Assembly (NCBI GenBank): GCA_003282885.1
Contig: QBYJ01000002.1
Span: 1-64,000 of the forward strand
DNA length: 64,000 bases
Reading direction: 5' to 3'
Origin: SAR116 cluster bacterium AG-325-F22
Lineage (GTDB): Bacteria > Pseudomonadota > Alphaproteobacteria > Puniceispirillales > Marisalimonadaceae
A model generated the notes under the pieces. It had not been told where the DNA came from. It saw only the letters and a program-made list of their open reading frames with translations, and did not search any database. The translations under genes and the position numbers were made by a program. Positions 1 through 64,000 of the stretch are shown piece by piece. Positions within the stretch are counted from its first letter, which is position 1. Every line of letters starts with the position of its first letter.

Positions 1-1
1 A

Positions 2-886
2 GATGACAAAGTTCTCAAAGTAAAGTCTGTTGATGATTTTAATTTTGAAAATGTGGATATAGCTCTTTTTTCAGCAGGTTCCAATATTGCTAAAAAATTT
101 GGTCCAGTTGCAGGAAACAAAGGTTGCATAGTTATTGATAATTCTTCTTGCTTCAGAATGGATGATGAGGTTCCCTTAATAGTTCCTGAGGTTAATCCCG
201 AGGCTATTAATAATTATAATAAAAAAAATATCATAGCTAACCCTAACTGTTCTACCATTCAGCTAGTTGTAGCGTTAAAGCCAATTCATAAGAAATTTGA
301 AATATCAAGAGTAGTTGTTTCGACCTATCAGGCTGTTTCTGGTGCTGGAAAACCAGCTATGGATGAATTATTTAATCAGACAAAAGGTGTATTTGTGCAT
401 GATCAGGCAACACCTGAACAATTCACAAAAAAAATAGCTTTCAACGTCATACCACATATTGATATTTTTATGGATGATGGATTTACAAAAGAAGAATGGA
501 AAATGAATGTTGAAACTAAAAAAATACTAGACCCCAGTATAAATTTAGTTGCGCATTGTGTTAGAGTTCCTGTCTTTATAGGTCATAGCGAAGCTGTTTT
601 CGTTGAATGTAAAAAAGATGTTGATGAAAGACAAGTTAGAAACTTATTACGGGATGCTAATGGAATTACAGTTGTTGACCATAGGGCTGATGAGGGTTAT
701 GTGACACCTGTAGAGGTTGCTGGTGAGGACGATGTTTTTATAAGTCGTATAAGAAAAGATCCATCAGTTAAAAATGGAATAGCTTTTTGGTGCGTAGGAG
801 ATAATTTAAGAAAAGGTGCAGCGTTAAACACAGTTCAGATTGCTGAGTTATTGGCCAGTAAAAAACTTAAGGGAGCTTCACTCTAA
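2..886 (+). CDS. asd: Aspartate-semialdehyde dehydrogenase, 5'-truncated by the window edge
   Basis: Frame is open from base 2 (DDKVLKVKSVDDFNFENVDIALFSAGSNIAKKF...); NPNCSTIQLV active-site Cys motif; VSGAGKPAMDEL. Confidence 0.95.
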   Translation, partial: DDKVLKVKSVDDFNFENVDIALFSAGSNIAKKFGPVAGNKGCIVIDNSSCFRMDDEVPLIVPEVNPEAINNYNKKNIIANPNCSTIQLVVALKPIHKKFEISRVVVSTYQAVSGAGKPAMDELFNQTKGVFVHDQATPEQFTKKIAFNVIPHIDIFMDDGFTKEEWKMNVETKKILDPSINLVAHCVRVPVFIGHSEAVFVECKKDVDERQVRNLLRDANGITVVDHRADEGYVTPVEVAGEDDVFISRIRKDPSVKNGIAFWCVGDNLRKGAALNTVQIAELLASKKLKGASL

Positions 887-918
887 TGTTTTTTTTGATT
901 AATTTTTTGTCGGAATAA

Positions 919-1833
919 ATGGAATACGTATGGATTGTAGCAGCAATTTTTGCTGCAGGTTGTCAAACCGCCCGATCAGCCTTTCAGAAAAATATGATAT
1001 CTAAACTTGGTGATTACGGTGCTGCTTACATAAGATTTTGTTATGCGCTTCCGTTTACTTCCCTTGTATGGTTTGTCTGGATTAATATTCCTGGTAATTC
1101 AATCCCTATTTTATCAAACTATTCTATCATGCTTTGTTTTTTAGGATCTATTTTTCAGGTTCTTTTTACTTACGTTCTCATGAAAGTTTTCTCTCATAAA
1201 AGTTTTGCTGCAGGAATTGCTTTCTCTAAAACAGAAGTAATATTGATAGCATTTTTGGAGATGTTGATATTAAGTGAAATTTTTTCTTTGCCGATAACTC
1301 TTGGAATACTATTAGGTGTAATATCTGTTTTGTTATTGTCATATGCAAAAAAAGCAGAAAGTTTCCTGGATACAATAATACTTTTATTTAAGTCTGTAAC
1401 ATCAATTGGAACGTTGATTGGTCTTTTGTCAGGCCTACTTTTAGCAGCATCAGTTGTAACTTTTAGAATGTCTATAATTTCGGTAGATGGTCCCCTTTTA
1501 GATAGATCAATATTCATTTCTTTTATCGCGATAATCTTTCAAACAATTATTGTTGGTATATATATGTTTGTATTTAAAAGAGACCAACTAAAAGCTGTTT
1601 TTAAATTTTGGAAACCTAGTTTGCCTGCTGGGCTTTGTGGAACTGGTGCAACTTTTGGATGGTTTGTAGCTTTTGGGTTGGCTACAGCTGCAGAAGTCAG
1701 GGCGGTAGGACAAATTGAATTAATTTTTTCAATTTTAATATCAATGATTTTTTTCAAAGAAAAAATTAAACAAACTGAATTTATTGGTATTATGCTACTT
1801 GGAACGTCAATTTTAATAATTATTAACCAATAA
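919..1833 (+). CDS. EamA/DMT-superfamily transporter
   Basis: 304 aa, multiple hydrophobic helices, C-terminal ELIFSILISMIFFKEKIKQTEFIGIMLLG typical of EamA repeats. Confidence 0.8.
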   Translation: MEYVWIVAAIFAAGCQTARSAFQKNMISKLGDYGAAYIRFCYALPFTSLVWFVWINIPGNSIPILSNYSIMLCFLGSIFQVLFTYVLMKVFSHKSFAAGIAFSKTEVILIAFLEMLILSEIFSLPITLGILLGVISVLLLSYAKKAESFLDTIILLFKSVTSIGTLIGLLSGLLLAASVVTFRMSIISVDGPLLDRSIFISFIAIIFQTIIVGIYMFVFKRDQLKAVFKFWKPSLPAGLCGTGATFGWFVAFGLATAAEVRAVGQIELIFSILISMIFFKEKIKQTEFIGIMLLGTSILIIINQ

Positions 1834-1913
1834 GTTAGAATTTTCCTTATTTGTAATTGAAATTTTTATGTTTTTAGTTCATTTATTAAATATTAAAAAT
1901 CATGGGAAAAATA

Positions 1914-2300
1914 ATGAGTAGACAAAGACCACTATCACCTCATCTCCAAATTTATAAGCCACAACTTACCTCAATTCTGTCAATTCTGCATAGAGGTACA
2001 GGTATTGTTTTATCAATGGGGAGTATAATTTTAGTAGTATGGATAATATCACTTACACTTGGCAAAGAAACATATCTTTTATACTCTAAAGTTGTAAATC
2101 ATTGGTTTAGTCACGTAGTTCTTCTTGGCTTCACTTTTGGTCTTTTTTATCATTTATCAAATGGCATAAGACATTTATTTTGGGATGCCGGCTATGGCTA
2201 TGATTTGAAGCATGCTTATATTTCGGGCGGGGCAGTAGTTTTTTGCTCTTTGCTTTTAACTATTTTAACTTGGTCAATAATTTACCTTAATGTGATTTAA
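1914..2300 (+). CDS. sdhC: Succinate dehydrogenase cytochrome b556 subunit
   Basis: MSRQRPLSPHLQIYKPQLTSILSILHRGTG signature; HLSNGIRHLFWD haem-ligand region; next to sdhDAB. The ORF can extend to 1902, but the MSRQRP start is likelier. Confidence 0.93.
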   Translation: MSRQRPLSPHLQIYKPQLTSILSILHRGTGIVLSMGSIILVVWIISLTLGKETYLLYSKVVNHWFSHVVLLGFTFGLFYHLSNGIRHLFWDAGYGYDLKHAYISGGAVVFCSLLLTILTWSIIYLNVI

Positions 2301-2304
2301 GTGT

Positions 2305-2688
2305 ATGAATAGTAATATTGATGAAAAGTTTATTAAGGTCGAAGATATGAAAACTCTAAAAACACATGGAGTTGGTCACTGGAAATTGCAGAGAATTTCT
2401 GCTATTGCTATGATACCTTTAGTGATATGGTTCACAACTTCACTTATGTTAACATTAATGGATGGTTACGAGCAGTCAATTGATTGGTTGCAGAGCCCTT
2501 TTAATGCCACAGGATTAATACTTCTTTTTGGTACTCTTTACTTTCATGCGGCTTCAGGATTACAAGTGGTGATAGAGGATTATGTTCATCATGAGGGGTT
2601 GAAAATTGTATCATTAATACTTATAAAATTAATAGCGATAGTTCTAGGTGTCCTATCAATTCTATGTGTATTAAAAATCTTTTTATAA
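2305..2688 (+). CDS. sdhD: Succinate dehydrogenase membrane anchor subunit
   Basis: Position between sdhC and sdh[16 protein letters not shown] and [19 protein letters not shown] motifs. Confidence 0.9.
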
Positions 2689-2704
2689 CTATGAAAGTTT
2701 ACTA

Positions 2705-4495
2705 ATGTCTGAATACGAAATTATAGATCATGAACACGATGTTGTTGTTGTAGGTGCTGGTGGTGCAGGTTTAAGGGCAACTTTAGGTATGGTATCTGGT
2801 GGCTTAAAGACAGCTTGTATAACAAAAGTTTTCCCAACTAGAAGTCACACCGTTGCAGCACAAGGTGGAATTGGTGCTGCACTGAATAACATGGGTGAAA
2901 ATGATAGTTGGCAATTTCATATGTATGACACTGTAAAAGGATCTGACTGGCTAGGTGATCAAGATGCGATTGAATATATGTGTAAAGAAGCTATACCTTC
3001 TGTCACAGAATTAGAAAACTTCGGAGTCCCGTTTTCTCGTACAGAAGAAGGTGAAGTTTATCAGCGTCCTTTTGGTGGACACACCCTAGATTATGGAAAA
3101 AAAATGGCTAGAAGAGCATGTGCGGCAGCTGACAGAACTGGTCACGCAATTTTGCATACTCTTTATCAACAATGTTTAAAACATAAAGCTGAATTTTTTG
3201 TCGAGTATATAGCTCTTGATTTGTTGATGGATGATAATGGTAAATGCGTTGGTGTTTTAGCTTTGTGTATGGATGATGGGAAAATTCATAGGTTTCGCGG
3301 TCATCAAACTGTATTAGCTACTGGTGGTTATGGACGTGTTTACTTTTCTTGCACCTCAGCACATACATGTACTGGAGACGGTAATGCTATGGTTTTGAGA
3401 GCTGGTTTACCACTCCAAGATATGGAATTTGTGCAATTTCATCCAACAGGTGTTTATGGTGCCGGAGTTCTAATTACGGAAGGCTCACGAGGAGAAGGTG
3501 GTTATCTAACAAATTCTGAAGGCGAAAGGTTTATGGAAAGATATGCCCCTACAGCTAAAGATTTAGCAAGTAGAGATGTTGTATCTAGGTCAATGACAAT
3601 TGAAATTAATGAAGGTAGAGGTGTAGGACCTAATAAAGATCATATTTTCATGCATCTTGAACATATTGATCCTGCAACTTTACATATGCGATTGCCAGGA
3701 ATAAGTGAAACTGCAAAAATATTTTGTGGTGTAGATGTAACTAAGGAGCCTATTCCTGTTTTACCAACTGTGCATTATAATATGGGTGGTATACCAACTA
3801 ATTATAATGGTGAAGTTGTTACCAGAAAGGGTAATGATCAAAATGCAGTAGTATCAGGATTAATGGCTATCGGCGAGGCTGCATGTGTCTCTGTTCATGG
3901 AGCAAATAGGTTGGGCACAAACTCATTGCTGGATATAGTTGTGTTTGGAAGAGCTGCAGCCCAAAGAGCATTAAAAATAGTTGAAAAAGGTGCTTCACAC
4001 GCTCCCTTATCCAAGCATGTGACAGATAAGATTTTGGCAAGACTAGATAAAATGAGATATGCTAAAGGTGACGTATCTGTCGGTGAGATAAGAAATTCAA
4101 TGCAAAATGCAATGCAAAAACATGCAGCTGTGTTTAGGTCTAACTCATCAATGAATGAAGGTGTAAAAAAAGTTGATAAAATTGCAAATAGTTTGGATGG
4201 GGTTGGTATTAAAGATAGGTCATTGATATTTAATACTGACTTAGTTGAGGCATTAGAACTTGAAAATTTAATGCAACAAGCAATAGTTACAATTAAATCT
4301 GCTGATCAAAGAAAAGAATCTCGAGGTGCTCATTCTCATGAAGATTATCCAGATAGGGATGATAAAGATTGGATGAAGCATACAATCATGTGGTTAAATG
4401 AGAAAAATAAGACTAAACTTGATTATAGAGATGTTCATTTAAATACCTTAACTAACGAGGTTGCTTCAATTCCTCCAGCAGCAAGAGTATACTAA
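2705..4495 (+). CDS. sdhA: Succinate dehydrogenase flavoprotein subunit
   Basis: [16 protein letters not shown] motif, [37 protein letters not shown]; 596 aa. Confidence 0.97.
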
Positions 4496-4512
4496 TTTAA
4501 AAGGAGTTATTT

Positions 4513-5292
4513 GTGGCTGAATTTGCCCTTCCAAAACATTCAAAAATTGTTAAAGGTATTGATTATCCTTTACAGAGTGAATCTGAAAACCCAAAAAAAG
4601 TTAACGTTTATAGATGGTCTCCAGACGATGACGAAAATCCTAGGATTGATAGTTATACTATTGACTTAAATAACTGTGGACCTATGGTTTTGGATGCATT
4701 GATAAAAATCAAACAAGAAGTTGACTCAAGCCTTACTTTTAGACGTTCATGTAGAGAAGGTATATGTGGTTCGTGTTCAATGAATATTGACGGCACTAAT
4801 ACATTAGCATGTTTAAAGTCAATTGAAGATATTAAAGGTGATATTAATATTTATCCTTTGCCACATATGGATGTTGTAAAAGATCTTGTGCCCGATTTAT
4901 CAAAAGCCTATGCTCAGTTAACATCTGTTAAACCCTGGCTGCAATCTGATAGCAGGCCAGAAGAAGGGAAGTCTCGTAAACAATCTCCAGAACAAAGAGA
5001 AAAAATTGATGGTTTGTGGGAATGTGTTTTATGTTTTTCTTGCACTACCTCTTGCCCTTCATATTGGTGGAATGGTGATAAATATTTAGGCCCAGCTGTC
5101 TTACTGCAAGCATATAGATGGATAGCAGATAGTAGAGACGAAAACACAGAAGAAAGATTAAATGACTTAGAGGACACCTTTAAACTATATAGGTGTCATA
5201 CAATTATGAATTGTACAAAAACCTGCCCAAAAGGGCTAAATCCGGCAAAGGCTATCGGAGAAATTAAAAAGCTTCAGCTTGAAAGAAAATAA
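4513..5292 (+). CDS. sdhB: Succinate dehydrogenase iron-sulfur subunit
   Basis: [15 protein letters not shown] (2Fe-2S), [16 protein letters not shown] and [17 protein letters not shown] (4Fe-4S/3Fe-4S); AAAGGAG upstream of a GTG start. Confidence 0.97.
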
Positions 5293-5326
5293 TTTTAAAT
5301 AGTTTACTTATATATGGCTAAATGGT

Positions 5327-6400
5327 TTGAAAAAAGTAATAGAACAAGACCTGCAAAATATAGCATTAAGTAATTCCATTAATTTAGATAAAGGTCAGCT
5401 GATTGTTGCTTCCTACTTTGATAAACTTAATGAAAAATTAGTTCAATTAAACACCAAAAAAAATTTTATAAATAGAATATTTTCAAAAAAAAACTCCGAT
5501 TATATAAAAGGGATCTACTTGTATGGGGGTGTTGGAAGGGGTAAATCCATGATCATGGATTTATTTTTCCAGCATGTTCCTATTAAAGAAAAAAGAAGAT
5601 TACACTTTCACGATTTCATGAAAGAAGTTCATCAACGTATTTTACAGAAAAGTAAAGTTGAAAAAAACAAAGATTGTGTTCTTTTAGTTGGTAAAGATTT
5701 AGCAAGCTCAGCAAAATTACTTTGCTTTGATGAAATGGAAGTTAAAGATATTGCTGACGCTATGATCTTATCACGTTTGTTTAATGTAATGTTTACTGAA
5801 GGAACAACCTTAGTAACAACGTCAAATCAACCCCCTACTGGTTTATACAAAAATGGATTACATAGAGATCGAATTTTACCTTTTATAGAGAGTTTAAAGT
5901 TAAAAACAGAAATTATTGAAATTCAAAATGGTGATGACTGGCGTGAGAGATCTCTAAGTGGTAATAAGGTATGGTTGAGTCCTATAAACACAGAAAATAA
6001 AAAGAAAATAAATAATATATTCTTAAAACTTAGTTTGGGTTTTGTAAAACAGCCAGAATCAATTGAGATCTCAGGTAGAACAATTCTAATTCCTCAAGTG
6101 GCTGCAGGTATTGCAAGAATTAATTTTGACAATTTATGTAACAAACCTTTAGCAGCTTCTGATTATGTAGAAATAGGTGAAAGATATAAGGGAATTATAA
6201 TAGAAAACATCCCAATTCTTGATGATAAATCTCGTAATGAAACTAGAAGGTTCATTTGGTTAATAGATGCATTATATGATAAAAATTGCTTTTTAATAGC
6301 TAATGCAGAGGCTGATTTTAGAAAAATATATCAAGGAGAAGAATGGGAATTTGAATTTCAAAGAACCATTTCTAGGATAGTAGAAATGTCTCAAGTTTGA
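5327..6400 (+). CDS. zapE: Cell division protein ZapE / AFG1-like ATPase
   Basis: GIYLYGGVGRGKSMIMDLFF P-loop, LLCFDEMEVKDIADAMIL Walker B; TTG start; sdhB-zapE-mdh synteny. Confidence 0.9.
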   Translation: MKKVIEQDLQNIALSNSINLDKGQLIVASYFDKLNEKLVQLNTKKNFINRIFSKKNSDYIKGIYLYGGVGRGKSMIMDLFFQHVPIKEKRRLHFHDFMKEVHQRILQKSKVEKNKDCVLLVGKDLASSAKLLCFDEMEVKDIADAMILSRLFNVMFTEGTTLVTTSNQPPTGLYKNGLHRDRILPFIESLKLKTEIIEIQNGDDWRERSLSGNKVWLSPINTENKKKINNIFLKLSLGFVKQPESIEISGRTILIPQVAAGIARINFDNLCNKPLAASDYVEIGERYKGIIIENIPILDDKSRNETRRFIWLIDALYDKNCFLIANAEADFRKIYQGEEWEFEFQRTISRIVEMSQV

Positions 6401-6515
6401 TAAACACCTAATAATTAATCTTACCTTGATAGCAAAGAAAAAAAAGTTTAAAAGATAACCAGAAATCATAAAAGTATAGTCAATTTTAAATAATGATTAA
6501 ACTAACTTTCTTTAA

Positions 6516-7496
<981 letters not shown>

Positions 7497-7518
7497 ATAT
7501 CATAGAGAGGTATAAGTT

Positions 7519-8688
7519 TTGGATATTCATGAACATCAAGCTAAAGAGCTATTAAAAGAATATAACATTCCAACTCCAAAGGGAAAAGCTGTTTTTTCAG
7601 TTGAGGAGGCTTTAACTGCAGCAAAAGAATTACCTGGTCCAGTTTATGTCGTGAAAGCACAAATTCATGCAGGTGGAAGAGGCAAAGCTGGTGGTGTAAA
7701 AGTTGTAAAGGATTTAGATACATTAACAAATGCAGCTGAAACAATCCTTGGTCAAAAGTTAATAACACATCAAACTAGTAGTGAAGGAAAACTTGTTCAG
7801 AGATTATATATAGAAGACGGATGTAATATAGATTCAGAATATTATTTTTCTATGGTCATTGATAGGGTTAGCAGTAGAATTTCACTAATAGCTTCAACAG
7901 AAGGTGGAATGGATATTGAAAAAGTTGCCGAAGAAAATCCAGAAAAAATATTATCTTTTAATATTGATCCTACAATAGGCTTTCAACCTTTTCATTCTAG
8001 ATTGATAGCAAATAGTCTTAACTTAACTGGAACAAGTTTTAAACAAGCTGGAGATTTTTTTAGTCAGTTGTATAAGCTTTTTACTGAAAATGATGCAAGT
8101 CTATTAGAGATAAACCCCTTAGTTTTAACTTCTGAAAATAACTTGATAGCCCTAGATGCAAAAATGTCATTTGATAATAATGCACTTTATAGACATCCAA
8201 AAATAATGGCTTTAAGAGATGAAACTGAAGAAGATCCCGCGGAAATTTTAGCCAGTAAATATGACCTAGCTTATATCAAACTAGATGGGACTATTGGGTG
8301 TTTGGTAAATGGAGCTGGTCTTGCAATGGCAACTATGGACATTATTAAATTAAAAGGTTCGTCCCCTGCCAATTTCTTAGACGTTGGTGGCAGTGCTACA
8401 AAAGAAAAAGTTACAGAAGCATTCAAAATCATACTATCAGATGAAGCTGTTGAAGGTATTTTAGTAAATATTTTTGGAGGAATAATGCGATGTGACATCA
8501 TCGCAGAAGGAGTAGTAGCAGCAGCAAAAGCCTTGTCATTAACAAAACCATTAGTAGTCAGGTTGGCAGGTACAAACGTTGATGAGGGAAAAAAAATATT
8601 ATCAGATTCTGGTCTAAAAATAACACCAGCTGATGACTTAGACGACGCAGCTGTTAAGATTGTAAATGCAGTTAAGGAGATAAATTAA
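7519..8688 (+). CDS. sucC: Succinate-CoA ligase (ADP-forming) beta subunit
   Basis: [57 protein letters not shown] start. Confidence 0.97.
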
Positions 8689-9570
8689 ATGTCTGTTTTG
8701 ATCAACAAAGATACAAGAGTGATTTGCCAGGGATTTACAGGCGGCCAGGGCACTTTTCATTCAGAGCAGGCTATTGCGTATGGGACTAAAATGGTTGGAG
8801 GTGTAACACCAGGTAAAGGTGGAACAAAACATTTAAACCTTCCAGTTTTCAATACAGTTAAAGAATGTGTTGAAGAAGTTAATCCGGATGCATCAGTAAT
8901 TTATGTACCACCTCCATTTGCAGCGGATTCAATTTTAGAAGCTATTTCTTCAAACATACCATTAATTATCTGTATCACTGAAGGTATTCCGGTCCAAGAT
9001 ATGATTAAAGTTAAGCAGTACCTAAATAAGTCGAATTCTAGGTTGATTGGACCAAATTGCCCTGGCGTAATTACACCAGGGCAATGTAAAATTGGTATAA
9101 TGCCTGGACATATTCATACTCCTGGAAAAGTTGGAATAGTCTCTAGGTCAGGTACATTAACCTATGAGGCTGTTGCTCAAACAACTGCCGCAGGGCTGGG
9201 TCAGTCAACTTGTATTGGAATTGGGGGTGATCCTATCAATGGCACTAATTTTATTGACTGTCTTGAAATGTTTTTGAATGATGAACAAACAGAAGCAATA
9301 TTAATGATTGGAGAAATTGGAGGTAACGCGGAAGAAGATGCAGCCGCTTTTATAAAAAATCATAAAATAAAAAAACCTATAGCTGGCTTTATAGCAGGTA
9401 AGACTGCTCCCCCTGGTAGAACCATGGGGCATGCGGGAGCAATTGTTAGTGGAGGCAGTGGAGATGCAGATTCAAAAGTCAAAGTTATGAAAGACTACGG
9501 CTTTATAATGTCTGAATCTCCTTCAGGTTTAGGTGAAGCTGTTGTAAAAGCAATACAAATATGGAAATAA
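8689..9570 (+). CDS. sucD: Succinate-CoA ligase alpha subunit
   Basis: [41 protein letters not shown] catalytic His motif. Confidence 0.97.
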
Positions 9571-9638
9571 CTTGATTTAATTGTCAACTTTTTGTGTAGT
9601 ATACTTTTATTAATCACTCGTTAAAAGGACTTGTAGCT

Positions 9639-12533
9639 ATGGACGATGAAAACTCTGATCAAAGTTTTCTTTCTGGTACAAATGTTACTTTCATTAATGA
9701 CTTGTACAAAGAATGGAAGATTAATCCAAATGCAGTACCAAAGGAATGGGATCTTTGGTTCAAGAGTAATGAAGATGAACCTATAATTGATGACGGCCCA
9801 AGTTGGGCTAAGAAGAATAGTCAAGTTATTGGAGCAATAGATACTGTTGAGAGTGTTCGAGCAGTAGCAAGAGGTATTGTGGGCAAAGGCGATTTATCAG
9901 CCACAGATTTAAGAGCAGCAACAACTGACTCAATTCGTGCTATAATGCTTATTAGAGCTTTTAGAATTAATGGGCATCTTCTAGCTAAGTTAGATCCTCT
10001 TAATTTACAACAGGGTGATATACACCCAGAACTAAATCCAAAAACTTATGGTTTTAGTGATGATGATTGGGACAGACCAATATTTATAGATAATGTTCTT
10101 GGAAGGGAGTCAGCAACTTTAAGACAAATAATGGAAATAGTAAAAGAAACTTATTGTGGATCCATAGGAATAGAGTTTATGCATGTGCAAGATCCAGCTC
10201 AAAAAGCCTGGATACAAGAAAGAATAGAATCGATTAGAAACGCTACAGAATTTACCAAACGAGGTAAAAAAGCTATTTATGAAAGATTGGTTGGAGCTGA
10301 GACATTTGAGCAATTTCTTCATAAAAAATATGCTGGAACTAAACGATTTGGTTTAGACGGCTCTGAGTCTGTTGTTCCAGCTATCGAGCAAATACTAAAA
10401 CGTGGTAGTCAGTTAGGCATGAAAGAAGTTGTAATTGCAATGGCTCACCGAGGAAGATTAAATCTTTTATACAATATATTAAATAAACCCTTTAGAGCAA
10501 TTATTTCCGAGTTTTTGGGTAATCAAGCAAATCCAGAAGAAGCAGGTGGGTCAGGAGACGTAAAGTATCACATGGGTGCTTCCGCTGATAGAGAGTTTGA
10601 TGGTAATAATGTACATTTATCGCTACAAGCAAATCCGTCTCATCTAGAAGTAGTAGCTCCTGTTGTTATTGGTAGAGTTCGTGCAAAACAAAATCAACAT
10701 AATGATACTAATGACAGATTATCAGTGTTAGGTATTGTTTTACACGGAGATGCTGCTTTTGCAGGTCAAGGAATAGTGGCTGAGACTTTTGATTTTTCTG
10801 GACTAAGGGGGTACAGAACAGGTGGTACTATTCACATAGTTGTAAATAATCAGATTGGATTTACAACTAGTCCAAATTACTCTCGTTCTAGCCCATATTG
10901 CACAGATGTAGCAAAAATGGTTATGGCTCCCATTATGCATATTAATGGTGATGACCCAGAAGCTGTTGTTCACGCATCCAGGATAGCTACAGAGTTTAGA
11001 CAAAAATTTGCGTGTGATGTTGTTTTAGATATTATAAGTTACCGTCGTTATGGTCATAATGAAGGAGATGAACCAGCTTTTACTCAACCAATTATGTATA
11101 AAACCATTGGATCTCACGACAGTATTAGCAAAATTTATGCTTCAAAACTTATCAATGAAGGTATATTGACTGATCAAGAAGCAAAAGACGAAGTTAACAA
11201 TCACAATAAATTTCTTGAAAAAGAATTTGAAGCAGGAACTAATTATAAACCTAATAAAGCGGATTGGTTAGAAGGTCAGTGGTCAAGTTTAAGAGCTGCC
11301 CATGGAGATGACCGAAGAGGTGAGACATCAGTATCCAAAGATGATTTAAAATTAATTGGAAAAGCAATAACTACTATACCTGCAAATATAAAAGTAAACA
11401 AAAAACTTCAACGTATAGTTGAATCTAGAAAAAAAGCTATTGAGACTGGTGAAGGTATAGATTGGTCTACAGCTGAGCACCTTGCATTTGGCTCATTATT
11501 ATTAGAAGGACATCCTGTAAGATTGTCTGGACAAGATAGTTGTAGAGGAACTTTTTCCCAAAGGCATTCTGTATTTATTGACCAAATGTCAGAAGAAAGA
11601 TACACTCCCCTTAATAATATAACTTCCGACCAACAAAATTTTGAAGTTATCGACTCTCCTTTATCAGAGGCTTCTGTATTAGGTTTTGAGTATGGTTATT
11701 CTCTTACAGAACCAACTGCTTTAGTAATGTGGGAAGCTCAGTTTGGAGATTTTGCTAATGGAGCCCAGGTAATAGTCGATCAATTTATTTCAAGCGGTGA
11801 AGCTAAATGGTTAAGAATGTCAGGGCTTGTTATGTTACTACCTCATGGTTACGAAGGTCAGGGACCAGAACATTCTTCAGCAAGATTGGAGAGATATCTT
11901 CAATTATGTGGTGAAGATAATATGCAAGTTTTAAATTGCAGTACACCTGCAAATTATTTTCATGCCTTAAGAAGACAACTTAAGAGAGATTTCAGAAAAC
12001 CATTGATTATAATGACACCAAAAAGTCTTCTTAGAAATAAGGCTTGTGTTTCTAAATTATCCGATATTTCTGAGAATACTGCTTTTAGAAGAGTAATAAG
12101 AGACCCTAATACAAGCCTTAAGGATAATGATATTAAAAAGGTGGTTATTTGTTCTGGTAAAGTTTTCTACAATTTATTAGAAGAAAGAGAAAATAGGAAA
12201 TTAGACAGTGTAAAAATTTTGAGATTAGAACAAATTTATCCTTTTCCTTATTCAACTTTAAAAGAAATATTATCCGATACGCCAAACGCAGAATTTGTTT
12301 GGTGCCAAGAAGAACCAAAAAATATGGGCGCATGGTTTTTTGTAGATAGAAAAATTGAAGATGTTCTTAGATCATTTAAAGCAAAATTTTCACGACCCTC
12401 TTATGCTGGTCGAGCAGAGGCTGCTTCTCCTGCAACAGGATCTTTATCTAGGCATAATAAAGAACAAGCAGACTTAGTAAATGAAGCTTTAGAAACGACC
12501 ACAAAAAAAACAACCAAGCACGCGGCAGAATAG
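9639..12533 (+). CDS. sucA: 2-oxoglutarate dehydrogenase E1 component
   Basis: 964 aa; [57 protein letters not shown]. Confidence 0.97.
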
Positions 12534-12541
12534 TTAGATAT

Positions 12542-13834
12542 ATGGAAAATGTAAATAAAATTACCAGCAAAATAGCCATGCCCTCTGCGGCAAAAATTAT
12601 AAAAGAAAAAAAATTAGATATCTCCGATATAGCTAGTACAGGTGTGAATAATAGAGTAACAAAAGGTGATGTTCTTTTATATTTAAATCAAATCAAAACT
12701 GAAGATGGATTGAAGGTAAAAAACATAAACAAAGAAAAACAAATAAATGTACGAAAGGGTAGTGGAATGGATGTTTTGGTTCCAGTTTTAGGAGAGTCTG
12801 TTGTAGAAGCAACAGTTTCTAAGTGGATAAAAAAACAAGGAGAGTTTGTTGAAGTAGATGACCCAATTGTAGAGTTAGAAACAGATAAAGTCACATTAGA
12901 AGTTCCCGCCGCTACTTCCGGTATTCTGGATAACCTTACCGTTTCAGAAGGTGATACTGTTGAGGTAGGTGCACTGTTGGGAATTATAATTGCTGGAGAA
13001 AAATCAGATGAAACTTCTACACCTGCACTAAAACAAGAAGACAATAAGATTGATGAGCAAGTAACTGCACCTGAAAAAGTTGAAAGCAAGATAAGTAGCA
13101 ATAAATTTGATGTAATTGAAGATGCCGTTAATAAAAACCTTGAAGAACGTGTCCCAATGTCCCGCTTACGTCAAGCTATCGCTCGTAGATTAAAGGAAGC
13201 GCAAAATACTGCTGCTATGTTAACAACATACAACGAGGTTGATATGACAGCTTTAATGGAAATGAGAAATAATTACCAAGATAGTTTTGTAAAGAAAAAT
13301 GGAGTTAGACTTGGATATATGAGTTTTTTTGTTAAAGCCTCAATAGACGCACTAAGCCAATTTCCTGCAGTTAACGCAGAAATAGATAGCAATGACATTA
13401 TTTACAAAAATTATTATAACATAGGTGTTGCAGTTGGTACTTCTCAAGGTTTAGTCGTACCAGTCCTAAAAAATGCAGATAAAATGTCTTTTGGTGAAAC
13501 TGAAATTGCTATTGCAAATTTTGGTAAAAAAGCAAAAGATGGAAGTCTAGGTATATCTGATATGGCCGGTGGAACTTTTACAATTTCTAATGGTGGAGTT
13601 TATGGTTCTCTAATGTCGTCACCAATTTTAAATCCACCTCAGTCAGGTATTCTAGGAATGCATAAAATTCAAAAAAGACCAGTTGCAATGGGGGATAATA
13701 TCGAAATACGTCCAATGATGTACTTAGCTTTATCTTATGATCATCGTATTATTGATGGGCGAGAGGCTGTTTCTTTTCTAGTAAGAATTAAAGAAATTAT
13801 AGAAGATCCAAGACGTCTAGTTGTTGGAGCATAA
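12542..13834 (+). CDS. sucB: Dihydrolipoyllysine-residue succinyltransferase (E2 of 2-oxoglutarate dehydrogenase) with permuted domain order
   Basis: Lipoyl motif [13 protein letters not shown], catalytic [13 protein letters not shown]; 8 nt downstream of sucA; an E3-binding-like domain precedes the lipoyl domain. Confidence 0.95.
12572..12688 (+). other. Peripheral subunit (E3)-binding-like domain at the N-terminus of SucB
   Basis: [39 protein letters not shown] matches the pattern PSxxKxxxExxLDxSxIxGTGxxGRVTKxDVLxxL of PSBD domains. Confidence 0.85.
12767..12997 (+). other. Lipoyl domain of SucB (second in order)
   Basis: [78 protein letters not shown]. Confidence 0.95.
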
Positions 13835-13853
13835 TTGTAAGTAAAGGTTTATT

Positions 13854-15266
13854 ATGTCTGAAGAAAAATATGATCTTGTTGTTATAGGTACTGGTCCAGG
13901 AGGTTATGTTGCATCTATAGTTGCGGCACAAAAGGGTATGAAAGTTGCCAGTATCGAAAAAAGAACAACCTTAGGTGGGACTTGTTTAAATGTTGGTTGT
14001 ATTCCATCTAAAGCAATGCTTCATGCATCTGAGCAATATGAAAATGCAGTTAAATTAAATGGTAACAAAGAATGGGGTATAACTTGTAAAGATGTTAAAT
14101 TAGATTTAACAAAATTATTGAAAAAAAAATCTGGAATAGTTGACGAACTTACTAAGGGAATTGATTTTCTATATAAAAAAAATAAAGTAAAAAAGTATAT
14201 TGGAACAGCAAAGTTAATTACAGCAAACTCGATTGAAATTACTGGTGAAAATACTAGAGATCTTATACATGCTAAAAACATAATAATTGCAACAGGATCA
14301 GAAGCTACTCATCTTCCAAATATTAATATTGATGAGAAGAAAATAGTCACTTCGACGGGTGCATTAGAATTAAAAGAAGTCCCAAAAAAAATGATCGTTA
14401 TTGGAGCTGGTATTATAGGCCTTGAAATGGGAACTGTATGGAGAAGGCTTGGTTCTGATGTTGAAGTCATAGAGTATTTGCCAAGAATTTTACCTGGAAT
14501 GGATAATGAAGTTGCTGAAAAATTCATGAAAATTCTTGAGAAACAGGGATTAAATTTTAAGTTAGGTCAAGCAGTAGAATCTTCAAAAATCGTTGATAAA
14601 AAGGTTATATTATCAATAAGGAATGTCACTAAAGAAAATACATATGAAATAGATGCAGATGTTGTTTTAGTAGCAGTTGGTAGAAAGCCTAATACCCATG
14701 GATTAGGTCTTAAAGATTTGAACATTGATATTGATAAACAAGGTTTTATAAAAACAAATAATTACTTTCAAACTTCTATTAATAATATTTATGCTATTGG
14801 AGACGTCATAAAAGGTCCAATGTTGGCTCATAAAGCTGAAGAAGACGGAGTAGCAGCAGTTGAGATAATTAATGGAGAAGCTGGTCACGTTGATTATAAT
14901 CTTGTTCCAGGTATAATTTATACTGCACCAGAAGTTGCCGTTATTGGCAAAACTGAAGAGGAGCTAAAAGAAGAAGGAATTCCATTTAATAAGGGTGTTT
15001 TCCCACTTTTAGCAAATAGTAGAGCTAAAGCTATAAGTCATACTGATGGAATGGTAAAAATCCTTTCTGACAAATCTACTGATAAAATATTAGGTGCTCA
15101 TATGATAGGTCATGAGGCGGGGACCGTAATACATGAGTTATCAATTGCGATGGGTTTTGGGGCATCATCAGAGGATGTGGCAAGAATTTGTCATGGTCAT
15201 CCTACCGTTAACGAAGCTGTTAAAGAAGCTGCTTTGGCAACATACTCTAAAGCTATACATTTTTAA
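13854..15266 (+). CDS. lpdA: Dihydrolipoyl dehydrogenase
   Basis: VVIGTGPGGYVASIVAAQKG, GGTCLNVGCIPSKAMLH redox disulfide, HGHPTVNEAVKEAAL. Confidence 0.96.
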   Translation: MSEEKYDLVVIGTGPGGYVASIVAAQKGMKVASIEKRTTLGGTCLNVGCIPSKAMLHASEQYENAVKLNGNKEWGITCKDVKLDLTKLLKKKSGIVDELTKGIDFLYKKNKVKKYIGTAKLITANSIEITGENTRDLIHAKNIIIATGSEATHLPNINIDEKKIVTSTGALELKEVPKKMIVIGAGIIGLEMGTVWRRLGSDVEVIEYLPRILPGMDNEVAEKFMKILEKQGLNFKLGQAVESSKIVDKKVILSIRNVTKENTYEIDADVVLVAVGRKPNTHGLGLKDLNIDIDKQGFIKTNNYFQTSINNIYAIGDVIKGPMLAHKAEEDGVAAVEIINGEAGHVDYNLVPGIIYTAPEVAVIGKTEEELKEEGIPFNKGVFPLLANSRAKAISHTDGMVKILSDKSTDKILGAHMIGHEAGTVIHELSIAMGFGASSEDVARICHGHPTVNEAVKEAALATYSKAIHF

Positions 15267-15592
15267 TTCACACTCATTTTACTATAAAAAACTAAGATTA
15301 TTACTCCAACTATAATCAAACCTAAACCTAAAAGTGCGATCAGATCTGGAATTTCCTTATATTTTAATACTCCTAGAATTGTAACGGCTGAAATACCTAC
15401 ACCTGACCATATTGAGTATGTTATGGCAATAGGAATTGTTTTCATTGCCAGCATCATAAAGTAAAAAGCTGTTGCATAGCCGACGACTACATAGGTGCTA
15501 GGTATTAACTCTGAAAAATTATTAGTACTTTTAAGGTAAGTGGTTCCAACAACCTCTCCAATAATAGCAATTAAAAGATAAAAATATCCCAT
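15263..15592 (-). CDS. SMR-family multidrug efflux / small transporter (EmrE/SugE-like)
   Basis: 109 aa, four TM helices, MGYFYLLIAIIGEVVGTTYLKST with the conserved membrane Glu. Confidence 0.85.
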   Translation of the reverse strand: MGYFYLLIAIIGEVVGTTYLKSTNNFSELIPSTYVVVGYATAFYFMMLAMKTIPIAITYSIWSGVGISAVTILGVLKYKEIPDLIALLGLGLIIVGVIILVFYSKMSVN

Positions 15593-15678
15593 ATTAATCC
15601 TTACAAAATATGTTATTTATTATATTATTTGTATCTACTAAAGACAATATTAAATATTATAATTTAGGATAATATAAA

Positions 15679-16455
15679 ATGAACAAGATCAAATCAGCTT
15701 CGACTTATATATCAAACAACTCATTTCAAGAAGAAAGAAAAGATTTAGCTGCTGCCTTTAGATGGGCAGAAAGAAGTAATTTACATGAGGCCGTTGCCAA
15801 TCATTTCAGTTTAGCTGTTAATTCTGAAGGAACAGAATTCTTAATGAACCCTAATATGTGGCATTTTTCTAGAATCAAAGCTTCTGATTTGCTGTTATTA
15901 GATGTTAATGACAAATCTGTGCTCACAAAAGATAATCCTCCTGACGCAACAGCTTGGGGGTTACACGGAGCTATACATAAATTGTGTCCTCACGCAAGAT
16001 GCATAATGCATGTTCATTCTGTGTATGCAACTACTCTGGCTTCTCTTGAAGACTGTATTTTGCCACCAATAAATCAGGTAGCAGCAATGTTTTTTGGAAG
16101 ACAAGTTATTGATAAAAATTATGGTGGTTTAGCTTTTGAAGATGAAGGTACGAGGTGTGCAAACCTTTTGTCAAATTCTAAAAAACACACATTTATAATG
16201 GGTAATCATGGTGTACTTATTTTTGGTAAAAATGTAGCAGAAACTTTCAATAGACTATATTACTTTGAAAGAGCCACTCAAACATATATCAATGCCCTTC
16301 AAACTGGGAAAAAAATAAGTATTTTAAATGATATTATAGCAGAAAAAACTGCAGAAGAATTAGACAATGAAGAACATCCAAACCCAGCAGGAACAGCTTT
16401 CTTAAGAGAAATAAAGTCAATATTAGATCAAGAAAGTTCTGATTATGCAGATTAG
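15679..16455 (+). CDS. Class II aldolase/adducin family protein
   Basis: NHFSLAV, HAIHKLCPHARCIMHVHSVYATTLASL-type metal-binding HxH, NHGVLIFGKNVAETFNRLYYFERA. Confidence 0.88.
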   Translation: MNKIKSASTYISNNSFQEERKDLAAAFRWAERSNLHEAVANHFSLAVNSEGTEFLMNPNMWHFSRIKASDLLLLDVNDKSVLTKDNPPDATAWGLHGAIHKLCPHARCIMHVHSVYATTLASLEDCILPPINQVAAMFFGRQVIDKNYGGLAFEDEGTRCANLLSNSKKHTFIMGNHGVLIFGKNVAETFNRLYYFERATQTYINALQTGKKISILNDIIAEKTAEELDNEEHPNPAGTAFLREIKSILDQESSDYAD

Positions 16456-16458
16456 AAG

Positions 16459-17349
16459 TTAATTATTTAATTTTTTATTAATATAAAGACTTAATAATGA
16501 AGCGTCATGATCTGACCAACCCTCATTCATGGCCCCTTGAACATAAGATTTAGTACTTTTAATAACATGTAATTCATTATTAAAATTTGCTCCTTCTTCA
16601 ATCATTAAATTAATATCTTTTAAAGATGATGAAACATTAAATGTTGAATTTAAGTTAGTCTCATTGTTTTTAGCTTGTAATATAGAATTAGACTTTAGGT
16701 GAGCTACTTTGGCTGCCCCAGAGCTATCAATCATTATGTCCAAAGCTTTATCAAATTTAATTCCTGAATTTGTTGCTAAAGACATCGCTTCACCTAAAGC
16801 GTGCCAATAAACCATCAATGGTAGATTAATAGCTAACTTCATAGCACTTCCCTTACCAACTTCACCAAGGTATTCATATCTTCTACAAATAAGCTTTAAT
16901 AAATGCTCAACCTTTTCAAAAGTTTCCTTGTTTCCTCCAACCAAACCTAATAAATTTCCATCTCTTGCAGGTTTTGTTGACCCTCCTACTGGGCATTCTA
17001 TAAATTCGCCATTTAAGGAATATATTATTCTTTCTAACGATTGCATTTTCTTAATGCTAGTCGTACTTAGTTCCATTATAATTTTGTTAGTTAAATCTTG
17101 ATTTTTTATGCCTTGAGAACTTGTATACACATAATCAAGTGCTTCATCATTTCCCATAATAATTAAAATTATGTCGTTGTTATCAAACAATTCTTTGACA
17201 CTATTAGCTCTTTTTGCTCCTAATTCAATTAAAGGGGTTACTTTATTTTGTGTTCTGTTCCATGCTGTTACAATCTGATCACAATCCAAAAGCCTTTTAC
17301 CAATTTCCTTACCCATTTTACCTGTACCGCAAATGCCTATTTTATTCAT
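16459..17349 (-). CDS. NAD(P)-dependent oxidoreductase, 3-hydroxyisobutyrate dehydrogenase-like
   Basis: KIGICGTGKMGKEIGKRLL Rossmann motif, ECPVGGSTKPARDGNLLGLVGG, GKGSAMKLAINL. Confidence 0.88.
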   Translation of the reverse strand: MNKIGICGTGKMGKEIGKRLLDCDQIVTAWNRTQNKVTPLIELGAKRANSVKELFDNNDIILIIMGNDEALDYVYTSSQGIKNQDLTNKIIMELSTTSIKKMQSLERIIYSLNGEFIECPVGGSTKPARDGNLLGLVGGNKETFEKVEHLLKLICRRYEYLGEVGKGSAMKLAINLPLMVYWHALGEAMSLATNSGIKFDKALDIMIDSSGAAKVAHLKSNSILQAKNNETNLNSTFNVSSSLKDINLMIEEGANFNNELHVIKSTKSYVQGAMNEGWSDHDASLLSLYINKKLNN

Positions 17350-17451
17350 AAATAAACTCCTTTTAAATTTACAAAAGTAATATTATATCTTGAAAATACA
17401 AATTTAAGTAACCAATTAACAAACCATATAATTAATTAATGGGGATTGTCG

Positions 17452-19350
17452 ATGACCAACATGAATAATAAATTTGAAGCAGATACCGGTAAAATTTTAG
17501 ATATAGTGATTAATTCTCTTTATTCGGAAAGAGAAATTTTTTTGCGTGAGTTGGTGTCAAATGCCTCAGATGCTCTTGATAAAAGAAAATATCTTGGCTT
17601 AACAGATAAAAAAATTGCTATCTCCTCAGAAGTTTCTGAAATAAAAATTGAAGTTAATAATAAAGACAAAACTTTATCAATTCTAGATAATGGTATTGGA
17701 ATGAATGAAGAAGACCTTAAATCTTCATTGGGTACTATTGCGAGGTCAGGAACAAAAGCATTCTTAGAACAAATTGCAACAAACGCTAAAGATAAAAAAC
17801 CAGATGTTTCAATGATTGGACAATTTGGTGTAGGTTTTTATGCTTCTTTTATGGTAGCAGATAGTGTTGAAGTATTATCTAAAAAAGCAGGAGAAAACCA
17901 AGCATGGAAATGGTCTTCAGATGGAAAGTCAGGTTTTAATTTAGAAAAAGCAGATAAAGAAGATGTTGGGACATCTATTACACTTAAACTAAAAAAAGAT
18001 GCAAAAGAGTTTTTAGAAGAAACTAGACTTCAATTTATTGTCAGAAAATATTCAGATCATATTTCCTATCCAGTAAAATTACACGAAATTGACAAAAAAG
18101 ATGCAGAAATAAAAACCTTAAATGAAGCTTCAGCTTTATGGACCAGACCAGCAAAAGAAATTAAAGAAGAGCAATACCAAGAATTTTTCTCACATATTGG
18201 CGCAGGTTTTGGAAAACCACTTTTAACCATGCATAACAATACAGAAGGGACTATTAGTTATACTAATCTTATATGTATTCCGTCTACAAGACCGTTTGAC
18301 TTATTCAATCCAGATAGAAAATCATCATTAAAATTATACATAAACAGAGTATTTATTACAGACAAGTGCGATGCATTAATTCCTAGTTATTTAAGGTTCA
18401 TAAAGGGTCTAGTTGACACTCAAGATATAGATCTGAATGTCAGTAGAGAAATGTTACAAAACAACCCTGCCGTAGCAAAGATAAGTAAATCACTAGTTGG
18501 AAAAATCTTAAGAGAACTTAAGAAAGTGAGTGAGAAGAACACAGATGGTTATAAAAGTTTTTGGAAGGAGTATGGCGCTGTTTTGAAAGAAGGCTTGTAT
18601 GAAGATGCAGAAAGAAAGGAGGCATTATTAGATTTATCTAGGTTTTCAACTAATGAAAATGATGATCCAATATCTTTATCTGAATATGTAGAAAAAATGC
18701 CTGAAAAACAAAAAGACATCTATTATATTTCAGCTGAAACAAAAGACCAAGCTTTAGCAAGTCCTCACTTAGAAGGTTTTAAATCCAAAAAAATACCTGT
18801 TTTAATTATGACGGACGCAATTGATCAGTTTTGGTTACCTATGGTTGGATCTTTTAAGGAAAAGAAGTTTACTTCCATTACACAAGGACAGATTAATTTA
18901 GATGATCTTGATGAAAAAAATAAAGACAAGAAAAAAGACGATAAAAATGAAAAAGAAAAAAAAGATAAAGAATATGTTGACTTAGTCGCCCAATTAAAAG
19001 TTGTATTAGGAGATCAAGTTAAAGATATTAGATTATCCTCTAAACTGACTGATAGTCCAGTATGCCTAGTTGCTGACGAAGGCGATATGGATATTGCTAT
19101 GGAGCAATTGATGGCACAGAGAGATACAAACTACAAGGGGGCTCCAAGAATATTAGAAATTAATGGAGACCATTCCCTTATTAAAAACATGAAATCATTA
19201 TTAAGTAAAAAAGAAAACAATGATTTAGTTAGTGACGCTGGAACTCTTTTATTTGAACAAGCTAGATTAATGGAAGGTAAGATGCCGGCTGATCCCGCTC
19301 AGTTTAGTAAAATAATGAACCAGTTTTTATTAAAAGCAATTCCCAATTAA
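17452..19350 (+). CDS. htpG: Molecular chaperone HtpG (Hsp90 family)
   Basis: FEADTGKILDIVINSLYSEREIFLRELVSNASDALDK, DNGIGM, IGQFGVGFYASFMVAD. The ORF opens with TTG at 17446; ATG at 17452 is likelier. Confidence 0.96.
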   Translation: MTNMNNKFEADTGKILDIVINSLYSEREIFLRELVSNASDALDKRKYLGLTDKKIAISSEVSEIKIEVNNKDKTLSILDNGIGMNEEDLKSSLGTIARSGTKAFLEQIATNAKDKKPDVSMIGQFGVGFYASFMVADSVEVLSKKAGENQAWKWSSDGKSGFNLEKADKEDVGTSITLKLKKDAKEFLEETRLQFIVRKYSDHISYPVKLHEIDKKDAEIKTLNEASALWTRPAKEIKEEQYQEFFSHIGAGFGKPLLTMHNNTEGTISYTNLICIPSTRPFDLFNPDRKSSLKLYINRVFITDKCDALIPSYLRFIKGLVDTQDIDLNVSREMLQNNPAVAKISKSLVGKILRELKKVSEKNTDGYKSFWKEYGAVLKEGLYEDAERKEALLDLSRFSTNENDDPISLSEYVEKMPEKQKDIYYISAETKDQALASPHLEGFKSKKIPVLIMTDAIDQFWLPMVGSFKEKKFTSITQGQINLDDLDEKNKDKKKDDKNEKEKKDKEYVDLVAQLKVVLGDQVKDIRLSSKLTDSPVCLVADEGDMDIAMEQLMAQRDTNYKGAPRILEINGDHSLIKNMKSLLSKKENNDLVSDAGTLLFEQARLMEGKMPADPAQFSKIMNQFLLKAIPN

Positions 19351-19353
19351 CAA

Positions 19354-20589
19354 TTAATCCGATCTTTTAAAGAAAAAATAAAAAATAGTTATCAGCAGAC
19401 AGAACAATCCTAAAAACACATTTATTTGGATTGTTCTGCCCACAGAAATGTGTGTCATAATCCAAGATAAATTCATTAGACCAATTGGTGCTGTTCCGAT
19501 ACATGTCACTAATATTCCAAAATTAATTCCTTTAGATTTAGTAGATGCTTGATAAACAAGTGCCCCTTGCATTGTACTAAAACCTGATAAAAAAATGCCT
19601 CCAAATGTTAAACTAATAAAAGCTAATATCAGACTAGGTGAGTAAGAAAACAAAAACATTCCTAAAAAAAATCCACTTACACCTGTAATAAAAATAACTG
19701 ACAGATATTTTTGTGGTGAAAGATTACCAATAATTAGAGCCCCTATAAGAGCTCCTAAACCTTCAGAGGAAGCTAAGATTCCAATATTAAATTCAGATAA
19801 TAATAATTTTTCTCTACCTAATACGGGGATTAAAGATACTAATGGAAAACCAAAAATATTAAAGATTAGGGTTGTTATCAACACCATTCTTAAACTAACA
19901 AGACTGTATACACTTTTACCTGTTTTTAATATTTCATTTAAAAGACCATGTGCCCAATGCTCTTTTATGGCTAATGGATTTTTTTGGGCAGAATTTAAAG
20001 TGGTATCCTTATTAGTATTTTTTTTAAATACAATGATTAATCCTAAAGCTAATAGATACATTATAAATTGAAGACTGAAAATTCCAGTAAGACCTAGTAA
20101 AGTATATAGTGTTCCAGCAAATATTGGTCCTATCAGTCTTGTTGCATTGTTGGATAATGTTTCCATAGCAAGTGAGGAACTTAAAAGTTTATTTTTAATA
20201 TTATCCGCTAACACCCTGCGCCTTACTGCAAGGTCAACCACCCATGTAATTCCATTTACAAAGGCAAGAATAAGTGCAAAAAGCGTATTAAAATTATCAG
20301 TGAAAACTAAAATAACAGCCATACCAGTAAAAATATTTGAAAGTAAGTAAATGTTTCTAATAACTAAAATTGGAGACACCCTCTCTGAAATTGTACCTAT
20401 AACTATTCCCAAAAGGCTCATTGGTAACATTCTTGCTGCGAATATTACTGTAACTAAATATGGAATTCCTAATTCTTGCAGGGCATAAAGACTCAAAGCT
20501 AAAAACTCCATAGCACGTGCAATCCCAGTCATACAACCTGCACCCCAGAGTATTCTAAAGTCTTTATTTTTAAAACATTCCTTAATCAT
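19354..20589 (-). CDS. MFS transporter
   Basis: 411 aa, about 12 hydrophobic segments, MFS-like organisation. Confidence 0.75.
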   Translation of the reverse strand: MIKECFKNKDFRILWGAGCMTGIARAMEFLALSLYALQELGIPYLVTVIFAARMLPMSLLGIVIGTISERVSPILVIRNIYLLSNIFTGMAVILVFTDNFNTLFALILAFVNGITWVVDLAVRRRVLADNIKNKLLSSSLAMETLSNNATRLIGPIFAGTLYTLLGLTGIFSLQFIMYLLALGLIIVFKKNTNKDTTLNSAQKNPLAIKEHWAHGLLNEILKTGKSVYSLVSLRMVLITTLIFNIFGFPLVSLIPVLGREKLLLSEFNIGILASSEGLGALIGALIIGNLSPQKYLSVIFITGVSGFFLGMFLFSYSPSLILAFISLTFGGIFLSGFSTMQGALVYQASTKSKGINFGILVTCIGTAPIGLMNLSWIMTHISVGRTIQINVFLGLFCLLITIFYFFFKRSD

Positions 20590-20595
20590 TATGTG

Positions 20596-21012
20596 TTAGC
20601 AAATTTTTTGATGTACTTCGACTACATTGCCTTCTGGATCTTGAAAGAAAATTTGGTGCCATTCTTTAGCGAAAGTGGTTCCATAATCCGAAAACGGAAT
20701 TTTTTCTTTCTTAAGCCTTTTAATGAATGTGTTAATATCATCAGTCCTAAAAGCTATGTGCCCTTTGTCAACAGGATTGATTGCCTGATTATTTTTAAAA
20801 GCTACATTTAAATCTCGTTCTGCAAGATGCATTTCTATTTTACCTTCTGTCACGAAATTGATTTTACCACTATACCCTCTATTAGATGTCTCTTCTGTTC
20901 GTGGAAAATTTTCTATTGGAATACTATTCATACTAAGAATATTTTTATAAAAATTACTCATATTATCTATATTTTTTGATACAAAATTTATATGGTGAAA
21001 TTCTAATTTCAT
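20596..21012 (-). CDS. VOC/glyoxalase family protein
   Basis: EFHHINFVSKNIDNMSNFYKNIL; HIAFRTDDINTFIKRLKK; FFQDPEGNVVEVHQ. Confidence 0.88.
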   Translation of the reverse strand: MKLEFHHINFVSKNIDNMSNFYKNILSMNSIPIENFPRTEETSNRGYSGKINFVTEGKIEMHLAERDLNVAFKNNQAINPVDKGHIAFRTDDINTFIKRLKKEKIPFSDYGTTFAKEWHQIFFQDPEGNVVEVHQKIC

Positions 21013-21153
21013 TTATAATCTCCAAATTATTTAATAATCATTACATTTATGCTATATAAAATAATTAATACTAAATAAGATAAATAAGCTAGTATTATAA
21101 AATTGAACTATTATATCTAATTATTCAAACGCAAAATATTTATGAGGATCAAA

Positions 21154-22344
21154 ATGCCTGATAGCACCATTCAATTAGAAAATTCAGAAACTCAAGACAG
21201 CATAATTAGTGAAGTAAGAGAGTCTGTCGCTAAACTTTGTGGTGATTTTCAGGGTGAATATTGGAGGAAACTTGACAGAGAGCAGGGTTACCCTTCAGAA
21301 TTTGTTAAAGCTTTGACTGATGCGGGTTTTTTGGGAGCCCTTATACCAGAAGAATATGGTGGTGTTGGCTTAGGAATGGTTGCGGCATCTGTTATTCTAG
21401 AAGAGATACATCATCAAGGTTGTAATGCTGCAGCGTGTCACGCACAAATGTACACAATGGGTACTGTTCTAAGACATGGATCTGATGAACAAAAAAAGGA
21501 ATATTTACCTAAGATTGCTGACGGAACTCTAAGGTTACAAGCATTCGGCGTAACTGAACCAACTAGTGGTACAGACACTACAAGTTTGAGAACTGTAGCT
21601 GTGCGTGATGGAGATGATTACATAATTAATGGACAAAAAATTTGGACTAGTAGGGCCGAACATTCAGATTTAATGTTGTTGTTAGCTAGAACAACACCTT
21701 TAAATCAAGTTAATAAAAAGACTGAAGGTCTCTCTGTTTTTCTTTTAGATATGAGAAAGGCAAAAGGAAACGGTCTTACTATCAGGCCTATAAGAACAAT
21801 GATGAACCATTCTACGACTGAAGTTTTTTTCGATAACCTTAGAATTCCTGATTCTAATCTTATAGGTGAGGTGGACAAGGGTTTTAGATACATTTTGTCA
21901 GGTATGAATGCAGAAAGAATTTTAATTGCTGCAGAGTGTATAGGTGATGCAAAGTGGTTTACTAAAAAATCAACTGATTATGCTAATGATAGAAATATTT
22001 TTGGAAGAGCAATTGGTAAAAACCAAGGTATTCAGTTTCCAATTGCGAAGGCTTATGCTCAAATGAGGGCTGCAGAGCTTATGGTTTATCATGCAGCTAG
22101 ACTATATGAAGCTGGCAAGCCAATTGGTGAAGAAGCAAATACTGCAAAATTGCTAGCAGCAGATGCCTCATGGGCCGCTGCTGAAGCTTGTGTGCAAACC
22201 CATGGTGGCTTTGGCTTTGCAGAGGAATATGATGTTGAAAGAAAGTTTAGGGAAGCTAGATTGTATCAAGTAGCCCCAATTTCTACTAATTTAATATTAT
22301 CTTACATAGCTGAACACGTTTTAGGAATGCCTAGATCATATTAA
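21154..22344 (+). CDS. Acyl-CoA dehydrogenase family protein
   Basis: FGVTEPTSGTDTTSLRT, INGQKIWTSRAEHSDLMLLLART, QTHGGFGFAEEYDVERKFREARL. The ORF can extend to 21142. Confidence 0.93.
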   Translation: MPDSTIQLENSETQDSIISEVRESVAKLCGDFQGEYWRKLDREQGYPSEFVKALTDAGFLGALIPEEYGGVGLGMVAASVILEEIHHQGCNAAACHAQMYTMGTVLRHGSDEQKKEYLPKIADGTLRLQAFGVTEPTSGTDTTSLRTVAVRDGDDYIINGQKIWTSRAEHSDLMLLLARTTPLNQVNKKTEGLSVFLLDMRKAKGNGLTIRPIRTMMNHSTTEVFFDNLRIPDSNLIGEVDKGFRYILSGMNAERILIAAECIGDAKWFTKKSTDYANDRNIFGRAIGKNQGIQFPIAKAYAQMRAAELMVYHAARLYEAGKPIGEEANTAKLLAADASWAAAEACVQTHGGFGFAEEYDVERKFREARLYQVAPISTNLILSYIAEHVLGMPRSY

Positions 22345-22347
22345 AGA

Positions 22348-23388
22348 TCATTTATCTTTAACCGCAAGGTCCTCAGGCTTCAATCTTAGAATGTTGCTTG
22401 TAATAATATTTGCTAAGAACTCGAAACCTTCAGTTTTGTTCCTTATGTCTTGAGCTAGTTTTTCTGATTTTTTGTCATTAGATTTTACTTTAATAGTTAC
22501 CCAACTTTCACCATCTTTATCTGGTTCAACAGAGGTTATTGATATTACTAAACCATCTTTAATTTCATAAGATATAGTTGGAAGATTGTCAGAATATTTT
22601 TTCAATGATTTTTTTACATCATAAAAATAAAAACTACTAATAACATCTCTAATATCGCTCAACTGAGTTTCGTCAATTTCAAAATTTAAAGATTTAGGAG
22701 CTATTAAACTTAACTTATTATTTTTATTCTCAACTTCAAATGTTCCATTTTTGTTGTTTAAAGTAGCTTTTATGAATTGATCGTTTTTTATTGTAAAAAT
22801 TAAACTCTCAAACCAATCAGATTTAGTTGTAGGCATTCTTATAGCACCTTTTAGAAGATAACTTTGATTTTTTTCTGGGAATCTTGCAAATTGACCCCCG
22901 CTTAATCCACCAACAGTCCGATCCACTTTACCAAATAAAATAGACGAATAAATTGTTCCGTCTAGTTTTTTCAAAGTAATCTTTGTTCCATAACCTTCAT
23001 CCTCCTCCTTGCTTTTATTTCTTTCTGGAAGAAGTAAATTTAAATCAGCATGTCTTTGTGAATCTTCTGTTTTTAATTCCTCAATTCTTAACAATGACAA
23101 ACTTGTAATTAAGTTTTCCCACATACCCTTCTTAAGTGGATAACCAGATTCTGAGATATAAATATTATCTTTTTTTACCAAATTAATGTTATTTTCAAAT
23201 GAGTTTATGGAAATATTATCAATTTTATTAATATTTTTGGTAAAGTCTTTTAGAAATAAACTTCCTCTGTCTTCAAAAACGTGATTATTTGAATTTAAAT
23301 TTATGGATATGATTGCTAAAATAACAAAAGTTAAAGTTACTATCGAAGTATTCACAAATTTTATTTTTGTCATATTATAATCCAACAC
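22348..23388 (-). CDS. DUF4340 domain-containing protein
   Basis: N-terminal TM; ESGYPLKKGMWENLITSLSLLRIEELKT; directly downstream of a GldG-like gene, as commonly seen for DUF4340. Confidence 0.75.
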   Translation of the reverse strand: MLDYNMTKIKFVNTSIVTLTFVILAIISINLNSNNHVFEDRGSLFLKDFTKNINKIDNISINSFENNINLVKKDNIYISESGYPLKKGMWENLITSLSLLRIEELKTEDSQRHADLNLLLPERNKSKEEDEGYGTKITLKKLDGTIYSSILFGKVDRTVGGLSGGQFARFPEKNQSYLLKGAIRMPTTKSDWFESLIFTIKNDQFIKATLNNKNGTFEVENKNNKLSLIAPKSLNFEIDETQLSDIRDVISSFYFYDVKKSLKKYSDNLPTISYEIKDGLVISITSVEPDKDGESWVTIKVKSNDKKSEKLAQDIRNKTEGFEFLANIITSNILRLKPEDLAVKDK

Positions 23389-23394
23389 TTATAA

Positions 23395-25206
23395 TTAATA
23401 AGAATTTTTCTTCCTTCTAAACGATATAATCAAGGCTAAGCCAGCAAATATGACAGGGAGTATTGCAACATTAAAAGCAATAACCCATTTTTTCAAATTT
23501 TCTACATCTCTTCTTAAGTCAAATTTAACACTTCTTAGTTGAGATCTAGTTGACATCATTTCAGCTTTAAATCCATCAATCGCCTCGATAGTTTCAGGAG
23601 ATAATATGTCTACATCATCTTCATTATTCTGAGTTAGACTTCTTATTTTGTCTTCCATGCCCTTCAGCTTTTCAGCCAGATGCTGTTCTTCTAAAAGAAA
23701 CTTTTCTTCAGCAATTTTTTCTAGGGCTATTATTTTATCAAAAGGCCTATAAGAAGTACTCTTTCCTCTTAGATCAGATAAAGCACTTCCTCCAATCATT
23801 TTCTCGATGACATTTAAAACAAAGTCACCATTATTCGCAAATGCACCTCTTTGTGTTAACCAATTACGATCCATTAACATATCGGCGTCCGAAACTAATA
23901 AGATATTAGACTTATTTTTAGATTTTAATATTTGCGTTTCGTCTTTATCTTTAAAGGACGAGCTTAGTGGAGATTTTATCCAACCGGCCAGAATTAAATT
24001 TTGATTTTCTTTTTTGATATTTGGCAATAGATCTCTTGGGTCACCTTCAGGATTGCCTGCCTTTTGCGCATCACCAAGACCAGAATTTTGGCTTGAAACA
24101 ATAATAGGTTCTAAGCTAGTCTTCTTGTCAATAGACTCAAAAGAACCAGCAGTTGTCATTACTATGGTACTCAGATTTGAAAGTACGCTCTCATTTTTGT
24201 TAAGTCCATTTCCTCTTATATTTAACCAAGGATAATTAGTGACCTGTATATCTCTGCCATTTAAATTTCTAGAGATACGAAATCCAAATTCTGAATCTAA
24301 TACAGCTTTTTTGTTGTCAAATTTTATACCCCAAGTATCCAATAATTTTTTGAGACTAGACCTAGGATTCATTGGAGGCATCCCTTGTTGTCGGCTAATT
24401 TCAGTTTCAGCATAAGGATCTAAAAATACTAATGTTGCTCCACCATTTAGGATCCATTGATCTATCATGTAAAGTGTATCATCGGATAGAAATTTTGGAT
24501 GAACTATCATTAGTACTTTAGTGTTTTTATTTAATTCATTGGTGGTTTCGTTAACTGTTTCAACCACAAACATTTCTCTCATTTGTTTTAATATTTGTTG
24601 TTCTGGTTTACCAATCCTGCTGTCAGCTTGAAGTCCAAGGTTGTCTATAATACTTATTACTGGTTTTTTAATTTGACTAAGCTCTGAAATAAGACTTGAA
24701 AGATCATACTCTAAGAAAGTTTCTCTTTCAGGTGAAAAAATAGGAATATTTTTTTGACCAGTGGTAGAGTTAGTAGCTGCTAATCCAAAATATAAAGCAT
24801 CTGACATTTCAGTGGCAGTAAAAGAATTAATCCCCATGCCAACTGCCCTATCTTCGTAATCTGAGAATGGTTTAGGGTCAATGATTTCAAGTGAAATCTT
24901 TCCATTAGAAATATTACTGTATGTTTTTAACACAGTTTCTACTCTATTTGCATAAGTGGAAAGTTGGGGTACTTCTTTAACTAAATTACCTGAAACAAAT
25001 AACCTGATGTGTATTGGTTCTTGAAGATTTTTTAGTAAATTAATAGTACTATTAGATAATGAATAAAGTTTTTTTTCAGTAAAATCAATTCTGGAGGAAT
25101 TAAAGACATTATTTATAATAATATTTATACTAAAAAAGACTAAAACAGATAAAAGTATAGATAATCTCACAAATGTTCTTGTTTTTATATTATTTAAAAA
25201 TTCCAT
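23395..25206 (-). CDS. GldG-like ABC-type uncharacterised transport system, substrate-binding/auxiliary protein
   Basis: DFTEKKLYSLSNSTINLLKNLQEPIHIRLFVSG; KPVISIIDNLG; INGG-type DxxAE domain; C-terminal TM. The ORF extends to 25239 but the start at 25206 avoids overlap. Confidence 0.82.
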   Translation of the reverse strand: MEFLNNIKTRTFVRLSILLSVLVFFSINIIINNVFNSSRIDFTEKKLYSLSNSTINLLKNLQEPIHIRLFVSGNLVKEVPQLSTYANRVETVLKTYSNISNGKISLEIIDPKPFSDYEDRAVGMGINSFTATEMSDALYFGLAATNSTTGQKNIPIFSPERETFLEYDLSSLISELSQIKKPVISIIDNLGLQADSRIGKPEQQILKQMREMFVVETVNETTNELNKNTKVLMIVHPKFLSDDTLYMIDQWILNGGATLVFLDPYAETEISRQQGMPPMNPRSSLKKLLDTWGIKFDNKKAVLDSEFGFRISRNLNGRDIQVTNYPWLNIRGNGLNKNESVLSNLSTIVMTTAGSFESIDKKTSLEPIIVSSQNSGLGDAQKAGNPEGDPRDLLPNIKKENQNLILAGWIKSPLSSSFKDKDETQILKSKNKSNILLVSDADMLMDRNWLTQRGAFANNGDFVLNVIEKMIGGSALSDLRGKSTSYRPFDKIIALEKIAEEKFLLEEQHLAEKLKGMEDKIRSLTQNNEDDVDILSPETIEAIDGFKAEMMSTRSQLRSVKFDLRRDVENLKKWVIAFNVAILPVIFAGLALIISFRRKKNSY

Positions 25207-25213
25207 TATTCTC

Positions 25214-25960
25214 TCAATCTGCTTTTTTAATTTGGACAAGCTGTACGTTTATCCAAATACACAAAATAATCATTGAAACGAAGAAAACTAGGGTTCTTAA
25301 ATCAAAAACACCCATTTGAATTCTACTAAAATGGGATAGAAATGACATTGAACCAATCGTTTCTGTCACCCAAGTTGGTGTCCATGACCTCACAGAAGAT
25401 AAGACTAAATTAAAACCTGCCATAATTAAAACAAATCCACTTATTGAGGAGATTATGAATGCAATCACCTGGTTCTTAGTAAGTGCAGATAAACAAGAGG
25501 TGAGGGCCAAAAAAGCACCAGCCATTAACCAACTTCCTATATATGATATTAGAATAACATTATTATCTGGGTCCCCTAGATAATTAACTGTTACCCAAAT
25601 AGGCATAGTTAAAATAAGTGCAATCAGAGTAAAGATCCAACTTGCTAAAAATTTACCTACTACTAATTGCATGTTAGTTACCGGTAAAGTTATTAGTAGT
25701 TCAATGGTACCGGATCTTCTTTCCTCAGCCCATAATCTCATACCAATAGCGGGCATTAAAATCAAAAATAGCCATGGGTGCCATGCAAAAAAAGCCGTCA
25801 AATCAGCTTGATCACGCTCAAAGAATCTTCCTAAAAAAAATGTCATACCTGATGAGAGAGCTAAAAAAACGAGTAAAAAAATTGAAGCTAATGGTGTTCT
25901 AAAATAACCCCTTAGTTCTCTATCAAAAATTATATAAGTCTTTTCTAAATAAATTTTCAT
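25214..25960 (-). CDS. ABC-2 type permease (GldF-like)
   Basis: Six TM-like segments; MRLWAEERRSGTIELLITLPVTNMQLVVGKF motif. Confidence 0.88.
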   Translation of the reverse strand: MKIYLEKTYIIFDRELRGYFRTPLASIFLLVFLALSSGMTFFLGRFFERDQADLTAFFAWHPWLFLILMPAIGMRLWAEERRSGTIELLITLPVTNMQLVVGKFLASWIFTLIALILTMPIWVTVNYLGDPDNNVILISYIGSWLMAGAFLALTSCLSALTKNQVIAFIISSISGFVLIMAGFNLVLSSVRSWTPTWVTETIGSMSFLSHFSRIQMGVFDLRTLVFFVSMIILCIWINVQLVQIKKAD

Positions 25961-25973
25961 AATCAGTTACCGA

Positions 25974-26924
25974 CTAACTTGAAGCATTTGTTGTTGTAAT
26001 TTTTCTAAATATTTCTTCCAAACTTGACTTTACGAAACCAGCCTCAATTATATTAAGTTTAAATTTGTTAACTTGTTTTAATACAGCATTTAAGTCTGGA
26101 GCTTTTTTGGCATCACTTACCAATATTCTATTAGTATCTTTATCTAATTTCTCAATTTTTATATTACTGTAATTAAGTGATGATTTTAAATTTTTTGCTA
26201 AAACATCGTTGATTTTATTAAAAACTTTAATTGTTATTATATCTTTATTCGCGAATTGTTTCTCAAGATTTGCTGGCGTTTCATTTGCAAGTAATTTGCC
26301 ATTAGCAATTATCATTGCGCGTGAGCACACTGCTTCAACTTCCTCTAAAATATGGGTTGAAATCACTATTGCTTTGTTTTTTGATATAGTTTTAATTAAG
26401 TTTCTCATTTCATGTTTTTGATTCGGATCTAATCCGTCAGTAGGTTCATCCAAAATCAATATGTCTGGATCATGTATCAATGCTTGGGCAATACCTACCC
26501 TTCTTTTAAAACCTTTAGAAAGTGTTTCAATAGGCTTGTTCCAAACTTCTTTAAGACTGATTTGATTTGCCATTTCACCTAGTCTAGTTCTTAACAAATT
26601 ACTTTTCAAACCTCTCATTTTGCCAACGAATGTAAGAAACTCTAAAACGTTCATATCTGAATATGATGGAGCACCTTCAGGCAAGTACCCAATAAATTCC
26701 TTAGCTTTTAATGGATCAGATTTTAAATCAATATTGTTTATTAAAATGTCACCGCTATCGGGTTCTAGAAATCCAGTTAGTATTTTCATTGTTGTTGATT
26801 TTCCCGCACCATTAGGACCAAGAAAACCAATAACTTCGCCCCGAGAAACTTCTAAATCAACATTATCTACGGCAATAAAGTCTCCAAATGACTTGCAAAG
26901 GCCTTTAGCTTTTATTAATTGCAA
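25974..26924 (-). CDS. ABC transporter ATP-binding protein (GldA-like)
   Basis: GPNGAGKSTTMKIL, LSKGFKRRVGIAQALIHDPDILILDEPTDGLDP. Confidence 0.94.
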   Translation of the reverse strand: MQLIKAKGLCKSFGDFIAVDNVDLEVSRGEVIGFLGPNGAGKSTTMKILTGFLEPDSGDILINNIDLKSDPLKAKEFIGYLPEGAPSYSDMNVLEFLTFVGKMRGLKSNLLRTRLGEMANQISLKEVWNKPIETLSKGFKRRVGIAQALIHDPDILILDEPTDGLDPNQKHEMRNLIKTISKNKAIVISTHILEEVEAVCSRAMIIANGKLLANETPANLEKQFANKDIITIKVFNKINDVLAKNLKSSLNYSNIKIEKLDKDTNRILVSDAKKAPDLNAVLKQVNKFKLNIIEAGFVKSSLEEIFRKITTTNASS

Positions 26925-26995
26925 GATAATGTCTCCAAATATTAATTTTTAACATTTTTTAAATACAACCTAACCTTTAAATAGACAATTATGTA

Positions 26996-27028
26996 TTACA
27001 AATATAATGTGGGATTTACAAATATAAT
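26996..27028. repeat. Two direct copies of TTACAAATATAAT at 20-bp spacing in a divergent intergenic region
   Basis: TTACAAATATAAT at 26996-27008 and 27016-27028, read directly. Confidence 0.7.
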
Positions 27029-27083
27029 TTCAAGAAATAAATAATTTTATTAAATTTTTATTAAATATAAATGTTAGACAATT

Positions 27084-27959
27084 ATGAAGTACGTATACAA
27101 AGATATTACTATTTTAACTGTCACGCATAATTCTGAAAATGTAATTGACTGTTTTTTGAATAATATAAACAAAAAATTTAAATTGGTAGTAGTTGATAAT
27201 AACTCAAGAGACAGCACTAAATTAATTTTAAAAAAAGATAATAGACCTTATAAAACTCTATTTTTTAATAAAATAGGTTTAGGTTTTGGTTCAGGGGCAA
27301 ATGTTGGTTTAAGGCACATTGAAACTAAATATGTCTTATTAGTGAATCCTGATACAATTTTAAACGACAATCAAATCCAAAAATTATATAAAGCAGCAAA
27401 AAAATATTCAAATGCAACGATCTTATCTCCAATGCATGTTAATGAAAAAGGAGTTAAACATATCCCTTCTCGAAGCTTTTTTTTTACAAAAGACAAAAAC
27501 ACTAGCCTTAATACTGATAATTTCTGTGGAGATTGTAGTGTAGAGCATTTATCAGGAGCAATAATGTTAATAAATAAGGCTAACTTAGACGAAATAGGAT
27601 TTTTCGATGAAAGTTTTTTTCTTTATTATGAGGATGATGATTTATGTATTCGATCTAAAAATGCTGGTTTTGAAAACGTTCTGGTTCATGACGTTGTTGT
27701 CAGTCATGTAGGAGGTGGTTCTGTAGGACCAGATAACTTTAAAAATCAATGGGAAAAAAATTTTCATTTTAATTACTCTAGGTGCTATATTGAAAAAAAA
27801 TATTTTGGGGTTTTGAATTCTAAATTAATGGCTATAAAAATATTTTTTAAATTTTTATTTAAAATGCTTGGACATTTAATGATATTAAGATTGAATAAAA
27901 TTACTAAGGATATTGCCTCATTAAGTGGTGCCATCTCCTTTCTAATAGGAATTCATTAA
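27084..27959 (+). CDS. Family 2 glycosyltransferase (rhamnosyltransferase-like)
   Basis: DITILTVTHNSENVIDCFL; VVVDNNSRDST; LLVNPDTIL; EIGFFDESFFLYYEDDDLCIRSK. Confidence 0.92.
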   Translation: MKYVYKDITILTVTHNSENVIDCFLNNINKKFKLVVVDNNSRDSTKLILKKDNRPYKTLFFNKIGLGFGSGANVGLRHIETKYVLLVNPDTILNDNQIQKLYKAAKKYSNATILSPMHVNEKGVKHIPSRSFFFTKDKNTSLNTDNFCGDCSVEHLSGAIMLINKANLDEIGFFDESFFLYYEDDDLCIRSKNAGFENVLVHDVVVSHVGGGSVGPDNFKNQWEKNFHFNYSRCYIEKKYFGVLNSKLMAIKIFFKFLFKMLGHLMILRLNKITKDIASLSGAISFLIGIH

Positions 27960-27960
27960 A

Positions 27961-28737
27961 ATGAAAGCTGTTATATTAGCAGGTGGTCGCGGTACAAGAC
28001 TTGGACAGTTAAGCTCAATAAAACCAAAACCTATGGTTGAAATAGGTAATAGACCAATAATTTGGCATATAATGAAACTATATAGTCACTATGGTATAAA
28101 AGAATTTATAATTTGTGCTGGATACTTAGGTTATCAAATTAAAGACTATTTCATAAATTATTCAAATAATGTTTCAGATGTAAAAGTTAACTTAAACAAA
28201 CACTCAATTGAATATATTAATAAAAAAGAACAGCTAAATTGGGAAATCTCAATTATTGATACTGGTCAAGAAACTATGACTGGAGGACGTTTATTGAAAA
28301 TTAAACAATTTTTAGATGACAATACTCCATTTTTTATGACGTATGGAGATGGGTTGGCTGATGTAAATTTATCTAAACTTCTTGATTTTCATAAAAAATC
28401 AAAAAAACTTGTTACCATGACAGCTGTTTATCCTCCTCCAAGGTTTGGATCATTGGTTATTGAGAATAATTTAGTAACAAAATTCAGCGAAAAAAATATT
28501 GGAGACGTAGGAAGAATTAATGGAGGTTTTTTTGTGTGTGAAAAACAAGCATTAAAATACATAAAAAATAAAAACCAACCATGGGAAAGCTTACCACTTG
28601 TAAATTTGTCCTCTTCTAGAGAATTGTCTGCGTTTCTACATAATGGTTTCTGGCAACCCATGGATACACTTAGAGAAAGAGATGAATTAGAAAAGTTGTG
28701 GGAAACCAATTCAGCTCCTTGGAAAGTTTGGGCCTAA
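27961..28737 (+). CDS. rfbF: Glucose-1-phosphate cytidylyltransferase
   Basis: MKAVILAGGRGTRLGQLSSIKPKPMVEIGNRPIIWHIMKLYSHYG; MTYGDGLADV. Confidence 0.93.
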   Translation: MKAVILAGGRGTRLGQLSSIKPKPMVEIGNRPIIWHIMKLYSHYGIKEFIICAGYLGYQIKDYFINYSNNVSDVKVNLNKHSIEYINKKEQLNWEISIIDTGQETMTGGRLLKIKQFLDDNTPFFMTYGDGLADVNLSKLLDFHKKSKKLVTMTAVYPPPRFGSLVIENNLVTKFSEKNIGDVGRINGGFFVCEKQALKYIKNKNQPWESLPLVNLSSSRELSAFLHNGFWQPMDTLRERDELEKLWETNSAPWKVWA

Positions 28738-28738
28738 A

Positions 28739-29800
28739 TTGACAAAACTAAAAGAAGAAGTAATTAATTTTTATTTTAATAAAAAAGTTTTAATTACAGG
28801 GCATACTGGCTTTAAAGGGGGATGGTTAACCCTCTTTTTGAATATGATGGGAGCAGAAATTTTAGGAATTTCTGACATTAGAAAAAATATATCAATAAAG
28901 TCAGGTTTTGATTCATCATTGGTTAATAATGAAATTATCACAGACATTAACAACGTTGTATCATATAAAAAAGAGGTTTCTGATTTCAAACCTGATTTAG
29001 TTTTTTATTTAGCTGCAGAACCTTTAGTACGTGAAGCTTATAAAAACCCAGTAAAAACAATAAATACGAATGTAATGGGACTAACGAATTTTTTACATTT
29101 AATCAAAGATCTCAAATCTACAAAACTTATTTTTACTGTTACTAGTGACAAAGTCTATGAACATCGTGGAGGTTACAATAAATTTGTTGAGACGGATAGG
29201 TTAGGCGGGGTTGAACCTTATGGAACATCAAAAGCAATGCAAGAGATGATTGTGAAAACATTTTACGAAAGTTACTTTAAACAGATTGGAACTAAGATGA
29301 TTACTGCTAGAGCTGGTAATGTGCTAGGCGGAGGAGATTGGGGAAAAGACAGACTAATAGTTGACATAGTAAATTCAATAACTTTTCGAAATAAAATGGA
29401 AGTAAGATTTCCTAATAACACTAGGCCGTGGCAACATGTAATTGAATTAATTTTTGGTTATTTAATGTTAACAGCTGCTTTTTATAGAGATAATATTGGC
29501 TTTGACACTTTTAATTTTGCTCCAGAAAAATCTTATCCCACTCAAAAAATACTAGATTTCTCAAAAAAATATTGGAAAGATAAATTTAGTTATTACGTCT
29601 CCACCGATAAAAATCTTATTTTTGAAGAAAAAAGACTAGAAATTAGCAATAAGAAAATCGAAAATTATATTAATTGGACAAGCAATAGAGATTTGGTCAA
29701 AGCTCTGAATAATACTTTTAACTGGTATAAAGCTCATCTTAACAATGATAACCTTTTTGAATTAAACAAGAGCATAGTTAGAAAATTTTTGGGAATTTAA
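28739..29800 (+). CDS. rfbG: CDP-glucose 4,6-dehydratase
   Basis: KVLITGHTGFKGGWLTLFLNMMGAEILGIS; TSDKVYEHR; TARAGNVLGGGDWGKDRLIVD; TTG start. Confidence 0.93.
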   Translation: MTKLKEEVINFYFNKKVLITGHTGFKGGWLTLFLNMMGAEILGISDIRKNISIKSGFDSSLVNNEIITDINNVVSYKKEVSDFKPDLVFYLAAEPLVREAYKNPVKTINTNVMGLTNFLHLIKDLKSTKLIFTVTSDKVYEHRGGYNKFVETDRLGGVEPYGTSKAMQEMIVKTFYESYFKQIGTKMITARAGNVLGGGDWGKDRLIVDIVNSITFRNKMEVRFPNNTRPWQHVIELIFGYLMLTAAFYRDNIGFDTFNFAPEKSYPTQKILDFSKKYWKDKFSYYVSTDKNLIFEEKRLEISNKKIENYINWTSNRDLVKALNNTFNWYKAHLNNDNLFELNKSIVRKFLGI

Positions 29801-29801
29801 A

Positions 29802-31001
29802 ATGAGTAGTTGTCAAGTTTGTAGAAAGAAAATCAATTTAAGCTTAATTGACATGGGTCTTATGCCAATAGCAAATGATTTAAAAAAAAATAAAGATAAT
29901 AAACGCAATTTATTTCCCTTAGAAGTTTTGTTATGTCAGGATTGTAAATTATTTCAGTTAAGTGTTCGTATAAACCCTCAAAGCATTTTTAAAGACTATG
30001 TTTATCACTCGAGTTATTCTTCTTCATGGCTTGCGCATGCAAAAAATTTTGCTAATCAGGTTAAAAACGACATAGATTTCTCTCAAAACAATTTTATTAT
30101 GGAAATTGCTTCAAATGATGGATATTTATTAAAAAATTTTGATAAAAGTAAGTTTAAAATACTAGGTTTGGAGCCTGCAGAAAACGTTGCAGATATAGCT
30201 AGAAAAAACAATATTCCAACCGAAACAATTTTTTTTAATGAGGATAATGCTAGTTACTTAAAAAAAAAATATGGAAAGCCAAAATTGGTAATAGCTAATA
30301 ATGTTTTGGCTCATGTCCCTGATATCAAAGGTTTTCTTAAAGCATTAGATATAGTAAGTGCTGACGAAACATTTATAAGTATTGAGTTTCCATCAGTTTT
30401 AAACCTCATCCAAGATTTTCAATTTGACACAATTTATCATGAACATTTTACTTACTTGAGCTTGAATACCATTGAAAACTTGATAAATAAACTTAATCTA
30501 AAAGTTTTTAGGGTAGAAAAATTAGATACTCATGGGGGAAGCATAAGATTATGGATTGCAAAAAAATCAAACGATATAAAAATTCAAAATAATGTACATT
30601 TAGAAAGATCAAAAGAACTAAAATCCAAAATTTTTGACTCTGAAACTTTAAAATTGTTCTCAAGAGAGTGTTGCAAAAGGAAAGATAGATTTAACAACTT
30701 CCTTAACGATGAAAAAAATAATAATTTAAAAATTTATGCGTATGGAGCCGCCGCTAAAGGAATATCATTTTTAAATTTTTGTGGTTATAATTGTAAAAAG
30801 ATTTTAGGAGTTTTTGATAAAAATAAAATGAAACAGGGATGCTTCATTCCAGGATTAGACATTGAAATTTTGGATCCAAAACGTATTAAAGAGATTAAAC
30901 CAGACTATATCATTATCTTGCCTTGGAATCTAAAAAAAGAAATTAAAAAAGATTTATCATTCATTTCAAACTGGGGTGGAAAGTTAATATCCTTTGAATA
31001 G
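29802..31001 (+). CDS. NDP-sugar C-methyltransferase (zinc-binding N-term + SAM domain + C-terminal domain)
   Basis: CQVC...CQDCKLFQL Zn-binding motif; IMEIASNDGYLLKNF SAM motif; YAYGAAAKGISFLNF C-terminal module as in TylCIII/TylCV-type C-methyltransferases. Confidence 0.85.
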   Translation: MSSCQVCRKKINLSLIDMGLMPIANDLKKNKDNKRNLFPLEVLLCQDCKLFQLSVRINPQSIFKDYVYHSSYSSSWLAHAKNFANQVKNDIDFSQNNFIMEIASNDGYLLKNFDKSKFKILGLEPAENVADIARKNNIPTETIFFNEDNASYLKKKYGKPKLVIANNVLAHVPDIKGFLKALDIVSADETFISIEFPSVLNLIQDFQFDTIYHEHFTYLSLNTIENLINKLNLKVFRVEKLDTHGGSIRLWIAKKSNDIKIQNNVHLERSKELKSKIFDSETLKLFSRECCKRKDRFNNFLNDEKNNNLKIYAYGAAAKGISFLNFCGYNCKKILGVFDKNKMKQGCFIPGLDIEILDPKRIKEIKPDYIIILPWNLKKEIKKDLSFISNWGGKLISFE

Positions 31002-31013
31002 AGGTAATTATCA

Positions 31014-31547
31014 ATGAAAATTAATAAGACTCTTTTTAGAGAATTATTTCACTTTGAACTAGATCCAAAGCTGGATGATAGAGGCTCATTTACTAGATTT
31101 TTTTGTAAAAAAACACTACATAGCTTAGGAATGAAATTTAGCCCAAAGCAAATTAGTTTTGCTACCAACAAAAATAAATTTACGTTAAGGGGAATGCACT
31201 TCCAACGTCATCCAAACCAAGAACAAAAGATTGTTTCTTGTTTGAAAGGCTCTATTTGGGATGTTGTTGTAGACATTAGAGAAAATTCAAAAAATTATGG
31301 TAGGTGGTTTGCTGTTGAACTAAGTGAAAAAAGACAAAATTTCTTATATATTCCAAAAGGCTTTGCACATGGATATTTAACTTTAACTACAAATACTCAT
31401 ATAATTTATATTATGGATGAATATTATAACGAAAAAAATAATCTAGGAATTTTTTGGCAAGACCCCAATTTGAATATAAAATGGCCTCACTTACCTCTTA
31501 AAATATCTATTAAAGACCAAAATCTACCTCGGTTAAATGACTTATGA
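31014..31547 (+). CDS. dTDP-4-dehydrorhamnose 3,5-epimerase-family protein
   Basis: LDDRGSFTRFF; LRGMHFQRHPNQEQKIVSCLKGSIWDVVVDIR; YIPKGFAHGYLTL. Confidence 0.9.
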   Translation: MKINKTLFRELFHFELDPKLDDRGSFTRFFCKKTLHSLGMKFSPKQISFATNKNKFTLRGMHFQRHPNQEQKIVSCLKGSIWDVVVDIRENSKNYGRWFAVELSEKRQNFLYIPKGFAHGYLTLTTNTHIIYIMDEYYNEKNNLGIFWQDPNLNIKWPHLPLKISIKDQNLPRLNDL

Positions 31548-32422
31548 AAAAAATTCTAATAACTGGTTCAAACGGATTTATTGGGAGCTTTTTACTATCA
31601 GAATTAAAAACTTTAAATTTTAAAATTTATACTATATCAAGGTCAAATATATCTTCTAAATTAAACCTAAGAGGAGATTTTTTTGATTGTCAATTTATTA
31701 GTAAATCTCTAAATGAAATTAAACCAAATATTATTATTCATCTAGCTTGGGAAACCACCCCAGGATTGTTTTATAATAGCAAAAACAACAAAAAATGGTC
31801 TAAAAGAACGATTGAGTTTATTGATGAATTTTATTCTCTAGGTGGATCCAAATTTATTTTTATGAGTACTTGTGAAGAATATGGTTCTTTTGAAAATCAA
31901 AGTAGACCAAATGAATCTAGTATTTGTAAGCCAATTTCAAACTATGGAATTCAAAAACACAAAGTTTCTACATATTTGTCAAAAAATTATCATGAAAAAA
32001 AATGGATTATTTTACGAAATTATTTTGTAAGTGGTATAAATGAGAAAAATGAAAAACTCATAACATACATGGTTAATAAATTAATAAATAAAAAACCAAT
32101 TATTTTAAAAAGACCTAATGATTTAATTGATATTATTGATGTAAGAGATGTAACTAAAATCATAAAAAATTTAATAAAAATTGATTATAGTGGTATTTTA
32201 AATATAGGTACTTCCTTTGAAAGTTCCCCAATTCAATTAGCTAAAAAATTAATTAAGTTATATGGTTCAGGCGAAATAATTATTGATAAAAATTTTCATT
32301 ATAGTGGAACGAATAAGTATATTGTTTGCAACAATTCAAAACTTATTAACAATTTAAAACTTAAAACCAAGTATACTGTCGATGATATTTTAGAAACCAT
32401 TTTAGAGAAACATTATGTTTAA
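31544..32422 (+). CDS. NAD-dependent epimerase/dehydratase (probable NDP-hexose ketoreductase)
   Basis: KILITGSNGFIGSFLLSEL; overlaps the epimerase gene by ATGA. Confidence 0.82.
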   Translation: MKKILITGSNGFIGSFLLSELKTLNFKIYTISRSNISSKLNLRGDFFDCQFISKSLNEIKPNIIIHLAWETTPGLFYNSKNNKKWSKRTIEFIDEFYSLGGSKFIFMSTCEEYGSFENQSRPNESSICKPISNYGIQKHKVSTYLSKNYHEKKWIILRNYFVSGINEKNEKLITYMVNKLINKKPIILKRPNDLIDIIDVRDVTKIIKNLIKIDYSGILNIGTSFESSPIQLAKKLIKLYGSGEIIIDKNFHYSGTNKYIVCNNSKLINNLKLKTKYTVDDILETILEKHYV

Positions 32423-32972
32423 AAAAAAACATTGGACAGACAAGTATAAAAATTATTTAGATATTGGAGACTACACATATGGTCTAGACAGGAGTTCTTT
32501 AATAGGGCTTGATATTTCATCTAAACTAAAAATTGGAAAATTTTGTTCTTTTGGTCCTGAAGTTAAGATTTTTTTGAATTCAGATCACCCTACAAATCTT
32601 CCAAGTACGTTTCCTCTTAAAACATTATTATTACAAAAATCCCCATGGCCAAATCAAGATGTCATTTCAAAAGGTGATGTCTCAATAGGAAGCGATGTAT
32701 GGGTTGGAGCAAGGTCTATGATTATGTCTGGTATAAACATTGGTCATGGTGCAATCGTTGCTGCAGGGTCGATCGTAACTAAAAATGTAGATCCATATGA
32801 AATGGTTGGTGGTGTTCCAGCAAAGAGAATTAAATTTAGATTTACCAAAAAACAGATACAAGCAATGTTAAGAATTAAATGGTGGAACTGGTCTGACAAT
32901 AAAATTAAAGAAGAAATTTCTTTATTTTATTCAGATATATCTAAGTTTATAAAAAAATTTGATGTTTATTAA
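32415..32972 (+). CDS. CatB-related O-acetyltransferase (left-handed beta-helix)
   Basis: IGKFCSFGPEVKIFLNSDHPTN; SIGSDVWVGARSMIMSGINIGHGAIVAAGSIVTKNVDPYEMVGGVPAKRIKFRF. Confidence 0.92.
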   Translation: MFKKKHWTDKYKNYLDIGDYTYGLDRSSLIGLDISSKLKIGKFCSFGPEVKIFLNSDHPTNLPSTFPLKTLLLQKSPWPNQDVISKGDVSIGSDVWVGARSMIMSGINIGHGAIVAAGSIVTKNVDPYEMVGGVPAKRIKFRFTKKQIQAMLRIKWWNWSDNKIKEEISLFYSDISKFIKKFDVY

Positions 32973-32990
32973 AAATTGAAAGTAAACCGT

Positions 32991-34412
32991 TTACAAGAAT
33001 TTTTCGATGTTAGGCAACTTAGGTTCACCAAATATTTTCTCAATTGACAAAGCTATTTCAACAGCTTTTTCATCTTCATCCTTATTACAAATAATTTGCA
33101 AACCAATTGGCAAGGTTTTCCCTGAAACATGGTTATTACAGAAACTTTGAATTGGGTATGTTATTGCACAAGCACCAAAAATATTTACTGGTTGTGTGTT
33201 TGAAGAAGCTAAGAGGCTTCTTTCATGCATTTTTTCTATATCAATTGTTTCTTTAACGTTTAATGCTTGCATAATTGTAGTTGGTGAAATTAAAGCATCA
33301 TATTTATCAAAATACTTTTTAGTAATGATTTCTAATTCTAAAAGTCTATTTTTGGCTTCAAGATATTCTGTTGATGAAACATTTAAACCTAATTTTGCTC
33401 TATGACCTGTTACAGAATCCATTTTATCTACATTATTTAAAAATCGATCTCTTCCAAATGCACTTATAATTTCCGAGCCAACAATTCTAGGAAATAGTAT
33501 AGCTTTCTCTCTTGCTTCTGGTATGGTAATTTCGTCAATTTTCGCTCCAAAACTTATCAATTTTTTACAAAAATTATCATATGCTTCTAATACTTCAGGA
33601 TCCAAATTTTCTGTGAATGGTTTTTGTAATTTACCTAAATTCATACTTTCTATTTTTAGAGGAGACATTGATTTTTTTGTATTATTAAATGTATCAAAAA
33701 TTAATTTTATATCTTTAACCGATCTACCAATTGGCCCTGGTGTATCTAAAGTTGGTGATAATGGAAAAATACCATCTGTTGGCCATCTATTTTTTGTTGT
33801 TTTTAGCCCAACAAGTCCGTTAAGAGAAGCTGGTATTCTAACAGATCCTCCCGTATCTGTACCTATAGCAAATGGAGCTAGTCCAGCGGCTACTGCTACG
33901 GCAGAACCACTACTAGAACCCCCTGGAATTCTATGTTTTTCATGATCCCACGGGTTCATTGGTGTTCCTTTTATCTCATTAATTCCTGTTGCTCCGAGAG
34001 CAAATTCAACTGTGTGAGTTTTACCTAATATAACACAACCTAGAGATTTCAACTTTTTTACTACCGTTCCTTCTGGGCCAGTAATGTCATCAGTAGGTAT
34101 TTCTGACCCATTAGTAGTAGGCATACCATTTACAGAACATATGTCCTTGATTGCTACAGGAATACCCATCAAAGGTCCTAAATCTACGCCACTCGCAATC
34201 AAGTTATCTATTGCACTTGCCCAAACTATTGACTTTTCTTTATTGAAATGAATATAACAGTGAAGCTTTGAGTTTAATAAGCCTATGCGTTCACAATATA
34301 TAGAAGTTAACTCTTTACATGTAATTAAGCCACTTCTTAAATTTTTTCCTAATTCCTCAATATTAATTTTATTGAGAGGGTCATTGGGCAATGTAGTTTC
34401 TGAAAAATTCAT
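32991..34412 (-). CDS. Amidase (amidase-signature family)
   Basis: GIPVAIKDICSVNGMPTTNGSEI; PGGSSSGSAVAVAAGLAPFAIGTDTGGSVRIPASLNGLVGLKTT. Confidence 0.93.
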   Translation of the reverse strand: MNFSETTLPNDPLNKINIEELGKNLRSGLITCKELTSIYCERIGLLNSKLHCYIHFNKEKSIVWASAIDNLIASGVDLGPLMGIPVAIKDICSVNGMPTTNGSEIPTDDITGPEGTVVKKLKSLGCVILGKTHTVEFALGATGINEIKGTPMNPWDHEKHRIPGGSSSGSAVAVAAGLAPFAIGTDTGGSVRIPASLNGLVGLKTTKNRWPTDGIFPLSPTLDTPGPIGRSVKDIKLIFDTFNNTKKSMSPLKIESMNLGKLQKPFTENLDPEVLEAYDNFCKKLISFGAKIDEITIPEAREKAILFPRIVGSEIISAFGRDRFLNNVDKMDSVTGHRAKLGLNVSSTEYLEAKNRLLELEIITKKYFDKYDALISPTTIMQALNVKETIDIEKMHERSLLASSNTQPVNIFGACAITYPIQSFCNNHVSGKTLPIGLQIICNKDEDEKAVEIALSIEKIFGEPKLPNIEKFL

Positions 34413-34429
34413 TTTTTATCTCCCTCATT

Positions 34430-34828
34430 CTAATTTTTAAATTGGTTCTTCATTGAACCAAAAATACCTTTCAATCTAGGTGAAGTAGAGCAATCAGCTT
34501 CTAGGACCATTTTTTTTGATACTGGCACGTGAATTCCAACATAACGTACAGCATTGTATTTAGGATTCGATTTGAGTTGTACTTTTCTATCAGATTTCAA
34601 TCTCAATCTAGCCATTCCTTTTTTAAAAGGTACGATTATATCGGTACCTGGTACAGTGACAACAAAGCTATCATTATGAACAGAACATTTGTTATCTAAA
34701 GAAATTGTAACTGAAATAACTTCAACAGTTTTAAAAGCATTTTGAATATTTGGCATACCAAACCATAACATCAACCCTATGACTGATAATCCAAGTATAA
34801 AAAAAAAACTTTTAATTAAAATTCGCAT
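34430..34828 (-). CDS. Hypothetical membrane-anchored protein, 132 aa
   Basis: Single N-terminal TM helix, small beta-rich domain with two Cys; no family recognised. Confidence 0.6.
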   Translation of the reverse strand: MRILIKSFFFILGLSVIGLMLWFGMPNIQNAFKTVEVISVTISLDNKCSVHNDSFVVTVPGTDIIVPFKKGMARLRLKSDRKVQLKSNPKYNAVRYVGIHVPVSKKMVLEADCSTSPRLKGIFGSMKNQFKN

Positions 34829-34939
34829 TGATACCTTTAAATAAACATAATAGATCTTAATATTATATTTTTTTAAACTAAAATTTAATATATTGGAATG
34901 ATATTATTTTTAAATCATTAAGTTTAACTAGGGTCAATA

Positions 34940-36127
34940 ATGAGAATAGAATTTGATAGAATAAAAAGGTTGCCACCATATATATTTGCTGAGGTCAATG
35001 AGCTTAAAGCTAAATTAAGAGCTGAGGGGAAAGACATCATTGACTTTGGGATGGGTAATCCTGATATGGCAACTCCAAGGCATATAAAAGATAAATTAAA
35101 AGAAACTGTAGAGAAGCCAGGAACAGGAAGATATTCCACTAGTAAAGGTATCCCAGGTTTAAGAAAGGCTCAGGCCGCCTATTATCAAAGAAGATTCAAT
35201 GTTGATTTAGATCCAGAAAATGAAATAGTTGTTACTTTAGGGTCCAAAGAGGGCTTAGCCAATTTAGCGCAAGCAATAACTTCCCCAGGAGATATTATAT
35301 TATCTCCAAACCCTTCTTATCCAATACATCCATATGGTTTTATTATTGCAGGTGCATCTTTACGTCATTTACCTGCTATGGATCAAGGAATTTTTAACGC
35401 TGCGCTATATCTAGAAAGGCTAGAAAAATCAATTAAGGAAAGTGTGCCCGCTCCAGTTGCACTAATTGTTTCATTTCCTTCAAATCCAACGGCACAAATA
35501 GTATCATTAGAGTTTTATAAAGATTTAGTTAAAATAGCATTAAAATATAACGTATATATTTTATCCGATTTGGCTTATGCTGAAATTTATTATGATGGTT
35601 TTCCTCCACCTTCAATTTTAGAAATCCCTAGAGCAAAAGAAGTGGCTGTTGAATTTACCTCAATGTCTAAAACTTATGCAATGGCTGGTTGGAGAATTGG
35701 ATTTGCGGTAGGTAATCAAAAATTGATAAATGCCCTAATAAGAATAAAGTCTTATTTAGATTATGGAGCATTTACTCCTGTACAAGTTGCTGCTGCTGCT
35801 GCTTTAAATGGACCACAAGACTGTGTATTAGACATTAGAAACACCTATCAAAAAAGAAGAGATGTTTTAATTAAATCTATGCTTCGAGCAGGATGGGATA
35901 TTCCTACGCCTCAAGCAAGTATGTTTGCCTGGGCTCCTTTACCAGATAAATTTAAAAAAAGGGGCTCTTTAGAATTTGCAAAGGAATTAATGTTAAAAGC
36001 AGACGTAGCTGTTGCTCCAGGTGTGGCTTTTGGTGAATATGGAGAGGGTTTTGTAAGGGTAGGATTAGTAGAAAATGAACAAAGAATAAAACAAGCCGCT
36101 AAAAATATTAAAAAGTTGTTGTTATAG
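34940..36127 (+). CDS. Class I/II aminotransferase (AlaC / LL-diaminopimelate aminotransferase-like)
   Basis: IDFGMGNPDMATP; YSTSKGIPGLRKA; FTSMSKTYAMAGWRIGFAVG PLP-Lys motif. Confidence 0.9.
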   Translation: MRIEFDRIKRLPPYIFAEVNELKAKLRAEGKDIIDFGMGNPDMATPRHIKDKLKETVEKPGTGRYSTSKGIPGLRKAQAAYYQRRFNVDLDPENEIVVTLGSKEGLANLAQAITSPGDIILSPNPSYPIHPYGFIIAGASLRHLPAMDQGIFNAALYLERLEKSIKESVPAPVALIVSFPSNPTAQIVSLEFYKDLVKIALKYNVYILSDLAYAEIYYDGFPPPSILEIPRAKEVAVEFTSMSKTYAMAGWRIGFAVGNQKLINALIRIKSYLDYGAFTPVQVAAAAALNGPQDCVLDIRNTYQKRRDVLIKSMLRAGWDIPTPQASMFAWAPLPDKFKKRGSLEFAKELMLKADVAVAPGVAFGEYGEGFVRVGLVENEQRIKQAAKNIKKLLL

Positions 36128-36145
36128 CTTGATTTTGTCAAGCTA
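36125..36145. terminator. Perfect 8-bp hairpin overlapping a stop codon (TAGCTTGA-TTTTG-TCAAGCTA)
   Basis: Stem begins in the aminotransferase TAG stop and lies before ggt; no downstream T-tract on the + strand, so a terminator role is weak. Confidence 0.3.
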
Positions 36146-36180
36146 AAAAAGTTCAATATTAACTAAGAGCAAATCAAGTA

Positions 36181-37788
36181 GTGGATCATTTTTCAAATAA
36201 TTTTCATATTAGAGATTTTTCAAAAATTGGAAAATCTAATATTTTTAGCTCTAAGGCAATGGTAGCATCCTCTCACCCAATTGCTTCCAGTATTGGTATT
36301 GATGTATTAAAAAATGGAGGAAATGCTGTTGATGCTGCATTAGCAATGAGTGCGGTTTTATGTGTTGCTGAACCTCATATGACAGGTGTAGGTGGTGATT
36401 GTTTTGCAATGCTATCAATAGACGGAAGTACAAAAATTAAAGCACTTAATGGTTCTGGAAAATCTTCTCAAAACACTTCTTCAAAAAAACTACGTGAAAA
36501 AGGCTTTAAAATTATTACTGCAGAAATGCCTGAATCAGTAACCATACCAGGATCAGTCGCTGCTTGGTCACTACTGCATAAAGACCATGGGCATATGCCT
36601 TGGAAAGATATTTTTAAGCCCGCCATAGAATTTGCAAAGTTAGGAGTTATAATACATGAAAGGGTGGCATTTGATTGGGAAAAAAACGTTTCAAAACTAT
36701 CAAAAGATATTGACACTGCAAAGTTGTTTTTAAAAGATGGCAATGAATATAAAGTTAAGGATAAATTTATAAATTTAGGACTGTCTGATGTTTTTGAAAC
36801 TATATCTCATGATGGTCAAGACGGCTTTTATAAAGACTGGATTGCCAAAGATATTTGTCAAAAATTATTATCAGTAGGAGGTAACCAAAGTTTAAATGAT
36901 TTCAAAAAAGCAAGTGCTGAATGGGTTGTTCCAATTACTGGTACTTATAGAAATATAAAGCTACATGAATGTCCTCCAAATGGACAAGGTATAGTAGCCA
37001 TAATAATTTTAGCCATTATAGAAAAGTTTAATATAAGTTCATTGTCGAAAGCTGATTACATGCACATATTTTGTGAAGCTACTAAAATAGGTTATTTTTT
37101 AAGAGATAAATATTTGTCAGACTTTCATAATAATAAGCTATCTATCGAAGAATTTCTAACTTCAAAACTTATTGACCGATATGCATCCATGATTGATTTG
37201 AAACAAGCAAAATACTTTAAAAAAAGTGATTTTCCAGACCATGCAGATACAATTTACCTTTCTGTAAGAGACAAAAAAGGGATGACTATTTCTTTTATTA
37301 ATTCTTTATTTGATGCTTTTGGGAGTGGCATAACAGCACCCAAAAGTGGCATACTTCTTCATTGCAGGGGAAGAGGGTTTAACCTTATAGAAGGTCATCC
37401 TAATGAATTAAAACCAAACAAAAGACCCTTACACACTATTATTCCAGCTATGCTCTCACAAAATGACAAATTATTAGGTTCTTTTGGTGTCATGGGAGGT
37501 CAATATCAAGCAGCAGGCCATGCTTATGTTTTATCTCAAATTATAGATTTTGGCTTAAATCCTCAACAAGCTCTTAATTATCCTAGGTTGTTTCCAAATA
37601 ATGACATACTAGATATCGAGTCCTCTTTTGATAAAGACTTAATTGACGAATTAAGTTCAAGAGGTCATAAGATTAATTATCCTTCAGATCTAATTGGAGG
37701 TGGACAAATGATTTTAATTGACAACGACAATAAAGTTTTGATAGGTGCCAGTGATTGGCGTAAAGACGGACTTGCAATTGGTTATTAA
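36181..37788 (+). CDS. ggt: Gamma-glutamyltransferase family protein
   Basis: GGNAVDAALAMSAVLCVAEPHMTGVGGDCFAM; TIYLSVRDKKGMTISFINSLFDAFGSGI with candidate nucleophile Thr; GTG start. Confidence 0.9.
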   Translation: MDHFSNNFHIRDFSKIGKSNIFSSKAMVASSHPIASSIGIDVLKNGGNAVDAALAMSAVLCVAEPHMTGVGGDCFAMLSIDGSTKIKALNGSGKSSQNTSSKKLREKGFKIITAEMPESVTIPGSVAAWSLLHKDHGHMPWKDIFKPAIEFAKLGVIIHERVAFDWEKNVSKLSKDIDTAKLFLKDGNEYKVKDKFINLGLSDVFETISHDGQDGFYKDWIAKDICQKLLSVGGNQSLNDFKKASAEWVVPITGTYRNIKLHECPPNGQGIVAIIILAIIEKFNISSLSKADYMHIFCEATKIGYFLRDKYLSDFHNNKLSIEEFLTSKLIDRYASMIDLKQAKYFKKSDFPDHADTIYLSVRDKKGMTISFINSLFDAFGSGITAPKSGILLHCRGRGFNLIEGHPNELKPNKRPLHTIIPAMLSQNDKLLGSFGVMGGQYQAAGHAYVLSQIIDFGLNPQQALNYPRLFPNNDILDIESSFDKDLIDELSSRGHKINYPSDLIGGGQMILIDNDNKVLIGASDWRKDGLAIGY

Positions 37789-37807
37789 ATAAATTTAAGG
37801 GGATTAT

Positions 37808-38488
37808 ATGTATTCGTTAACTTTTACAAAACCTGAATTAGTTGCAGAATTAACAGCAAAAATGTTGTTTGAAATTGAGGCAGTTCATTTTATGTCAGAT
37901 AAGCCTTTTATATTTACTTCCGGAAAAGCTAGTCCAGTTTACATAGATTGTCGCAAAATTATCTCTTTCCCAAGAGTTAGGTCTACTCTTATGGATTTTG
38001 GAGCAGCAAAGCTTGCTGAAAATATTGGTTTTGAAGAATTTGACGCTGTTGCTGGTGGTGAAACAGCAGGTATCCCATTTGCTGCTTTTATTGCGGAACG
38101 ACTTAATTTACCTATGCAATATATTAGAAAAAAATCTAAAGGTTTTGGGAGAGATGCTAGGATAGAAGGAGATATACAAACAGGACAAAGAATTCTCTTA
38201 GTTGAAGATTTAACGACCGATGGTGGAAGCAAACTGAATTTTGCAGAGGCCATAAGGGACGCTGGAGCAGAAGTAAGACATACTTTTGTAATTTTTTATT
38301 ACGATATTTATAAAAACACAATTTCGATATTAAATGAAAAGGATTTAAGGTTACATTATTTAGTAACATGGTGGGACATGTTAAGTTTAGCTAAAAAAAC
38401 AAATAAATTTGATAGTAAAACTATAGATACAGTAGAAGATTTTTTAAATAATCCAATTGATTGGTCCCAAAAGAATGGAGGCAATTAA
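37808..38488 (+). CDS. pyrE: Orotate phosphoribosyltransferase
   Basis: [64 protein letters not shown]. Confidence 0.9.
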
Positions 38489-38494
38489 TTTAAT

Positions 38495-39412
38495 TCAATT
38501 TTTTAATTTAATTTCTCTATACGTTATTAATAAACATGAAATTATTACAACTATTCCACCTATTAACTGATTTATTGTTGGGACTTCACTCCAAATTAAA
38601 TAACCAAGTATTGCAGCTAAGGGTATAGCTAAATATCTTAAAGTTACCAAAATAGTTGCTTCGGCATATTTGTAACTTTGAGCCATCAAATACTGTACTA
38701 AAGATCCTAAAAACCCTAGTAAGATAAGGATATAAAGAAGTAAGCTAGGCTCAATTAATATTTCAATTCCATGATTTCCTTTAACACCATAAAACTTAGT
38801 TCCAAAGGCTAATATTGCCAAAATTATAACTGTTGATGTAATAAAGTTGTGGATCAAAGCAGTTGTTGATGGATGTTCTGTTTTACCAATTTTTCTTAAA
38901 ATTATAGCTAATCCAGCGTGTGTTAATGCGCTTCCAAAGGCAAGATAAAGCCCTAAACTAGACAAATTTGAAGTTTCACGAATTATGCTTATTGGATCTA
39001 TCATTAAAAAAACTCCAACTAGTCCTATTATAACAGCCGTCCATCTAATTAATCCTATTTTTTCTCCTAATAAAAAAGGAGATAAAAGTGTTACATATAT
39101 AGCAGAGCTCTGGGCTAAAGCTGTAGTAAGGCCAATTGGTATGAGCTGTAGAGATGAGAAAACCATTATCATGGTTACAAATCCAAAAAGAGAACGCAAA
39201 ATAATGTTTTTCCAATTATTGATTTGAAATAATAGTTTTTTTCTAGATATATATGCAATAAAAAAAAGCAATGGTAATGAATAAACAAATCTTGAAAACA
39301 AGGTGATAATGAAATCAACTTCCCCAGTTAAAGATTTTATAATCATATGGGTTGATGTAGAAAGAAGAATAAAAATCAACCACAAAAGCGATCCAATAAT
39401 ATTAGAGTTCAT
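38495..39412 (-). CDS. EamA/DMT-superfamily transporter
   Basis: About 10 TM segments; overlaps fcl by 4 nt (ATGA). Confidence 0.82.
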   Translation of the reverse strand: MNSNIIGSLLWLIFILLSTSTHMIIKSLTGEVDFIITLFSRFVYSLPLLFFIAYISRKKLLFQINNWKNIILRSLFGFVTMIMVFSSLQLIPIGLTTALAQSSAIYVTLLSPFLLGEKIGLIRWTAVIIGLVGVFLMIDPISIIRETSNLSSLGLYLAFGSALTHAGLAIILRKIGKTEHPSTTALIHNFITSTVIILAILAFGTKFYGVKGNHGIEILIEPSLLLYILILLGFLGSLVQYLMAQSYKYAEATILVTLRYLAIPLAAILGYLIWSEVPTINQLIGGIVVIISCLLITYREIKLKN

Positions 39413-40377
39413 TGAACTTCTGATTTAAAGAAATCATAAGTTTGTCTCAAGCCCTTATCTAAAGATATTTTAGGTTTCCATCCAATAGAATTGATTAGAG
39501 AAGAATCTAAGAATTTTCTTGGGGTACCATCGGGTATATTGCTATCAAAACTAATTTTACCATTATATTGAACTGTTTTAGCTATTTTAAGGGCAAGTTT
39601 AGCAATAGAAATTTCTTCCCCAGAACCAACGTTCATAAATGAATTAGATTTATGAAAAACCATATTAATTTTTTTACTATCGTAAAAAGCTATTTTTATA
39701 GCTGCATCAGCAAGGTCATCTACATATAAGAACTCTCTTAATGCAGTTCCTGTCCCCCAAACTTTGATTTGTGGAATATTATGAATTTTTGCGTCGTGAA
39801 ATCTTCTTATTAATCCCGGTATTACATGGCTTTCTTCTGGATGGTAATTATCTCCTTGACCATATAAGTTAGTAGGCATTAGGGATTTGTAATTTGTTCC
39901 ATATTGTTGGTTATAAAACTGACACATTTTTATACCGCTGATTTTAGCAATTGCATATGCTTCGTTAGTTTTTTCCAAAGATCCTGTAAGAAGGTCACAT
40001 TCTTTAATTGGTTGATTGCTATTTCGAGGGTAAATGCATGAGCTACCTAAAAAAAGAACCCTAGGTATATTATTATTGTAACAAGCATGTATTATATTAT
40101 TTTGGATCATAAGATTTTCATACAAAAACTCTGCTGGATAGGTAAGGTTCTTATATATTCCTCCAACTTTAGCAGCTGCAATTATAACTAAATCAGGTTT
40201 TTTTTTATTAATAAATGCATTAACTTGACTTTGATTAATAAGATTTAAATCACTTTTATCACTAGTCAATACTCTAATTAAAGGGTGTTTTTTAACTAAC
40301 AATCTTATTATGGAACTTCCAACCATACCTTTATGGCCAGCTACAAAACAACTTTTTATATTAGTATCAAATTTCAT
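39409..40377 (-). CDS. fcl: GDP-L-fucose synthase
   Basis: [67 protein letters not shown]. Confidence 0.95.
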
Positions 40378-41479
40378 TATTTTGTTGAATACAATTATTC
40401 TTTATTAATTTCAGATTTTGTGCCTTTTTAAGATCAACTTCAATCATTTCTTGTATGAGACCGTCTAATGAAATTTTGGGTTGCCATTTTAGTTTATCTT
40501 TGGCTTTTTCGGCATCCCCTAGCAAGGAATTTACCTCAGTAGGACGGAAATATTTTTGATCAATTTTTACAATTATTTCACCAGTTTTCAATTGTTTATC
40601 GTAGCGTTCATCCATAGAAGCAACAACTCCAATTTCTTCTAAACCGCTACCTCTCCATTCAATTTCAATTCCAAGATAATGTGCTGATTTTTCAACAAAT
40701 TTTTTAACAGATGTTTGATGACCTGAAGCAATAACATAATCTTCCGGTTTGTCTTGTTGAAGCATTAACCATTGCATTTCCACATAATCTCTAGCATGTC
40801 CCCAATCTCTTAAAGCGTTCAAATTTCCGAGATACAAAACTTTTTCTAAACCACAAATGATTTTAGTTAAAGTTGTTGTTATTTTTTTAGATACAAAAGT
40901 TTCACCTCTTCGACTTGACTCATGATTAAATAATATGCCATTACATGCATAGAGATTGTATGCTTCTCTGTAATTAATGGTTATCCAGTACGAAAATAAT
41001 TTTGACACAGCGTATGGGCTACGGGGATAAAAATTAGTTAATTCATTCTGCGGATTTCCGTCATTTATTCCGAATAGCTCAGAAGTTGAAGCTTGGTAAA
41101 ATTTTGATTTTTTTTCCAAATCATTATTTCTTATAGCTTCTAATATTCTTAATGTTCCTAATGCATTTACGTTAGAAGTATATTCAGGTATTTCAAATGA
41201 ATTTCCAACATGAGACTGTGCACCTAAGTTATAAATTTCGTCAGGATTTATTTGATTTATTATGTTTGTAATATTTGAGCTATCAGTAAGATCTCCATAG
41301 TGTAAAATAAAGTTAGGTTTTTTTATTTGTGGTTTTTGATAAATATGGTCAATTCTTTCACTATTAAGAGAAGAAGACCTTCTTTTAATACCATGAACTA
41401 CATAGCCTTTTTTTATTAATAGTTCGGCAAGGTATGATCCATCTTGTCCAGTTATACCGGTAATAAGAGCTTTCTTCAT
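40367..41479 (-). CDS. gmd: GDP-mannose 4,6-dehydratase
   Basis: [73 protein letters not shown]. Confidence 0.96.
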
Positions 41480-41482
41480 TTA

Positions 41483-42490
41483 CTATTTTCCATGACTATA
41501 ATTATTTATCCATCTAACAGTGTCTTTACATATTTGATTCAAATCATTTTTTATATCCCATTTCAGCATTAATTTCGCTTTTTTATTGTCTGCAATTAGT
41601 GTTGCTATATCCCCGTTGCGTCTAGGTTTAAATTTAAATGGTATTGGTTTTTTTAAAATTTTTTTAAATTCAGTCAAGATCTCTAGTACTGAAAAGCCAA
41701 TTCCTGTTCCTAAATTAATAGTTTCATGTTTGACATTAGTTTTCAATAAGTTAAGGGAATTAACATGAGCCATTGCTATATCCTCAACATGAATATAATC
41801 CCTAACTCCTGTCCCATCTTTAGTGTTATAATCGTCTCCATAAATTGATAAATAATCATATTTGTTCCTTATAACTCCTGCAATATATGGAAATAAGTTA
41901 TTTGGGGTTCCTATCGGCAATTCCCCAATCATACCAGATTTATGCGCGCCAACAGGATTAAAATAGCGTAAAATTATGGATCTATTTTGACTGTTTGACA
42001 TAGCCCAATCCTTTAAAATTTCTTCTAGAAAAAATTTAGTCTTGCCATAAGGATTTATGGGAGCGATTTTATGTTTTTCGTCACAAGGCAAATATTCAGG
42101 TGCTCCATAAACAGTTGCGGAAGAAGAAAAGATTATATTATTACAATTATATTGATCCATGACTTCTAAAAGATTAATTGTTCCTGATACATTATTTGAG
42201 TAATAACTAAGTGGTACTTTAATTGAATAATTTACAGACTTAAAACCTGCAAAATGAATAACAACTTCTGGATTAAAATCCGAAAAGACTTTAATCAAAT
42301 TATCTTTATTTTTTATATCGCATTCAGCACTTTGAAATTCCCGATTAGATATAATCTTTAATTTTGTTAAAACATCCTTAGAGCTATTACTATAATTATC
42401 TAAAATGAATAAATCATGATTGCCACTAAGTACGTTTAACGCAACGTGGCTTCCAATATAACCTGTTCCACCAGTTATTAAAATACGCAT
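41483..42490 (-). CDS. galE: UDP-glucose 4-epimerase
   Basis: RILITGGTGYIGSHVALNV; FSSSATVYGAPEYLPCDE; RYFNPVGAHKSGMIGE; GTGVRDYIHVEDIAMAHV. Confidence 0.95.
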   Translation of the reverse strand: MRILITGGTGYIGSHVALNVLSGNHDLFILDNYSNSSKDVLTKLKIISNREFQSAECDIKNKDNLIKVFSDFNPEVVIHFAGFKSVNYSIKVPLSYYSNNVSGTINLLEVMDQYNCNNIIFSSSATVYGAPEYLPCDEKHKIAPINPYGKTKFFLEEILKDWAMSNSQNRSIILRYFNPVGAHKSGMIGELPIGTPNNLFPYIAGVIRNKYDYLSIYGDDYNTKDGTGVRDYIHVEDIAMAHVNSLNLLKTNVKHETINLGTGIGFSVLEILTEFKKILKKPIPFKFKPRRNGDIATLIADNKKAKLMLKWDIKNDLNQICKDTVRWINNYSHGK

Positions 42491-42670
42491 ATTATCTCTA
42501 TGGTCATAATTATAAATTAAAAGATTAATTATTAAAAATGCACTACGACACTTACTTGGAACATAGATTTATATTGCTAATTTAACAAGTAATAATGTAA
42601 TAAGATGATTTGTAATTTTTTATTAATGTGATTACTATTTTAATAATTAATTTCTTCATGAAAGTATATA

Positions 42671-44149
42671 ATGTCTAAAAAAATAATAATAGCAGGCTCT
42701 GGAAATGCAGCCTTATGTGCAGGTATTGCTGCTTTAGAAAAGAATGCAAGCGTTGAAATTTATGAAAAGGCTGATCAAAGTTTAGCTGGTGGTAATACAA
42801 AATACACTGCTGGGGCAATGAGATTTGCTTATGAGAATGGAAATGAATTTAAAGATTTTCTAATTAATCCTAAAGACCAAAGGTTAGAAAAGACTGAATT
42901 TGGATCCTACACCAAAGAAAAATTTTTAACAGATTTGCTAAATTTTAACGATGGAAGCCCAATCAGTGAAGAGCAACATACTTTAGTTGCCAAGTCTTAC
43001 GATACTATCAAATGGTTGGCTTCTCACAACGTAAAATTCGAGCCAATATATTCAAGACAAAGTTTTTTAAAAAATGGAAAAAATGTTTTTTGGGGTGGAT
43101 TAACCTTAGCATCGCAGAAAGAGGGAGTGGGACTATTTGAACAAGAACTACATGCTTTTAAATCTATGGGTGGAAAGATCTATTATAATAGTCCTGTAGA
43201 CTCATTAATTATCAAAAATGGAGAAGTAAAAGGTGTGGTTTCCAAGGGGGAATCTATTGAGTCTGATGCAGTAATACTTGCTTCAGGTGGTTTTGAAGCT
43301 AATACTGAATTAAGAAAAAAATATATTGGTGAAGATTGGGGTTTGGCTAAAGTAAGGGGCACACCAAATAATACAGGTGATGGGCTAATTATGGCCTTTG
43401 CTGCAGGAGCAATCAAGTATGGCTTTTTTAAAGGATGTCACGCAACGCCAATGGATTTATATATGAAAGACCACGGAGGTCTTGATCTTGAACCAAGTGA
43501 GCGCAAAAATTATAGAAAGATATGTTATTTTTTAGGAATAATGATAAACTCTAAAGGAAAAAGATTTCTAGATGAAGGTCTCAATTTTAGAAATTATACT
43601 TATGCTCAATTTGGTAGAAAAGTACTAGAACAACCTAACCATTTTGCCTGGCAGATTTTTGATAGTAAAGTTTTCGATTTATTATATGAAGAATATACAT
43701 TTCATGATGCTCACTTTACTGAAGCTAATACATTAGATAAATTAATTTCAAAATTACAAAATGTTGACAAAAAAGAACTACACAAAACCATTTCAAATTA
43801 TAATCTTGCAGTGGATACAAGTATAGAATTTGACCCAACTATTCTAGATGGAAAGACTACTCGAGGTTTGGAAATAAATAAAACAAACTGGGCACAAAAA
43901 ATTGATAAAGGTCCTTTTCGTGCTTATCCCGTAACAGGTGGCATTACATTTACTTATGGCGGTCTTAAAGTAAATAAACATGGATCTGTTCTTAAGGGCT
44001 CCAACCAGCCAATCAAAGGTTTATTTGCTTGCGGAGAAATAGTTGGAGGTATTTTTTACAATGGCTATCCTGGTGGATCAGGTTTAACATCTGGAGCTGT
44101 GTTTGGAAGGATGGCAGGTTACGGTGCTGCAAATATGAATAATGATTAA
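42671..44149 (+). CDS. FAD-dependent oxidoreductase, tricarballylate dehydrogenase TcuA / fumarate reductase flavoprotein-like
   Basis: IIIAGSGNAALCAGIAALEKNASVEIYEK; GGNTKYTAGAMRFAY; GGIFYNGYPGGSGLTSGAVFGRMAG. Confidence 0.85.
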   Translation: MSKKIIIAGSGNAALCAGIAALEKNASVEIYEKADQSLAGGNTKYTAGAMRFAYENGNEFKDFLINPKDQRLEKTEFGSYTKEKFLTDLLNFNDGSPISEEQHTLVAKSYDTIKWLASHNVKFEPIYSRQSFLKNGKNVFWGGLTLASQKEGVGLFEQELHAFKSMGGKIYYNSPVDSLIIKNGEVKGVVSKGESIESDAVILASGGFEANTELRKKYIGEDWGLAKVRGTPNNTGDGLIMAFAAGAIKYGFFKGCHATPMDLYMKDHGGLDLEPSERKNYRKICYFLGIMINSKGKRFLDEGLNFRNYTYAQFGRKVLEQPNHFAWQIFDSKVFDLLYEEYTFHDAHFTEANTLDKLISKLQNVDKKELHKTISNYNLAVDTSIEFDPTILDGKTTRGLEINKTNWAQKIDKGPFRAYPVTGGITFTYGGLKVNKHGSVLKGSNQPIKGLFACGEIVGGIFYNGYPGGSGLTSGAVFGRMAGYGAANMNND

Positions 44150-45092
44150 AGTTGCAATTTTAGACGACTATCAAAACGTGGCTGATGATTTTGTAGATTG
44201 GAAACAATTAAAAAATAAAATTAATATTACTGTATTTAATAAATATATCGGTAAAGACATAGATTTAGCTGAACAGCTAAGAGAATTTGAAATTTTATGT
44301 TTGATGCGAGAAAGAACTCCTTTAACTAAGGTTTTAATTTCACAACTTCCTAATTTAAAATTAGTTATTACAAGTGGCATGTGGAACGCATCAATTGACA
44401 ATCATGAGCTCAAGAAAAGAAATATCATTCTGAGCGGAACAGATACTGAAATTCATCCAACTGCGGAATTAACTTGGGCGTTAATTATGATGGGATGGAG
44501 AGGCTTGTTAAAAGAAATAGAAAACATGAAGAATGGTAAATGGCAAACCTCCATAGGGAGAAGTCTTAAAGGTAAGACGCTTGGTGTATTAGGTCTTGGG
44601 AAGCAAGGTTTGCAAGTTGCAAAATATGGAAAAGCATTCGGAATGGAAGTAATAGCTTGGAGTCATAACTTAAAAAAAGAGTTGTGTAATAAAAATGATA
44701 TAGAATATGTAGAGTGTTTGAAACTTTTTGAAAAATCGGATGTTTTGAGTATTCATACAAGACTATCTGAGAGGACACAAGGGTTTGTAAATAATGATAA
44801 ATTGAAGCTAATGAAAAAAAAATCTTTTTTAGTTAACACAAGTAGAGGACCAATAATTAAAGAAAGTGATTTAGTAAAAAGTCTAACGGATAAAAGAATT
44901 GGGGGAGCAGCGCTAGATGTTTACGACATAGAGCCTCTTCCTGAAAATCATATTTTAAGATCTATCGAAAATTTAATTTTAACTCCTCACATTGGATATG
45001 TTGCTTCAGAGTCTTATGCTAAATTTTTTAAGGGCTATTTCTTGGTGATAAAGAGTTATTTAGAAAACAAAACAATAAATATGATCAATTAG
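44142..45092 (+). CDS. D-2-hydroxyacid dehydrogenase family protein
   Basis: LGVLGLGKQGLQVAKYGKAFGMEVIAWS; LVNTSRGPIIKESDLVKSL; LTPHIGYVASESY; 8-nt overlap with the preceding gene. Confidence 0.9.
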   Translation: MIKVAILDDYQNVADDFVDWKQLKNKINITVFNKYIGKDIDLAEQLREFEILCLMRERTPLTKVLISQLPNLKLVITSGMWNASIDNHELKKRNIILSGTDTEIHPTAELTWALIMMGWRGLLKEIENMKNGKWQTSIGRSLKGKTLGVLGLGKQGLQVAKYGKAFGMEVIAWSHNLKKELCNKNDIEYVECLKLFEKSDVLSIHTRLSERTQGFVNNDKLKLMKKKSFLVNTSRGPIIKESDLVKSLTDKRIGGAALDVYDIEPLPENHILRSIENLILTPHIGYVASESYAKFFKGYFLVIKSYLENKTINMIN

Positions 45093-45096
45093 CACA

Positions 45097-45816
45097 TTAT
45101 ATCCAGTTTGATTTAACCCAATGTGGAGTACAAAATTGTTTATATACTTTTTTAAAAAAATATTTCTTTGGAACAGGCCATTTACCTAACAAAACATCAT
45201 CTGGATCAGGTTTGCCTGTGAACGCCACCAAACTTGTGTCTGTTGGGAGTTCTGCTGCTTTCCATAATCTTACTGGCCATTTTGGTAATAAATCGTGTTT
45301 AAAACTTACACACCACTGATTAGGCCAAAACTCTTGGTCCTTAATTTGTTCACTTAAGTAAGTTTGTTCTATATGAAATTTTTTTAAAATTTCATTTGAG
45401 TTTTTTTCAAAGTCTGAGTAAACAAAGGAGTAATTACCAACTGGGAATCTAAAACAGCTAGTATTTCCTATTCCTTTACCTTTTTGTGTCCAATTTTCAA
45501 TTACACAATATAAACCTGGTTTATAGTCAAAAAACCTGTCAATATTCCCAGTAATTACTAAATCTAGATCTAAAAATAATACATCACCTTCTAGATCATG
45601 AAGAGGGTATTGCCAAACACTAATTTTTCTCCACGGTGTATTTGACACGTATTCAGGAATATCTATTTTAGGAAGTGGTCTACATTCAATTTCTTTATCA
45701 ATGCCAGATATATTATCTGTAAAACAAATTAATCGAGTCTTTCTAATGGAATGTCTTTTTATTGATCTAAAAAGCCTGTTTACAAAGATTGAGTTATATC
45801 TTTCGCCCCATTTCAT
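45097..45816 (-). CDS. Glycosyltransferase (GT8-like fold, DxD motif)
   Basis: VLFLDLDLVITGNIDRFFDY; start set at MKWGERYNS (45816) because the longer ORF to 46029 overlaps the divergent gene. Confidence 0.72.
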   Translation of the reverse strand: MKWGERYNSIFVNRLFRSIKRHSIRKTRLICFTDNISGIDKEIECRPLPKIDIPEYVSNTPWRKISVWQYPLHDLEGDVLFLDLDLVITGNIDRFFDYKPGLYCVIENWTQKGKGIGNTSCFRFPVGNYSFVYSDFEKNSNEILKKFHIEQTYLSEQIKDQEFWPNQWCVSFKHDLLPKWPVRLWKAAELPTDTSLVAFTGKPDPDDVLLGKWPVPKKYFFKKVYKQFCTPHWVKSNWI

Positions 45817-45937
45817 ACATATTATCGTTTGCAAAAAAAATCCTGATATAAATAAATTATATATTATATCTAACAAATAAATTAATATTTGAGAAGAAGC
45901 TGATTTAATAAAATTATTAATATGTAAGGATAATATT

Positions 45938-47032
45938 GTGTCTAAAATTAATGTTTTGTTGCCATTTAAAGAAAAGTTCTCAAAAAACATGAAGTCATCT
46001 GTTTCAATTACAGTTGAGGCTAATTTCAAAGAAAGTATTTTTAAAAATAAAATTACTATTTTTGGACAAAATATTAGTAATCCAATGTTAAAAGATAATT
46101 TTTTTGGAGTAAAAAAAACACGCTTACCTTTCGTCAGTAAAAATGTTCATTTAGCAAAAAGTATGTGCGATGAGATAAATCGTTTGAATATAGAATATCC
46201 CATTATTGAAATACATAATAGGCCATTTTTACTAAAAATAATCAAAAAAAAAGTAAAAAAAGCAAAGATAATTCTTTTTTTTCATAATGACCCTTTAGAA
46301 ATGAAAGGATCAAAATCAATAAAAGACAGGTTATATCTCATTAATAATTGTTCTGGTATTTGCTTTGTAAGTAACTACATAAAAAAACAATTTTTAATTA
46401 ATTTGAATGATAATACAAACAAGTTACATGTTTTATATAATGGCATAAGCTTAGTCTCAAATATTAAACATAAAAAAGAAAAATTAATTACATTTGTCGG
46501 TCGTTTAGTACAAGAAAAGGGAGCACATCTTTTTCTTGAAGCAGTAAAAAAACTTCATAAAAAATATAAAGATTGGGATTTTTTGGTTGTAGGTTCTACC
46601 TATTTAGGGACAAATTCAAAAACCAAATATTCTGAAAGGATAAGGGCGTTAGTTTTAGAGTTAGGTTCTAACGTAAAATTTACAGGATACCTACCATATC
46701 AAAAATCTCGGACTGTAATGCAAAAATCTGAAATATTGATAGTTCCGTCAATATGGGATGAACCTTTTGGTTTAGTTGTTGCAGAAGGAATGTTATGTGG
46801 ATGTGCAATCATAACTTCAAATAAGGGTGGTATCCCAGAAATTATCAAAGATAAGGGAATACTCTTAGACAACATTGATGTAAAAAAAATCATAAGTTCG
46901 TTAGAATTGCTTATCAATAATAATTCTTTTCGAAAGAGTTTTCAAAAAAGGGCAACAGAAAAATTTAAGTTCACAGCCAATAATTCAGCTAGAACCCTAG
47001 ATAATTTAAGAAAAAAAATTATGATGGAATAA
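45938..47032 (+). CDS. Family 4 glycosyltransferase
   Basis: ITFVGRLVQEKGAHLFLEAVKKL; EPFGLVVAEGMLCGCAIITSNKGGIPEII; probable GTG start. Confidence 0.9.
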   Translation: MSKINVLLPFKEKFSKNMKSSVSITVEANFKESIFKNKITIFGQNISNPMLKDNFFGVKKTRLPFVSKNVHLAKSMCDEINRLNIEYPIIEIHNRPFLLKIIKKKVKKAKIILFFHNDPLEMKGSKSIKDRLYLINNCSGICFVSNYIKKQFLINLNDNTNKLHVLYNGISLVSNIKHKKEKLITFVGRLVQEKGAHLFLEAVKKLHKKYKDWDFLVVGSTYLGTNSKTKYSERIRALVLELGSNVKFTGYLPYQKSRTVMQKSEILIVPSIWDEPFGLVVAEGMLCGCAIITSNKGGIPEIIKDKGILLDNIDVKKIISSLELLINNNSFRKSFQKRATEKFKFTANNSARTLDNLRKKIMME

Positions 47033-48269
47033 ATGTATCTTTCTTCCATTTTTGATAATTACTTAACGCTAATCCAATAGCAAACCACATAAATAAATTA
47101 TTCCATTGTCCAAAAAAACTACCAGCTTGTTGAAAAGGAAAGAATACTGCAAAAGGTATTATAAATGAAACATTAGCTAGCAAACAATTTGGTAATTCTT
47201 TACGACTATTCCAACATGTTTTTATAATATAAAATATCATTGTGCAACCAATTAGTAAGCCTATAAAACCAGTTTCAGCGAACATTTGAATATAAAAATT
47301 ATGAGGATGGTTTCCACAATAATTTGTCCCAGGTAACCAATGTGGCCCCAGATGACCACAGGTATATCTACTTCCAGTCGGACCTACCCCAAGCCAAAAA
47401 TTTTCTAGCCCTTGTTGAAGTCCGCTTCTCCAAGTACCCCAATAAGAAGTATCAGTGTTGAATATTGGTATACTATCAAATAATTGTTGAGAAAAACGTA
47501 TGTATAATACTTCATCGTAATAAAATAAAAAAGTGACTACAAAAGCTATTATAATCAAGAGTAATGAAGTCAATTTAAAGTTTGGTTTATAAGCCAAAGT
47601 TGCAACTAAACATGCACATATTATTAAAATAGTATGTGTTCTCTCTCCAGTTAAAATAACAGCATATATAGATATAAATATAGTAAAATAATAATAGATA
47701 TTAATTGTTCTTAATTTTGATATACAAATTGCCATCATAGTCACTAATACAGGCATACATGCTTTTGCTATAAAGTTACCTGGTATTAAATCTCCGTAAG
47801 GCCAACTAAGTCGGCCATCATGAGGGCCTATTAAATAATATTCTGTCACAAGTATAAAGCTCATTATGATAGATGATACGGATAGTACAAATAACATTGA
47901 AAATCTAATATCTCTTTCTTTTGCTATCCAGCATTGAATAGCAGCTGCATATAGAGGAAATCTAATCCATACAAATCCTTCCTGAAAAGAAAAAACTGGC
48001 ATTGGACCCTGAATAGATACTAAAAGCCCCCAAAACCAGTAAATTAACGCAAATTTAAACCAGGCTTGTTTTGCCCAAAACCAATCTTTGTTAATTATTG
48101 ATTTTACAAGAAAAATTAGAGCAATTAAACTTAACCAAACATCTCCAGGAGTTCTTTCAATTAGGTATATAAATGGTCCAGCAAACCAAAATAATATAAT
48201 AAATTTTGGAGAAAATTTATTTATGTTTTTAATAGTATTACGAAAAATTTTAAAAATTTCGTTATTCAT
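47019..48269 (-). CDS. O-antigen ligase / polymerase family protein (Wzy_C)
   Basis: Polytopic; GERTHTILIICACL; LGVGPTGSRY...HPHNFYIQMFAETGFIGLLIG loop motif. Confidence 0.87.
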   Translation of the reverse strand: MNNEIFKIFRNTIKNINKFSPKFIILFWFAGPFIYLIERTPGDVWLSLIALIFLVKSIINKDWFWAKQAWFKFALIYWFWGLLVSIQGPMPVFSFQEGFVWIRFPLYAAAIQCWIAKERDIRFSMLFVLSVSSIIMSFILVTEYYLIGPHDGRLSWPYGDLIPGNFIAKACMPVLVTMMAICISKLRTINIYYYFTIFISIYAVILTGERTHTILIICACLVATLAYKPNFKLTSLLLIIIAFVVTFLFYYDEVLYIRFSQQLFDSIPIFNTDTSYWGTWRSGLQQGLENFWLGVGPTGSRYTCGHLGPHWLPGTNYCGNHPHNFYIQMFAETGFIGLLIGCTMIFYIIKTCWNSRKELPNCLLANVSFIIPFAVFFPFQQAGSFFGQWNNLFMWFAIGLALSNYQKWKKDTFIPS

Positions 48270-48307
48270 AAATATTTATATCCTTGATAAAAACAATAAG
48301 AGTGTAG

Positions 48308-49075
48308 TTATAAATTATAAAATAATTTTAGACGGGCTAATCTTCTGTAGTAGCTGGTCTGTATTCTAATTAATTTTGTTTTTAAGCGATCCAAAAAACT
48401 TCTATTTGTTGAATATTTATAAGTTCTTACTCCTATATCTGTGAATAACGGGTCCTTAGGATCATTGTGCCATTCTGAAGTAACAGGGTAAGGTTTTACG
48501 GAATATATTGTAACTTTATGTTCAAAAGACCTATCCATAATTACATCGATGGCAAAATTTAATTTTAAGGCGTGTGGTAGAATTGTTTGCGCAGCTTTTT
48601 TACTTATTAAATATCCTGAGGCATCAAGCGGGCCGTAAGCTTGTTGATATAATTTTCGACCTTGTATGAGAGAGGCCACTTTTTTTTCAGGCCTTTGATG
48701 TTGACCGGAAAATTTTATTAAATCTAAGCTAGAAAAATCGTAGGACTTTAACAAATTATTTATTCCCTTGTCTATTAGTACATCATCTTCGAAAATTAGA
48801 AAATGCTTATATTTATCTTGATTAATAAGTTTTTTCCATAAGGAGATATGGCTCAATGCACAAGCTAATTCTGTCTGCATCAATGGTCTTCCGTAATGTA
48901 TTTCAGTTCGTCTTTCATCATAGTAATGTTTGAATTTAATTTTAGAAAAAGGTGTAATTGCCTCAAATATCTCAAAATTGATACCAGTATTTTTTAATTG
49001 TTTAGTTATAAAATTTTTTCTTACAATATTTTTTTTTAAATTTATAACCCATGTAAAATAAAAATTTTTATCCAT
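48308..49075 (-). CDS. Family 25 glycosyltransferase (LPS biosynthesis)
   Basis: VINLKKNIVRKNFITKQLKNTGINFEIFEAI; ELACALSHISLWKKLI; FLIFEDDVLID. Confidence 0.92.
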   Translation of the reverse strand: MDKNFYFTWVINLKKNIVRKNFITKQLKNTGINFEIFEAITPFSKIKFKHYYDERRTEIHYGRPLMQTELACALSHISLWKKLINQDKYKHFLIFEDDVLIDKGINNLLKSYDFSSLDLIKFSGQHQRPEKKVASLIQGRKLYQQAYGPLDASGYLISKKAAQTILPHALKLNFAIDVIMDRSFEHKVTIYSVKPYPVTSEWHNDPKDPLFTDIGVRTYKYSTNRSFLDRLKTKLIRIQTSYYRRLARLKLFYNL

Positions 49076-50549
49076 TTTTATAACTTATTTTAATTAATAA
49101 TATATTTAGAATAATTGCTGGTATCCCAATTATAGCAGTTATAATAAAAAAATCATGGTATCCAAACATATCAACTAAAGTGCCTGAGTAACCGCTCATT
49201 AATTTGGGTACAACGAGCATTATAGAAGTAAAAAAAGCATATTGAGTTGCAGTAAATTTTGTATCTGTAAGGCTCCCTAAAAATGCTACAAAAGCCGTTG
49301 AAGCTAATCCAGCACTAAGATTGTCTGCTGTAATAACAGATACAAGGATTACAGAATTAGGTTCCATTGATGAAATAAGAGCAAATAAGATATTGCTACT
49401 TGCAGCTAAAATAGCACCAATTAGTAAAGTAAAATTAACTCCAATTTTGACAGAAATTATTCCTCCAATCACTCCACCAGAAATAGTTGCAATTAACCCC
49501 CAGAATTTTGAGTAAGTAGCTATTTCTTTTAGATTGTAGCCCATGTCGGAGTAAAATAAGTTAGCAACTACTCCCATAACGATGTCAGCTATTCTATAGC
49601 ATACTATCAATAAAATTAAAATAATTGTGATTTGTCCATATTTTTTTGTAAATTGTTTAAAAGGTAGAAAAAATGTATCATTTACAATATTAGATTTTAT
49701 TATTTTTAACCTAGTTGTTACCCAAAATAAAATAAGTGAGCACGCGACAGCTGAAGATATTTTAATAAAACTATTTAAACCTTTGGACAAAACATTTTCA
49801 AAGTGAAAGCTTGGAAAGTTTATGAAAGTTATAATAAATCCTCCCAATCCAATAAAAAAAATTAATAATAATCTAAGTTTTTCGTTATTGTTATCAAGAA
49901 TATTTTTTTCCACCTTTGGTTCAGGAGACAATAAAGTTGTAAAGAGCCCTAATGATTGGAAGATTGCCATAAACAGATAGGCAGTTTGCCATGGTTTTGA
50001 ATTATAATCATTTTCATCTCCTCCTAAAATGAATACAAAGTATAAAGAACCAGCGCCTGCAACTATCATCCCTATTCTATATCCAATTACATACATTGCA
50101 CTCAAAGCAGTTTGCAGGTTATCTGGAGCTGATTCAATACGATAAGCATCAATTATAATATCTTGATTTGCGCTTGTAAATCCAAGCAATATTATCAATA
50201 AAGTTAATAACAAAATGTTTTTAATAGGATCTATGAATGATATTAATATTAATATACACATAATACAAAGTTGAGTAATTAATAACCAACTTTTTCGATG
50301 ACCAAAAATTTTTGAGATAAAAGGTACAGGGATTCTATCTATCAATGGTGCCCAAATGAATTTGAATCCATACGCTAATCCTGCCCAACTAAATAATGTA
50401 ATTGTACTCCTATCAAGTCCTGCTGATTTTAGCCAAAGTGAGAGTGTAGAAAAAATTAACAAAATTGGAAGACCAGATGAAAAACCTAAAAATAAAAGCC
50501 TTAATACTCTTTTATCTAGATAAATTGTAACTGCATTAAAGTATGACAT
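49068..50549 (-). CDS. ampG: AmpG-like muropeptide MFS permease
   Basis: LFLGFSSGLPILLIFSTLSLWLKSAGLDRSTITLFSWAGLAYGFKFIWAPLID; GFTSANQDIIIDAYRIE typical of AmpG. Confidence 0.9.
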   Translation of the reverse strand: MSYFNAVTIYLDKRVLRLLFLGFSSGLPILLIFSTLSLWLKSAGLDRSTITLFSWAGLAYGFKFIWAPLIDRIPVPFISKIFGHRKSWLLITQLCIMCILILISFIDPIKNILLLTLLIILLGFTSANQDIIIDAYRIESAPDNLQTALSAMYVIGYRIGMIVAGAGSLYFVFILGGDENDYNSKPWQTAYLFMAIFQSLGLFTTLLSPEPKVEKNILDNNNEKLRLLLIFFIGLGGFIITFINFPSFHFENVLSKGLNSFIKISSAVACSLILFWVTTRLKIIKSNIVNDTFFLPFKQFTKKYGQITIILILLIVCYRIADIVMGVVANLFYSDMGYNLKEIATYSKFWGLIATISGGVIGGIISVKIGVNFTLLIGAILAASSNILFALISSMEPNSVILVSVITADNLSAGLASTAFVAFLGSLTDTKFTATQYAFFTSIMLVVPKLMSGYSGTLVDMFGYHDFFIITAIIGIPAIILNILLIKISYKNG

Positions 50550-50630
50550 TAAAAATTACTCTACAATTTAATACTTTATAGTGATATACTATTTTGATTA
50601 ATTTTTCCTTAATAAAAAAGATTTTAAAGT

Positions 50631-51167
50631 ATGTTTGAGAGTAATTATTGGGTCTTAAAGAAAAATCAAACAAACTATTATCTGCTAGCATATGAAAATT
50701 ATTTTTCGTGTCAAATTGGATCAAATGGAATTATTTCTGTGAAAGAAAAGCAAGAAGGGGACCTCTCAACCCCGAAAGGGAAGTGGATGTTAAATTCTAT
50801 TTTTTATAGAGAAGATAGAATTGATTTAAAAAATTTAGTACCGAATTGTAAATTAGTTTTAAATAAAATCACAAAAAAATGTGGGTGGTGTGATGATCCT
50901 TCGAGTGTAAATTATAATAAATATGTGAAAATTAAAAAAAGAAACGATTTCACTTATGAAAAGCTTTGGCGTCAAGATAACGCTTACGATATTTTAATTA
51001 ACTTAGATTATAATCAAAATCCTATAACCAAAGGAAAAGGAAGTGCAATATTTATACATTGTAGTTTTAATGATTTTAGAAATACAGCTGGCTGTATTGC
51101 TTTATTGAAAGAAAATTTAATTTTTTTGATAAAAAGAATAAATAATACAGTTTTTATAAAGATTTAA
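50631..51167 (+). CDS. YkuD/L,D-transpeptidase-family protein without signal peptide (candidate cytoplasmic L,D-carboxypeptidase)
   Basis: KEGDLSTPKGKW-type motif, GSAIFIHCSFNDFRNTAGCIAL (His...Cys active site); N-terminus MFESNYWVLKKNQ is hydrophilic. Confidence 0.85.
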   Translation: MFESNYWVLKKNQTNYYLLAYENYFSCQIGSNGIISVKEKQEGDLSTPKGKWMLNSIFYREDRIDLKNLVPNCKLVLNKITKKCGWCDDPSSVNYNKYVKIKKRNDFTYEKLWRQDNAYDILINLDYNQNPITKGKGSAIFIHCSFNDFRNTAGCIALLKENLIFLIKRINNTVFIKI

Positions 51168-51334
51168 AAAATAAAAAATATATTTAGTTTTAAATAATCA
51201 CTCAATAATAACCTATCACTCTAATACTTTTTTCAACAAAAAAAGTGCTACCTGTTTTAATTACACATACGGACATTATAAAGCAGAAAATATATAAACA
51301 GCTGCAAATCCCTAATTATTAATAAATATTAAAT

Positions 51335-52291
51335 TTAATTTAGTTTTACAAATGAACATTCGCTGTGACTTTTATAACCAGTATAGGGAAACAGGCTAGT
51401 AAATTTTGTGTGAGTTGATATGTTTTTGATTGCATCATTATTACTAAACTTGTTAATCCAAAGTTCCCCTTTTCTGCCTCTTGAAATCCATTTTATTTTT
51501 TCCTGTTTTAATAATTTATTTTTTAACTCATATAGCATAGTTATTGATGGAATAGGAGGCCAACCATCCGAATGAAAATTCAAGAAACTCAAATCATCGT
51601 CAAAAATATTATATTTTATGTTATTTTGTATCGAAAATTCCAATCGATCTAGTTGAGATGTATGATCATCCCAAAAAGCTAAAACTTTATGATTTATAAG
51701 ATTTGGTGGAGTTTTAATTATATCATTTTGAAAATATTTTGCTTTTTTAGATCTATATTCAATATTTTCAAAACTAATATCATAGCAGCTAATAGTGCAG
51801 CTTTTATCAGTTGCTGCGTCAATTAAATAAGTTGTAAATCCCTTCATTATACCAGATTCAATTACTAAAGTTGGTCTCACAACTTTGATTATGCAAAATA
51901 GGAATAAACCTTCATTAAATCCAAATCCACTATTTAAGTCTAAAATTGGAGTTTTTGAAAACACTTTGCAGTATTCATCAACAAATTTTGGAATAGATGC
52001 TTTTAAGAATTTTAATTTAGATTTTTTTAAAAAAGTTATAACAGTTTTACTTAGTAACGAATTTCTATAAGATAATAATGTTATATCAGTTTGAAATGAA
52101 GAGAACATTTCGTAAGGTTTTCCTTCGTTTTTCTCCACTCTTATTTTCAGGTGATAAGGGAATAACTGTCTAATTCTTTTTTTAAATTTTTTAAAAAACA
52201 AAAAGATAGACTGAAATTTCTTTGGTTTTTTTGAGAAATGATTCCAATATGAGGTATAAGTTTTTTTTCTTAAAGGATCAAATTTTATCAT
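51335..52291 (-). CDS. Hypothetical protein, class I SAM-methyltransferase-like
   Basis: PTLVIESGIMKGFTTYLIDAATDKSCTISCYDISFEN resembles a SAM-binding Rossmann segment; family uncertain. Confidence 0.5.
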   Translation of the reverse strand: MIKFDPLRKKTYTSYWNHFSKKPKKFQSIFLFFKKFKKRIRQLFPYHLKIRVEKNEGKPYEMFSSFQTDITLLSYRNSLLSKTVITFLKKSKLKFLKASIPKFVDEYCKVFSKTPILDLNSGFGFNEGLFLFCIIKVVRPTLVIESGIMKGFTTYLIDAATDKSCTISCYDISFENIEYRSKKAKYFQNDIIKTPPNLINHKVLAFWDDHTSQLDRLEFSIQNNIKYNIFDDDLSFLNFHSDGWPPIPSITMLYELKNKLLKQEKIKWISRGRKGELWINKFSNNDAIKNISTHTKFTSLFPYTGYKSHSECSFVKLN

Positions 52292-52398
52292 TACAAACCT
52301 CTTTAACTTTATTACATTTATTTTATCTAGGCATTATAATAAAAGCCTTAAAACCATTATATCTCAATAATCATAAATAAATTAAATTATAACATCAC

Positions 52399-52451
52399 AA
52401 AATCAGTTAATGATTTTAAAACATTAAATTGATATTAAAATTTTAATCAAT
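52399..52451. repeat. Two AT-rich inverted repeats in the hppA upstream region
   Basis: AAAATCA-GTTAA-TGATTTT (52399-52417) and ATTGATATTAAAATTTTAATCAAT (52428-52451). Confidence 0.5.
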
Positions 52452-52579
52452 TTCCTGAAAATAAAAAGCATTTTTAAAGCATGATAAAAATTTAAACTCA
52501 ATTAAAACTTTACACTTCATCTTAATCTAATTAAATAGTTATTTTATTAAAATATTACTAAACTTCTCGGAGAATTTAA

Positions 52580-54586
52580 ATGTCAAACCAATTTATACCT
52601 GTCTTTCTTGGTGCTCTAGGTCTTTTATCTGCATTAATGGTATATTTTAAGGTAAAAAGCTCACCTGAAGGAAGTGGAAGAGTTAAAGAAATAGGTGATG
52701 AAATACATTTAGGTGCTATGGTTTTTATGTCAGCGGAATATAAAAGACTTGGTATTTTTTGTATAATTTGTATTTTGGCTCTATACTTTTCACTTGGTTT
52801 TGAGACTGCTATTTCTTTTCTCTTAGGTGCATTATGTTCAGGTGTAGCTGGATTTATAGGTATGTATTCAGCAACGAAAGCAAACGTAAGGACAGCAGTT
52901 GCAGCAAACGAAAAAGGTCCGGCAGAGGCACTTAACATTGCGTTTTTGGGCGGATCTATAATGGGTTTAACTGTTGCTTCAATGGGATTGCTTGGAATTG
53001 GGGTTCTATATTACTATTTTGCAAACGACTCGGAGAGTATTCACGCAATCGAAGGTTTCGCAATGGGAGCTTCTTCTGTAGCTCTTTTTTCAAGAGTTGG
53101 TGGTGGAATTTTTACAAAAAGCGCAGATGTAGGAGCTGATTTAGTTGGTAAAATTGAGGCAGGTATCCCTGAGGATGATCCTCGTAATCCTGGAGTAATT
53201 GCAGATAATGTTGGTGACAATGTAGGGGATGTTGCTGGGATGGGATCGGATATATTTGAATCTTATTGTGGGTCAATGATTGCTTCTATTGCATTGGCTA
53301 CATCAATGACAAGTGCTACAATTTCTTCATTAGGCGGAAACCAAAGTATGCTTCAATTTATGCCACTAGCGTTGGCTTCACTTGGTTTAATATGTTCAAT
53401 TTTAGGAATATTAACAGTCAAGATTTTTTCAAATAAAAGCCCAGAAACTGCTCTTAGGTTTGGTACAATAGGATCAGCTGTTGTATTTGTTGTAACATCA
53501 TATTTCCTAATACAATATATGAATGTTTCTACAGGCGTTTGGATTGCTGTACTAGTTGGATCGATAGGAGGAATAATAGTAGGTTTAGTTACAGAATATT
53601 ATACTGGAGGAAATCCTGTAAGAAAAATTGCTAAAGATGGTGAAACAGGCCCTGCTACTGTTATGATATCTGGACTATCTGTAGGCATGCAATCTGTGGC
53701 AATACCGGTATTAACAATAGTTCTTATTATCTTCATAGCTAATAATTTTGCAGGTCTTTACGGTGTTGGAATTGGAGCTGTTGGAATGCTAAGTACTGTA
53801 GGAATAACAATGGCGATTGATGCATATGGTCCAGTAGCTGACAATGCTGGTGGCATTGCAGAAATGTCAGAAATGGGCTCTGAAACGAGAGAAATAACTG
53901 ATTCATTAGACGAGGTGGGAAATACTACAGCAGCAATTGGAAAAGGGTTTGCGATTAGTGCCGCAGCTCTTGCTGCATTAGCATTAATAAGTGCCTATAT
54001 TGAAAAGGTCTCAGCTGGAAGTGATAGTTTTGTTCTAGCAATCAATGACCCATATGTTTTGTGTGGAATGTTTTTGGGTGGAATATTTCCTTTTTTAGTT
54101 AGTTCCATGACTATGACAGCAGTCGGTGACGCAGCTTTTGATATGATTAAAGAAATTAGAAGGCAATTTAAAGAAATACCTGGTCTTCTTGAAGGAAAGG
54201 CAAAACCCGACACTGCAAAATGTGTTGACATAGCTACTAGAGCTGCTCTGAAAAAAATGATTGGTCCTGGTTCATTAGCTGTTTTAGCTCCTGTAGTTAT
54301 AGGTTTTGTCCTAGGTCCAAAAGCTTTAGGTGGAATGTTAGGTGGAGCTTTAATTTGTTGTGTTATGATGGCTTTAATGATGTCTAATGCAGGTGGTGCT
54401 TGGGATAATGCTAAAAAGTATGTAGAAAAAGGTAATTTTGGAGGCAAAGGTTCAGAAGTTCATAAAGCAGCTGTGGTTGGTGACACAGTTGGTGACCCAC
54501 TGAAAGATACATCTGGCCCGTCTATGAATATTCTTATTAATGTTATGGCAATCGTTAGTTTAGTAATAGCTCCTTTGATTATCTAA
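52580..54586 (+). CDS. hppA: Membrane-bound pyrophosphatase (K+-dependent signature)
   Basis: [87 protein letters not shown]. Confidence 0.96.
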
Positions 54587-54647
54587 TTACAAAGCACCAT
54601 ATACTCAACATTAATAATAATTAATTATTTATCATATTAGGTTCTGA

Positions 54648-55625
54648 ATGAAAATACTTGTAACAGGCGTAGCTGGATTTATTGGATTTCACTTAGCTAA
54701 AAGATTACTTGAGGAGCAGTTAGATCTAGTAGGAATTGATAATATTAATGATTACTATGATAAAGACTTGAAGTTATCACGACTTTCCTTATTGAAAAAA
54801 GTAGGTTTAAATTTTTCTAAATTAGACATAACAAATAAAGATCTTATGGAAAAATTTTTTATTAATGAAAAATTTGACATAATATTTCATTTAGCTGCAC
54901 AAGCGGGCGTTAGGTATTCCATTGATAATCCCCATGCCTACACTGAAGCTAATGTAAATGGATTTTTGAATGTTCTACAAGGTGCACGTCAAAATAATGT
55001 GAAGCATTTAATTTATGCTTCATCATCTTCAGTATATGGTTTGAGCAACAAACCTTTTTTTTCAGAAGATGATGTTACAGACAAACAAATTAGTTTTTAT
55101 GCAGCATCCAAAAAATCTAATGAGGTTATGGCTTATTCTTACTCTCATCTATATAAAATACCTTGCACAGGAGTTAGACTTTTTACAGTTTATGGTCCTT
55201 GGGGTAGACCAGATATGGCTTACTTTAAATTTGTTCAACAAATATTAAATGATGAAGAAATAAATGTTTACGGGCAAGGTAAAATGTCTAGGGACTTTAC
55301 TTATATAGATGATGTTGTGTTTGCATTAATAAATCTAATTCCTGTAATACCAAAAATTGATTTTAAAATTAATAAAAATGTTCCTCATGAAATATTTAAT
55401 ATAGGTAATAATAAAACTGAAAATCTAGAAAATTTCATTTCAATTATTGAGAGAGAATTAAATAAAAAAGCAAAAAAAAATTATACTGATTTCCAACTTG
55501 GTGATGTTATAAATACTTCTGCAAATATAAAAAAGATAAATGAATTTATTAAATATGAACCAAAGACCACAATAGAACATGGAATTAGACAATTTATTAA
55601 TTGGTATAAAAATTATTATAAATAG
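54648..55625 (+). CDS. NAD-dependent epimerase, UDP-glucuronate 4-epimerase-like
   Basis: MKILVTGVAGFIGFHLAKRLL; HLAAQAGVRYSIDNPHAYTEANVNGFLNVL; FTVYGPWGRPDMAYFKF. Confidence 0.9.
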   Translation: MKILVTGVAGFIGFHLAKRLLEEQLDLVGIDNINDYYDKDLKLSRLSLLKKVGLNFSKLDITNKDLMEKFFINEKFDIIFHLAAQAGVRYSIDNPHAYTEANVNGFLNVLQGARQNNVKHLIYASSSSVYGLSNKPFFSEDDVTDKQISFYAASKKSNEVMAYSYSHLYKIPCTGVRLFTVYGPWGRPDMAYFKFVQQILNDEEINVYGQGKMSRDFTYIDDVVFALINLIPVIPKIDFKINKNVPHEIFNIGNNKTENLENFISIIERELNKKAKKNYTDFQLGDVINTSANIKKINEFIKYEPKTTIEHGIRQFINWYKNYYK

Positions 55626-56498
55626 CTATTTCAGATACTCTTTAATAAAAGAGAAATCTTTTTCACCATTATTGTTTTCAATTATATTTGAAAAAAAATT
55701 AAAGGCTTGTTTAGTGAAATCAACCTTTACATTATTATCTTCTGCTGCGGAAATTGCTAATGACAAATCTTTATGCATCAATTTTGAGGAAAAGCCTGCT
55801 TTAAAGTTATTATCTACAGGGCTCACAGGTCCTACATCTTTAACAGGACAATAATTGTTAACGGCCCAACAAGAGCCACTTGAGGTTGAAATAACCTCAA
55901 AGAGTTTGTTTAGATCTATTTTTAAACTTTCAGCTAGGTTAAAAGACTCTGAAACACCAACCATTGTTACTGCTAATAACATATTATTACATATTTTTAC
56001 TGCTTGCCCAGATGTTGCCAACCCACATAACACACTTTTGTTGCCCATAACGTCAAATATAGGTTTCGCTTCATTATAATCCTTTTCATTTCCACCAACC
56101 ATAAAGGTCAATGTAGCTTTTTTTGCTCCAATAACTCCACCAGATACAGGTGCATCAAGTGCTTTTATATTACGTTCATCAGTTAATTTATGAAAATATG
56201 AAGCATTTTCAATATCAATTGTAGAGCAGTCAATAGCAAGAGGTTTATTCTTTAAAACGCTAACTATTTCATTCCATACATACCTAACAATTTTCCCGTC
56301 AGGTAACATTGAAATAATAACATCAGCCGATCTTATTGCCTCATCAATTGAATTTGCACATTTTATGTTGTTTGCTTCAAGTTTTTTATATTTTTCTTTA
56401 ACTATATCATAACCAGTTACTTCATATTTAGCTTCGGCTAAATTTAAAGCCATCTCATATCCCATATTACCAAGACCTATAAAGCTTATCTTTTTCAT
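55626..56498 (-). CDS. NAD(P)-dependent oxidoreductase, 3-hydroxyisobutyrate dehydrogenase-like
   Basis: KISFIGLGNMGYEMALNLAEAKYEVTGYD; LDAPVSGGVIGAKKATLTFMVGG. Confidence 0.9.
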   Translation of the reverse strand: MKKISFIGLGNMGYEMALNLAEAKYEVTGYDIVKEKYKKLEANNIKCANSIDEAIRSADVIISMLPDGKIVRYVWNEIVSVLKNKPLAIDCSTIDIENASYFHKLTDERNIKALDAPVSGGVIGAKKATLTFMVGGNEKDYNEAKPIFDVMGNKSVLCGLATSGQAVKICNNMLLAVTMVGVSESFNLAESLKIDLNKLFEVISTSSGSCWAVNNYCPVKDVGPVSPVDNNFKAGFSSKLMHKDLSLAISAAEDNNVKVDFTKQAFNFFSNIIENNNGEKDFSFIKEYLK

Positions 56499-56503
56499 TT
56501 ATT

Positions 56504-57649
56504 TTACTCCTGTTTTAAAATTTTACTTGTAATTGGGTTAGTTTGAGTTTTCACTATTCTATCTTCCGACAAAATACCAAGGTTAATTAGTAAATCTAAT
56601 TTTAAATTCATCAAAAAAGGGTACCATTCTCTTGAAATCTCTGAATGCCAGCTCCACAATAATTCATCCAAAATTTTAACATCTTTGATTTTATATTTTA
56701 AAGTTTTAAATTTAGGTTTGTTTGTAAAATCAGGTGACTTGAAATACTTACTTATCTCTAAAAAATGAATTGGTATATCATTTTCAATAATTACATTTTT
56801 CCAATTTTTGTAATCAGTATTTAGTAGTTGATTGCCAACAATATCAATGATGAGTAAATCTGTCTCTATCATGCCTGTTGGGTTAATCATAATATTCATA
56901 TAACTAGACCTATGTTTCCATGGACCAATAAATAGTCTGCTTGGACAATAGTCATTAGCATAAAAGTTGTCCCATAAAACTATTTCATTTCTTAAAAATC
57001 CAGAAACTTTTTTTAAACTGCTTTGATTTATTTTTTTTTCAACTACATTTTTCCCACAATAAAATACTTTTATAGAATTTTTTATATGTAAACCAAAATC
57101 ACGAAGATAACTATCAGTTGGTTTTATAAGTTCATCTGAGTAGATTCTAGGTACTACGTAAATATCACTTTTTAGATTATCAGATAATCTATTAGCTAAT
57201 ATTGCATGAGCTTTTCCTTCGGATAATTCTTTATTTTTTTTATTAGAAAAGTTGTCTGGTATATCGTCAAACTGCAAAACAATTGACCTTGCATTAAGTT
57301 TTAAAGAAAAAGAACATTTTTTTAAAAGAATTTTAAAATCATTATTTTTTTCTATATCATCTAAATTTTTGAAATTAAAATCTATCCCTGGTGAAATACC
57401 AAATAAAATATCGATTTTTTTTGAACATGCATTTTTGCAAAATAATTTAAAATTTTTACTCCAAGTCTTCTTATAAGGTTGTCTCCAATTTTTACGATGA
57501 TATGTGTCTTCTTTGGGAGCATATAGATATTTACACATTTTATTTTTTTGTAAATGCTCTAAAATTCTATTTCTATCATTCCAGGTTAGCATTTTGCCAT
57601 AATAACCCTCAATATAGCCATTATTAGTTTTACAATTAGATTTAGTCAT
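56504..57649 (-). CDS. GH84-like beta-N-acetylglucosaminidase (O-GlcNAcase/NAGidase domain), no signal peptide
   Basis: GYIEGYYGKMLTWNDRNRILEHLQKNKMCKYLYAPKEDTYHRKNWRQPY; FGISPGIDF; IVLQFDDIPD catalytic Asp-Asp pair. Confidence 0.85.
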   Translation of the reverse strand: MTKSNCKTNNGYIEGYYGKMLTWNDRNRILEHLQKNKMCKYLYAPKEDTYHRKNWRQPYKKTWSKNFKLFCKNACSKKIDILFGISPGIDFNFKNLDDIEKNNDFKILLKKCSFSLKLNARSIVLQFDDIPDNFSNKKNKELSEGKAHAILANRLSDNLKSDIYVVPRIYSDELIKPTDSYLRDFGLHIKNSIKVFYCGKNVVEKKINQSSLKKVSGFLRNEIVLWDNFYANDYCPSRLFIGPWKHRSSYMNIMINPTGMIETDLLIIDIVGNQLLNTDYKNWKNVIIENDIPIHFLEISKYFKSPDFTNKPKFKTLKYKIKDVKILDELLWSWHSEISREWYPFLMNLKLDLLINLGILSEDRIVKTQTNPITSKILKQE

Positions 57650-57699
57650 ATAAAATATTTTGCATTGTTATTAAGTATTAGTATGAAAGATAAGATATT

Positions 57700-58389
57700 A
57701 TGAAAATTTTAGCAATCGGAAGCCATCCTGATGATATTGAAATTTTTATGTTTGGTTTATTATGCGCATTTCTAGAAAGAGGAGACCAAATCTGCTTGGC
57801 AATTGCTACAGATGGTTCTATGGGCGGTATTTATCCAGGACTTGAACTTGCTAAAAAGAGGAAACTTGAGGCTGAAAATGGTCTAAGATATTTAGGGAGA
57901 CCCATTTTCTTAAACTTTCAAGATGGAAACTTGCATTACGAACCATTAGCTCCAAAAATTATTAAAAAAATAATTAATGATAATAAACCAGATCTTATTG
58001 TTACACATGCACCAGAAGATTATCATCCGGATCATCGCGCATTGTCAGAATATGTTAGTTTTGCTGCAGGATTTAGCTGTCCAATTCTGTTTTCTGATAC
58101 CTTAATGGGAGTAAAATTTGAACCAGATTATTATGTTGATATTACATCTTTTTTTCAATTTAAAGCAAAGGCAATTTTAGCTCATGAAAGTCAAAACCCA
58201 AAAAAATTTCTTGAAGCAACAAAAATTCTTAATAGATTTAGAGCTGCTCAATGCAATGAACCTAATGGTTATTATGCTGAAGCATACAGGTTTGAGAAGA
58301 AGTTTCCATTTTCTGACATACGTCAGATGCTTCCCCCTTCTCCAAAATATAAACCCTACTATCAAAATATTACAGGGGCATTAATTTAA
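57700..58389 (+). CDS. PIG-L (LmbE-like) family deacetylase
   Basis: MKILAIGSHPDDIEIFMFG and APEDYHPDHRALSE zinc-binding motifs. Confidence 0.92.
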   Translation: MKILAIGSHPDDIEIFMFGLLCAFLERGDQICLAIATDGSMGGIYPGLELAKKRKLEAENGLRYLGRPIFLNFQDGNLHYEPLAPKIIKKIINDNKPDLIVTHAPEDYHPDHRALSEYVSFAAGFSCPILFSDTLMGVKFEPDYYVDITSFFQFKAKAILAHESQNPKKFLEATKILNRFRAAQCNEPNGYYAEAYRFEKKFPFSDIRQMLPPSPKYKPYYQNITGALI

Positions 58390-59489
58390 TAAGATGGCAT
58401 AAAAATTTTTCCGCCGCTAATTGGCTTTTTTACGCCAGTAGTAGATGGAAAAGTTATAGGGAGATTGTAATTAGTCCTTGCGCCTAAATATGCAAAAAGT
58501 TCAGCTTCTATATATTGGCCATTTAAATTAAAGTCGCTTGAAAGGAAAATGTTAGAACTTATGTGTTGTCTTAATTTTTTGACTAGCTGTGGGTTAAATT
58601 GACCTCCACCTAATAAAATTATATTATTTGGTTTTTGGGGTAGCAAACACAAAGAGCTGGAAATAGTAGAGACAGTAAACTCTAATAATGTAGCTAAAAT
58701 ATCCTCAATTAAATAATTTTCTTTAAAAAAACATTCAAGCTCTTTCAAGAAGTATAGTTTATCTAACGATTTTGGAAACTTTCTTTTGAAGTAGATGTTA
58801 CTTGTTAGTTTATTAAGAATGTTAAAATCAATTTTTCCTTTAGACGCTAATATTCCGTTTTTGTCATATGGTTTCTTTAATATTTTTTGCATAAAGAAAT
58901 CCATTAACCCATTACCTGGTCCTGTATCAAAACCAACAAGCTTTTTATTGTGGTAATAAGTAAGGTTTGATACACCTCCTATATTAACAAAAATGGTAGG
59001 AGGTGTAATATTTATTTTTTTTGCTAAGGCCATATGGTAAATTGGGGATAAAGGTGCTCCATGTCCTCCGTTTTGAATGTCGTTTTGTCTAAATTGAGAT
59101 ATTACAGGTAAACCCGAGATGTTTGATAAAAGTTGAGGATCACCTAATTGTATTGATATTTTTTTTTTAAAGGAATGATATATTGTTTGTCCGTGAAAAC
59201 CAATTAAGCTTGGCTTTGCTATATTTTGTTTAAGTAGTTTTTTTACTAATGTTATGTGATCTAAAGTTACTAACTTGTTTATTAGGTTAAACTGATCTTT
59301 GTTTTTTATAAAATTAAGAGGAGTTTGTTGCGCAATAAGTAAAATATCTTTTGTATTTTTCTTGTATTTTACTGAAGCTTGTATCTTTGTTCGACTGAAA
59401 TTTAAACCATTTGTTTTCAAAATGGTTCCATCAATACCATCCATGCTAGTACCTGACATCATTCCAATAATAAACATATTATTACTCAT
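58386..59489 (-). CDS. anmK: Anhydro-N-acetylmuramic acid kinase
   Basis: FIIGMMSGTSMDGIDG; GFHGQTIYH; QLGDPQLLS; FVNIGGVSNLTY; GFDTGPGNGLMD. Start set at MSNNMF (59489); ORF can extend to 59525. Confidence 0.95.
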   Translation of the reverse strand: MSNNMFIIGMMSGTSMDGIDGTILKTNGLNFSRTKIQASVKYKKNTKDILLIAQQTPLNFIKNKDQFNLINKLVTLDHITLVKKLLKQNIAKPSLIGFHGQTIYHSFKKKISIQLGDPQLLSNISGLPVISQFRQNDIQNGGHGAPLSPIYHMALAKKINITPPTIFVNIGGVSNLTYYHNKKLVGFDTGPGNGLMDFFMQKILKKPYDKNGILASKGKIDFNILNKLTSNIYFKRKFPKSLDKLYFLKELECFFKENYLIEDILATLLEFTVSTISSSLCLLPQKPNNIILLGGGQFNPQLVKKLRQHISSNIFLSSDFNLNGQYIEAELFAYLGARTNYNLPITFPSTTGVKKPISGGKIFMPSY

Positions 59490-61374
59490 TAAAACTTTTT
59501 TCCTGATTTTTATATCCTGGTACAAGTTTTTTAATTATTAATTCTATCTTTTTAAATTTATTTGCCTCTATATATTTAGAAATTAAATTAAAGTTTTTTG
59601 ATATAATGGAAGTTTCTAAAAATTCTTCATTAGCTCTAAAAATTTTCTTATTTGACGTTGGTATTGGGTTATTTGCAATGAGAACTTCTTCAAATAGTTT
59701 TTCTCCTGGCCTTAAACCAGTAATAATTATCTCAATATCTCCTCTAGGATTGTTTTTGTCCTTTAAGGATTTTCCTGATAAAAAAATCATTTTTTTGGCT
59801 AAATCAAAAATTCTTACAGGCTTACCCATTTCTAAAATAAAAACATCCCCTCCTTTTGCAAGGCTGCCTGCTTCAATTATTAGATGTATAGCTTCTTTTG
59901 CAGTCATAAAAAACCTTGTTACTTTTTTATGAGTTAAAGTAATTGGTTTCCCTTCTAAAATTTGCTGATGAAATTTCGGAATGACAGATCCAGAAGATCC
60001 AAGTACATTTCCAAAACGAACCATAGTAAAAATAGTTCTAGGAGATTTAATATTTAATGATTGAAGGTAAAGCTCAGCTAATCTTTTGGAAGCTCCCATA
60101 ATATTTGTAGGTCTTACTGCTTTATCAGTGCTTATTAAAACAAATTTTTTAGCTTTATATTTCAAAGATAGATCTGCAATAATTTTCGTTCCAAATACAT
60201 TATTTCTTAAACCTTCAATTGGGTTTGATTGGACTAGTGGCACATGTTTGTACGCAGCGGCATGATAAATGATGTTGGGTTTATGTTTAGAAAAAATATT
60301 TTCCATTGCAGCTTTATTAGAAACGGAACCTAAAATTGGAACAATTGAAGTATTAAAATTAAGTTTTTCAATCAGAATTTGATGTATTTTGTATAAATTA
60401 AACTCACTAGAATCCAAAATGATTAATTTAGATGGATTTTGTAAAAGAACTTGATGGCAAAGTTCGCTTCCTATTGACCCACCTGCACCTGTAATCAAAA
60501 CAACACTTTTGTTTATATAATAATTTTTTCTTTTAAAAGAAATGTCAACAGGCGTTCTACCTAGAAGTTCTTCAATATTTAAAGGACGTAAATCGTCAAG
60601 TGAAATATTTTTATTTTCCAACTCAGAAAGAGTTGGTAAAGTTTTTACAGCAATCTTGTTTTTTTGGATCTCATTTAAAATGATACTTTTTTTTATATTA
60701 TTTAAGGATGGAATTGCTAACAAAATTGTATCAATTCCGACTGTTTTTTTTATATTTGCTAATTGTTTGGCATTATAAATTATTTTATTATCAATTTTAT
60801 TTCCAACAAGTTTTATGTTGTCATCGATAAAACCTAGAAAAGCCATTTTTCTGCTAAAACGAATTGTTTGAGCTAACTGCCTGCCAGCAACACCTGCACC
60901 ATAAATTAGTACTTTTTCTTTAGTGTTAAAATTACCCTTTGATTTGTCTCCCAGAAGAATACGTATACTAATTCGTGAAAATAAAATCATGAATGTCAAT
61001 ATTACAGTATGAATTATACCTATTGTTCTTGGTATTCCATCTATTCCGATAAGAGTGCAACAAGTAAAAATTAAGATATCATATATCAATAAAGCTTTAC
61101 CTAGTTGAATAAATGCATTCCATCCTGAATATCTGTTTAGGCTTTTATAGATATCAAAAATAATAAAAATTATTACTAAGGAAATTGAGGAAAAAATTAG
61201 GAATAAAGGGGGAAAATAATTTAGTGGATAAAAAAAATCTAAACGCAAATACATTCCAATAAAAATTGAGGCATTGCACAAAAAAACATCAACTATAACT
61301 AAAAATATCTTTTTATAAATTGTATAATTTTTATAAAAATTATAAAGTTTATTATTTAAAATTTTAATATTCAT
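59482..61374 (-). CDS. Membrane-bound UDP-sugar 4,6-dehydratase (CapD/WbpM/FlaA1-like)
   Basis: N-terminal TM helices, then SVVLITGAGGSIGSELCHQVLLQNPSKLIILD; ISTDKAVRPTNIMGASKRLAEL; MVRFGNVLGSSGSVIPKF. Confidence 0.94.
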   Translation of the reverse strand: MNIKILNNKLYNFYKNYTIYKKIFLVIVDVFLCNASIFIGMYLRLDFFYPLNYFPPLFLIFSSISLVIIFIIFDIYKSLNRYSGWNAFIQLGKALLIYDILIFTCCTLIGIDGIPRTIGIIHTVILTFMILFSRISIRILLGDKSKGNFNTKEKVLIYGAGVAGRQLAQTIRFSRKMAFLGFIDDNIKLVGNKIDNKIIYNAKQLANIKKTVGIDTILLAIPSLNNIKKSIILNEIQKNKIAVKTLPTLSELENKNISLDDLRPLNIEELLGRTPVDISFKRKNYYINKSVVLITGAGGSIGSELCHQVLLQNPSKLIILDSSEFNLYKIHQILIEKLNFNTSIVPILGSVSNKAAMENIFSKHKPNIIYHAAAYKHVPLVQSNPIEGLRNNVFGTKIIADLSLKYKAKKFVLISTDKAVRPTNIMGASKRLAELYLQSLNIKSPRTIFTMVRFGNVLGSSGSVIPKFHQQILEGKPITLTHKKVTRFFMTAKEAIHLIIEAGSLAKGGDVFILEMGKPVRIFDLAKKMIFLSGKSLKDKNNPRGDIEIIITGLRPGEKLFEEVLIANNPIPTSNKKIFRANEEFLETSIISKNFNLISKYIEANKFKKIELIIKKLVPGYKNQEKSFNE

Positions 61375-61512
61375 ATTAATTCCAAGTTGATGCTTGTTAA
61401 ATCAAAAAGTATAATAAAAAACTTATAAAAATTTTTTCAATAAATCATATTTTAATAACATGAATTATATAAGATTTTAAATAAAGTTAATTTTAAATTT
61501 TGGGGTCGCTTT

Positions 61513-62256
61513 ATGCAAACAGAAAAACTTCCACCAAAAGAAATGTGGATAGATAAATTGCCAAACCGAATGGCTCTTAAGGTTATGCTTGAAAATCAGG
61601 CTGGCGCCATCAAAGCAGTTGATTCAGCTCTTGAAGAAATTGAAAAAGCTTCTGAGGCTATTTATAATAAACTTAAAGAAAATCTTAATAGCAGATTAAT
61701 TTATGTAGGTGCTGGTACGTCTGCTAGAATTGGATTTCAAGATGGAGCAGAATTGTTGCCAACATTTGGCTGGCCTGAAAAACGTGTTGCATATTTAATT
61801 GCTGGAGGGTTCAAAGCATTAACTGAGGCTGTTGAAAATGCTGAAGACAATGTTCTTGATACAAAGAAACTGGTTGATGGCATCAAAATAACAAGCTCTG
61901 ACGTCGTGATTGCATTATCTGCATCTGGGACAACACCTTTTACAATTTCCGTTGTAAATGAAGCAAATAAAAAAAATGTTTTAACAATAGGTATTGGTAA
62001 TAATTATGGCGCTGAGCTTCAAAAAGTAGCTAAGTTTGGAATAACGTTAAACACTGGATTTGAGATTTTAGCTGGCTCTACAAGGTTAAAAGCAGGAACT
62101 GCCCAAAAAATTTGTTTAAATATGATATCCACACTTGTTATGTCTAACTTAGGAAATATTCAAAATGGTATGATGATTAATTTGAATCCCAATAATAAAA
62201 AATTGAAAGAAAGATATGGTAGGATAAAAATATACCTTGATGAATTAAAGAAATAA
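61513..62256 (+). CDS. murQ: N-acetylmuramic acid 6-phosphate etherase-like SIS protein (short, lacks C-terminal helical domain)
   Basis: RLIYVGAGTSARIGFQDGAELLPTFGW; AVENAEDN; SASGTTPF; AGSTRLKAGTAQKICLNMIST; 247 aa. Confidence 0.85.
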   Translation: MQTEKLPPKEMWIDKLPNRMALKVMLENQAGAIKAVDSALEEIEKASEAIYNKLKENLNSRLIYVGAGTSARIGFQDGAELLPTFGWPEKRVAYLIAGGFKALTEAVENAEDNVLDTKKLVDGIKITSSDVVIALSASGTTPFTISVVNEANKKNVLTIGIGNNYGAELQKVAKFGITLNTGFEILAGSTRLKAGTAQKICLNMISTLVMSNLGNIQNGMMINLNPNNKKLKERYGRIKIYLDELKK

Positions 62257-62488
62257 AATTTTACTAGTCATATTAGGTAGTAATTATGGGAATTATATAG
62301 TTTATTGTAAGGAAAATATTTTATCTGCAATTCGATAATTCATGAAGTAAAAGGCTATTTCAAAAAAAATATAACTTAGTATTAGAAAAATTGGATATTA
62401 AAGAATAATAATTAGCCTAGTTTGGCTTTGATAAATATAATTGTTAGGTATAATAGACAAATCAGTAACTTTCAAGAATTTATGAAAC

Positions 62489-63496
62489 ATGAAGATTAAA
62501 ACATTAGATAATAAGACTATTTTAATTACAGGTGGGACAGGAACATTTGGACAAAACATAGTTAATAAAGTTTTAAGTGAATATAATCCAAGGAAAATAA
62601 TTGTATTTTCTAGAGATGAAATGAAACAATGGAAAATGTCAGAAACATATCAAAAAGAAAAAAGAATAAGATTTTTTATTGGAGATGTAAAAGACAGAGA
62701 AAGATTATATAGAGCTTTTAATGGTGTTGATTATGTTGTGCATGCAGCAGCTCTTAAAATAGTCCCAACAGCAGAATACAACCCTTTTGAATGTATCAAG
62801 ACAAACGTAATAGGAGCTATGAATGTTATAGATGCTGCTATTGATAATAACGTAAAAAAAGTTATTGCATTATCAACTGATAAAGCTTCCTCGCCAATAA
62901 ATCTTTATGGTGCTTCTAAGCTTGCATCTGATAAAATGTTTGTTGCAGCAAATAATTATTCAACCGATAGAACCTTACTTTCAGTTGTCAGGTATGGAAA
63001 TGTAATGGGTTCAAGGGGTTCTGTTATACCTTTTTTTCTACTAAAGAAAGATCAGGGAATACTTCCAATAACTGACTTTAAAATGACAAGATTTATGATA
63101 ACCATTGATCAAGGAGTTAAGTTTGTTTTGATGAGTTTAGAAAAAATGTTAGGTGGAGAAATTTTTGTAAAAAAAATTCCTTCAATTAAAATTACTGACA
63201 TTGCTAAAGCTGTATCTAAAAAAGCCGAATTAGTTGAAATAGGATTAAGGCCAGGAGAAAAAATACATGAACAAATGGTTGGAAAAGAAGATTCTATAAA
63301 CACATATGAATATAAAGATTATTTCAAAATTATACCTGATATTTTAATTCGAGGTGATAAAAGAAAAGTTATAGGTAATGGAAAAAAGGTTAAAGAAAAT
63401 TTTTTCTATTCGAGTGATATTAATAAAGAAAAATTGTCTGTGCCTGCTTTAGAAAAATGGATTCAGAAAAATAAAAATGAATTTTTAAAATTATGA
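62489..63496 (+). CDS. pseB: UDP-N-acetylglucosamine 4,6-dehydratase (inverting)
   Basis: KTILITGGTGTFGQNIVNKVLSEYNPRKIIVFSRDEMKQWKM; HAAALKIVPTAEYNPFECIKTNV; LSTDKASSPINLYGASKLASDK. Confidence 0.95.
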   Translation: MKIKTLDNKTILITGGTGTFGQNIVNKVLSEYNPRKIIVFSRDEMKQWKMSETYQKEKRIRFFIGDVKDRERLYRAFNGVDYVVHAAALKIVPTAEYNPFECIKTNVIGAMNVIDAAIDNNVKKVIALSTDKASSPINLYGASKLASDKMFVAANNYSTDRTLLSVVRYGNVMGSRGSVIPFFLLKKDQGILPITDFKMTRFMITIDQGVKFVLMSLEKMLGGEIFVKKIPSIKITDIAKAVSKKAELVEIGLRPGEKIHEQMVGKEDSINTYEYKDYFKIIPDILIRGDKRKVIGNGKKVKENFFYSSDINKEKLSVPALEKWIQKNKNEFLKL

Positions 63497-64000
63497 AAAT
63501 CCCTTACTCCAGACAATGGATTGACAATCAAGATTTAAGAGAAGTTGAAAAAGTTTTAAAATCAGATTTTATTACTCAAGGTCCTAAGATTGATGAATTT
63601 GAAACTGAGATTAGTAGATATGTTAATTCTTCATATTGTATAGCAGTAAATTCTGCAACTTCAGCCCTTCATTTGGCTTGTTTAGCTTTAGGTTTGAAAA
63701 AAGGTGACTTGTTTTGGACCTCACCTATCTCATTTGTGGCAAGTGCTAATTGTGGTATTTATTGTGGAGCAGAAGTTGATTTTGTAGACATTCATGAAGA
63801 TACATTCAATATAGATGTTTATAGTTTAGAAAAAAAACTCCATAAAGCAAAAACAATAGGAAGGTTACCTAAAGTCATTATTCCAGTACATATGGCAGGG
63901 CAATCCTCTGATGCTAAAAAAATATATGAATTAGTTAAGCCATATAATATAAAAATTATTGAAGATGCAAGCCATTCAATTGGAGGAACGTACAATAATA
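63493..64000 (+). CDS. pseC: UDP-4-amino-4,6-dideoxy-N-acetyl-beta-L-altrosamine transaminase, truncated by the window end
   Basis: MKIPYSRQWIDNQDLREVEKVLKSDFITQGPKIDEFE...NSATSALHLACLALG; EDASHSIGG; 4-nt ATGA overlap with pseB. Confidence 0.92.
   Translation, partial: MKIPYSRQWIDNQDLREVEKVLKSDFITQGPKIDEFETEISRYVNSSYCIAVNSATSALHLACLALGLKKGDLFWTSPISFVASANCGIYCGAEVDFVDIHEDTFNIDVYSLEKKLHKAKTIGRLPKVIIPVHMAGQSSDAKKIYELVKPYNIKIIEDASHSIGGTYNN

Follow-up and report, generated by a model that had tools for sequence, protein, structure and literature searches.

A conserved GH84 gene cluster and a proposed variant of muropeptide recycling in SAR116 bacteria

Genes of the locus

The DNA analysed here, hereafter the window, is a stretch of 64,000 nucleotides from a genome of the SAR116 cluster, order Puniceispirillales (G000; 1.60 Mb, 63% complete), whose named relatives are SAR116-cluster bacteria as well. 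A preliminary description had read four of its genes, encoding a GH84 enzyme, a PIG-L deacetylase, AnmK and a MurQ-like etherase, as a possible muropeptide/amino-sugar salvage module, with AmpG and YkuD genes 5-8 kb away from this group. Matches to Pfam and NCBIfam profiles bear out the positions and identities of these genes, which are given here with two of their neighbours.

49068-50549, minus strand: AmpG muropeptide permease (TIGR00901, 476 bits, cut-off 350)
50631-51167, plus strand: leaderless YkuD-family protein, candidate ElsL-like cytoplasmic L,D-carboxypeptidase (PF03734, E=6e-8)
55626-56498, minus strand: HIBADH (3-hydroxyisobutyrate dehydrogenase-like) gene (TIGR01692, 310.9 bits)
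56504-57649, minus strand: predicted GH84 beta-N-acetylglucosaminidase, 381 aa (PF07555, E=2e-53)
57700-58389, plus strand: putative PIG-L (CE14-type) deacetylase (PF02585, E=7e-25)
58386-59489, minus strand: AnmK, anhydro-N-acetylmuramic acid kinase (PF03702, E=4e-73; NF007141, 358.6 bits, cut-off 352)
59482-61374, minus strand: CapD/FlaA1-type polysaccharide gene (PF02719, E=6e-113)
61513-62256, plus strand: MurQ-like N-acetylmuramic acid 6-phosphate etherase (NF003915, 275 bits, cut-off 168)

The divergent arrangement of PIG-L and GH84, 50 bp apart, had also been described correctly. Two amendments are needed: the CapD-like gene splits AnmK from MurQ within the four-gene group, and the HIBADH gene, 5 bp after GH84, had been omitted. 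The CapD/FlaA1-type gene overlaps the start of AnmK and occurs at that site elsewhere only in a sister genome (L050); we rejected it, together with PseB, as a pathway member, both genes belonging to a surface-polysaccharide region that extends beyond the window. HIBADH is linked to GH84 only in the window's own family (f1), lies elsewhere in the closed genome G064, and is probably a mere neighbour outside the pathway. The PseB-bearing surface-sugar region borders the cluster (window 62489-64000, L267), and a NeuB/PseI-like gene was noticed by eye past the window. Neither the window nor the other parts read of this 63% complete genome showed genes for Amidase_2, NlpC/P60 or M19 proteins.

The window GH84 carries the PF07555 catalytic domain far above the cut-off (182 against 25 bits). 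Its Asp128-Asp129 pair, reported as intact in the preliminary description, is unchanged in 20 relatives and in all 119 aligned GH84 sequences, and K46, Y170, W226, N228, D233 and N256 are likewise conserved; the sugar-pocket residues were mapped to human OGA by alignment. The N-terminus leads directly into the GYIEGYYG motif, so that no signal peptide is visible, again as described. The best PDB matches of its AF2 model (pLDDT 85) are human OGA, OgOGA and CpNagJ, and the best Foldseek matches among those listed are all GH84 enzymes. With the GH84 O-GlcNAcases (human OGA, CpNagJ, BtGH84 and OgOGA) the SAR116 enzyme shares the fold, the Asp-Asp pair and conserved sugar-pocket residues, but its identity to them is ~20-28% in structural alignments, its C-terminal region is distinct and its setting is different. 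It carries no GH3 domain, with the KHFPGHG...DSH motif, and is not a member of the NagZ family.

AmpG, AnmK and MurQ of the recycling pathway are all present in the window, AnmK scoring above the NCBIfam equivalog cut-off (NF007141). The MurQ protein is ~50 C-terminal residues shorter, as it is in the SAR116 members checked, closed genomes included, and it aligns with both catalytic glutamates of E. coli MurQ; Granulosicoccaceae MurQ retains this ~50-residue C-terminal region of the E. coli protein. The PIG-L protein matches PF02585 and has the HPDD and HPDH metal motifs of CE14 intact, in keeping with the preliminary description. The YkuD protein (PF03734) shows no leader by eye and, at 178 aa, falls within the 105-200 aa range of leaderless ElsL-type proteins. 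Together with its position beside AmpG, which is kept across SAR116, this likens it at the domain level to ElsL, the leaderless YkuD L,D-carboxypeptidase of Acinetobacter, whose survey placed it mainly in Gamma- and Betaproteobacteria and Verrucomicrobia (PMC8649774).

Distribution of GH3, GH20, GH84 and AnmK

The preliminary description had named a conventional nagZ in the genome, with GH84 inactive on muropeptides, as one observation that would speak against its proposal. We found no nagZ-type GH3 gene at any level from the genome through genus and family to the order: the GH3 family (PF00933) was matched in 0 of 101 order genomes (the window genome and 100 relatives, 38 of the 101 being at least 90% complete), in a search that gave a match in 10 of 14 control genomes. 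GH3 was present in 291 of the 337 class genomes sampled (alphaproteobacteria with 90% completeness or more, except for the window's own), and the alphaproteobacteria studied so far use NagZ according to the literature. Most relatives are incomplete, so that single absences mean little; the order-wide absence of GH3 is independent of any one genome. GH20, considered as an alternative hexosaminidase, was ruled out by its own absence (0/101, with positive controls).

In the closed genome G064, searched over its whole 2,325,691 bp, phmmer found no match to E. coli NagZ, NagK, NagA, NagB, AmpD or LdcA. This genome carries a 135-aa Amidase_2 protein that represents AmpD despite the phmmer miss, which indicates that pairwise misses are a weak guide for divergent families; our claim that NagZ is absent is based mainly on the family search with the GH3 profile. 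The hexosaminidase families searched were GH3, GH20 and GH84, which leaves some room for an unrecognised enzyme at the NagZ step, with GH84 acting on another muropeptide, for example unusual glycan-strand ends. We consider this very improbable, as GH84 chemically suits the step and its gene overlaps or abuts recycling genes.

Co-occurrence had been suggested as a further check, and in a survey of the order GH84 tracked AnmK. The two genes are present in 69 and 68 of the 101 genomes, respectively, 66 having both, 30 neither, 3 GH84 only and 2 AnmK only (5 discordant), and of the 38 nearly complete genomes 28 have both, 9 neither, 1 GH84 only and 0 AnmK only; these counts are uncorrected for shared ancestry, with losses spread across several genera. 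Of the three genomes with GH84 only, two or more have the locus at or near a contig end, and in G056 (56% complete), one of the two genomes with AnmK and no GH84, other genes occupy the GH84 position. We dismissed the GH84-less relatives as counter-examples, since 30 of these 32 also lack AnmK, i.e. the whole pathway is missing. Nearly complete members without either gene are G013, G030, G080, G087, G088, G090-G092 and G094, in which the sugar-recycling arm has apparently been lost as a whole.

Few genomes outside the order have GH84 (6 in the class sample). Some alphaproteobacteria there have AnmK and no detected GH3 (G119, G136, G142, G166, G172, G234, G267 and G290), and these may represent further replacements of NagZ or assembly gaps.

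Linkage and the Arg168 clade

A lack of conserved linkage in relatives was the other observation that had been named as unfavourable. On the contrary, members of the order keep these genes linked to a high degree, and the linkage recurs in a gammaproteobacterial family. The SAR116 locus reads, with variations, AmpG - YkuD - MurQ / AnmK - (PIG-L) - GH84 - M19 or HIBADH. Seven recycling genes, for an M19 dipeptidase, GH84, AnmK, MurQ, AmpG, NlpC/P60 and Amidase_2, share a 7-kb stretch in the closed genome G064 (1229917-1236729). This core, plus YkuD, is also present in two other closed genomes, G058 and G063, with G063 carrying PIG-L in addition and showing no M19 gene beside its cluster. The GH84 and M19 genes have 4 bp in common in eight loci, which suggests that they are translationally coupled. 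Amidase_2 is found in the cluster of many relatives. The preliminary description had spoken of a near-complete recycling route, which understates the case for the relatives, whose clusters add an amidase, an NlpC/P60 peptidase and often an M19 dipeptidase.

Among the best 80 hits, GH84 of the Granulosicoccaceae (Gammaproteobacteria) adjoins AmpG or lies one gene away from it in all 11 loci. AnmK accompanies it in at least 4 of these, MurQ in at least 3, Amidase_2 in at least 6 and NlpC/P60 in some, counts that are lower bounds, as they cover the top 80 hits of a single scan with flanks of ~6 kb. The SAR116 and Granulosicoccaceae GH84 proteins form a single clade (support 100/99) that excludes those of SAR86 and Fibrobacterota and the remaining GH84s. 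Within it, sequences from Granulosicoccaceae are interspersed among those from SAR116, suggesting that the gene has moved between the two classes. Three Granulosicoccaceae genomes (G433, G442 and G443) have a NagZ-motif GH3 together with an AmpG-linked GH84; the replacement of NagZ is thus incomplete there, and these genomes perhaps represent a stage of it.

The clade is marked by an arginine, Arg168, in 79 of its 80 members (70 of 71 SAR116 rows and 9 of 9 Granulosicoccaceae rows), whereas the 39 GH84s outside it all have Thr, Ser or Gln at the position (Arg in 0/39); the O-GlcNAcases named above likewise carry one of these three. In the alignment, R168 stands two residues ahead of the Tyr that corresponds to the active-site Tyr of human OGA. 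We infer that R168 may contact the lactyl carboxylate of anhMurNAc.

The known substrates of characterised GH84 enzymes are O-GlcNAc proteins or host glycans, and one could therefore regard the SAR116 protein as a scavenging chitobiase or O-GlcNAcase that lies beside recycling genes by chance. This seems highly unlikely to us: the enzyme is predicted to be cytoplasmic, sits within a recycling cluster in two classes, is gained and lost with AnmK, and belongs to the only family that the order possesses among the three searched (GH3, GH20 and GH84). Moreover, the GH84s of SAR86 and Fibrobacterota, which do not have R168, showed no recycling neighbours in the flanks examined, and we rejected them as further examples of recycling. 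Their settings are of another kind, with PrmC- or ThiF-like neighbours in SAR86 (L101-L118) and UbiD in Fibrobacterota (L096-L103).

Considering the absence of GH3 and GH20, the tracking of AnmK and the conserved linkage, the earlier proposal that GH84 acts on GlcNAc-anhMurNAc or its products gains strong comparative support, and GH84 very probably replaces NagZ in SAR116. The proposed reaction and the cytoplasmic location would be shared with NagZ, while GH84 is an unrelated family with other catalytic machinery (substrate-assisted, with an Asp pair).

The PIG-L deacetylase and the proposed pathway

The product of MurQ is GlcNAc-6-P, and in E. coli its deacetylation is the task of NagA. No NagA (TIGR00221) was found over the cut-off in the window genome, and 12 of the 101 order genomes have one. 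Strong matches to the profile of the cluster PIG-L occur in 56 of the 101 genomes, each of which also has GH84 or AnmK; as a rule, the PIG-L gene is placed between these two. In the 66 genomes with both GH84 and AnmK, 55 have PIG-L only, 8 NagA only, 3 neither and none both, a mutual exclusion with p=3e-8, uncorrected for kinship. The switch occurs even inside one genus (g7), with PIG-L in G074 and NagA in G060, G084 and G093, and nagA adjoins anmK or lies at most 2 kb away in four genomes (G072, G089, G096 and G099). The deacetylase had been proposed to act on the disaccharide or its products; because PIG-L alternates with NagA, this holds in a refined form, the most likely substrates being salvage products, namely GlcNAc-6-P and possibly GlcNAc. 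We thus lean towards PIG-L as a replacement of NagA.

Alternatively, GH84 may serve salvage while PIG-L does not substitute for NagA and has GlcNAc, the disaccharide or some unrelated amide as its substrate, in which case GlcNAc-6-P would be reused undeacetylated via a mutase and GlmU. Three genomes with GH84, AnmK and MurQ and neither PIG-L nor NagA (G058, G064 and G079) would fit this, as would the nearest solved structures to PIG-L, which are diacetylchitobiose deacetylases, enzymes acting on unphosphorylated GlcNAc2/GlcNAc. Set against this are the exchange of PIG-L and NagA, never found together, and the restriction of all 56 strong matches to genomes with GH84 or AnmK. We hold this alternative to be rather unlikely.

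Based on gene content, linkage, co-occurrence, GH3/GH20 absence and catalytic residues, we conclude that these genes most probably represent a SAR116 variant of cytoplasmic muropeptide recycling in which two or three steps are carried out by non-orthologous enzymes. AmpG would import GlcNAc-anhMurNAc-peptides, and the leaderless YkuD protein, if ElsL-like, would trim tetrapeptides. In the relatives, the Amidase_2 protein would then remove the peptide, and NlpC/P60, in some also the M19 dipeptidase, would break it down. Hydrolysis of the GlcNAc-beta-1,4-anhMurNAc bond is predicted to fall to GH84 instead of the GH3 enzyme NagZ, through the substrate-assisted mechanism that the GH84 family employs with its Asp-Asp pair. 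AnmK would convert anhMurNAc to MurNAc-6-P, MurQ would convert this to GlcNAc-6-P, and PIG-L may stand in for NagA by deacetylating GlcNAc-6-P and perhaps GlcNAc as well. In its fullest form, our reading is that SAR116 and the Granulosicoccaceae relatives share horizontally a complete salvage cluster in which an R168-type GH84, its Arg binding the anhMurNAc lactyl carboxylate, replaces NagZ, and that SAR116 PIG-L is a new class of GlcNAc-6-P deacetylase replacing NagA; we give this combination a probability of about one half.

NagZ is a widespread cell-wall recycling enzyme, a drug target and a generator of AmpC beta-lactamase signals, and in an entire order of bacteria abundant in the ocean its place has apparently been taken by a member of the family to which human O-GlcNAcase belongs. 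This would assign a native role to one clade of bacterial GH84 enzymes and make PIG-L a candidate for a GlcNAc-6-P deacetylase from a new family. Genome-based prediction of peptidoglycan recycling would change as well, since searches restricted to nagZ and nagA would label SAR116 as non-recyclers. In the open-access literature (subscription papers and most preprints being outside its scope), our search gave nothing relevant linking GH84 to peptidoglycan recycling, muropeptides or AnmK.

Compared with canonical Gram-negative recycling (AmpG, AmpD, NagZ, LdcA, AnmK, MurQ and NagA in E. coli; a Caulobacter variant in PMC13046382), AmpG, AnmK and MurQ are the same as in the E. coli route, the relatives have an Amidase_2 amidase, and the order of steps is alike. 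The differences are GH84 for GH3 NagZ, PIG-L where NagA, usually absent, would stand, and LdcA, unmatched in G064, other SAR116 members having a YkuD protein without a leader next to AmpG; furthermore, the SAR116 genes are clustered, whereas the canonical ones are scattered. The YejBEF-YepA recycling of Agrobacterium is likewise an alphaproteobacterial case of one recycling step carried out by an unrelated protein, but in Agrobacterium it is the transporter that has been replaced, with NagZ kept, while in SAR116 the transporter is kept and NagZ would be replaced (PMC9790009).
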